The notes beneath the pieces were generated by a model, which worked only from the letters and a program-made list of their open reading frames with translations, was not told the DNA's origin and searched no databases. Made by a program: the position numbers and the translations under genes. Positions 1 through 64,000 of a stretch of DNA of 64,000 nt are shown here, piece by piece. Location of the stretch: assembly GCA_949825025.1 (NCBI GenBank), contig OX463778.1, positions 19,436,196 through 19,500,195 on the forward strand. Reading direction: 5' to 3'. Position 1 is the first letter of the stretch, and each line of letters begins with the position of its first letter. The stretch is from Siphlonurus alternatus (Eukaryota; Arthropoda; Insecta; Ephemeroptera; Siphlonuridae).

Positions 1-619
1 TTTTTGAAGCTATTCATTAGCAGGCTAGATGTTCTCATAAGCCAGACAGATAGACAGGAAAAATACACAAATGTGATGGTGCAATATTTGACAGGGGGCA
101 TTAAACTTTTAAATTCTCGAGTTGATATTTATATTAAAATTTAAAATTATTCAATAATTAATTAATTAACTGACGTTGCATGCTTATTTTAAAGCACAAT
201 TTTCTATTACTTGCATTATATATATTTAATATATATTGGACAAATGAATAACTTAAATTACATTGGACAATTAAGTGAATTTTTTTTTATATATAAATTT
301 CTCATGTATAATACGTGAAAATACGTCCCCCGTAAAAAAGTCTTGGTATATACTTTGTAGAGTACTTTGTATAATATTGTTTGTAATGTATGGTACATAT
401 GATATAATATAATATGAAATATAATCTAGCTTTCTTTATGTGTCACCACTTTTCTTTTATATTTTATATCACCTGAAAGGTAGACATTATCAGAAAGTGC
501 AAAGAGCCGGTTTTGAAGCTGACAGTTTTATATTAATATAATTATTTTTTTCTCACCAACTTTATTTACCTATTAAGTCTCCCCTCAGACTCCCCCCCCC
601 TCTTAATTGTCTTAATTAC
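1..619. other. AT-rich non-coding sequence
   Basis: No open coding block, RNA gene or recognisable repeat is visible. If the minus-strand exon at 620-740 is real, this stretch is the start of its downstream intron. Confidence 0.5.
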
Positions 620-740
620 CTCCTAACACGATGGCGAGGGCGACCACGGCCAGGACTGCGAGCGTGACCACGCCCACCGCGAGCAGCAACAACGCCGACC
701 AGAGGTGACCGCGACCCTTGGACTGCTGCGACCACGCCCC
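620..740 (-). CDS. Orphan internal exon encoding a transmembrane segment (gene unknown)
   Basis: Read on the minus strand, a GC-rich 121-bp island in very AT-rich DNA is bounded by an acceptor (gtgttacag, intron side just above 740) and a donor (GGAG/gtaatt at 619-618). The frame starting at 740 has no stop. It encodes a short polar lead (GAWSQQSKGRGHLW) followed by about 25 aliphatic residues rich in Leu, Val and Ala, an obvious membrane span. The third codon positions are strongly G or C, like the exons of the three named genes and unlike the flanks. A basic or polar stretch before a single span would suit a type II or single-pass protein. No partner exon could be joined to it. The family is not recognisable from 40 residues. 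Confidence 0.55.
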
Positions 741-2995
<2,255 letters not shown>

Positions 2996-3051
2996 AGGGC
3001 GTGCCGTACGTGAGCCCTCAAGCGAAGGGTGCCGCAACTAATTGGCTGCAG
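2996..3051 (+). CDS. Possible small orphan exon
   Basis: A 56-bp GC-richer block lies between an acceptor (cctgtcacag) and a donor (CTGCAG/gtaata). Only one of three frames is open; it reads GVPYVSPQAKGAATNWLQ. No family is recognisable and no neighbouring exon can be joined. It could be chance. Confidence 0.25.
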
Positions 3052-3724
3052 GTAATAAGGGCCACTCACCTCATCACCTGGCCCTGATGAGAGAGTTACC
3101 TTGATGGAGGTGTCACACGAAGACTTACATCACGTTTACATGCTCTTGTTTTCATTCGATACAAGTTTAAAGATTCTGGGAGGTGCAAAAAAAATAAAGT
3201 GTCTTGGAATTATGGATATTATAATATACAATTTAATCTTTGTAGTCACAACAATGTTTATATACATATGTTTCTATCCAAATGTAGAATATTCATTTTT
3301 GAATTGATATAATTAATTATTAGAAATTAAACCTGAAAAAAAAATGCACTTTTCAAAATCAATTCAGTTTTTTTTTTTATAATTTACGATATTTTGATTA
3401 TTTTAAATATATAATTATATATGTATGCATGTATTTTGTGATGTTTTCATTAAAATAATTAATATAATTATAAATTATAATCATAATTAATTTAAATTCG
3501 TTGTATTAAAAAATATTGACATGATCGTTATGCTACAATTATGCTATATATCCTATGTTTGAATAAAATTTTAAATTTTTGGCAGCAATATAATATAATA
3601 TAATATTATTTTCTATCCTCTCCCCCTTCCCGCAAATTCAAAAATATTTTTTACCACTGAAAAACACATCAATAACGAGATAACGCAAAAATTTTATTGG
3701 AGCTAGTGATTCAATCCATCCACG

Positions 3725-3726
<2 letters not shown>

Positions 3727-3794
<68 letters not shown>
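3727..3794. repeat. (AT)n microsatellite
   Basis: Uninterrupted AT dinucleotide repeat of about 68 bp. Confidence 0.97.
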
Positions 3795-3795
<1 letters not shown>

Positions 3796-6600
3796 CAATA
3801 TAATTTAATTAATTATTCCTAGCACGATATTTTCTAGTTTGTGAAGACACCAAAAATGATTGCATAGAAGAAATTCTGAGAATTCAAATTTTCAACTATA
3901 GTCGTCGTCTCCAACTAAATTATTGTGATTTTCTCACGAGTCACGAGTCTTCTTGCACACGTGATACTATTTTTAAATTTGATTCATAGTGAATTTTCCG
4001 AGCAGATTTTTTGTTATCTAGTTTCACTTCTCCTTGAGGACTGATAAAATATAACAATGCTAATTATATCTTAGCTGGTAACAATAGAACTGCGAGACCT
4101 TGAACTTGAGAATCTTATTATTATATTTCCCGCGGAACTGCAGTGTGTGAAATTCTTTGGTCTCGTATATTTATATTATTATTTATAACGATTTTTAGAA
4201 GCCATGTAAACGTATTGGCGTCATAAAGTTAGTGCACCCCCTAGTAGTAACTGCTGGAACTACGTGCGTCTGGCGAGGATTGCTGTATATGATTAACATT
4301 GTAAAATCATCTAAATGCTCTATCAGTAGCCACAGCATAATTTTATAGAAATGACAACACCATAATTAGTTGTCAAACACTTTCGGACAAATATAAAAAA
4401 ATATTTCAACTTCGTAAGTGATTTCTTTCCTATATATTTGATAATTTTTGTGATTCTCCCCATGCTTATAGGTATTGCCGTATCCTCGATGCAAAGAGCA
4501 AAATTTGCAGGCGTCAGCGCCATCTCTTGGTCCTTTATGTCCTCTATAGCCTTCAAAAATAATCATTACTTTAAATAAATTTATTATAATTATTTAGGAA
4601 AAAATAAAAATAAATAGCCGTACTCATCACATTTTTAGTGATTATATAATACCTTATAAGTATACAGTCATAAAATTATGTAATTTTCTAATGTATAATT
4701 AAGTTTAATAAACAACTTAACGTAATTATGTGTCATATGAATAGCAAATAATAGACAGTTAATTGACATACTATATATACATGACTTCAAGTTACACAAA
4801 CATTATCTATAGCTATATTATTTACATAAAAAAGTTGTTGTTTTTGTAATAATATATATAATTTATACAATATAATATATTTATTATATTATAAGATAAC
4901 TTGAAATTTATATGTATGACATAAATTGACCTTATAATGAAGAAACTTGTAATTAAAGGTTGATTACAGCATCAAATATTTATAATTTGTTATAAACTGA
5001 TCGGCAAACTTGACCTTGATGACGTCACGGACCTTGCTTGTGACGTCACGAGCCTTGGATGAGGTGATTGAAATATGACGTAAGGATTTGCTAAAAATGT
5101 TTGGAAAAGAATCTGCGTGATGGGCGGTATAGAACGAGTTCTTCTTTTTGTTGGTAACAAAACTGGAGGAGGCGATTAATAAATCTGGTTTTGCCAGCAA
5201 AGAGCAAGGACCGGTTGCTCGTCGTCACACGATTTCATACTATACAACAAGTATATAGCAATCATCTTATATGAAACTGAAAACTTGCCATATTTGGATT
5301 CATATCACACATAAATTCTAACATCTGTGTGTTGTTTCCTGCTTCTTCGGTAGACGAAGAATGTTTTTTCAAGGTCTCCCATACTTGATAATGTGTGAAT
5401 TTATATAATTTATGTTTTAGAAGATTATAAGTCTCTCAATAATTGTTTTTATGAAGTACTTATATATACGTATTTAATTATAATTATAGATTTACAATAT
5501 AGCAATTTAATAAATCGTTAAAGCTCCCATCGCATATTAAAGCATGTACATGTAATTTATTAAAGTACATAAATCATGAGCTAAATCTTAAATAACTTAT
5601 TTATGAAGCATTTGTGCAGATCGAGTTAAAAGAAATAAAAATTACGATCAAAATTTTCTCACTTATAATAGTATATTGTTATACTTACAACAGTTATAAC
5701 TGTAAAGAAAAACTTTTATTGAAATTTGTTATTTATGCCAATTAATATACCATATCGATATAATTTACTGGACATTTTAGCATTATTTTAATGATCACCA
5801 AACACTGCAAAACAGAGTATAAAACTGACATTTTTATGTAAAAATTAAAGGTTTATGTTCAACGTTTAGTAAAAAAAAAAAACATAATAATTATATCAGA
5901 AAGTGAAATTGTTTTGTTTTGCATCTCGTACCGTTTGTCTCAGGTAAACGAAAATAAAAGGGTCCAGGTATGTTTATTATTCTTCAAAATTTTAGTAAAA
6001 GACTGGAAGACTCATGGCACAGTTACCAAAATAAAAGCAAAAAACAGTATTGTGATTTTTTTTTAAGGTAGGAATTAGGAATAAATTCAAACATCAACAA
6101 CAATGCACAACTGTATAAAACGCGTACATAATAAAATTACATGCGCTAACTCTCGTACATGAATTACTTTTGTGGTTATATACCACTGTGAATATTTCCC
6201 AACACAAAAAAACGGTACAAATTTAACAACAAAACACATTGTTAAATTAATCTGGAAATAATTAGAGGAACAAAATGTTATAATTACATGAAGGTTTGTC
6301 GTATCTTAGAAAGGCCAAGTTAATAACAAATTCAAGTTCCGTTCTATACAATATTTTTTTTAATAATTACTATTATTAATGATTAATAATATAGGTATCA
6401 TAAAAAAAATCTCAGGGTCCGTCAAAATAATACATAAAAAGTCTTAATATATCATGGATAAAAAGTTGAACAATTACACAATGCTATAAACTTGTGTATA
6501 CGCAAGGTTTAATTTAATACACGCATATTTATAATAAAAATCTACACTTGAAGTAAACAAAGTACGAGAAGCCTGTTTTTTCCTCAAGTAACCTTCACAG
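3795..6600. other. AT-rich non-coding sequence
   Basis: No coding block is supported; short open frames here have AT-driven composition. The only notable structure is the group of CRE-like sites at 5,020-5,080, listed separately. Confidence 0.5.
5020..5080. promoter_or_regulatory. Two CRE palindromes exactly 21 bp apart
   Basis: Two perfect TGACGTCA sites (5020-5027 and 5041-5048) share the flanks gTGACGTCACg and sit 21 bp apart start to start, two helical turns. A half-match TGACGTAA follows at about 5,077. CREB/ATF bZIP dimers bind this octamer. Function is inferred from sequence only; no promoter or gene is evident nearby. Confidence 0.35.
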
Positions 6601-6799
6601 TTGTGCATTACTATAATAATGACGTAACGCTCGTTCGGAGTCTGCAGCGTCGTGCGGAGGAGTCGCGGAGGACCTTGAGGAGCGTCTTCGCCGCGCATGT
6701 CGGGCTCATCTTCGCGGTCCTCATCGGCAGTCAGGGGCCAGGGACGCGGCCAGACATCATTTCCTCCGTGCAAAATATCAATAACTCCTCCATCATTGG
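6601..6799 (+). CDS. Possible orphan exon in a GC-rich island (strand uncertain)
   Basis: A GC-rich island stands out from AT-rich flanks. On +, an acceptor (ccttcacag) precedes 6601 and a donor (ATTGG/gtaatt) follows 6799. One frame is open throughout and includes the hydrophobic run AAHVGLIFAVLIG after an Arg/Glu-rich helix, with G/C third positions. On -, a frame is also open from an ATG at 6773; it encodes an acidic, Pro-rich segment with equally biased third positions. I cannot decide between the strands, and no homologue is recognised. Confidence 0.3.
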
Positions 6800-8668
6800 G
6801 TAATTTTTTTAGCAGACGGCTTATAAGATTACGTTCTCATGGTGGTTTATGATCACTTCGCAATGTCTCGTAAGATTAACATTAGATATCTGATCCAATA
6901 CATTCGGGATATCATAAATGATCATAAATGTTAGCTACGACCATACAATTTGGTGATTGATCATATTGTGTAGGGGAATTTGCCTTTTTCAATCCATCAT
7001 GATGGATTTAGGTTATTTATTCCTTTTTTTCTCCCTCCCATATTATGTATTTCTTAACCCAATAAACAATTATTATTATTATTAAGAATTTGCTAAATAT
7101 CTTCATCTTGTTACGTTTTTGAGAATAGGTCTAAATTAGCTATGCACCCAAGTACTAAAAAGCTAATGATCCAAGAGACCAAAATATTGTAAAGATGCAT
7201 GCAATTTTTATAATATATCAATTGAAAAGTGCAATTTAATATGTTGATTTTCTGACTAAAAATAATATTGTGGAAGGTATAAGAGAACCCATCATAAAAG
7301 AATTCGCCATGCCTTGATGTAAATAGAGTAAAAAAAGTGATAATGTCCAATAATTATACAGCTGGGGTTAACGCGCGTTCGTGCTGCCCCGAGGTGTTAT
7401 ACATTATAAAAGTACACACCATGAACTAAAACATACTCGTCAAAGTTAAAAAATGTATATATCCCAGTTTATATATAATTTAACATTACTCCCGGAACTA
7501 TAAGCCGGTTGTATACATCAAGGTGCCTATAACGAATATTTTAATACTGAAAATTTGCACAGATTTTTTTTGTGCTTTAATTTCCAAACGAATTTTCTGA
7601 ATTTCTATTCACTTTTCGTAATAGAGTAGTCATATAATAGTGTAAGAATGTTTCTCAGAAAAAAATGTTATGTCATTATTTTAAAGAATTATATCCATCG
7701 ATTGTCATTTCAAATTTAATGAGTGAAGTTATATTCCTTGAAATGACAATAAAAATACACTTAAGATATACGCGTAATTATTTATTTTTGTAAGAAAGGC
7801 AAAAATGAAATCTTTGTTGCGAAGATGTTCATTAAAAGTATATATTACTTTGTTTGCAAAAGTATGAAGCGTGACAAATTGGTGATACGATATAATGCAG
7901 CGGTTGTGCAAACATCAGCTGATGCGTTTGTGATGAACAAATTGCAATTCTGTACAACAGGCGACTAAACAATGCTGCGATTAAAGTGACGCAACCTTGA
8001 ATCAACTTCTCAATGGTGATGCTCAGGCAAGCTTACGATTCGCGAATCCAATAAATTCTAATTGTTTTGTTTTCAGGGCCGACCCGCGGTGGGTAACCGC
8101 AACGTATGCGTGGGCCCAAACAAGCCTCGGGCACGAGCCATCAATCACGTCAGTCATATGTAATTTGTGACAATGGAACGAGACATTAAACTGATATTAA
8201 CTTCATATGGATAGCAAATTAATTATTATCGTTGGGAATACAAATCGGATAATTTTTAAGAATTGATAACAAAAAAATGCAAATCATATTAAATTGAAAT
8301 CTTTTAATGTAAGCTTTTTTAATCGTAGATATAATTAAACAAATATTTTCTTTTGTGTAAGTTTTAAAATGATTTAAATATAATAATTAACGTTGATAAT
8401 TTTGAATTGTATACAATTTTATTCTTTACAAATTTTTTATGTCCTCTTTTTCTTTGATTCTGTCTTATAAATTATAAATAAAAAGTTTATTTTTAAAATA
8501 AATATATAAACATTATTTTACGATTATATGAAAAATACTACTTTTCGTTTAATTTCAGAATAAGTTTGTCTATATAATAATAATTCTCCACTATAAATTA
8601 GAAATATCATTATATGAAAAGGCATTTATATACGATTCTATAAAACAAGTTCATAGACCTTGATGTAA

Positions 8669-8706
<38 letters not shown>

Positions 8707-11700
8707 ACAAGAAAACTAAATTGTAGAATGAAAGATCATTTCGCTCGCAATTCCAATCTTTATAACTTGCCAATCCACTTGCCTTTTTTTATGTTATGGT
8801 TCACCTCTGAAGTCCATTAGCCTGACCACCAACAAACCAATCTGCCAGCTGTTGGTGCCAGCTAAGGATCACTGATGTATATAAATCAACTTAATCGATG
8901 TGCATAGCATTAACAATTAAATGCTCATTAATACAGAAAAAATATTGTGAGAACACAATCGTATACGTAATGACTTTTACCGTTTAAAAGAAATATTTTC
9001 AAACTCATCATCATAATAATAAATAACCATAGAATTCTTTACAACGAATGTGAACCAAAATGGAGGTACGTGGTGGTATCAATAAACATCAGTGAAACCA
9101 TCGTCTATAAACTCAGATAGAAAAGAAAAAAAAAAAAAAAAAAAAAAAACGCAACATACAGCATGAAAAATGTAATTTATATTGAATCAAATTTTGTATA
9201 GTATATAAATTTTGCACGATTATATTTCATACTCTATTTAAAATCAATCATGCGAGTATGAGCTTTTGAATGGAGAAAAAATTGATAATCTATATAAATA
9301 GTTTATTGGTAAAAAAATTACCATCACAACGTCATTGTGTCAAATTAATTTTTGTTATAATTATTTTCAGAACACGAAAAAGTGTAGTATGTACCTTCTA
9401 TATTGATGATATGGGAGAATTTTCATCTATTCATGCGAGTTTCATTTTTTCATAAAACTGAGCTGTAATTTTATTGTTTGATCCCAGGAGCGTCATTATA
9501 ATAATAAAGAAGAAATACAACGACATGTTACGTATATTTGTATATTATAAATATTATTTGATATAATTTATATATGAGTTTCAAAACTTCGGGCAATCGA
9601 CAGGGGAAATCAAAACATTGGTCGGATGGTCGGTATATATTGTGTTTAGTTTACTTATATTCTCTAGATAATAGACAAAAAACGACATTGCTATTTTACC
9701 CTATAACGAATTCTACAAAAAAAAAAGCTATAAATTTCATAGTGGTAAAAGAAGGAATGAATTTTTAAAAATAATTGCATTATTATACATCAAAATATGA
9801 CACCCCCTTTTTTGTTTGTTATTATTCGACTCACAACAAATTTTAAAACACTAACGATTTCAAATTGTCTAACATTTATAACAGCAATTTATTTATTTAT
9901 AGGATATTCCAAAACAAGCTTTATGATAATATTAATAATATATTATAATATTTAGACTGTCAGGTACTCAGTCCAATATCAGAAATAGCCAATGAATTAA
10001 AGACTACCTTTCACTTTCAGGTATTGTGTTCAGGTAATTATTTTAAGAGTCTAACATATGCAAAAAGCAGCATGGGTAATAAGTAATAAAGGTTACTTTT
10101 AACGTACAGAGATAAGAAAATAGTTCTTTATCATCAGAAAAATAAATACAATTATTGCTATTTCATATATTATATTAAAGTGCATAAAATATAGACTCTT
10201 TAATATATAGTGGTCTCTTGTATAATATATTTTATCATGACAAGAATATAATGTTTTAAAAATGATACTCTCATAAAATATACGATAATATAAAATAAAA
10301 AAATAGATTGATGTTTCTAGATTTAAAAAAAAAAAAAAACATACATAAAAACTAGTCATTAGGTATAAAGAATATAATTATATACAACAAAGTTGTATAT
10401 TATAACGCCTAATTCAGTCTGACAACGGTATAATTTAATCAGCATGCGGTGTGGCCTCAGCAGGGGGCTCTTGACCTCTAGTAGTAGTTTGGTGACAAAT
10501 CGCGCGATCACATTCACCCGCCTGGATTACGTGAGATTGCACCAGCAGCAGCTAACAATGAGCTTGTTACAGCAGATGTCCATGACTTGAGAAGGCAATA
10601 ACACCGGCTGAGATGACTGGTGCACGTTTTGTGCCAAGTCTACTACTGCTACTGCATTACTTGGTCCGAACACCGTTGTATATTATGCTTCTTCCGGGAT
10701 GCCTTTCTTTGGCTCGCCACACTATAATTTTGTCCCTATCATATTATATATTAGGTGCGATGACTTTATATATTGGTTAAAAAAACACTTAAATACCGGT
10801 GCTCATAGACTTAACTGAAATACTGATGAAAATTATGGGGGGGGGGGGGGTATTTACAGAAGATTTAAGCACAATTTTACTACATAATATATAAAGAAAT
10901 TTGTACACTTAATTAAATTAATAACGTAATAATGCTAAAAAACGTTTAATGTTTGCCAACTCGTAACATATCTGGTAAAACTAAGTATAGCACAGTTTTA
11001 TATTCTGTATGTATAATAATAATTATATTCTATTTTAAGTATACTCGATTCAACCCAAGTTTAACCCAAGGTAAACTTGTAGGAATAAAATTTTGCGTAA
11101 GTACTCCTTTATGAATGTGATAAAAAAAATAAGTGAATTCGAGTTAGAAGGAGGAAAATACAGCGAATGGTATTTTATGGGGGTGTTTTATGGGAGTAAA
11201 ATTCCCCGAATTGAGCATGAGTGGGTAGGTCTACCTCTCTTCCACCCACTGATTTTCCCTGGCTAAGAGATGTCATTGATAGCAAAATAACAAAGCAATA
11301 TTTTATTTCAAAGCAGTAAATTAGATCTAAAATTAACAATATGTAAGAAAGAAGCTGAAGTTAATAAATTTTAATTCTCTTGTCAAAAAGTTTAAAAAAT
11401 TGTGTACTTAATTGTCTTTTGAGTCTTTTCCTTAATCTTTTAATCCTAACCGAGGAAGGGGAGAGAGAGACGTGGGCCTCATCCTATTATTCAATCGCTG
11501 ATTCTCTAACTGCAGGGCGGGAGACCTTCAAAATCACAACAAAGCTTCATCAACATAACTTGAATTTTTTTAACTGCTCGATTAGTTTTTTTTTTGTACA
11601 AAACAGCCAACGATCACAAAAAAATAAATACGTTGTATTTTATTTGCAACAAACACCAAAGTGTGAGATTTAAGTGACACGAGAGAGTGAGAATGTGCTA

Positions 11701-12160
11701 ACTGATGAGCCAGCATGAGTGCTAATTGATATTATCAATGTCGCGGGGAACTCCGAGTTAGAGCGCTCGGAGACGTCTCAAGAGCTAGCAACGCTCGAGC
11801 GTTCACATTACCGGGGTAAAAAAACACAAGTCGTTAACATTACAACACGAAAGTGAAGAATAATGGTTGTAAGAGCAATTCAATGTCTACGTATATCAAC
11901 TCACTAAGTGCAATATGCAATATAATTATGATAATGGTATTGACGATATTGAGCAATATAATTAAGATGCAGTCCAAAAGTCATTGCCACGAGTATATAT
12001 ATTATGATGAAAATAAATACACTTTATTTACCACCCTGTTATTTAAAAAATTAATTATTTTAACAACAGTCAAAATTCCACAATAATTAAAGATCACTTG
12101 CTTGATTCACCACACGAGCACTAATAAAAGGGGGTTGTTTCATCATCCCCTCTGACTCAC
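6800..12160. other. AT-rich non-coding sequence
   Basis: Holds an (AT)n tract at about 8,672-8,703, a poly(A) run at 9,126-9,149, and a short (ATT)n after AATAAA at about 7,060-7,085 that may be the 3' tail of a decayed retroelement. A GC-richer island at 10,440-10,690 has stops in all frames and could be conserved non-coding DNA. No gene is supported. Confidence 0.45.
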
Positions 12161-12416
12161 CGGATGGGGTAGTCCCGCGGCTGCTGCCGTGCGCACCGCA
12201 GCTGCGTTGTGGTACGCTGAGTCGCTCGTCCACATGCCGACTGTGATAGAGTCTCTTCCTCACTTAGCTCGGTGCTACCTTGAGAAGAAGAAGCAGCCGC
12301 CGGGGGCCCATCCTTCGCGAGCCGCGGCGGAGATTTCCGAGCTTGCAGAGGTGGTCATCGCCCCCTGCTTCTAGTGCGCGCAAGGTCAGGTGCGCCGCCG
12401 CCACGTTCTCCAACCT
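12161..12416 (-). CDS. Possible two-exon piece of an unidentified gene
   Basis: Read on the minus strand, a GC-rich island contains an acceptor (atttctgcag) before 12416 and an open block ending CTCAAG/gtagca at about 12,280. After only 39 bp comes another acceptor (tctatcacag) and an 80-bp block, 12240 to 12161, ending in a very strong donor (CATCCG/gtgagt). The first block reads LENVAAAHLTLRALEAGG and continues Arg-rich; all three frames of the second are open. A 39-bp intron would be unusually short, so one of the two joins is probably wrong. The product is not recognised. Confidence 0.3.
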
Positions 12417-14725
12417 GCAGAAATACCTGCAAGCACTTTCGCTCTTCGCCGCAAGGTGGACATAACCATGAACTTGACAGTCAACGTTTGCGCGGTTATA
12501 GCCACGAAGCATTTCAATTAGCAATGCAATTAGACAGTAAGCTAAATACCACATGGGTTTAACCTTAGTGTTTGTGAATGCTTGGAATTGGAATCTCTAT
12601 GTTATTTGCAGGTTCCAACAAACGACCAAATTTATTAAAATACATTTCTTTTATTCTTTTTTCCATCTTTTTTGTTTAGAATTTAAAACTAATAACCCAC
12701 AAAAAAATTGTATCAATTAAGACTAATAAGCTATGTAATAAATATTTGAGAAATTAAAAGTGCATCATCTCTGTGCATGCATCTAAAAAATTGGGTGACT
12801 ATTAATTGAAAACATTAAAAATAAGCAAACGTTATTCTTTTATTGTTTTACATAGAATTATTTCATAGAATATATTTTCAGATATATATATAAAAAATAA
12901 CATTATTTATTTTGTGTGTTTTTATTTGTTTTATTATTTATTTAGTGTACTTTATTTTTGGCTAATTACTTAATATCTTTCTGTACAAATAACAATTAAT
13001 TTTAATATCCATGTGGTGATACATGAAAATTGTTTCCAAGTATTAATCTTTTTACTTCAAATAAATCATTGCTCCTTTTCAGTTAACATAAAACAATATT
13101 TGCTTGGATACAAAAACAGGTTTAGAGCACTTTGGCTTGTCATTTCCAAAAACAATCGTGTTAGTAAAAAAAGTAATCACCAAGTCGCTGCACGATTTTG
13201 CTCCCTCCAATTTGGTACAATATTTATATTGTATAGAGTCAATGACATCTGGAATTATTGGTGGTAGAACAGGAGGTATAGCAATAAATGAATGATGCGA
13301 AACTTAATTAAACAACGTTACACAGTAGTTTTTACATATTATGAACATGTTTTAACTTCTCGCATGTGGTTAGTATAATATGCGTTTGTTAAAAAGGATT
13401 CTGACTGCACGCAATATAGTATATGGCTGCTCACGACTGCTGCTGCTGCATGCATACTGCACAATATCAAGTTTCTTGTAACGCAGTATTTCATGCGCTA
13501 AGAAAAAAGAGTAATGTCTCTTTTTTTGTACGGGTTTTATTTCAAGGTCTTAAGGTACCCCAATGGTGCTCATAAAGTAATCGATACTAAAATAAATGTT
13601 TCCTGCGTTTAGCTGCAGCTCATATTTTTTCTTTATTTGTAAATAGACAATTATGTATCACCTTGTTTTTTTCTTACAACTAATATATAAATACAATAAA
13701 TATGTAAAATATAATTAATTATTATACATTCTTCTGCATGTGTATTATATTTTAAGTGCATGAGATCACAATCGGAGGAGAGGGCGTTGGAGCCAAAGTT
13801 AGGAGCCATGCAGGGTTGCTTCCTCCCCAAATTTTGGATTTAACATGGGCGCTTAATAGCAAAACACCTACCCCATTTATTTTACCTTTCACTCCATACT
13901 TTTCTGTACCCATGGCACGCTTCTATTTTATTAGTTAGTTCTGTTAGAACCGCGAAGGAAGTTTTTCATGTTTCTCACAAAACATGTACGTTTAATGTTA
14001 TTGAATTGGGCTGCATGCATGGCGCTAATCGTCATTAAACAACCTGGGCATCTTTACGAATAATTATTTTGAGAAACGCCCTCCATTCCACGTATCAACG
14101 ATTAAATGCGGGGAGCCGTCAGACTAAACGCCGCGCTGGTTATGCAACCCACACAGCTGACGCGCACGAAAAGTTGCCTATATGTGTGGCGAACTTGCAT
14201 GAAAATCCTAAATCTTTACACTTTCCATGCTGTATAATATTCTATGAATATAATGATGATATGAGCCATGTCTGTATCCAGTTTGTATGTTAAATGCAAG
14301 GAGTTTGGTGTAGCAGTATCAAAATATTATATACGATGTGATAATGTTATATTCTAAATTTTACAACGCAGCAGTGAAAAGTTGTCGTTATATTAATAGT
14401 AAAAAGTTTATAAGTAGTTCAAAATTTTCTGTTATTTCTATGTTTGAATATACATTTAGTTCAAAAGTTGTTGTTAAGAAGACTAACAAGTAAGATTAAT
14501 TTAAATTTAATAAGGTTTCTTAAATATATTACATGATATAACTCAAATGTTTATAGTTTTAAAACAAACAAAAGTATATTCTAGTGACTGTATAATTATA
14601 TTATTAAATGATATAAATTTAATTACATTCATATTTAATATAGATTTCTACTGTTTTTAATTTTAACTTAATAAATAATGCTATTCGCACTACGCAGTAT
14701 ATTCTTGCCATGAATAACACAAATT
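12417..14725. other. AT-rich non-coding sequence with a MITE remnant
   Basis: Nothing coding is supported. About 13,775-13,880 shares the internal segment around caaattttggatttaacatgg with the CAGGCGCGGATCCAG elements listed below, so it is probably a decayed copy. Confidence 0.45.
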
Positions 14726-15057
14726 ATGGAGTTTCGGCCTCAAAAATTTTTATTGCAAAAATGTAGAGGGTACATATAACAAAGCTATGCCATTGCACTC
14801 TGATTTTTGTCAGATTTTTTCAGAGCCCGGGAAGTATTGCTGAAAAGTTTTGCCGAGGTCGGGTTTGAACCCATGCCCCTTTTAGTTCATATCCTTTTAT
14901 TAAGAGAGGCGTCCAGAGGCGTCACTTTCTCTGTAATTTCAATAATTTTTAAAAAATAGTTTCTGGACTCTTGAAAAAGCTGAAAAAAATCAAAGTAATA
15001 TAACTTTGCACCCTCTATCCATTTCTGCAATAACAAATTTTGAGGTCGATACTCCAT
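14726..15057. mobile_element. Palindromic MITE, family A, copy 1
   Basis: The two ends are inverted copies: atggagtttcggcctcaaaa at the left against ttttgaggtcgatactccat at the right. The complementarity continues inward through ttattgcaaaaatgtagagg and its partner. The middle holds a GGGTTTGAACCC block resembling a tRNA B box. No coding capacity. It shares the inner terminal motif (TTATTGCA..AATG.AGAGGGTAC) with the element at 15,945-16,287, so the two are one family. The target duplication was not resolved. Confidence 0.75.
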
Positions 15058-15944
15058 TCTCCATTCTATAGTCCAATTTTATTGATTAATTTTATTTTGC
15101 ACGTTTCACTCTTAATGAATACGCTGTTAATTAACGATGTGTGTAATTGAATCACTCAATCATGCATGAGTTAAGTGGCAACTGGCAATATGGTATTACG
15201 ATAATGGAATTTTATTTTATTCATATACGTTTTATAATCAATTTTAATTATTATTTTTTTTTCCAATTTGCGAGTTGTATAAAATAAATTTGAGTATGCC
15301 GTCTTCAATATTGACAAAGATTTAATTCCATTCACAGAAACCAAATTAATAATTATAGGTGTGCAATCTCCAAACACAAAACAAGAAAATTATTTTTTCC
15401 TATAATATAATAACTACTTTAATTTTTATGTGTATTTTTTTTAATTGGATTTTTTTTTTTTTTTTTTTTTTTTTTCAACACGAATGCATATCTATTATAT
15501 ATAGACAAATTTACTGCCATTCATATCACTACAAGACAGAAATACTATAATGTAAATTTGAAATGTTCATAATAATATTCTGAATTTCATTTCATCCTAA
15601 ATATTACCTATATACATTAATATGTTTCAATTTGATAACAAAATGATTTACTTGGATACACTTGGAAGTATTTACAAAGAACTTGTATAGGATTTGAATG
15701 TAGAAAATCTAGAAATCAATTTAATACTTGAACGTGAATTTGAAATCGAAATAATATGTATATATATAATATAATTATATTTTTAATGATTAAACTTGTG
15801 CATGAGGATTATGAGTATTTTAATAATATTGGTTTTATTTATTTTATGTTTAGAAAACTATCTCGCATGTACTCTTTTTTAATCCTTTTAATTCTTCTAT
15901 TCATTAAATAAAAAAAAGACTTGCAATTGTAAAGAAATATTACT
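15058..15944. other. AT-rich spacer between two related MITEs
   Basis: Contains a poly(T) run at about 15,451-15,475. No gene seen. Confidence 0.45.
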
Positions 15945-16287
15945 TAATGGACAACATACATGTATTACATGAAAAAAATTTATTGCAGAAATGAATAGAG
16001 GGTACCAAATTATGATATTCTAAATTTTTTCAGATTTTTTTGAGACCCGGAACTATTTTTAAATAATTATTGAAAGTCCTGTGATTTCAGTTGGCACCCC
16101 TGCAGCCTTAATAAAAAGGATAGAGACTGGACGCCTATTGACGCCTCCAGGGGGCGTGGCCACACTTTCAATAATTATTTAAAAATAGTTCTGGGTCTCA
16201 AAAAAATCAGAAAGAATTCAGAGTAGCATAATTTGGTACCCTCTATTCATTTTTGCAATAAAAAAATTTCATGTATGTTGTCCATTA
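15945..16287. mobile_element. Palindromic MITE, family A, copy 2
   Basis: Long inverted repeat: the left end taatggacaacatacatg matches the right end catgtatgttgtccatta. The arms continue inward through the family motif TTATTGCAGAAATGAATAG, and a longer inner pair is centred on the 16,080-16,150 region. Non-coding. The left arm carries a 9-bp insertion (tattacatg) beside a second catg. The same inner termini as copy 1 with different outer termini suggest either divergence or related insertions. Confidence 0.75.
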
Positions 16288-18407
16288 GCCATCTTAATAC
16301 CGCTTATAATAGTACCCGAGCAATTTCTATTATTGAAGAAAGAAAAAGCTACAGGTGAAAAAAATATAATTGTTCACGTATAATTTAAGATAAGCTTACG
16401 GTTTCACTAAAAACATGGACAGAAATTAACTATTAACTTTAAAGTAAACATTTATGTGGAATTTTCTCATGTTTATAACAAGGAAAATATTTTTGGTGTA
16501 AAAATCTCAGTTGTAGATAACAGTTGTGGTTTTTGAGATAAGTGTTTGGTGGGAAAATTGTGAAACTATAGCCTAGCCTAGACATGCTACTTATATTTAT
16601 TATAAATAATTATAACAACAAATTAATTATCTGAGGATACAGTAGCTCGATCTCATGCAGCAGTGACTCGTACAGTTACTTCACGTAGCCGGATGTGTCA
16701 GTAAGTTTTCCTAAACTGTTAATTTTACTTGTTAAAAGTACTGTGATTTTTATACATTTTATAACATTTTTGAAAAGGAAATTATAAAATAACAGATAAC
16801 AATCAGAAGTAGCAGCTATGGGAAGCAGGAATTACACATTTTCAATGGCGGTGGAGAGGGGAGATTAACCCCCAGCATGTGCGTTGATCATAACATCGGA
16901 GAAAAATATAACATTAAAAGAGTGTACAGTGATGGAAATGTATGTTTGTACATCTCTTTCCTTCCCCCCTGTAAGTCCTTCTCCATATGATACGATTGTG
17001 TCTTCTGGATAATGATGAGTATACTCTGACTGCATGTGCCATGCAGTTTTAAATAAAATATTAAAATGCTGTGTTCTCATCTCAGCAGATTAATTAAATT
17101 AAAGTTTATTGGAGACTAAAACAGCTGATTTTAATTGATGAGGATTCTTATATTTACAAGATTCCTCAAGGCGTGCTAGCTGGAATCAAACTGTTACGTC
17201 ATAATTTTTCCTGTCATGCCACTCCTGAAATTTTTCATGCTGTCTTCCTTAATTTTTCCATTCTTTAAGATAATATCTTCCTGTTAAGTCCGTCATTTCC
17301 TTCATTTTCATCTAAAATTTACATCTCCCAAGGTAGCGGTATACAATCCCATAATCTTCTCATTATCACTCGCCCTCTTGGTGACGGATTGGAGAGTAAA
17401 TCATGGCTACTTATTTTTAAATAATTATTTATAAGGGCGAACGCAAGGAAGACTTTTTCTTATTACCTTCACCGTACATCCCGAGAAGGTGTACTTGGCA
17501 GAGCCACAGGATATTTTTTTTTAACTCGTGTTATATAAGGGACACACACATGGCCTCCGGACCGGACCTGTAACCCTATATATAACTCAAACATCAGTTA
17601 ATCAATTTTATATTTACAAGACTGTATATAGCTATATTATTTTGCATTTTTGCATTCAAGATTCCTTCGAGCAGCTTGGTACGTGGTATCTCATATAATT
17701 ACTAAAAAAGAGGAGACATCCGGCAGACATCTTATGGTCAGTAGATTGTAGCTTAGAAAATCGCGTGCAACGTGCTAACAGGAAACAACGCATTGTTTGT
17801 AGCCCAGAGGTGTTATTAACTGACTCGATACACCATGCACGGTGTTAGATATAATAAATGTTAAGAAAAAACAAACAGGTTACATTAATTGTATTCTATA
17901 TGCTGTTCGCTTTGTTGCTATATGTATACTTTTAAAGTATTCTACAATATTATACAATTTCTATATTATATTGTGCATGTTGTTTTTAATTTAAATGAGA
18001 CAGTTAATTGACAAATTGGAAGATTTTATCGTGAAATTATATCAATTAGTAAAGCATAAAAATTGAATTACAGTATAGTCAAGATTTTCACTTTTTATTT
18101 CGTTGTACTTAAAAATTAAATGAACAACATATTATATTCTGGAATATATTTTATTATATTTTTTTACTCATTTTTCTCATCGATATTCGCATTATACTTT
18201 CAAAAATAATGTTTTTGTATTTTAATAGAAACCTAATAAATATAATTCATTATTTATTATATACATTTTTTTTCTATGTAATAAAATTATTTTAATAAAA
18301 AAATTGGGATTAAATACATGCAGATAATTACTAACTTTTTATCCACTTCACCCATGCACTCATATATGTATATAAAATATAAAATGACGAATTACATCAA
18401 TTGATAA
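16288..18407. other. AT-rich non-coding sequence
   Basis: No splice-bounded open block and no recognisable repeat was found. Confidence 0.45.
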
Positions 18408-19024
18408 ATAATTCAAAGAAAAGCTTCAAAATTCATATATGGAAAAAATTATTCTGCAGTTGCTTGCAATAAACTTATTTCTTTTAATTCTTTCTTGACC
18501 TATAATGATTTAAATTGTTTTTACAAGTGCCGTAATGGTATGAATGATCTTACCATAACGGATAGTGTTGTGAGTGGTCGTGAAATTCGTGGACAATCTG
18601 GTGTGGCAAGACTTATCCCTCCCAAAGTACGGACGTCACTTTACCAAAACGGCTTTGTATACCGTTGCACCACTCAGTGGATTAACTTACCTGCCGATGT
18701 TAAATTACAGCCACCTTCTTCTTTCTCTTTATGTTTAAAGAGACATCTATTGAACATTTAATAATATTTTGTTTGACTAGGCCTCATGGGTCAATTAATA
18801 TTGTGTATATTATGGATCAATGCCACTTTTGTGTCATGGTGCCACTTTGGTGCTACAGTATTGGTCCTCACCCTAAAAATTTTCAAAAATGAGCTAAATT
18901 TGTCATTTTTTATTTTTACTTTCTTTCTTTTGTTTGTTTTTTTATTATTCTTTTAATTTTGTTGTAAATTATAAATATGTATTTATGTATAAATTGACAT
19001 GGGTGAAATAAAATAAATAAAATA
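18408..19024 (+). mobile_element. 5'-truncated LINE (end of ORF2, 3'UTR and A-rich tail)
   Basis: An open frame from 18408 to the stop at 18761 encodes the C-terminal end of a non-LTR reverse transcriptase protein. It shows the family's NQRKASKFI motif (usual form: Q-R-R/K-A-T/S-K), then LNCFYKCRNG, IPPKVRTSLYQNGFVYRCTTQW and a final SSFSLCLKRHLL. A 3'UTR follows to an (AAATA)n tail at about 19,003-19,024. The endonuclease and polymerase core are missing, as expected for incomplete reverse transcription. It differs in sequence from the LINE at 58-63 kb, so it is another CR1/RTE-like family. Confidence 0.8.
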
Positions 19025-21978
<2,954 letters not shown>

Positions 21979-22006
21979 CATCGATCGACGTATCTATTGT
22001 TGGAAG

Positions 22007-22164
22007 CAGGCTCGGACTGGGAAGCTAGGGGCCAGTCAGGGCCATATAGGCAGCAGGGGCCATTTTTCAGGGGGTCTGAGGCCACTTTTCCTATGCTCCT
22101 ATGTTAAAAATCTGAGGGACCAGTCAGGGATTCCTGACCCAGCCTTATGGCCAGTCCGAGCCTG
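22007..22164. mobile_element. Non-autonomous hAT-type MITE with exact 8-bp target duplication
   Basis: Perfect terminal inverted repeats CAGGCTCGGACTGG / CCAGTCCGAGCCTG bound a 158-bp element. It is flanked on both sides by GTTGGAAG (21999-22006 and 22165-22172). An 8-bp duplication and CAG..CTG ends are hallmarks of hAT transposons. It has no coding capacity. The exact duplication suggests a fairly recent insertion. Confidence 0.9.
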
Positions 22165-22428
22165 GTTGGAAGCATATAATGAGATGATAAATTATACGTA
22201 TATTACTTATTGCTGGGCAATATAAATTTCCCTACGGGAGGAGACGAGGAGTATACTTGAATTTAAAATTTAATTGATTAATTTAAAGTGCATAAGTGCA
22301 TACAAATACATGCAGTGTATATTATAGTAATATAATATTTGGATATTTATAAGAAACAACAAATCCTTGATTTAAATTATCACACATCAATATTTATTAC
22401 ATTAAATTACATGACTCACAGGCGCGGA

Positions 22429-22598
22429 TTCAGGAGGGGGGGGGGGCTAGGAGGGCTGCAGCCCCACCTTCGCCCCCCCCCCCGAATTTTTGGATTTAAC
22501 ATGGGGAATATAGGCACTTCCCCCACTCCCAATTTTGTTTTAACATTGGCCTTATGGAGGTATAGCCCCCTCCGAAATTTTTTCCTGGATCCGCGCCT
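22429..22598. mobile_element. Non-autonomous hAT-like MITE, family B, copy 1
   Basis: The termini CAGGCGCGGATTCAGGA and TCCTGGATCCGCGCCT are inverted repeats. The flanks atgactca (left) and ttgactca (right) match in 7 of 8 positions, fitting an 8-bp hAT target duplication. The interior has G-runs and the family block aatttttggatttaacatgg. Related copies lie at 30,685 and 30,902. It lies about 150 bp upstream of the bib leader. Confidence 0.8.
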
Positions 22599-22726
22599 TT
22601 GACTCATGATACACTGATCGTAAGTACGTCAATGTAATATCTTTTTATTCAACCCTCGTAAATTCTCTTCTCCCGCATTCCTATCACTTTTTTGTATATA
22701 CCCTCTACTATTCTTCTTTCCTCCCC

Positions 22727-23076
22727 TATATATATCTTTTCTTGTGCCGCCCTATAATAATCATCTTCTGCTTGCCGTGGTTGCCGCTATGGAGGCTGTG
22801 TGCACGCAACACGCGTGTGGTGGAGGCGAGGGAGAGCGGCGCGGGTAGACAGCAGCGGCGGCGGCGGCAGGCAGACATTTCATTCCAGCGGCGGCAGCAG
22901 GCGGGCGCAGTGTGCCGGCAACAGAGCAGCAGGAGCAACAGGCACGTCGAACGGCGGCAGGTGGCTCGCAGCTTGCCCTCCCCCCCACCCCCCGGACCCG
23001 CCATACACGTGAACAGAGAACACGGCGGTGGCAAGTTGATCATCAGTAATCAAGAGTCTGCTACTACTGCTGCACC
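22727..23076 (+). promoter_or_regulatory. bib: Probable bib core promoter and 5' leader
   Basis: A TATATATA box (22727-22734) is followed by a GC-rich leader that includes a (CGG)n tract near 22,855 and ends in a good Kozak context (caccATGG at 23077). An upstream ATG at 22790 opens a short frame that stops within the leader (about 16 codons). The transcription start is inferred, not seen; the TATA match may be chance in a T/A-rich tract. Confidence 0.4.
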
Positions 23077-26000
23077 ATGGCAAGCGCCAGTGCCGAGGAA
23101 GGCCGGGCCATCGAGGTCCTACAAGAGGCCATTCAAACTTTACAACAAAATCGTGATGAAAATGCTCAAGCAAATAGACCTTCTTTACGAGTAGAAGTTA
23201 GATCCTTGGAATTTTGGAGAGCAATAATTGCTGAGTGTCTTGGAAGTTTTTTATATGTTTTTCTTGTATGTGGAGCTATAGGACAACAAACTAATAATGC
23301 TGTTTTATCAAATATAAGTGCGTCTTTAGCATCTGGATTAGGAGCTATGGCTATCATTCATTGCTTTGGAAATGTATCTGGTAAGTAAAATATTTTGATA
23401 TTATTTTACAATTTAATTTATTAATTATATATATAAAAATTATTTGAATGATAAGTTATTGGAAAACTTAAAATATTATTATTAAGTTGTATTGTTGGAG
23501 CTTTTATATACCCAGCGTCCATCCATAATATATGCATATATTATATATAATTATAAAAATTAAACGCCCAAGAGCTACGTACAAATTTCTATTAATTTTC
23601 CTGCAGCTGAAGATTTAATTTAAAGATAAATTATATCCATGCAGGAACGTGAGTTGTATATTCAACGCAATTCACAGAAGTGAAAAATTTTTTTTAGTAA
23701 ACATCCTGCCATATTTTTTGTTCTTGGGCAGGGTAAAGTCGCATAACTTATGAATATAATATTCTCCTTCTTTCTAATAGTAAAAAAAATTAACTAGGCA
23801 GGCGCGATAGACTCGGGGGTGGGGATGCAAAGGCTTATATTTAAAGGGGCTGCATGCTGAAACAGAAATTGCAATAATTAGAGTGAGGAAAACTCAGATA
23901 TTTAAATACACAGAGAAAACAGTAGTGTGAACACAAACCTGCTTAGTGTAAAATATTAGTAAATAAAATGGGGAGAGGTAGGAAGCAGGTGCTCCTTAAC
24001 ATTTTTCATAATTATAAGCTCTCTGTTCAGCAGACATTTTACATCAGTTTAAATCCAGGGGATGCAAAACTGAATTTAAGCTGTGCACCGCCTGTAAATA
24101 CGAGATTGTGCTTGCACTGTTTCAGATTCAATATTTACAATCTGTTTGATGGGGCGCAGACTTCCCCCCTCCCCCCAATTTAAATTTAACGTGGCATTGG
24201 CACTTCTACATTATTTTACTAACATTAACATTAGTCAGCCCTACACCTGACGTTTTTTGTGGGTCCGCATAGACAATTTAGCACAGTAACAAAGTTGCAT
24301 TAAATGTCCTATACACAATTATTTTTGTACCTAATTTTAACTACGTTTACATGACGGTGTTTAATACGGATCCGTTGACGACGCCTTATAAGAATAACAT
24401 TATCCGTCGTCAACGAATACGTATTAAACACTTTCATGTGTACGTAGTAAATTATGTCTTAATAAAAATATTAAAATTTGATTATTATTATAATTGTTTT
24501 CTTGTTTGCAATCAAGGACTTTAAATAAAATAAACTAACTACTTATCTGATCTGTGGAAAATGTAAAACAGGAATGAACTTTTAAAAAAAAAAAAAAAAA
24601 CAACTTTTAAGTGCCTTTAAAGAAAAATTGCTTTAAAAAAAATCCTAGCAAACTTAGCTTCTTATGATAAAATGTACTAAAAATAAAGATTATAAAGAAA
24701 AGTACGTGAAGTTTTGAAATGAAAATCCCCTCTGACTTAGCAGACGCCACGACAGCACCGAGGGACAGCTCGCGCTAATCTCCGTCTGGCGAACATGGAG
24801 GCTGGACATGTCCCTAACCCTCGCCTCAAGCTTCACGTAAATACCCCACATTGAGTGGTTGTTATTGACAGGCAATCTAAAGCTGTGACGGCTCTGTGAT
24901 GCTGGAGCAATACACACATATCATACATATTAAAAAATCTGCAGCTAGGGAAAATGTTAAAAAAAAAAAAGAAAAGGCAGCAGCAAGAAAAGTGTAAAAA
25001 AATAAATAAAAAATAATCAAAAAAGAATAAATAATGTAATGTACAATATTTTTATGAATGGGGATGCACGTTAATGTGCAAGAACTCTATTGTATAGTAA
25101 GTGCTATCATACAAAAGAAATTACGTCATTGTCACTTATTGATGATTTGACTGTTCTAATGGATCTGCATGCATCATAAAACTCGAGATGATATATATAA
25201 TAATAACAAAAAATACATCACGCGTGACGTGATAATATGTTGACAGTGCAAAATTAATATGTTTTCTTTCGTGACAATAATTCATAAATATTTTTTAATT
25301 GAAACAATTTTGAATTATAAGAAAGACATCACAACGAACTTATAAAAAAATTGTGAGATGAAGCTAGCACCTGCAGATAAACAAAAAATGAAGCTTATAA
25401 TATATAATAGACTTATAACATGCAAATTAAGTACATTATATATTACTATAATATTGTACTGCGTACACAGCTCATTGTTATCTAATTTAGTATTACGTTA
25501 CAAAGCTAAATTACAGTATAAAGTATATATTAGGCAATAAACGTGTGCTTTTTTTTGTGTTTAATTATTTAGGATTAATTTGTTTTACACTTAAAAAGCA
25601 TCATGCAACTTTTTCGTCGTTATAATAATATAAATATTGATGTTTAATCCTTAATACTGTAATTAGTTAATTATTTTGAGAAGACGTTATAAAGCACAAG
25701 TTATTCATAATTAAAAAATAAAAACAAATTTGCCATGATTTTGATGCTAAAATTTTTTGTATCACTGATATATAGTATGCACGTGGAATAATAATTACAT
25801 ATAAAAACATAGAACGAAGCAATCTCTTTTATAATTTAATATCACGCCATCTTGTCAGAAGTGGAACCACAAAAAAAATAAAAATTATTACTATGTAGTA
25901 TATTTGAAGTACAGAAATTAAAACTATATAAATAAGTTGCAGTTATAGTTATAAATTACATGATTTTCTTATATTATATTTTCCACTTTTTCAATGCAAT

Positions 26001-29000
26001 ATTTAATAGTTTCAAAGTTGGTTATTTGCAAGGGATTATTTATCGTTGCCTTGCCACACAATTATCGTTCACTTGATCGTCATCAAATATCTGGAGAGTT
26101 TCCCATCACGTGACGTGGCCAAGTGTTCTCGCACGTGTTGCCAAAGAACACGTGCCTGCCATGAATGTAAAAGTCCCGTGAGATCGCGACAGACCTCCTC
26201 TCCATTCATGCTGCAGCGTCGTGTGCTGCTGTAACACATCATACACAACATACTGCATGCACAGTTGCATACAATAGACTCATTTAGATGCACGTGCTCA
26301 ACGTTCTCAGGAGACCCAATACTTTTTTATTATTGGACTTCGTGTTGTTGTCCCCCTTCCCCCCTTACCATTGTCACATAAACTCATGCATATTCAAATG
26401 AGTAATATAAATCTGTTTACTATTTTTTTTTTTTTTTTTTTATTACGGCAAGCTGTCATATCGTTGTTTTTTTACACTCCTGCATAATAATTTTAAATAA
26501 AACGCTAAACACAATTTTTTATTTCATTATTATTTTACTCAAGAAATTAGAATTATGAATGCATAATATAGTAATTATTACGAATTAACGTTTTAGATAA
26601 TATAATGATAAATTTTTAACACCTTTTTATATTTTACATTATTCATGATATGCACTGTATAATTACATTTTAAATGTGTACTGGTAATTATATTAATTAT
26701 CTTGCTTTTGTTTTCAGAGCCTTTGTTTATCATATTTGTTTGTGAAGGGTAGGGATTTTATATACATTGTCCTAAGAATTTAGGGTTCGTATCGTAAGGT
26801 CATAAGGTTCCTCAAATTTAAATGACTGAAATGAGTATAGTAATATGCTGTGTCCTCAAATGGGGATGGGGGTGCGGGGGTGTTACATGAGAAATGTCAT
26901 GCAACTCTTATAAGCTGCAATATCTAACCCCTAATTCCTTGCCCCTATCTGACCCATGTTTATTTGCAGGGGCGCACATCAGCCCCGCGGTGACCGTGGC
27001 CATGGCAGCCACCAGGAACATATCGCCACTCAGGGGTCTCATGTTCGTCACCGCGCAGTGCGGGGGCGGCATCGCGGGGGCAGCACTGCTCTACGGGTGA
27101 GTCATACGGGAGACATTCTATCTTAATTTCGGGAGATACCCCTTTTCTATTATTCCCCCCCTCCCTCGCATGTATCTGCTAATATACATTTTACATTTTT
27201 CACCTCACAAAATCATCAGTGTCTTGCTAAATTGATGTTAATTTGTATATAGAAGACATGGAAGTCTTTCCTTCTGATAATTCCACCTGAAATCCTACTC
27301 TCATGATAATTAAAGGAACCGCAGTATAACAAAGGTGACAATTTAAAATGGTTTACTCTATCAATAATTATCGATCGAAGCTATAGTATTTAAAAATAAA
27401 TCGCAGCAAATGAGCATGAAAACTTTTTTCATATTCACAATTTAATTTTTTTTAAAGTTTTTGTTAAAATAATTTAAAAATAACTCTAAAATAAAATGAT
27501 CACTTCATTCGAATCGAACCAAATACTTAGTTTATGTGTATTCTTACATTGTAAAACGATGATTGTGCTCCATTCTTGAGCCGCCCCCACTTTTATGGCG
27601 GGTAGCACAACTGTAAGTGGTGCTCATTATCCGGACATCCCTTCTGCAGTCGACAATGGTCCTCCTCCCCCTCTTGAGTGTCCTCTATTCTACCAAGCCC
27701 CAGCTGTAATAAAACTTTAGGATATCCTATCGAAGGCGGAGCATCGCCTGTCCATCTGTGCTTGACAGTTTATCAAATCGCTTGATTTTATTTCTTTTAT
27801 CATGACATGATATAATTATTATTCCTTCGTGATCACCATCAACAACAGTTTGCTGGGCCAGTAGACAATCGTTGACTACCATAAACTTCTCTTAAATTCT
27901 TAATATTTGAAATGAAATAATAGTATAATTATATAAATTGCACATACTATAATATATATTTTATATAACCTGTCTTTTCAGAGCAATAAGACAATAAAAT
28001 TAAGAGCAAAATAATAAGAAAATATGCGACCCGATTGTAATTTTAGCAGCAGGAAAAAGCTAAAGAGTAAAGAGTCCCCAACGTTTTGCAGTTCCCACGC
28101 AGATATTAAAATCTTTTTATCCAACTCAGGATTTTTTCCCCCCTTGATTGTCAGGAATTTCAAAAGGCTTGCGTGCCTCAAACTATACGGCGGGCCATCG
28201 AGTTGCTTGGCAAAGCCTCAATTAGCCTCCTGGCCAAACTACCAGAACTGGCTCCATGTTTTTATTTTATTTTTTTATCTACAAACAGAGCTGTGGTTCT
28301 AAATAGTCGTATTTAGTAATTGTTATTATTATACAGTATAATATATAATGCGCTGTAATAACGAATAATCGAGCGATAGAGAAAAATTATCAAAAACCAT
28401 TTTATACTTACGAATTTTAATATTCTGGGAAATCAAAATTATATTATATATATTTTTTTAAAAATTAAAAAAACAATTTTAAATTTATAACTTATAATTA
28501 ATACAATCTTAAATCTTAAATAGATAGAAAAGAAGACTTCATTATTAATTGTTTATAAAAATTGTTTTTTCGGTATACCTTTAATTTGACGGAATTGATT
28601 TCTTGGAAAAGAAAAATGAAACAAAAATGTGTCATTGATAGATATATTATTACATTTGTAAAAAAAAGCTACATAAAATATAAAAACACAATAAGTAAAC
28701 TTTATTGACCAGTTGTTATAAATGTTTGAATGATTATACGAAGAATGGGTTGTGATAGTGAAAAAAGTAAGTTTTTAGTGTAACTTTTTAGTGGCAGCAG
28801 CTGGCGTTCTCTGGGGAGATAGAGTACACATTACGGCGCCGCGTGCACATGTGCCTTTTACCCCGCGAGACACATCATTGAAGCTGCTGCAGAGAGAGAT
28901 GCATCATTGCTCGACCTTACTCACAAAAACTCAGCAGCCACAAAGGCAGATGTTAGTGAAGACTCACAGATTTTTATTTTAAAAAATAATTCGGATCGTT

Positions 29001-31600
29001 GCATATATACGTGATGCGAGTTCTCTGTATAAAGCGGGGTGACGCGCCGCCGCTCTTCTATCTTTTTTCTTACCTGTAGAAAAATGTATATAATACATAA
29101 CTGCACACGTATACAAACCCATCACAAAGCGTCATACTAGGGTATGCACCCTCCTATTTCTCAACTTCCTGTGATGTCTTTTCATATATATACCTGGCGG
29201 TGCTAACAGAAAAGCGGGGAAGAAGAAGCAGCTTCACCTTTTCTTTGCGTGCCCCAAGGTTACATCACTGACGACGATGTGCTTGCTTGAGTCTCAACAG
29301 AAAACCGTCCGCGCTTTATAAACATATATTTACTTCCCCGGGTTTTCTCATCAAACGTTTATAAATTATATTTTTATATTCATTTTTATATGTAATATAA
29401 ATATTATAGACCAAGCTTTTATAATACAGGCATATACAGGGTAATATTTATTTTTTATTTTTTTGCGAATGATATTTTATAATTATCCATATTTTTTTCT
29501 CTCCCTGCATGAAAAAAGAAGTTTAATTTATTTTACTTCAGTATTTTAAATTTCTTTTAAAATTAACATTTCACATTTATATATAATTAAATTTTTATCA
29601 TACAATTTTTTTTTAAAAAGATCATTAGAGCATTCATATACATGGCAGAATTAGAGAAAAAATAACGATATATTAAATATTATATCCATTCACCTGCTTT
29701 TAAAATGAATAAAAAATATATTTGCATACACTTATAAATGTCGACTGAAGACAACACAATAAAACGCTTTATGTTAGTGTTGTTACGCAAATTGAAACAG
29801 GTTTGCTTCTTCTTTGATGCTCACACCGCATATAAAAGGGCGGTGGCGGTGGGAATTTTTATTGAAGTAGTTACAACAATATTCACCTGACTTTATCACC
29901 GCAAAACTTCAACACGCCGACAATTATAAAAAGAGTTTTATATAAAATTTGATGAATGGGATATATATCAATTGAAAAAAGAGTTACATGATTAAAAAAA
30001 AAGTCGAGTATTGATGATATAGTAACAATGTGATCGGAATAACAATAGAATTAGTTGTTATATGAAGGGTGAGCTGTATCATGAGGTAATTATTATTAGG
30101 CCACTTGTGTTGTTGTGGATCACTTTGCTGCTGGGGGAGATATGGCAACCAAGGGACAGCTGCAGCGACTCCCCCGCTAGTGGAGTATGTAGAGTAGGAG
30201 CAGATGTCTCGGACGCCGATCGTCGTCACAAACCCGCGGGCACGTGCAAACCATATAGAAAAGGAAACTCTACGCTTTCTTGTACTGTATGAGATTACGT
30301 TTTGAATAAAGATGCTGCAAGCAGAAAGATATTATCATTTGTATACACGTTAAAAATTATAAATATACCTCATCTTTTATAGCATTGTGTGTGATAAAAA
30401 AATTTAAAATATTATAATATTTTTGAAAGACTTATTATATAGTTTTAATAACAAAGATTTAATCAGATGTATTTTTATTATTATGCACTACACGTTCAAG
30501 TGCATATTTATTATGAACCTCCACGTATAAAACAGAAAGAGAAGAATAGTTGATAGATAAATAAACAAATAAATTATCAATGAAACTTTTTCAATAATAT
30601 TTCAATTTGATCTGATGGAGGTTCAGTTATTAGAAATGTTAGAATTACAATGTTATTTTATAATGCCTGCATGTTAGTCATGCACAGGCGCGGATCCAGG
30701 AAAAAATTTCGGAGGAGGCTGCCTCCGTAAGGCCAATGTTAAAAAAAAATTTGGGAGTGGGAGAAGTGCCTATATTGCCATGTTAAATCCAAAATTTCGG
30801 GGGGGGGGGGCGTTAGGGGGTTGCAGCAACCCCCTAGCCCCCCCTGGATCCACGCCTGGACTCATGTATTATATAAACATGCATGCATGCTGAAGAAGAG
30901 TAGGCGTGGATCCAAGGGGGGGGGGGGGAGCCGCCCTCCCTTTGAAATTTTGGATTTAACATGGTCAATAAGGGCATTTCCCCCCTCTTTTTTTATAAAA
31001 AACATTAAACTCATATATGAGAGTTAAGAGGCCATGCCCCCGAAATTTTGTTCTGGATCTGCAGTGAGACATTATAATATAAATTACAATATTTAGTTGA
31101 TGCATGCTCATTCGCATAGAGTGCGTGCACGTTGTCCTAACTCGTTTTAGTTTCAACTAAAACTTTCATTGAATTTGAGATATTTTACTTCTAGAAATAA
31201 GGAGGCAGGGGGAAGATACTACCATGCAGCATCAACAATTTGCTAGGCTTGCTTATAAATCAAGATTAAATCAGGCTCAGTCTTTAAGTAATTGAGTTAA
31301 GTTAAATATATTACTTACACGACACTTTAATTTGCATGTAAATTACATTTTCTTAACAAAATCTCTTGTGCTGCTCTGCTGCTGCAGGAACTATAATTAT
31401 AAATATAACATATAAAAAAAAGTATGAAAAAAATTAAATGTTTATATAACAGAAATTTCTTTGTTAAATTCTGTCTTAATTCATATTATAAATTAAACGG
31501 ATATTAATTATTATATTCATGATAGGTTTTTATTTTTGTGTGGACTTATTATTGCAGTAATAGCAGAGAGATGAGAGAGAGAGAGAGAATTTTTTCAACA

Positions 31601-31639
<39 letters not shown>

Positions 31640-34600
31640 TAGCACCCAAAGCCGAATTCGGGCAAAAGCCGAAAAAAATGCCCACATCTAGTTTTGCGCA
31701 TCACGAAATGAGCCAAAGCCGAAGTAAGGTTTTTTTTCGGCTTTGGCGCATTTCATTTTGAACAAAACTAGATCTGCTCAAATCGAAATGCGCTAAAGCC
31801 GATATGAGATTTTACTTCGGCTTTGGCGCATTTCATTTTGAGCAAAACTAGTTCTGCGCATCGCGGTTTGAGCAAAAGTCGAAATGATGTCGATGTTTTA
31901 TTTCGGGTTTGGAGCAAAATTTTGAGCACATCTAGTTTTGCGCAAAATAAAGATGATTTTAATGACGAGATGATGATTTTAATGACGAGATGATGATTTT
32001 AATTACGAGATGATGATTTTAATTTTAATGATATTAATTTTAAATTTTTAAAAAGAAAAATAAAAAACTAAGACTAAACTTATAATAAATATTAGTATTG
32101 TGACCTAATATCTTTCAAGCGCTGTTTAAAAATAAATTAATTAGGGAAAAAATAATAACTTTAAAATGTAATCATAACAGTATACGTACGTACATACCTT
32201 ATAAAAAATATTGTAAAATCTGTTGATTTTATAAAACACTCCACCATTTCTGTCACTTAATTACTATTTGATGATGTTTTTGTTAAATTAATAAATTTTT
32301 TGTTTTAAGAACTGCAACTCAAATAAAATAGACATATATTATACGCCACACGTTTTAAAGTATTCTTTAGATTCACTCGCTCTCACCATAGAAATATTGT
32401 CATGCACGCACTCGTAAATCTCATAGTTCTATTTCTAGGAACATTGTATAGCAGCACAGGCTTATACAACCCTGGTAGCAGCAACAATACATCATACATC
32501 AACATATATGCATACGGCAATCAAATGGGGTTAAACTTCATTGTAGAGGTAAAGGCTACTTTCTTATCTCGTTGTACCGATAACAACCTGTATTGCATGA
32601 TAGCCTAATTCTAAGACATAGAACTATGAAATTTACAAGTGCGTGCATGACAAAATATTTCTAATGGTGAGAGCGAGTGAATCTATAAATGAATACTTTA
32701 AAACGTGTGGCGTTTAATATATGTCTATTTTATTTGAGCTGCAGTTCTTAAAACAAAAAAATTATTAATTTAACAAAAACATCATCAAATAGTAATTAAG
32801 TGACAGAAATGGTGGAGTGCTTTATAAAATCAACAGATTCTACAATATTTTTTATAAGGTATGTACGTACGTATATACTGTATGATTACATTTGATTATG
32901 ATTAGTTTTTTTTGTTTTCTTTTTAAAAAATTAAAATAAATATCATTAAAATTAAAATCATCATCTCGTCATTATAATAATAATAATAATAAAATTAACG
33001 CGGCAAATGTGGCTTGGCTATTAAAATCATCTTTATTTTGCGCAAAACTAGATGTGCTCAAAATTTTGCTCCAAACCCGAAATAAAATATCATTTCGACT
33101 TTTGCTCAAACCGCGATGCGCAGAACTAGTTTTGCTCAAAATGAAATGCGCATATATGTTAGCACCCAAAGCCGAATTCGGGCAAAAGCCGAAAAAAATG
33201 CTCACATCTAGTTTTGCGCATCACGAAATGAGCCAAAGCCGAAGTGAGTTTTTTTTTCGGCTTTGGCGCATTTCATTTTGAACAAAACTAGATCTGCTCA
33301 AATCGAAATGCGCCAAAGCCGATATGAGATTTTACTTCGGCTTTGGCGCATTTCATTTTGAGCAAAACTAGTTCTGCGCATCGCGGTTTGAGCAAAAGTC
33401 GAAATGATATTTTATTTCGGGTTTGGAGCAAAATTTTGAGCACATCTAGTTTTGCGCAAAATAAAGATGATTTTAATGACGAGATGATGATTTTAATTTT
33501 AATGATATTTATTTTAATTTTTTAAAAAGGAAAATAAAAAACTATGACTAAACTTATAATAAATATTATTATTGTGACCTAATATCTTTCAAGCGCTCTT
33601 TAAAAATAAATTAATTAGGGAAAAAATAATAACTTTAAAATGTAATCTTAACAGTATACGTACGTACATACCTTATAAAAAATATTGTAGAATCTGTTGA
33701 TTTTATAAAACACTCCACCATTTCTGTCACTTAATTACTATTTGATGATGTTTTTGTTAAATTAATAAATTTTTTGTTTAAGAACTGCAGCTCAAATAAA
33801 ATCGACATATATTATACGCCACACGTTTTAAAGTATTCTTTAGATTCACTCGCTCTCACCATAGAAATATTGTCATGCACGCACTTGTAGTTCTATTTCT
33901 ACGAACATTGTAGCAGCACAGGCTTATACATACAACCCTGGTAGCAGCAACAATACATAAACATATATGCATACGGCAATCAAATGGGGTTAAACTTCAT
34001 TGCAGAGGTAAAGGCTACTTTCTTATTTCGTTGTACCGATAACAACCTGTATTGAATGATAGCCTAATTCTAAGACATAGAACTATGAAATTTACAAGTG
34101 CGTGCATGACAAAATATTTCTAATGGTGAGAGCGAGTGAATCTATAAATGAATACTTTAAAACGTGTGGCGTATAATATATGTCTATTTTATTTGAGCTG
34201 CAGTTCTTAAAACAAAAAAAATATTAATTTAACAAAAACATCATCAAATATTAATAAAGTGACAGAAATGGTGGAGTGTTTTATAAAATCAACAGATTCT
34301 ACAATATTTTTTATAAGGTATGTACGTACGTATATACTGTATGATTACATTTGATTATGATTAGTTTTTTATTTTTCTTTTTAAAAAATTAAAATAAATA
34401 TCATTAAAATTTAAATCATCATCTCGTCATTAAATTCATCTTTATTTTGCGCAAAACTAGATGTGCTCAAAATTTTGCTCCAAACCCGAAATAAAATATC
34501 ATTTCGACTTTTGCTCAAACCGCGATGCGCAGAACTAGTTTTGCTCAAAATGAAATGCGCCAAAACCGAAGTAAAATCTCATATCGGGCTTTGGCGCATT

Positions 34601-37047
34601 TCGATTTGAGCAGATCTAGTTTTGTTCAAAATGAAATGCGCCAAAGCCGAAAAAAAAACTCACTTCGGCTTTGGCTCATTTCGTGATGCGCAAAACTAGA
34701 TGTGAGCATTTTTTTCGGCTTTTGCCCGAATTCGGCTTTGGGTGCTAACATATATATAGAATTTCTTGTGATGTATAATCTATAATCTCGATATAAGATT
34801 TCATTCTGCGATTAATATATTTATTATTATATATCAATCGGAGTCATTGTGAACAATGCTTTGTTAGAAACATTGCACACAGAAGACTCTGATGTCAATA
34901 TTTTTCAGTTTATAAAATTCGTAAAATATCAGATAAAAATGGTAAAATAATAACCTGATTTTCAAAATAATATAATTAAATTATAATTACAGCTTCAATT
35001 GCCCATTAGACACATGGGCATCACTTTTTCCACCCCCTCCTCTTTCCCCCTAGGCTTATTATATTATATAATAAAAAATGAGGGAGGCTGAAGGCGACAC
35101 ACAAGGCTGCTCTGTTGGCCGCAATGACGCCCGCTGTTGACGCTGCTCTTTTTTTGTCTTATAATAATAATAATATGAGAGTGCAGGCCGCCCGCGTGTG
35201 GATTAAAAAATCAATTATGAATACAAAAGCCGTCTTTGTTCTATGTTAAGTCGTCGTTAACGAAAAGCACTTCTATTTTCATCTCCAGTTTCCGCTTGAT
35301 AAGCATGAAAAGCAAAGATTGTCTTTAAAATTTATTTAAAGGGGAGGGCAAATTTACAAATAACTGAGAAAAGCGAACGAAAGTGAACTCATAAAACGCA
35401 TCGAAAGTCAACTTTCTTGAATTTTCTTTGATTTTTCTTTGTAAGTTACAGTCTGTCGCTCTCCCTAAGGTCTACTTGAGTCAAACTTTTTCAAACTTTG
35501 AGTGTCAAAATGAGGGCATAATAATGAAAACTGGTCAGAAATTTCTTCATCTAAAATCGTGACTATGAGAAAGAATGCTATGTTTAAAAAAAAAAAAAAA
35601 AAAACTGAGTTTACCCTGTCTTTAAAATTTATTTAAAGGAGAGGGCAAATTTACAAATAACTGAGCAAGAGGATCGCACGCACAAATGCAGACATAATTT
35701 TTGCGTACTCGCAATTTGATGTGCGGATTAAGCGACGATGAATCAGAATCACTGTCTCGGTCGTTATCATTAATTATTTGTTTTTTGTTGTTGTTATTTT
35801 TTTACTAAACCGGATGACGCTGAAAAGTTAAACTTTGACATATGTGTAAATGACGTCATAAGCATATATATATATATACATTTTATCATATCAACTATAA
35901 TAGGGTGGTTCATGACAACATTAATTTGCATGTAAAGAGATTATGAGCGATTTCGTTTTTAATAGTTCTATCATGAGCTTCTATATATATTATTTTCATA
36001 TTTTTTAATAAAGCTTTATCAAAACAGAAAAATAGAGTTAAGAATGCATATAATGAGATATAATCATTATATCTCCAGTAAGTTTAATTTACAAAGAGAT
36101 TAAATTGTTGCCACTAAATAATTAACATTGAATATTAAAAGATTAGACGCACTTTAACTTGTTGATTGATTGGTATTTTGGGGCAATTGACACATTTTGG
36201 TCATGCATGCAGCCCCCCACTTTTACTTGTTTTTATTATTATTATTTTTACATTGCTCATCAAATTTAGGAAAAATGAAGCATGTAATAATTATTATTTT
36301 AAGTTATTGATTTTTTTTTGCATTTTAATTCATCTTCATTAATTCTTCGCAAATATAGTGCATGCATTTCCTGAATTTAATTGCACCTGCATGAATTAGA
36401 AGGAATCAGGGGAGATTATATTAACAGCATATTATATAACTTTTGTAAATATCATTGTTTTGTTCAAGTTTTTTAAATTCAACAGGAGGAATTTCCTGTT
36501 GCGCTTTTCTCTTCTTCAAATTATTATTAGGTTGCATTTGGATGCCTGTTGATACTTTTCAGCTGTTCTAAAAGGATGTCCTGGCAGCTGCATTGCACGC
36601 GGCCTGATCCCTCCTGTTGCTGCTGCCACCACCCCCAGCTAACCTGAGCCCTTCTTACCACCGCAGGGTTAGCGCGAGCCCCGGCCTACTGCAGCTGGCG
36701 GCCGTGCCCGGCTCCGCTCCCTCGCCTGCTCTGGGGGCCCTGCCCGTGGCCAGTGCCGAACCGTGGCAGATGTTCGGCCAGGAGCTGGTGCTCGCCTTCC
36801 TCGTCGTGCTTTGCTACTTCGTGACGAGGGGCAGCGCGCGTGCACCCGCTGTTGGAGCTGCCTACCTGGCCGCCTCACTCGCCGCGGTGAGTAAACAAGC
36901 CGCGATGTCTCTCACCTCCGAGCAAATTGGTGATATCAATATATAGTGATTGAAGTAAGATAACTGTTTCTTTTTTAATTTAAAATACATGCGCAAACCG
37001 TTTTTACAATATTTGCATTGCCGTACATATTAATTTAAATAAATGAA

Positions 37048-37118
<71 letters not shown>

Positions 37119-39243
37119 CACAAAAATACAAAAATCACCGACCAATTCAATCTAAGGACCTGAGAAATTATACAAAATTATAACAATTTCAGAATTTCTT
37201 TTAGGTCTATAATATAATATTTAAGTACGTACAATAACTAGTATAACTACAGGTATATATATTGTATTTATAATATGCTCATATTAGATAGGATAAATTT
37301 AACCTATAATAGTAACCAAAATAATTTAACATGTACACAAGGCTATTTTTAAATTGACCAGTTATCAAACAGGTTTTAAATAAATATCTTGGACATGTTA
37401 CATTTTTTCTTATATCCCCTCACTCTTTAAATTTCTTTCATGCAATAAAATAACAATTTTTAAGATCAAAGAATTAACATATATATTGCATAGTCGCGTT
37501 TGCTTACTTTTCAAAATTAAATATTTATTATTTTGTTAAAATATAAATTATATTAAGAATATTATAGCAATTTACATGCAGGTCACTGGCAGCAGGTGAT
37601 TAGGTGATTGTCATAAAAAATAAAAATATATCCTCAAAGAGTCGAAATGTAATATCTGATGTACTAAAAACGGGCATAAAGGCTGAGAGGACATTCCTTC
37701 CCCCCCCCCTTCCCATAGGATGATAAATAAGGAAAAGCGAGTTACATTAAGTAGTATAGGCATTATCGGGAAAAAAATCAGTATATCGTCCCTCGTCCGG
37801 AATATTGAGCTAACTGCCTACCATGATTTTCTGGTAATAATTAATGAGCTACTGGATCTGCTTTTTCATATGAAATATTTCACTTGAAAAAGCAGATAGC
37901 TCATTATTGCCAAAATATCGTGGTAAGCAGTTAGCTCATTATTCCGGACGAGGGATGATATATATTATATATATATAATTATGTATTTTATATCTGCGTG
38001 GACAAATTTTGCTGCCCTCGTCACTTGTCTAAAGATTACTTTTTTGTCTCTATCAGCTGCCGGCTTTGAACCCCGCTAGAGCACTGGGTCCTGCCTTCGT
38101 CCTTCACAAATGGGACAGCCACTGGGTGAGTACTCCCCCCCCCTCCTTGCCGGGGTTATTGACCCTTCATTCCTGATAATCTTGACACATGTATTGTCTA
38201 CAGGTGTTCTGGTTTGGACCTTTGCTGGGAGGCATGATGGCCGGCATGCTCTACGAGTTCATCCTCAACCCTCGCAGGGGCAGCGACAGAACTAAAGGCT
38301 CCAGCTACGGAGGTAAGATACCTGAGTACTTCGTAAACAGAATTTTAATAGAGGCTTAATAAAATAAAATGCAAGTTGTAATTAAAAAAATATTTTTGTA
38401 AATATTTTACAGTATTGCTAAAAAAATTGATAAATAGATCTCACAGATCTGTGTAATTAAGGAACAAAAAGCTTTTAGATTTCCATGTATGACACTGCAA
38501 GTCTTTCACATTTTACTGACAATGAGTTGATGGTACGTTGCAGATGCATCCAGCGTACACAGTGACCCTGACAACTATGAGGACATGGACAAAGGTCTCG
38601 GCTACAACAGCCTGCGAGCACAGCAGCCAATAAGCCCCATCTCACCAGCTGGTAAGTCCAGCTTCATATTAATAACTTTTGCCTGTATTTTATTTCAAGA
38701 TGAATAACATTAAATTTATTTATCTAAATTCTGAATTGTATTATTTCTTTACAAGATTAGAGTTTTATTGATAATAATACCATGGAAAATATCTTGAATT
38801 GCGTCTCATCATGTCTTACAGGTGCTGGAAGTAGCAGTAACTACTGCGTGAGCATGAAGAATGGTCCCGAGCCCATTTATTCCCCCCGATCCATGTACAC
38901 CAAGTCCCCTCCCCTGACCCGCGCCAACCTCAACCGCTCACAGTCTGTGTATGCCAAAACGCCACCAGCCTCTCTGCTGGCTCGTGCCAATGCCGGACCA
39001 CCACTTCTGCCAGCACAGTCGCTGTACCCCGGCATGGTGTGTCGCACTTCCATGTACAACATGCCGCGTCCCGCCCAGCCTAACCTTTACAACCTGGGTC
39101 CCCACCAGCAGCGACAGCAGCAACTGCAGGAGCCAATTTACGGAGGACGTCAACAACAGAGCAGTCCTGCAGAAGAGTCCTCGTACGGATCATACAAACA
39201 TAACAAGCCAACCAGGGACTATCATCATTCACAGAACTACTAG
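23077..39243 (+). CDS. bib: Big brain (Bib), neurogenic MIP/aquaporin-family membrane protein, 7 coding exons
   Basis: Joined coding exons: 23077-23380, 26970-27096, 36667-36886, 38057-38125, 38204-38312, 38544-38651, 38822-39243; all junctions are GT-AG and in phase, giving 452 residues. Drosophila Bib is a plasma-membrane MIP protein acting in Notch lateral inhibition and reported to conduct cations. The first span is LEFWRAIIAECLGSF, with E53 at the place of the pore glutamate of fly Bib. Shared blocks include AQCGGGIAGAALLYG, LVVLCYFV, LNPARALGPAFVLHKWDSHW and FWFGPLLGGM. The second pore box is a normal NPAR (N222-R225). The first is SPA, not NPA (S106-A108). Residues from about 270 to 452 form a hydrophilic, Pro/Ser/Tyr-rich cytoplasmic tail; it is shorter than the fly tail. 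Exon 3 is Ala-rich and diverged. Intron 2 is 9.6 kb and packed with transposons. Identity is very secure; channel activity is inference. Confidence 0.95.
24332..24453. repeat. 122-bp palindrome (possible MITE)
   Basis: The left arm (taattttaactacgtttacatgacggtgtttaatac...) pairs with the right arm (...gtattaaacactttcatgtgtacgtagtaaatta). The tips gttgacgacg and cgtcgtcaac close on a short centre. It can form a near-complete hairpin. No coding capacity; target duplication not resolved. Confidence 0.7.
26107..26154. promoter_or_regulatory. Three CACGTG E-boxes within 48 bp, in bib intron 1
   Basis: CACGTG occurs at 26107-26112, 26132-26137 and 26149-26154, in a GC-richer island. CACGTG is bound by class B/C bHLH proteins, including the Hairy/E(spl) repressors that act downstream of Notch. 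Bib itself acts in Notch signalling, so feedback control would make sense. That link is inference from position and motif only. Confidence 0.35.
30685..30858. mobile_element. Non-autonomous hAT-like MITE, family B, copy 2
   Basis: The ends CAGGCGCGGATCCAGG and CCTGGATCCACGCCTG are inverted repeats. The interior contains the family block (ccatgttaaatccaaaattt, i.e. reverse orientation to copy 1) and a long G-run. The flanks do not show a clean 8-bp duplication. Confidence 0.75.
30902..31065. mobile_element. Non-autonomous hAT-like MITE, family B, copy 3 (diverged)
   Basis: Starts AGGCGTGGATCCA, has a G-run, then the family block aaattttggatttaacatgg, and ends near ttctggatctgca. The right terminus is decayed. 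It lies only 43 bp from copy 2, in the opposite orientation. Confidence 0.65.
31603..31636. repeat. (AT)n microsatellite at the edge of the fold-back element
   Basis: About 34 bp of AT repeat directly abutting the left terminus of the element at 31,637; similar tatatata follows its right terminus. Confidence 0.9.
31637..33151. mobile_element. Fold-back element FB1, copy 1 (right terminus missing)
   Basis: A long palindrome. The left arm (31,637 to about 32,431) begins TGTTAGCACCCAAAGCCG and is built from sub-repeats of GGCTTTGGCGCATTTCATTTTG and GCAAAACTAGATCTGCTC type, then a 21-bp tandem (gatgatgattttaatgacga) at about 31,945-32,030. A loop of about 187 bp follows, then the inverted right arm. 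The right arm stops at gaaatgcgc (33,151), lacking the terminal 190 bp present on the left. No protein is encoded; open frames in the arms are repeat artefacts. Confidence 0.88.
33157..34750. mobile_element. Fold-back element FB1, copy 2 (complete)
   Basis: 1,594 bp, with both termini: TGTTAGCACCCAAAGCCG at the left and CGGCTTTGGGTGCTAACA at the right. The arms are about 700 bp and the loop is nearly the same as in copy 1. It lies head-to-tail with copy 1, separated by only atata. TA-rich flanks hide any target duplication. Terminal arms made of internal sub-repeats, with no coding region, are the definition of a Foldback-type element. Confidence 0.9.
35321..35666. repeat. 49-bp direct repeat flanking a poly(A)-bearing segment
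   Basis: The segment gtctttaaaatttatttaaa.. through ..ttacaaataactgag occurs at 35321-35369 and again at 35618-35666, with about one mismatch. An 18-base poly(A) run lies at 35,585-35,603, just before the second copy. It is too long for an ordinary LINE target duplication; local segmental duplication is as likely. Confidence 0.7.
37037..37118. repeat. (AAAT)n microsatellite in bib intron 3
   Basis: About 82 bp of near-perfect AAAT tetranucleotide repeat. Confidence 0.97.
37783..37963. mobile_element. Palindromic MITE, family C, copy 1 (bib intron 3)
   Basis: The left arm (atatcgtccctcgtccggaat..) pairs with the right arm (..attccggacgagggatgatat). The inner arms carry gagctaactgcctaccatga and its complement, and the tips are gctttttca / tgaaaaagc. 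The same gtccct..aatgagctatctgcctacca pattern recurs at 56,053-56,189. Confidence 0.78.
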
Positions 39244-39925
39244 ATAGAGACATACCAATGTAGCTTTATGTAGCTAGCTATCCACATTGCCAGAAACAAA
39301 TATTCTCAGAAAGTAATATATAGATCATATCATATTGTATATTTTTTGTTGTAAATATTTATATTAAGTTATTTCATAAAGAAGGGATGGTAAAATAGTT
39401 TTTGAATTTTCAAGTTAATGAGCATTTATTACATCCATATTGGAGTATTTCCTCGGTCACAAAGTTTATTACTCAAAATACAAGTATAATTGTATCAATA
39501 CGGCGCAATCAAACCTTATAGGAATGCAAAATCAGATGGCGGGACATAAATTTTTGGAACGGGAGTGAAATAAAATCGATTTCCATCCCCCGAGTACCCT
39601 CCTCCCCCTTATTTTTAGTGTGAAAGGCGTCATCAACCCAGGGGTAAATAATCATTCTTCCCCTCTGATCACAACTCTATTTTGCAAACAAGTTTTCATG
39701 TAGTCTATTGATTTGTACAGTAGAGTAAAAAATTATTTTTAGGGTTTTTCTTATTCTTGATTTTGAATTCTAAGTGTTTCTGTTAGAAAAATTATTTTTT
39801 TATATTTTAACTTTGTATGTGACTGTTAACTTCTCGTATGACCGTTTTGTACATAGCATTGTCATTAGCTTAGTAAGGTTGACTGATGTTTGAAAATAAA
39901 TACTCAAGTACATTCACGTCATGTT
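39244..39925 (+). other. bib 3' untranslated region and polyadenylation signal
   Basis: AATAAA at 39895-39900 lies 650 bp after the bib stop and is followed by a GT-containing stretch. This makes it the likeliest 3' end; later AATAAA motifs (e.g. near 41,270) cannot be excluded. No other coding sequence is seen from here to the TMX1 stop at 41,421. Confidence 0.5.
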
Positions 39926-41420
39926 TGCTACAGATTTTACTCATAGTTTCATCCCATCCTAGTGAAAACTTAGAAATGGGTTTGATAAAAACCACCACGA
40001 TATTAAGTACCAATAGTAATTTAGTTATATTGACATGGTAGCACACAAAGGCCTTAAGTATTATTAATTACATAAGACCTTTTGGACTACATAACTATGT
40101 TTATCAAAATGTATGTTTGGTTTACAATATCCGGATTTAAGAAAATATTAAAATGGAAAGTCTGGAATGTTGTTAAAAGCATCCCAATTTACTTGCATAC
40201 CAACGTAGTTATGCAAAGTGGAAGGTAGAAAAAAACATAATATTGCAAATTTTCTCAAGTTCGGATTTTGCATTTACCTCACTGTTATGAACATTTAACT
40301 AAGAGATTGTGTATATTCTGGAACTAACACAAAATCTAGAACCAACTCCTAATAATGCATCCTTTAACGTAAAAATGAAAATATTTTTGCTCATGAATTG
40401 CTAATGTAAGATATGCTAATATAGGTCAAAATACAGCATTTAGGCTGTTAGAAATGCACTATGATTATGAAACAGCTGTAATTCATATCTCTTGAGCTAT
40501 GAAACATACAAGCTATAAGCACACCTGGTATATTTATAATGTCCATGTACTTTACAAAGAAATAAAAACAATTCTTTTTTTTAAATTAAATCTCTTTTAA
40601 TTATTTAAATACTTAAATCTAACAAATCAAGCAACAAAGTGATATCGCTTCGATATAAAAAATAATAAAACCTCGCTAGTATTTAATTTTCTTAACTAAT
40701 AAAAAAAGCATAAATTTAGAATGTGTATTTTTTAATGTAGTATTACTGGAATGCTTAAATTAAAATAAATAAATAAAGAAGACCAAGTCATAAAAGTTAT
40801 ATCAACCAACAAAAATTAACAAATGTCTTCCTCATTTTTCCACCAATTGTTTTAAATTAAACTATCGTGTATTAGTCACATCCAGCAGTGAAAGTAAGTA
40901 TTCTTTTTATTAGTAAGATTTAATTACAGCTGTAATTAGACAACTTTAATATCCTTTAGGTATAGATCTTGTTCATGTACCCAACTTTCACCACCGATCA
41001 CATCAATATTTATACAACATTCATTTCAAAGGCAACTTGTAAGCTGAAATTTAATTTCCATGTGATTAACTTTAGTGTAAGCTTTTAAAGAAAAAAATCA
41101 AATAAAATGAAGGTGCATTTGTTATGTATAACCATTACACACGCCCTTATATTTACAAATAGTTAAATAATTATTATCATTAACTACTATTGTATAAATT
41201 ATTAATTGTTTAAGTGCTAACATAATAATATTATTATTAGTTGTTGCGTGTCAAATTTATTGAGATAATTTAAATAAAATCTCAATAAAAAAACATAACA
41301 AAAAGCAATTCTTTTTGTTTCTTTTTCTTTCTACTCGTCACTCCCTCTTTCTTCTCCCTCTTGTCCTCTCACTCAGCCTTATCGCGGACAGGTTGATTCC
41401 TGCCTTGGTGTGGGCGTGGC
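39926..41420. other. Convergent intergenic region between bib and TMX1
   Basis: AT-rich, with no coding block. On the minus strand, AATAAA at 41261-41256 lies 160 bp beyond the TMX1 stop and is its likely polyadenylation signal. Confidence 0.5.
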
Positions 41421-44400
41421 CTAGTCTGCTCGAGGGGGTTTCCTGCGCCTCACGCTGGGGCTGCCCTGAGTCGAAGAGGGGGCAGAGTCCGCCTGACTTC
41501 CCTCTCCTTCCTCCTCCGTCTCCACCTCCTCCTCAGAGCCACTGGCACTTGCGCCCACACGGTCATCCTTGATCACATCGTCGTCATCATCGTCCTCCTG
41601 CAATAACAAGACACGTCGTGGTATTCAGGTCTCATAACATACTTTCACTTGAAACATTTTAAACTAAATTCAACATGAATTGGCAGCATTTAGAGCAGTA
41701 TGAAGAGATTTAAGAGACTTGCTGTTTAAAATTCTAAGGCAGCCATTTTGATTTCCTCTATGATTTCGACAACATTAGTAAATGCTAAATGTTATGATCT
41801 TATGTGTTTTCTTCAGCATATAGCATATGATACAATAAAATTAAAATAAGACACTGTATGGCATTACAATATCAAGATAGTATCAGTAAGGAATTACTTT
41901 GAAGATTTTCATCCAGATCGGTACAGTGTTACCAATATAATAAAAGAAAACAAATGGGTATTTCCAAACAGTAATGAAAATCAAAGGTACTAAAGGATGC
42001 AGGTTTTCCGTTACCAACCAACTTATTAAGATGAAGGTATATTTTCATTTAAGCAGGAATGTTACTTGAAAATAATAGACAGGCTTATTTAAATGCCCAG
42101 CAAGATGTTTTTTTGTTATTAAGGATCTTACCACATCACTATCAGATTTGGCATCTCCGGACGATTTTGTCATCGGTAATGGCTTGGGTGGGTAGATGCA
42201 GTCGATAACACAAACTAAAAGCTGTAACATTCAATAAATTTATTAATTACTACCACTTAAATTAGAATACTACAGTCTGGCAAAATTAATACTCAATTGA
42301 TACCAAACAAAATTACTATATAGAAATGTACTTTGAAATAACATTAATATGTAAATAATTACATACTGTACTCGAATATCAAGTAAGAATTAAATAAAAA
42401 AGTACAAATTTGATGACTAAAATGGGTTTAGATTCCTTGTAGTTTGCAAGTTTAATTTTCATGTATAGGAGCACCTAAATATGACTGAATTGCACTAGCA
42501 TATTATTTACCCTCTCGGGTATTATTTATTTTTTATATGTAATAAAACATACAGAACATTGCGTGTCTTTTCTCATCATGTATGATGTAACGGCAGCAAA
42601 CGACAACTCACCAGTCCAAGCAGAGCACCCACAATGATTGTGATGATGGCGAAGATGAGGTAGCTGCCCCACATCGGCACTCCGTACTCCTCCATGAGGT
42701 GCGTGTGCACCGTCTGCAAATATAGCAAGCGTAAGGTGTTCTGTCTACACGTAATACGTCTGTCACAAACCCTCTTGAGTCTGGTAAGATTAAAATTTAC
42801 CAAGATGAGCTACATAATCAAATATGAACTAATCAAATCCCCCTTTTTTATTTAGTGATTAATTATGTAATTGATTTTGACAGTACTGTATGTATGCAGC
42901 AAAATTCAATTAAGAAATGTATGACAAACAAATGGTTATTTCCTATCATTTTGCAAAAATTTTGAAGATTCTATTCACAAAATTGGAGGCAATACAGCAG
43001 CAAACTGCAAGCAAGCAGGGAGAAAAATACAGCAACATTTGTCTATAGTAGTTTCTAAGCTACTAATATTGGACTGCTTAAGTTCTTACAATATGTTTCA
43101 ACAATCCCAAGATATTACACAAGATTCTTCAAGACCCTGGCAGGTTTACTCAGCAGGGCTACCAAAAGGAAGCTCTTATCCTCACCCTGAGCACCATGGA
43201 GAGCTTGTAGAAGTGGGAGACCACCGACATCTGGACCGACGCAGGGGACTTCCAGCCGGGGATTGGGTCTATCTGCTTCCACTTGGTCTCCTCGATGAAT
43301 GAGATGAACTCGTCCTTGTCCCGAGCACCACGGTACTGACGGAACTCCCCGTCATGGACACTGCAACCATCAAGAGTTCATCTAAACCTTGCCGGAACAG
43401 CAACTCGCTTTAGTGCCGGTTACCAGATTGAAAAATTGAGTCATCTTATGTTTCTAACAACTCTCAGCTTAATTTTTCTATTCATTCTTCAAGTGTCCAA
43501 TCATTGGGGTGATCATGATAAAAAGTTAAGTTAGAACAAAGAAATACTGTACAATACATGTACAGTATGTAGTAAAGATTATACAGTATGCAATACATTT
43601 ACTGCAATACAAAGTAAGAAAAATGTAATCTCTCTTTACTCAAAATTAAATTTGGAGTAAAAGTGAGTGTGTTTGAAAGCTCTATTCTTTGATTGAAGAA
43701 CACCTTTCCAACCTTTCCAAGAGCCAACTTCAAGCCAATACAAGATTTGCATACAATGATACATAAATCAGAGTGCGCACACAGAATTTTGGGAATTTTG
43801 TCCGCACTTAGATCAGCTGTGTTTACATCTAGCTAAACTGCTGTGAGAGGGGTATCGGTGGAGGGTTTATGTTAAGAGATAGGGAAAATCAGTACTGCCA
43901 TCTATGGGGGCGTATATACCGGGTACTGTCACCATATACATAATACAATGGTGCTTGGTGTTTTGTACATATGTATACTGTGAGGGGAAGAAACGGGTAC
44001 AAAAATCCCATATGGTGGGGCATCTATTTGTCTGTGGTGTGCATATATATACAAACTAATGATGTTCAGAATATTGTTTTGATGTCTTATACATCAGGAA
44101 GTTCAAAATTGCCAGTATTTTTTTTACAGAAACATAGGTAATTTTCGTAGTAATTACGGACAGAACAACGTACTGGTATATGGTTGGTAGAGCTGTGACC
44201 ATGAACCTTCCGCTCAGTCCAACATCTGTTGTGACATCCACCTGACCCACTCGAATGTCAAGGTCTTCACTCCATGTCGAAAAATCTTTCCAGATCGGTC
44301 CGAGTGACTTACAGGCAGGACACCAAGGAGCATAGCTGCAACAGAACAATGCCGGTACGAATTAGTCATGCATTTAATTCATGGACGAAGTGTCACAAAG

Positions 44401-44863
44401 GTAGCAAAGCTTGACTTGATGATGAGTCCCCCATGACTCATGAAACTTGCTTAAGCTCTTAGGGGTGTATCCTTGTAAAAAAAAAGTCACTACAGTATGC
44501 ATGATATTAATTCATCAATATTTTAAATTGTTTTTACACTTTGTGCGATATTCAAAACTATTTCAATGATAATTCAAGCAATATTGCAAGTAATTACATT
44601 ATTTATTACGACAGCAAAATTCGATTAAAACGTAATTTCCTAATTCGATCGACACGCCTCATACATTTACTCATCAAAAAAGGCTGTAAAAAAACTTCAA
44701 TATCTTACAATTCAACCATCCACTCTCCATTCAGCATTTGTTCCCAGTTGTCTTCATTTAATTTTATGATATTTGATTTTCCTGAGGCACACAGGGTATT
44801 GAGGAAAAACACAGAAAATAGCAACAAAAATGAGACCGACATCCTTTCCATGTGAGAACCCAT
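41421..44863 (-). CDS. TMX1: Thioredoxin-related transmembrane protein 1 (TMX1), ER redox enzyme, 6 coding exons
   Basis: Joined exons, 5' to 3' on the minus strand: 44863-44709, 44335-44174, 43360-43186, 42713-42612, 42221-42132, 41597-41421; all GT-AG and in phase, 286 residues (human TMX1: 280). TMX1 is a type I ER membrane protein disulfide isomerase acting on membrane-bound client proteins. A signal peptide (SVSFLLLFSVFFLNTLCASG) leads into a thioredoxin domain. The active site is C57-P-A-C60 in FYAPWCPACK, the same CPAC as human TMX1, and GLSGRFMVTALPTIYH contains the cis-proline loop. The membrane span is about residues 181-205 (WGSYLIFAIITIIVGALLGL), followed by an Asp/Glu-rich cytosolic tail ending RRRKPPRAD, which could serve arginine-based ER retrieval. 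The reading frame stays open above the chosen ATG; M5 (44851) and M8 (44842) are alternative starts. Identity is secure. Confidence 0.95.
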
Positions 44864-45300
44864 TTTGACGTATGGAAATTTATCACGTTGGCTTAACTGT
44901 CTCCCGCTAAATAATGATATTACTACTAGCGCCACAAAATGCCCTTCATTCTGCATTGGGCTCAGAGCGGTGGCAACAGCCTTAACTACAGGCGACGCGC
45001 GGAATCTAAAATAACTTTTACATACCAACTATATATTTTTCTTACTATTATTCCTTCGTAAATTTTTAATTGTTTTTTTGAAGTTTGAATGCAAAAATGA
45101 AGCATTTTTTAATTAATTCCTTTAAAATTAATTTTATGTAATGTTTTTCATAACTTTTTATAAAGTATCTGTTCATTACACAATTTTATAAAATTAAAAA
45201 AATTAGGTTTTTTATTTTTATGCTGTTGGCGTTTTCATTGACGGAGCAACGCCATGTTTTGCAGTTGTTTTCATTTCATCGGTATTGCAAAATTTGACTA
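44864..45300. promoter_or_regulatory. Probable shared promoter region between TMX1 and the upstream exons of the + gene
   Basis: TMX1 starts on - at 44,863. A + strand exon with a good donor (ATGATG/gtaagt) ends at 45,354. The interval between must therefore hold the TMX1 start site and, if that exon is real, a divergent + start site. No TATA box is obvious. The boundaries are inferred. Confidence 0.35.
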
Positions 45301-45742
45301 AAACTGAAAACTTTCTATGAATTTAGCCAAAAGTCAGTAATATTTTCAATGATGGTAAGTTTTAACATATGTATTACTGTTATTAAATTGTTTTTCTGTG
45401 TAAAAATGTAGTTAATACAAGAATTTACGTCGGAGTGTTGTTCTCATTGTAAGATATTATGTCTGTTTTTAAAACTTGTTTTCTACAACTTTATTATTAA
45501 AAATTATCAATGTATATTTTTGTAACGTAAAGAAGCTGTTCTTTGATTGTAGTTTGTAAAAGTTTGTAATTGATGAGTGTATTGATAACAAAGATATGAT
45601 TTTGCCATCACATTGACTTGAAACTTGTTTGTTCGTAGGTGCAAAACGAACGAATATATTCGATCTTCTACGACTAAATGAAAGCTATCGTGGCTGTCGT
45701 CTTATCATGATCGAGGAGTTTAGCAACAAAATATTTAGTCAG
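45240..45742 (+). other. Probable 5'UTR exons of the poly(A) polymerase gene
   Basis: Exon U1 ends at 45,354 (ATGATG/gtaagt); its start is unknown. Exon U2 is 45639-45742, between acceptor gttcgtag and donor AGTCAG/gtaaag. The first poly(A) polymerase coding exon has an acceptor (tgtcatag/G at 51,159) one base before its ATG, so upstream non-coding exons are required and these are the best candidates. Across U1-U2 an ATGATG opens a 14-codon upstream frame ending TAA at about 45,677. A second ATG in U2 would read into the main exon out of frame. The link to the gene is inference. Confidence 0.4.
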
Positions 45743-45784
45743 GTAAAGTAATTTTTGTGTTCATTGTATATATTATGCATACTG

Positions 45785-48712
45785 TACATACAAGGAGGTG
45801 GCTACAGTCCCTGTAACAGGGACCGCAATTCTAGAACTAGGGCTCCCTGTATTGAAACTGCGCATGCGCGACTGAATGCATTTCCGGCACGTCATTTGTT
45901 GCATTGCAGGGACCGTAATTCTTGAAACTAGGATCCCTGTAGTCAATTTTAATAATAGGCCAAGTATAATAAAAGTTACAGGGAGCCAAGTGTTCGATCA
46001 ATGCGGTCCCTGTAGTGAACTTGTAAAACGTGTTGTCATGAAATAGATGCAGGGACTGTAATATCCCGAAGTTGCGGTCCCTGTAATCAAATTTTCTTAT
46101 TAAAGAAACGCGGCAATACATATACACACAGGGAGCGTAACATTCAAGTATTGCGGTCCCTGTAGTAAAAATTTCGTACTCTTATCTGGCCAAGTGTTAT
46201 ACAGGGACTCTAACAACCAAAAGTTACGGTCCCTGCAGCAATTATTTCTTTATGGACGCGGCAATAGAAACTACAGGGAGCGTAACATTCAAGTATTGCG
46301 GTCCCTGCAGTGAAAATTTCGTACTCTTATCTGGCCAAGTGTTATACAGGGACTCTAAAAACCAAAAGTTACGGTCCCTGCAGCAATTATTTCTTTATGG
46401 ACGCGGCAATAGAAACTACAGGGAGCGTAACATTCAAGTATTGCGGTCCCTGTGGTAAAAATTTCGTACTCTTATCTGGCCAAGTGTTATACAGGGACTC
46501 TAACAACCAAAAGTTACGGTCCCTGCAGCAATTATTTCTTTATGGACGCGGCAATAGAAAATACAGGGAGCGTAACATTCAAATATTGCGGTCCCTGTGG
46601 TAAAAATTTCGTACTTTTATCTGGCCAAGTGTTATACAGGGACTCTAACAACCAGAAGTTACGGTCCCTGCAGCAATTATTTCTTTATGGACGCGGCAAT
46701 AGAAACTACAGGGAGCGTAACATTCAAATATTGCGGTCCCTGTGGTAAAAATTTCGTACTTTTATCTGGCCAAGTGTTATACAGGGACTCTAACAACCAG
46801 AAGTTACGGTCCCTGCAGCAATTATTTCTTTATGGACGTGGCAATAGAAACTACAGGGAGCGTAACACTCAAGTATTGCGGTCCCTGTAGTAAAAATTTC
46901 GTACTCTTATCTGGCCAAGTGTTATACAGGGACTCTAACAACCAAAAGTTGCGGTCCCTGCAGCAATTATTTCTTTATGGACGCGGCAATAGAAACTACA
47001 GGGAGCGTAACACTCAAGTATTGCGGTCCCTGTAGTAAAAATTTCGTATTCTTATCTGGCCAAGTGTTATACAGGGACTCTAACAACCAAAAGTTGCGGT
47101 CCTTGCAGCAATTATTTCTTTATGGACGCGGCAATAGAAACTACAGGGAGCGTAAAATTCAATTAAGTATTGCTGTTCCTGCAGTGAAAATTTTGTATTT
47201 TTCTAGCAAAGTGTTATACAGGGACTCTAACAACCAAAAGTTACGGTCCCTGCAGCAATTATTTCTTTATGGACGCGGCAATAGAAACTACAGGGAGCGT
47301 AACATTCAAGTATTGCGGTCCCTGCAGTGAAAATTTTGTACTCTTATCTGGCCAAGTGTTATACAGGGACTCTAACAACCAAAAGTTGCGGTCCCTGCAG
47401 CAAATATTTCTTTATGAACGCGGCAAGAGAAACTACAGGGAGCGTAACATTCAAGTATTGCGGTCCCTGCAGTGAAAATTTTGTAATTTTCTAGCAAAGT
47501 GTTATACAGGGACTCTAACAACCAAAAGTTACGGTATAATAATAAAGGGTATAATTAGAGTCCCTGTATGGCACTTTGCTAGAAAAAGTATAAAATTTTC
47601 ACTGCAGGAACCGCAATACTTGAATGTTACGCTCCTTGTAGTTTCTATTGCCGCGTCCATAAAGAACTAATTGCTGCAGAGGGACCGCAAATTTTGGTTG
47701 TTAGAGTCCCTGTATAACACTTTGCTAGAAAAATACAAAATTTTCACTGCAGGAACCGCAATACTTAATTGAATTTTACGCTCCCTGTAGTTTCTATTGC
47801 CGCGTCCATAAAGAAATAATTTCTGCAGGGACCGCAACTTTTGGTTGTTAGAGTCCCTGTATAACACTTGGCCAGATAAGAGTACGAAATTTTTACTACA
47901 GGGACCGCAATACTTGAGTGTTACGCTCCCTGTAGTTTCTATTGCCGCGTCCATAAAGAAATAATTGCTGCAGGGACCGTAACTTCTGGTTGTTAGAGTC
48001 CCTGTATAACACTTGGCCAGAAAAGAGTACGAAATTTTTACTACAGGGACCGCAATACTTGAGTGTTACGCTCCCTGTAGTTTCTCTTGCCGCGTTCATA
48101 AAGAAAAATTTGCTGCAGGGACCGCAACTTTAGGTTGTTAGAGTCCCTGTATAGCACTTGGCCAGATAAAAGTACGAAATTTTTACCACAGGGACCGCAA
48201 TACTTGAATGTTACGCTCCCTGTAGTTTCTATTGCCGCGTCCATAAAGAAATAATTGCTGCAGGGACCGTAACTTTTGGTTGTTAGAGTCCCTGTATAAC
48301 ACTTGGCCAGATAAGAGTACGAAATTTTTACTACAGGGACCGCAATACTTGAATGTTACGCTCCCTGTGTGTATGTATTGCCGCGTTTCTTTAATAAGAA
48401 AATTTGATTACAGGGACCGCAACTTCGGGATATTACAGTCCCTGCATCTATTTCATGACAACACGTTTTACAAGTTCACTACAGGGACCGCATTGATCGA
48501 ACACTTGGCTCCCTGTAACTTTTATTATAATACTTGGCCTAATATTAAAATTGACTACAGGGATCCTAGTTTCAAAAATTACGGTCCCTGCAATGCAACA
48601 AATGACGTACCGGAAATGCATTCAGTCGCGCATGCGCAGTTTCAATACAGGGAGCCTAAGTTCTAGAATTGCGGTCCCTGTTACAGGGACTGTAGCCACC
48701 TCCTACATACAA
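45785..48712. mobile_element. Fold-back element FB2 with 9-bp target duplication and tandem-repeat arms
   Basis: The element is 45794-48703 (2,910 bp), flanked by an exact TACATACAA on both sides (45785-45793, 48704-48712). The termini are GGAGGTGGCTACAGTCCCTG and its exact inverse. Each arm starts with about 400 bp of unique mirrored sequence, then tandem units of about 145 bp: roughly nine in the left arm and six in the right, meeting near 47,540. Each unit holds two CAGGGA-N22-TCCCTG motifs separated by alternating 38-39-bp spacers. Drosophila FB elements also have tandem-repeat arms and 9-bp duplications; Mutator-like elements likewise make 9-bp duplications. No transposase is encoded, so it must be mobilised in trans. 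Confidence 0.93.
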
Positions 48713-49519
48713 CCTATTTTTCATACAGGTGCCTGGGCTGAAAATTATCTGGCACATTGAATGCATGTAGAATGAGAACATAATATGCATTATTTTGCTG
48801 AATTACTAGATGTAGAAAAATCAGGGCATTCAATTAAATAAGATCTCATTTTACGTTTTTTATATCATAGGTAACTGCAAAAAATCTCGCCTGCTGGAAG
48901 TTGTTTCACTTTAAGTTTTCTTTTCTTGTTTGGTTATTATTATCATTTTTCTTTGTTATTTTTACTTGTTTTTGTTATACCAACAAGTGATTATGTGTGA
49001 ACCACATGTTCTGAGAGTATGCACATACATAACAAGATTTTACATTCACTACAATATAGAAACATACACCCTGGATGGTCTATGCATACATTTGGGTTAT
49101 TTCAACTCTATGTACTTATTTTGATAGCAAAGAGACGGGCCTAAAGTTAGACCAGTATACCGTTATTACTATTCTTCTTCTAGATAATTGGTTGAAAATG
49201 TATGCATACAATTAATATTAAAATACAGAAACCTAAATCAAATATGCAGTATAAAAAGATACAAAATTACTGTGTGCATACAGTATGCATATATGATACA
49301 TCTAGATTTATTAAATCTATAAAAATGCTTTGTAACTATAATAGAGTATGCATACTTACTTTGGTTTTATTTGCATCACTTTTTCCATCCCTTAGTTTCT
49401 CCTATTCGAGTAGCATGAAGAGCAGTTTTTGGAGATACAAAGGAGTTGGGGTGTAGCTTGAATGAAGTCTTAGCGGCCAATCACTTAACCACTTTCAGGT
49501 AATAAAAGTTATTGCGAAC

Positions 49520-49612
49520 GATTCAGCAAGCGTTAAGGAGTGATATTAGAAATGTTTTTCATAACAGGTAAGAAAAAAGCTTCTTAAAACACTCCTTAAC
49601 ACTTGCTTAATC
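49520..49612. repeat. Short inverted repeat (hairpin)
   Basis: gattcagcaagcgttaagga is mirrored by tccttaacacttgcttaatc with two mismatches, around a 47-bp centre. Possibly a small MITE remnant. Confidence 0.6.
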
Positions 49613-49820
49613 ACTCCTATTGTTTCTTGACACTACAGACTTATTCACAGCATTGAGACCATGTTACCTCAATGCAGCAGCTTACTTTATATTACTTCCT
49701 TACTTACCTACCAAGGAAACTGTGAACTACAGTACTAATTATTGTCACCCATTGTTTCTGCTTATGTTAAGTGCTTCAACTATGTGTATTTTTTATTACA
49801 AATCTCTGACATCAGAGGAA

Positions 49821-50184
49821 ATAGACAATAATGGTTGCATTTTTTTATTTCATAATTAGAAAATATACATAAAATTATGCTTTTCTGAATTTTTCATATT
49901 TTTTGGAGTGCGGGAACCAATTTAAAGAAAAAAATATTTAAAACATCTGAATTAGGGTGGTACAACCTGATGGGACAACCGTGACGTCATCAGTAGCCAA
50001 TCACAGCGCGAGAAAATGATGTCACGGTTGTCCCATCAGGTGTCCCACCCTAATTCAGATATTTTAAATATTTTTTTAAATTTGGTTCCCGCACTCAAAA
50101 AAATCTTAAAAAAATTCAGAAAAGCATATTTTCATGTATATATTTTAATTATGAAATAAAAAAAATGTAACCATTATTGTCTAT
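49821..50184. mobile_element. 364-bp palindromic MITE
   Basis: The ends atagacaataatggttgcat and atgtaaccattattgtctat are inverted. Complementarity extends through gtgcgggaacc / ggttcccgcac to ggacaaccgtgac / gtcacggttgtcc near the centre (tcagtagccaatcacagcgcg). Non-coding. Target duplication unclear. Confidence 0.8.
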
Positions 50185-51159
50185 TGGTAAACAATCCTAA
50201 TCTGCTAATAACTAGTGCAGTATGATACCATACATACCATATGTTTACAAAATTAATTGCTTTGAAGTGCAACCATGTACAGTATCACAAACCTTAGTTT
50301 ACGCATGGAAGACATTTTGAATAGAAAATAGTACCGTTTTGCTTTACGACCTTCATTTTTTAACGATAGGCGCTCGATTAGAAAAAAACATCACATCCCT
50401 AGTTTAGTTTGCCGGTTTATGAGAACGCCTCGACCGTGGGCGCGGCAATCCGCTTGCCTAGCGGCCATCCCAAGTATCTAATAGACTTTTAACCTGTTAT
50501 TAGTACTGACATCATGGTTTAATGTTCATTAATTTAGCGAACTTTAAAACCAAAACAGAAAATGCATGCTGCCATGATTTTTGTTATAGTGACGTCACAG
50601 GAGCTCGAAATCTCGAAATCGATTAATTAAATCGAACCGAATCGAACTAAACCGATCAGCTGAGCTGAAAAAAGGCGTTCGTTTTAAAATAAAAAGACAG
50701 ATCGGAATATACGTCTATATACGCCTCCAGAAGCTATAATAAATCCAGAATGTTACTTTTAAATGCGTAAGGGAGCTTATTTTTTTTAATTTCACCACTT
50801 TTTTTCAAGTTTTTAGCATTTTTGGTGTCGACGTTTTGTCACAACAGCGGCTCCATGCGGCCCCACTGGCCCCAGGCTTTCGTCTGGAAGAGGTGCAAAC
50901 TGGTCGAAGTGGTGGCGACGCGATTTTGAAATCAAATTAAACTTACTTTTTTATACTTTTTTCTAATAGTTATACATATTATAGAAGCATGTAATATTTT
51001 TAAAAAATTCCATAGTTTAAAATAACCTTGTTGTGGGACATTTTTAAAAAATGAAGATTACTACGCCTTGGCGACGTCTAGTCTGTGATCTCAGACGTAA
51101 TCTAAGGCTTGTTTTACTGTAATATTTTATCTTACTTAATTATGATTTATTGTCATAGG

Positions 51160-56400
<5,241 letters not shown>

Positions 56401-57990
56401 CCTCAACAAACCCCCTCAACTCTGCTGGAAACTGTAAGTCAGGGCGACTAGACCCGTAGCTGTCTTGACATTCACAGACCCCTCTGGGAACTGTAAGCTA
56501 CGACAACCAGCCGCACTGCTGCTGTGACCCCTGCTGGAAACTGTAAGTCAGGGCAAATAGCCAAGCTGCTGCTGCCTAACGTCACTGACATGTTACGGTA
56601 TCGTTATAAATAAGTTTCCCTTCTTTTTAATAATCTATCTTTTCATTTATATTTTTTAAAATCTTTTAATTTTAAGAATATTATCATTATTTTTTTTCTT
56701 TTTACTTATTTACGGGATAAATATTTATTTATGAAAAATAATAATATAATTATAGGTTACATTGGGTTTTATTTTGTAGTGTATGAAACAAAAATATTGT
56801 CGTTATTTTTAATTAAATGCAATGACATTTGCATTTTTATTTCTTTCATTTTCATTTTGTGTACTAATGTAAACTATTTTATAACTTCTGATTATGATCC
56901 CTTGTTACCTTTTCTCCCATAGAACCCCCTTTTTTCAAGATAGTTACTAATCCTATATGTAAAGAGATGGAGAAATCAAGAATGAAATTAAAATATTATA
57001 TCTAAATATTTAAATTAGGCAATACCTACCGCTTGATCTCTTCATTTCTTGGCTGTGTACTTTTTTTTACCCTCTACTGTATTTCCTGGTTATAATAACC
57101 ATGCATAAAATACAGTGTAATCTTCATTTTGTTAACAAATGTCACTATCACTCTTAACTATAGGCTACTACCATTTGCACTCATTAATATAATTGGTCAT
57201 TCCCTCAATGTTGTTGCACATGTAAGTTTATGAGTATATCGATAGCTTTATATGCTAAAGCACTATCTCGTAATCTATGCCCGCGGTATTGGTAAATATG
57301 TAATTGTTGTACATTACTGTAGGGGAAGTTGCATGTTGCCCCTGTAGTTGACAAAAGAATTGTAATGTTTTCTAAGTTGGGTTACTTGTTTGCTTATGGG
57401 CTGTAATAATTACAGCCGCAATGTTATATGACTGCGTCTAAGCATATGAAGCCATTGATAAACCAAAATAAGTGTGCATGTCTCCTGTGTGTTCCATTTA
57501 ATAATAATAATAAAATAATATTATTATTTAGTGGCTTTGTACAGAAATTATTAAGATAACAAAAAATTAAATGTGTAGAAAAAATACTTCTATAATAATA
57601 AAATTATTTGTATGATATATATTATATTTTTCCCCATTTTATTAATAATGGAATATTGGTAACTTCAATCTATCATTGTTCTTCAATCAGAAAGTAGTGG
57701 AGAACTTCTTTTTTTATATATAAATAATATAAATATATTTTAGATGGATGGTTAGTAAAATATCTAGAGTATTTTTAGGGTGCTTATGCCACTAACTATA
57801 GGGACGTGCGTGTGTCAGGATTTATAATAAGTACCGAGGTATATTTTGTTCCCACTGTGTGTACTTGGACTGCAGTTTTGTCACACTTGTAGTGTAGAGA
57901 CTCTTCTTGAATATGCCAGCCTCGATCGTCATGTACTGTACATTCTCTGTATCAATTTTAATGAAACAATAAAAATTTAATAAAAAATAT
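56401..57990 (+). other. Poly(A) polymerase 3'UTR with internal repeats and polyadenylation signals
   Basis: Near the stop is a threefold imperfect repeat around CTG(C)TGG(A)AACTGTAAG (about 56,422, 56,482 and 56,532). The remainder is AT-rich. AATAAA motifs at 57968-57973 and 57979-57984 are the probable end signals, just upstream of the LINE. The UTR end is inferred from these signals only. Confidence 0.5.
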
Positions 57991-58244
57991 ATTTAAAATA
58001 GACCTTGTGATTTCATAATTTGCCTCTAGATATTATTTTATAGGATATTTTTTTTTTAATTATAATTTATATGAATAAATATATGAATAGAAGTATATAT
58101 ATTTATCAAAATATATATGCACAATATTTACCTCAATTTTTATTTTCAGTTACATAATGAGATTAAAAAAAAAAAATCAGTTTAGTTGATATTATTTTAG
58201 ATAGAAACAATGAAAATAGAACTAATAATGCTAGAAATTATGAA

Positions 58245-59738
58245 ATGACGTCATATAAATCGACTGTACCACTGACTCAGACTTTACAAGATCGCCGTTT
58301 CAACATGCAAAATTCTTCAGTGGTAGACGAGATACGTAGAGATCGAGTTCCTGAGCATGACGACGGGTGGCGCATGAAGCCGGCCAGTCATGGTAAAAGA
58401 AGTAAACAAACCTTGACCTTCAACAAACCACCAGTGTCTACGAGAAATCGTTTTGAGATTTTCAAGGAGCAAACATTTAGGGATGAATTTCCACGAATTA
58501 ACACTTCACAAAGAATACAACTTGCATCCAATATTAAGATAATTAGAGGAAACCTTTTTTCTGCTCCTTTTGATTGTGCCCTAGTTCACTGTGTTGCAGC
58601 GGACTTTTTATGTGGGCGTGGCATTGCCACACAATTTAAAAAATTATTTGGCAACTTAGAGAATATGATAAATCAGCTACGTCGACCAGGCCAAGTCGCG
58701 GTGGACACAAGGAGCAGTGATGAATGGAAATATATATTCCATCTTGTCACAAAAGAAATGTCTACACAAAAGCCAGAGTTGAAGGACATAATTTCGAGCC
58801 TCTGTGAGCTTCGGCAATGCTGTCACATTCTTAAAATTAAGAAGATTGCATTGCCAAAAATTGCATGCGGAAGAGATCACATGAAATGGGAGTGTATTTT
58901 GCAGGAGATAAACTCCATCTTTGGCGACACTGGAATAGACGTCACTATTTACACTGCCACGAGAAGTGACGTAAAATCATTCTCCCGTGCTGCGCAAGCT
59001 ACTCGGCAGACAAACCCATCGTCAGGTCCACAACAAAATGGATCTCCAAGCAGTGTATCTCAAGGGCTCACATCTCCTCCTCGCTCTGGGAGGACCACGT
59101 CGGTAACCCCTAAGCGGGCTCTCTTGGTCTGCTCTCCCGACGCTGAGATGCACGAGGAGGCCAAGAAAAACAGCGGGCGGGATGCGATAGTCCTCACTAC
59201 CAGTACGATGGAGCGCGAGGTAGAGAGGAGCAGGCAGGCTGCCATGGACATCCCCTCATTGTCGTCGACGACCAGTTTGGTGTCTCTCACGACCTCGGGG
59301 TCGCCGGATGGTGAAGTAGTAGTGAAGTCGGACACCCCGGCGTCTGGTGAGCACTCTACATCCCCCAACGCTCCCCCACATAACCAACTTCATGGTGTGA
59401 ATCTAGATTCCGCCCCTAGTGCTCCCACGCTCTCCCAGTTCACCCAAGATAATAGTAGTGTCGTGTCAGCCTCACCCAGCTTATTTCCCGCAGTGCAAGC
59501 TAGTGAACTTGAAAGGTATGAAAAAGTAGTAAAAGCAGGGGATTTAAATGAATCTGTGTCAGATAGTTTTAATAAATTTTGTGAGGAAACCTTAATGGAA
59601 GATAACGTATACGAGCAGAATGAACCTCAAACCAATTTAAAATGTGATTCAAATGTTATAATTAGTCCAAGACAACTGAGACCGAGAAATTTGTCACAAA
59701 ATTTTCAAACAACAAAGGTGCAGTTCAAAAAATCTTGA
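58245..59738 (+). CDS. LINE ORF1 with an OARD1/TARG1-like macrodomain
   Basis: 497 residues. Residues 1-90 are a polar, basic lead. About 96-238 form a macrodomain that follows human OARD1/TARG1 block by block: IRGNLFSAPFDCALVHCVA, GRGIATQFKKLFG, GQVAV, YIFHLVTKE, LPKIACGRDHMKWECI and IDVTIYTA. OARD1 binds ADP-ribose and removes it from glutamate/aspartate; its catalytic Lys and Asp both have counterparts here (K170, D211), so activity is plausible. Residues 250-400 are a Ser/Pro/Thr-rich linker and the tail is acidic, then basic. I see no CCHC knuckle, RRM, PHD finger or esterase, the modules usual in LINE ORF1 proteins. Nucleic-acid binding may reside in the basic parts. The stop TGA overlaps ORF2. 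The domain call is firm; its role in transposition is inference. Confidence 0.9.
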   Translation: MTSYKSTVPLTQTLQDRRFNMQNSSVVDEIRRDRVPEHDDGWRMKPASHGKRSKQTLTFNKPPVSTRNRFEIFKEQTFRDEFPRINTSQRIQLASNIKIIRGNLFSAPFDCALVHCVAADFLCGRGIATQFKKLFGNLENMINQLRRPGQVAVDTRSSDEWKYIFHLVTKEMSTQKPELKDIISSLCELRQCCHILKIKKIALPKIACGRDHMKWECILQEINSIFGDTGIDVTIYTATRSDVKSFSRAAQATRQTNPSSGPQQNGSPSSVSQGLTSPPRSGRTTSVTPKRALLVCSPDAEMHEEAKKNSGRDAIVLTTSTMEREVERSRQAAMDIPSLSSTTSLVSLTTSGSPDGEVVVKSDTPASGEHSTSPNAPPHNQLHGVNLDSAPSAPTLSQFTQDNSSVVSASPSLFPAVQASELERYEKVVKAGDLNESVSDSFNKFCEETLMEDNVYEQNEPQTNLKCDSNVIISPRQLRPRNLSQNFQTTKVQFKKS

Positions 59739-62725
59739 ATAATAATAATAATTCATACATTATTTTACAATTAAACATTCCAGGTCTTAAGTCAAAATTA
59801 AGTTTATTTGAGTCTCTCCTGGAATTAGAAAATATAGATATTGCTATTATATGTGAGCATGGTCTTAAAGAGGAAGAGATAAATACTATTAAATTTACCA
59901 ATTATAAATTAACAGCTTCCTTTTGTAGAACTCAACATGCAAAAGGGGGCGTGGCAATATTTTCTAAAAATTTATTAAATATTGTGAAAGTTCATGTGAC
60001 ATCTATAGAATTAAATTTTGAATGCTGCCTTGCTAAATTTAAAGTAAATCAGTCGCAAAATATTTTTCTTGCGTCAATTTACAGGTCTCCAACTAATAAA
60101 AAGAATATGAATCATGTAGACGATAAAGGTATAAATAAATTTTTAGAAAATTTTGAAAATATGTGCATAAAAATTATAAATTTATGCAAACCAAATGATA
60201 AAATTTTATTAGCTGGTGATATAAATATTAATATTTTAAAGGTAAATAAAAATGTTACTTCTTACACAGATTTATTGCAATCATTTGGTCTGCATATTTT
60301 AAATCAACAACCAACTAGAGTGGCCTGTAATAAATCCAATAATAAAACTGCTACTCTAATCGATCATACAATAGTAAAAAATTTTGATCTAAAGACATTA
60401 TGTGTCAGTAAAGACACAATTTTGTCAGATCATAAGTATACAATTGTAAAGTTTGAACTAGACAAAAAGAACAATACACTATTTAATAATATTTTAACTT
60501 TCTCATCAAGACAGTTTAGTAAAGAGAATTTTGAATATTTATTTAGGATGTTAATAAGAGAAAACTGGGACTCACTTTTAATACCTGGAGTGGATTTAGA
60601 AAGAAAATGGGAACTGTTTTTTGAAATATTTATTTTTTATTTTAATGAAGCATTCCCAAAAATTAAAAGGAAAATTAAGAACAGTATAAAAAAACCCAGC
60701 TGGATAACAAAAAATCCGCAGCTAATATCTGAAGGACATGAATTGAAAGAACTTTTTATTCAGGCTAAATATATAAATTCTGAGTTGCTGCCGGAATATA
60801 AAAATTTACTAAAAGTTCATAAACAGAAAATTTGTGTTGCTAAACTTGATGATAATAGCGCTAAAATTAAAAATGCGGACAATAAAATTAAAGCCAGTTG
60901 GGAAATAATTAAAAGTGGTTGTAACATGTCATCATCAAAAAATTCAAAGTGTATATCAGACATAAAATTTAATGGGAATATAATATCGTCCCCAATAGAA
61001 ATAAGCAATATATACAATAATTTTTTTGTTAAAACAATAGAAAATTTAATTAACAGTAATATTGATAGTATTAACAAAAAAGAAAATTACGGATTAAATG
61101 AAATTGTTGACCAAAAAGAAGTAGTAGCTAATTTTCAATTTAAAAAAATTCATTATTTAAAACTAATTGAACATATAAACGCACTCCCCAACAAAAACGC
61201 TGCAGGTCCGGACGAAGTGCCGTATACAGTAGTTAAGTATTGTAAGAATTTGCTTGCGGTACCGCTAACATCTCTTATAAACGATTCAATCGCAGAATGT
61301 GTCTTTCCTCGTATTTTGAAACTGTCTTGTGTCCTCCCGTTTTTAAAAGAGGGGGATAAACAAGTAATTGATAATTATAGGGGCATATCGAAACCATCAG
61401 TTTTTGCAAAATTGTTTGAGAGTATACTGGATGAGCAATTGACTGAGTATAGAATAGAAAATAATCTTATATCTAAAAATGAACATGGTTTCGTTAAAAA
61501 CAGGTCCACGACAACGGCAGCTTTTGATCTGTTAAACACTATTTATTCAGCAATCGATAAAAAAAAGTTTTGTGTGGTAATTTTTTTTGATCTGTCAAAA
61601 GCGTTCGATACACTAAATAAAGAAATTGTAACTGGTCAACTTAAAAATATTGGTTGTGACACTAAAAGCGTAAAATTAATAGATTCTTATCTGTCTTCCC
61701 GTCAACAGTACGTAGAAATAAATAAAACGTCAGAGGGTCAAAAGCATAGTGTTAAATCAGACACCCTAACGCTGTCAGTAGGGGTTCCCCAGGGTGGAAA
61801 AATTTCCCCGACTTTGTTTGGAATTGGGACGAATGAATTGCCGAAAAGCATCCCCGATGCTACAATAATAAAATATGCAGATGACACTACAGCCATTATT
61901 ACTGGTGATTCGGAGGATGATGTAATACAGAAAGCAAATAAAACATTAATTGATATGAAAAATTGGTGTAACCACAACGAATTAATATTAAATGATAAGA
62001 AGACAGTGTTTATGCAATTTCACACAGCTAGAAATATTCAATGTCATAGTTATCTACTTAAAATAAAAAATAAAGCCATTAAAAGAGTAGTAAAAACAAA
62101 ATTTTTAGGTTTTACTATACACGAAAATTTGGATTGGAAATTCCACATGGAAGATGTAATAAAAAAAATAAACTCAGGCAATTTTGTTCTATACTCAATA
62201 AGGGACCATGTATCATTAGAAGCATTATTTTCGATTTATTATGCGTACGTTTACTCGCACCTATCATATGGCTTAATTTTTTATGGATCAAATGAGCAAT
62301 CTATTTCAAGGTTATTTATAGCTCAAAAACGAGCACTGAGAACAATGTTAAGGTTTAAAAAGAGAGACTCATGTGTTACTCATTTTAAAAATAATAATAT
62401 GCTCACATTACCATGTATGTATGTATTAAGCTGTGCATTATTTAAAAGAAAACATTTCGAATTGTATGAACATCAAAACCATGTATACCAAACTAGAAAT
62501 AAGGAGAAAACTGTTATTGTAAGTCATAAATCTGCATTATTAGAAAAAAGTCCACTCTACCAATCGGCAAAAATTTATGATTTTTTGCCAGCATGTATAA
62601 GAAATATTGAGAGTGATATTCTGTTTAAAACGAAGCTTAAAGATGTACTTATTAAGAAAGAATTCTATTCAGTTAAAATGTTTTTTGCAAATAAACTCTC
62701 AGAACAGTGTCTTCAAGATGGTTAA
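59735..62725 (+). CDS. LINE ORF2: endonuclease and reverse transcriptase
   Basis: The open frame runs from 59,666 to the stop at 62,725; the 59735 start quoted is a TTG codon. Residue numbers count from it (996 residues). An exonuclease/endonuclease/phosphatase domain spans about 1-240, with QLNIPGLKSK, E41 in ICEHGL, SIYRSP, GDININ (D162) and SDH (D232, H233). The reverse transcriptase has NAAGPDEVP, NYRGIS, FDLSKAFD (D619), GVPQGG, YADD (Y714-D717) and KFLGF. The C-terminal part (HLSYGLIFYGS, AQKRALRTM) is typical of CR1/Jockey-group proteins; no RNase H is seen. All catalytic residues are present. There is no in-frame ATG until about residue 120, inside the endonuclease, so expression must use a -1 frameshift from ORF1, a non-AUG start, or a lost AUG. 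Confidence 0.93.
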   Translation: MNNNNNSYIILQLNIPGLKSKLSLFESLLELENIDIAIICEHGLKEEEINTIKFTNYKLTASFCRTQHAKGGVAIFSKNLLNIVKVHVTSIELNFECCLAKFKVNQSQNIFLASIYRSPTNKKNMNHVDDKGINKFLENFENMCIKIINLCKPNDKILLAGDININILKVNKNVTSYTDLLQSFGLHILNQQPTRVACNKSNNKTATLIDHTIVKNFDLKTLCVSKDTILSDHKYTIVKFELDKKNNTLFNNILTFSSRQFSKENFEYLFRMLIRENWDSLLIPGVDLERKWELFFEIFIFYFNEAFPKIKRKIKNSIKKPSWITKNPQLISEGHELKELFIQAKYINSELLPEYKNLLKVHKQKICVAKLDDNSAKIKNADNKIKASWEIIKSGCNMSSSKNSKCISDIKFNGNIISSPIEISNIYNNFFVKTIENLINSNIDSINKKENYGLNEIVDQKEVVANFQFKKIHYLKLIEHINALPNKNAAGPDEVPYTVVKYCKNLLAVPLTSLINDSIAECVFPRILKLSCVLPFLKEGDKQVIDNYRGISKPSVFAKLFESILDEQLTEYRIENNLISKNEHGFVKNRSTTTAAFDLLNTIYSAIDKKKFCVVIFFDLSKAFDTLNKEIVTGQLKNIGCDTKSVKLIDSYLSSRQQYVEINKTSEGQKHSVKSDTLTLSVGVPQGGKISPTLFGIGTNELPKSIPDATIIKYADDTTAIITGDSEDDVIQKANKTLIDMKNWCNHNELILNDKKTVFMQFHTARNIQCHSYLLKIKNKAIKRVVKTKFLGFTIHENLDWKFHMEDVIKKINSGNFVLYSIRDHVSLEALFSIYYAYVYSHLSYGLIFYGSNEQSISRLFIAQKRALRTMLRFKKRDSCVTHFKNNNMLTLPCMYVLSCALFKRKHFELYEHQNHVYQTRNKEKTVIVSHKSALLEKSPLYQSAKIYDFLPACIRNIESDILFKTKLKDVLIKKEFYSVKMFFANKLSEQCLQDG

Positions 62726-62858
62726 AAAATGTGCAAGTATTTTATAGTGATATAAGACATTTCTTATGTTGATAATGAATTTTATTGTGTATTTTAAGGT
62801 TCATATGTTTATTTGTGACGTGATCAATGTTGTATTGTACAACCAGTATCGAAATAAA

Positions 62859-62891
<33 letters not shown>

Positions 62892-63063
62892 ACTATATTA
62901 TGTACTTGCTAAACTCATAGCAAGTCATAGCTCATTATACAGCTGTATATGTTGAATTTTATTATTATTATTTTCTATCATCTAATTGATAAATAGAAAA
63001 ACATATAGCGCTAGCTGGTTAATGAAACAATAATTATTATAACAAGGAGTTATATAGATATAA

Positions 63064-63454
63064 TTTAAGGGTAAGATAACACGAACAATCGATTGTTGTA
63101 GTCCCATTTGATTATCATGTAAACCTTAGCAACCTCATAATAATTCTGATTTTTTTTTTAGAGACAGTTCTTAGCACCAAAAAAATGGAAAAAATTTCAA
63201 AACAATCGGACGATCCAATTTTTTTAACGAATTTTTTAAATTTTCAGTATATAGGGCTTTCCCATGGAGACCTAAACTAAGAAATTCATTTAAAAAAAAA
63301 TTGGATCGTCTGATTGTTTTGAAATTTTTTCCATCTTTTTGGTGCTAAGAACTGTCTCTAAAAAAAAATCAGAGTTATTATGAGGTTGCTAAGGTTTACA
63401 TGATAATCAAATGGGACTACAACAATCGATTGTTCGTGTTATCTTACCCTTAAA
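63064..63454. mobile_element. 391-bp palindromic MITE
   Basis: The left end tttaagggtaagataacacg is mirrored by cgtgttatcttacccttaaa. The arms of about 175 bp are nearly identical, through ccatttgattatcatgtaaa and cggacgatccaattttt, and the centre of about 40 bp is near 63,260. Non-coding. It lies 170 bp beyond the LINE tail. Confidence 0.88.
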
Positions 63455-63586
63455 ATTGTTTTATTTTAAAGAGAGTTTTTATCATTCCAAGTTGTCGTCT
63501 GCCATGTACGTGATAAATGATAATTAATTTTGGCATTGATTATAAAAAAAATAATATATACATTGTGCATGCATATTATAGATAAT

Positions 63587-63716
63587 AGGACTGTTCGTAA
63601 ATACACAATCAGAAAGAATATATCGATTATTTGTGATGAACCTTATTTTCCATGTACATAAGGTTCATCACAAATAATCATCGATTCCTTCTGATTGTGT
63701 ATTTACGAACAGACCT
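63587..63716. repeat. 130-bp near-perfect palindrome
   Basis: The left arm (aggactgttcgtaaatacac.. to ..gatgaaccttat) pairs with the right arm (ataaggttcatc.. to ..gtgtatttacgaacagacct) around a 10-bp loop. It could form a long hairpin, so it is either a small MITE or a hairpin RNA source. Its sequence is unrelated to the palindrome just upstream. Confidence 0.8.
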
Positions 63717-64000
63717 AATTACAGGTTAATTAAATCTGTTATATATTAATTTTACTATAAATAAATCTACTAATGAGCTCTCTCTATTATTTATGAAAAT
63801 GTACTATATAAATAAATAAATATATTTAATTAAGCATAATAATTACTGATATAGTGTAAATTTTAAAATTAATACTCAACATAAAATAAGGATTCGAATA
63901 TATCGTGTATTTTAATATTATATATATAATACGATTAATTAAAGTACATATATTATAATATCCTTGACGCCATTTTTACCCTTTCGGGTGTGATATTATT
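63717..64000. other. AT-rich sequence to the window end
   Basis: Nothing coding or repetitive is recognised. Confidence 0.5.

Follow-up and report, generated by a model that had tools for sequence, protein, structure and literature searches.

ADP-ribosylation is a mark of DNA nicks and also of the ends of nucleic acids, and it is through nicks that retrotransposons insert. Whether a retrotransposon can carry its own protein for handling this mark is the question raised by a locus of Siphlonurus alternatus, where an open reading frame (ORF1) with a macrodomain adjoins the ORF2 of a LINE. We analyzed this locus within a stretch of 64,000 nucleotides (the window; contig OX463778.1), to whose positions all coordinates refer; the features of ORF1 and ORF2 given below are all on the plus strand. 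On balance, we lean toward an APE-type LINE in which both ORFs are open and a captured TARG1-class macrodomain forms the core of a rebuilt ORF1. Judging from motifs, we take the clade to be probably the Jockey/CR1/L2 superfamily. Established at the locus are the domain, its Lys/Asp pair, the predicted fold, the direct ORF1-ORF2 junction, an uninterrupted endonuclease and reverse transcriptase, the 3' tail, and a mosaic base composition. A preliminary description had read the locus as a retrotransposon ORF1 with a captured deribosylase that might counter PARP-based restriction; of this, what stands is a macrodomain of the TARG1 class that retains its catalytic pair and lies in an open frame immediately 5' of an uninterrupted LINE ORF2, and the proposed purpose loses ground (see below).

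The macrodomain of ORF1

ORF1 spans positions 58245 to 59738 (497 amino acids, ATG start), as first described, and its frame is open back to 58167 without an ATG. Five PDB sequences of human OARD1/C6orf130 matched it (E = 3.5e-27 to 7.4e-27), with the best stretch at residues 93 to 237 (58521 to 58955); identity to human OARD1 is 35%. The score of human OARD1 against ORF1 was 94.7 bits, and the top score among 1000 shuffles of ORF1 was 7.5. Pfam Macro (PF01661) scored 27.4 bits against a cutoff of 22 (E = 3.5e-6). There were also matches to the NCBIfam model DarG (E = 8.9e-15; 54.8 bits, under that model's full-protein cutoff of 250) and to phrog_335, labeled as a phosphatase (E = 1.5e-21). 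An AlphaFold2 model of the macrodomain, together with fold searches, gave the fold of the TARG1 class, with human TARG1 as a structural match at an E value of 3.6e-15. The macrodomain proposed in the preliminary description was thus recovered by two of the checks suggested there, a profile search and a structure prediction. Going by its sequence, the ORF1 domain is a TARG1-class macrodomain, for which ADP-ribose hydrolysis is predicted.

To place the pocket residues in context, we scanned for relatives with a two-row macrodomain alignment, which yielded 59 TARG1-class loci in IMG/VR (L001 to L059) and nine in GTDB. The alignment used below holds 38 of these 68 loci, 35 of them from IMG/VR; they were picked by hand, leaving out 30 near-duplicates and weaker or shorter matches, and all residue counts refer to these 38 rows. 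Since the patterns that retrieved the IMG/VR loci required either the HC..D block (with S or A at the place of S35) or the GIA block, counts within both blocks are biased; neither block includes K84, G121, L124, or D125. The residue numbers of OARD1 are those that we assume, consistent with K84 and D125.

The claim that the catalytic Lys and Asp are kept held up in this alignment. K170 (codon at 58752 to 58754) aligns with the catalytic K84 of OARD1 and is Lys in all 38 other rows, and D211 (58875 to 58877) aligns with the catalytic D125 and is Asp in 36. The pocket residues G126, P204, G209, and W215 are likewise kept, and three others deviate. A118 (58596 to 58598) stands where OARD1 has S35 (Ser in 36 of the 38 rows, Ala in none), and the stretch A207-C208-G209-R210 (58863 to 58874) replaces the loop GCGL of OARD1, with position 207 being Gly in 37 rows and position 210 Leu in 33 and Arg in none. 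Because A118, A207, and R210 depart from near-invariant residues of the family, the activity may have been lost or altered. The role of the Lys/Asp pair of TARG1 in catalysis has been described (PMC9411070), and one review gives the pair as Lys84/Glu125 (PMC7050489). SCO6735, a member of the same class, is described as active without the pair (PMC5087735), so the pair by itself neither proves nor limits activity.

ORF2, the junction, and base composition

The stop of ORF1 overlaps the frame of ORF2, which runs uninterrupted for 996 amino acids from 59735 to 62725 (listed start TTG). Residues 12 to 236 of ORF2 form an APE-type endonuclease (59768 to 60442; PF14529 above the cutoff at E = 8.3e-7 and PF03372 below it at E = 0.0029), and residues 545 to 795 form a reverse transcriptase (61367 to 62119; PF00078 [RVT_1], E = 3.3e-32) with YADD at residue 714. 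The reverse transcriptase also matched an R2 retrotransposon protein (chain 9nl2, E = 1.4e-9). We take the endonuclease and reverse transcriptase motifs to be those expected. With both domains in one ORF2 and ORF1 directly upstream, its stop overlapping the ORF2 frame, the locus has the layout of an APE-type LINE, and the lengths of both frames far exceed those in simulated sequence of equal composition. The first in-frame ATG of ORF2 is codon 125 (at 60107), 3' of the first endonuclease motifs. Translation would therefore have to begin at a non-AUG codon or rely on reinitiation or a frameshift, or else the copy is dead; judged from its letters, this copy may be inactive.

The element terminates in AATAAAATT plus an ATT microsatellite (62853 to 62889, plus strand; in the sequence, AATAAA followed by 10.3 units of ATT). 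Comparison of the 31-nucleotide 3' flank with positions 56301 to 58260 gave no visible target-site duplication (longest exact match, 8 nucleotides) and no 5' end of the element. Just 5' of ORF1, positions 58126 to 58250 contain an A run and a stretch resembling a splice acceptor. An exon read in the ORF1 frame from this stretch (at about 58150) is unlikely, as an in-frame stop follows just behind it at 58164.

When the interval 58167 to 62722 was divided by binary segmentation of its GC content, two breaks emerged, the strongest at 59506, inside ORF1, and the second at 58982; the resulting segments have GC contents of 0.39, 0.57, and 0.29, in that order. These breaks delimit a Ser/Thr/Pro-rich linker (58982 to 59505, 57% GC) and an AT-rich ORF1 tail of about 77 codons (59506 to 59735) with a base composition like that of ORF2. 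GC at third codon positions (GC3) is 0.40 in the macrodomain, 0.57 in the linker, and 0.23 in both the tail and ORF2. The last 77 codons of ORF1 thus look like LINE sequence, and the upstream part looks foreign or kept at a different composition; it is as if the macrodomain and linker had been fused to an AT-rich ORF1 tail plus ORF2. GC3 in three host exons of the window ranges from 0.13 to 0.64, so composition cannot name the source of upstream ORF1. Prediction of the whole ORF1 from its single sequence (mean pLDDT, 36.1) was uninformative outside the macrodomain. Pfam searches of ORF1 at E values up to 1 gave no RRM, CCHC, coiled-coil, PHD, or esterase match, bearing in mind that divergent LINE RRMs can escape Pfam. 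A match of residues 333 to 396 to a flagellin-family chain (E = 0.0018) was taken as low complexity in the Ser/Thr/Pro-rich region.

How the macrodomain may have reached the LINE

The breaks at 58982 and 59506 fit a one-off join and an old capture equally. For the former, a 5'-truncated LINE (ORF1 tail plus ORF2) would by chance have inserted 3' of a macrodomain gene and in frame with it, or a single template switch would have joined a macrodomain mRNA to LINE cDNA at this site only. The position of the strongest break within ORF1, the higher GC3 of the macrodomain and linker, and the presence of a single copy in the window all speak for such an event, and chimeric retrogenes have been attributed to template jumps by LINEs (PMC2104539). 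We nevertheless find it rather doubtful, as it requires an in-frame join plus two open frames. The macrodomain is, moreover, far from human OARD1 (35% identity and a long branch), which is not how a conserved gene would look if copied recently, the reference in this comparison being the human protein and not the OARD1 of the host; the wide GC3 range of host exons also keeps composition from pointing to a source. Far less probable is that ORF1 is an ordinary single-exon host gene or pseudogene whose adjacency to ORF2 means nothing. It would suit the poly(A) polymerase gene upstream (exons in frames 51428 to 51814 and 52829 to 53125) and the splice-acceptor-like stretch noted by eye near 58150, but the ORF1 stop overlaps the ORF2 frame, the endonuclease match starts 12 codons past the junction, and the tail of ORF1 shares the composition of ORF2. 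Under the preferred reading of a rebuilt ORF1, the domain would have entered by recombination or template switching 5' of an older ORF1 tail, donated either by an OARD1-like gene of the host or by a virus of invertebrates.

A viral donor, as has been proposed for helicase ORF1s, seems to us somewhat unlikely. It draws on the first 10 matches among predicted viral structures, which include four proteins from flavi-, negev-, and virga-like viruses associated with thrips and one from Kadipiro virus (ranks 2, 4, 7, 8, and 10; best E = 8.9e-15). Human TARG1, however, ranks equally high in structure (E = 3.6e-15). We also built a tree of the same 38 hand-picked loci, human OARD1, and ORF1, with no named eukaryotic virus and one animal sequence beside ORF1. 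In this tree ORF1 was left unplaced with a long-branch warning, 17 of the 37 inner branches were open, and the bootstrap had not settled; given such poor support, we draw no origin from it. By tree path the nearest row to ORF1 was OARD1 (3.06), and by identity it was the viral-contig row L058 (39% over 135 columns).

Within the 64-kb window we found no second copy of the element. In IMG/VR, from whose searched records the genome of the window itself may be missing, the ORF1 query gave no pattern match, and the ORF2 query gave nine pattern matches, none of them a relative by tblastn. ORF2 was likewise without a match at E values up to 0.01 in all 68 macrodomain loci (at most about 3 kb per side). 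At one of these (L001), a recombinase-like ORF lies beside the macrodomain, and the contig looks phage-like.

Possible roles and known systems

We can picture the action of the domain as follows. The ORF1 protein would travel with the element RNA and bring the macrodomain either to the RNP of the element or to the nicked target, where it may bind ADP-ribose and would most likely remove it from acidic residues or phosphorylated nucleic acid ends. Such removal could help to complete target-primed reverse transcription or spare the element RNA from tagging. In its fullest form, this would be a replicating family of macrodomain LINEs in which a captured TARG1-class ADP-ribosylhydrolase has replaced the usual RNA-binding ORF1, so that the retrotransposon would do its own erasing of ADP-ribosylation, either while inserting by target priming or on its RNA, a scenario that we put forward tentatively and with less confidence than the capture itself. 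One restriction factor to be weighed here is ZAP, which we take to be PARP13. ZAP restricts L1 (PMC4441479), and human L1 retrotransposition is reviewed as being about 50% lower without PARP1 or PARP2 and 80% lower without both (PMC8535693). Since human L1 profits from PARP1 and PARP2, a simple story of PARPs restricting LINEs is disfavored, and taking the mark off once it has been used, or docking to it, fits as well as counter-defense. According to a review, the substrates of TARG1 include modified acidic residues and ADP-ribose attached to the ends of nucleic acids, and ADP-ribosylation of RNA is suggested as a possible label for RNA that stems from transposons or viruses (PMC7050489).

Docking would make the macrodomain a reader of ADP-ribose rather than an eraser, holding the ORF1 protein or the RNP to PARylated nicks or RNA granules. 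The unusual A118, A207, and R210 of the pocket would suit a reader, PARP activity at the nick is described as aiding human L1 insertion (PMC8535693), and the ALC1-like class includes both readers and erasers (PMC7050489). A reader would have no need of the catalytic Lys/Asp pair, yet the pair is retained, and we regard this possibility, too, as the less probable one. A LINE with its own ADP-ribose eraser or reader would tie the biology of the element directly to PARP signaling and would be a natural tool for asking whether ADP-ribosylation aids or restricts insertion. If copies share the domain, they would represent an unusual retrotransposon that handles ADP-ribose signaling.

Human TARG1 (OARD1/C6orf130), of the ALC1-like class, resembles the ORF1 domain in fold, domain length, Lys/Asp pair, and sequence (the 35% identity given above), but it is a single-domain protein, whereas here the domain is embedded in a LINE ORF1 whose pocket differs at A118, A207, R210, and N103. 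The closest parallel in layout comes from LINEs with SF1 helicases (Nilaparvata lugens and others), in which ORF1 is a captured enzyme domain adjoining or overlapping an ORF2 with endonuclease and reverse transcriptase; these virus-like helicases lie in ORF1 of Jockey-type LINEs, one of which overlaps ORF2 by 2 nucleotides (PMC5563155). Those elements have dozens of copies, whereas the macrodomain is known from one. Enzyme capture into a LINE ORF1 has already been published (PMC5563155), and the macrodomain as cargo would extend the list of captured enzymes. The ORF1 types of the Jockey superfamily (RRM/CCHC, coiled coil, PHD, and esterase) share the two ORFs and the domains of ORF2 (PMC4120745), but Pfam matched our ORF1 to none of their domains. 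That source treats 448 elements and five ORF1 types, and its main text does not contain the term "macro" (PMC4120745). In RNA viruses, too, a parasitic element carries a macrodomain. Among the titles and starts of abstracts in the matches listed by our literature searches, none describes a LINE whose ORF1 has a macrodomain; the greater part of the subscription literature, bioRxiv, and Repbase entries lay outside that scope, and we claim no priority.

Elsewhere in the window, the frame that starts at 23050 has an aquaporin-type exon, and 44059 to 44361 contains one of thioredoxin type. A 117-amino-acid frame at 18408 to 18761 looks by eye like the C terminus of a further LINE ORF2; it had no Pfam family above the cutoff and no match to the ORF2 at 59735 to 62725. 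Just 3' of the LINE are two foldbacks (inverted repeats), the longer at 63064 to 63454 (arms of 95 and 75 nucleotides, complementarity of 99% and 97%) and the shorter at 63586 to 63717 (34-nucleotide arms, 94% complementarity). A large array of tandem 145-bp units occupies 46128 to 48386 as 9.7 and then 5.7 copies, and it is likely inverted, the unit of the 5.7-copy part reading like the reverse complement of the 9.7-copy unit.
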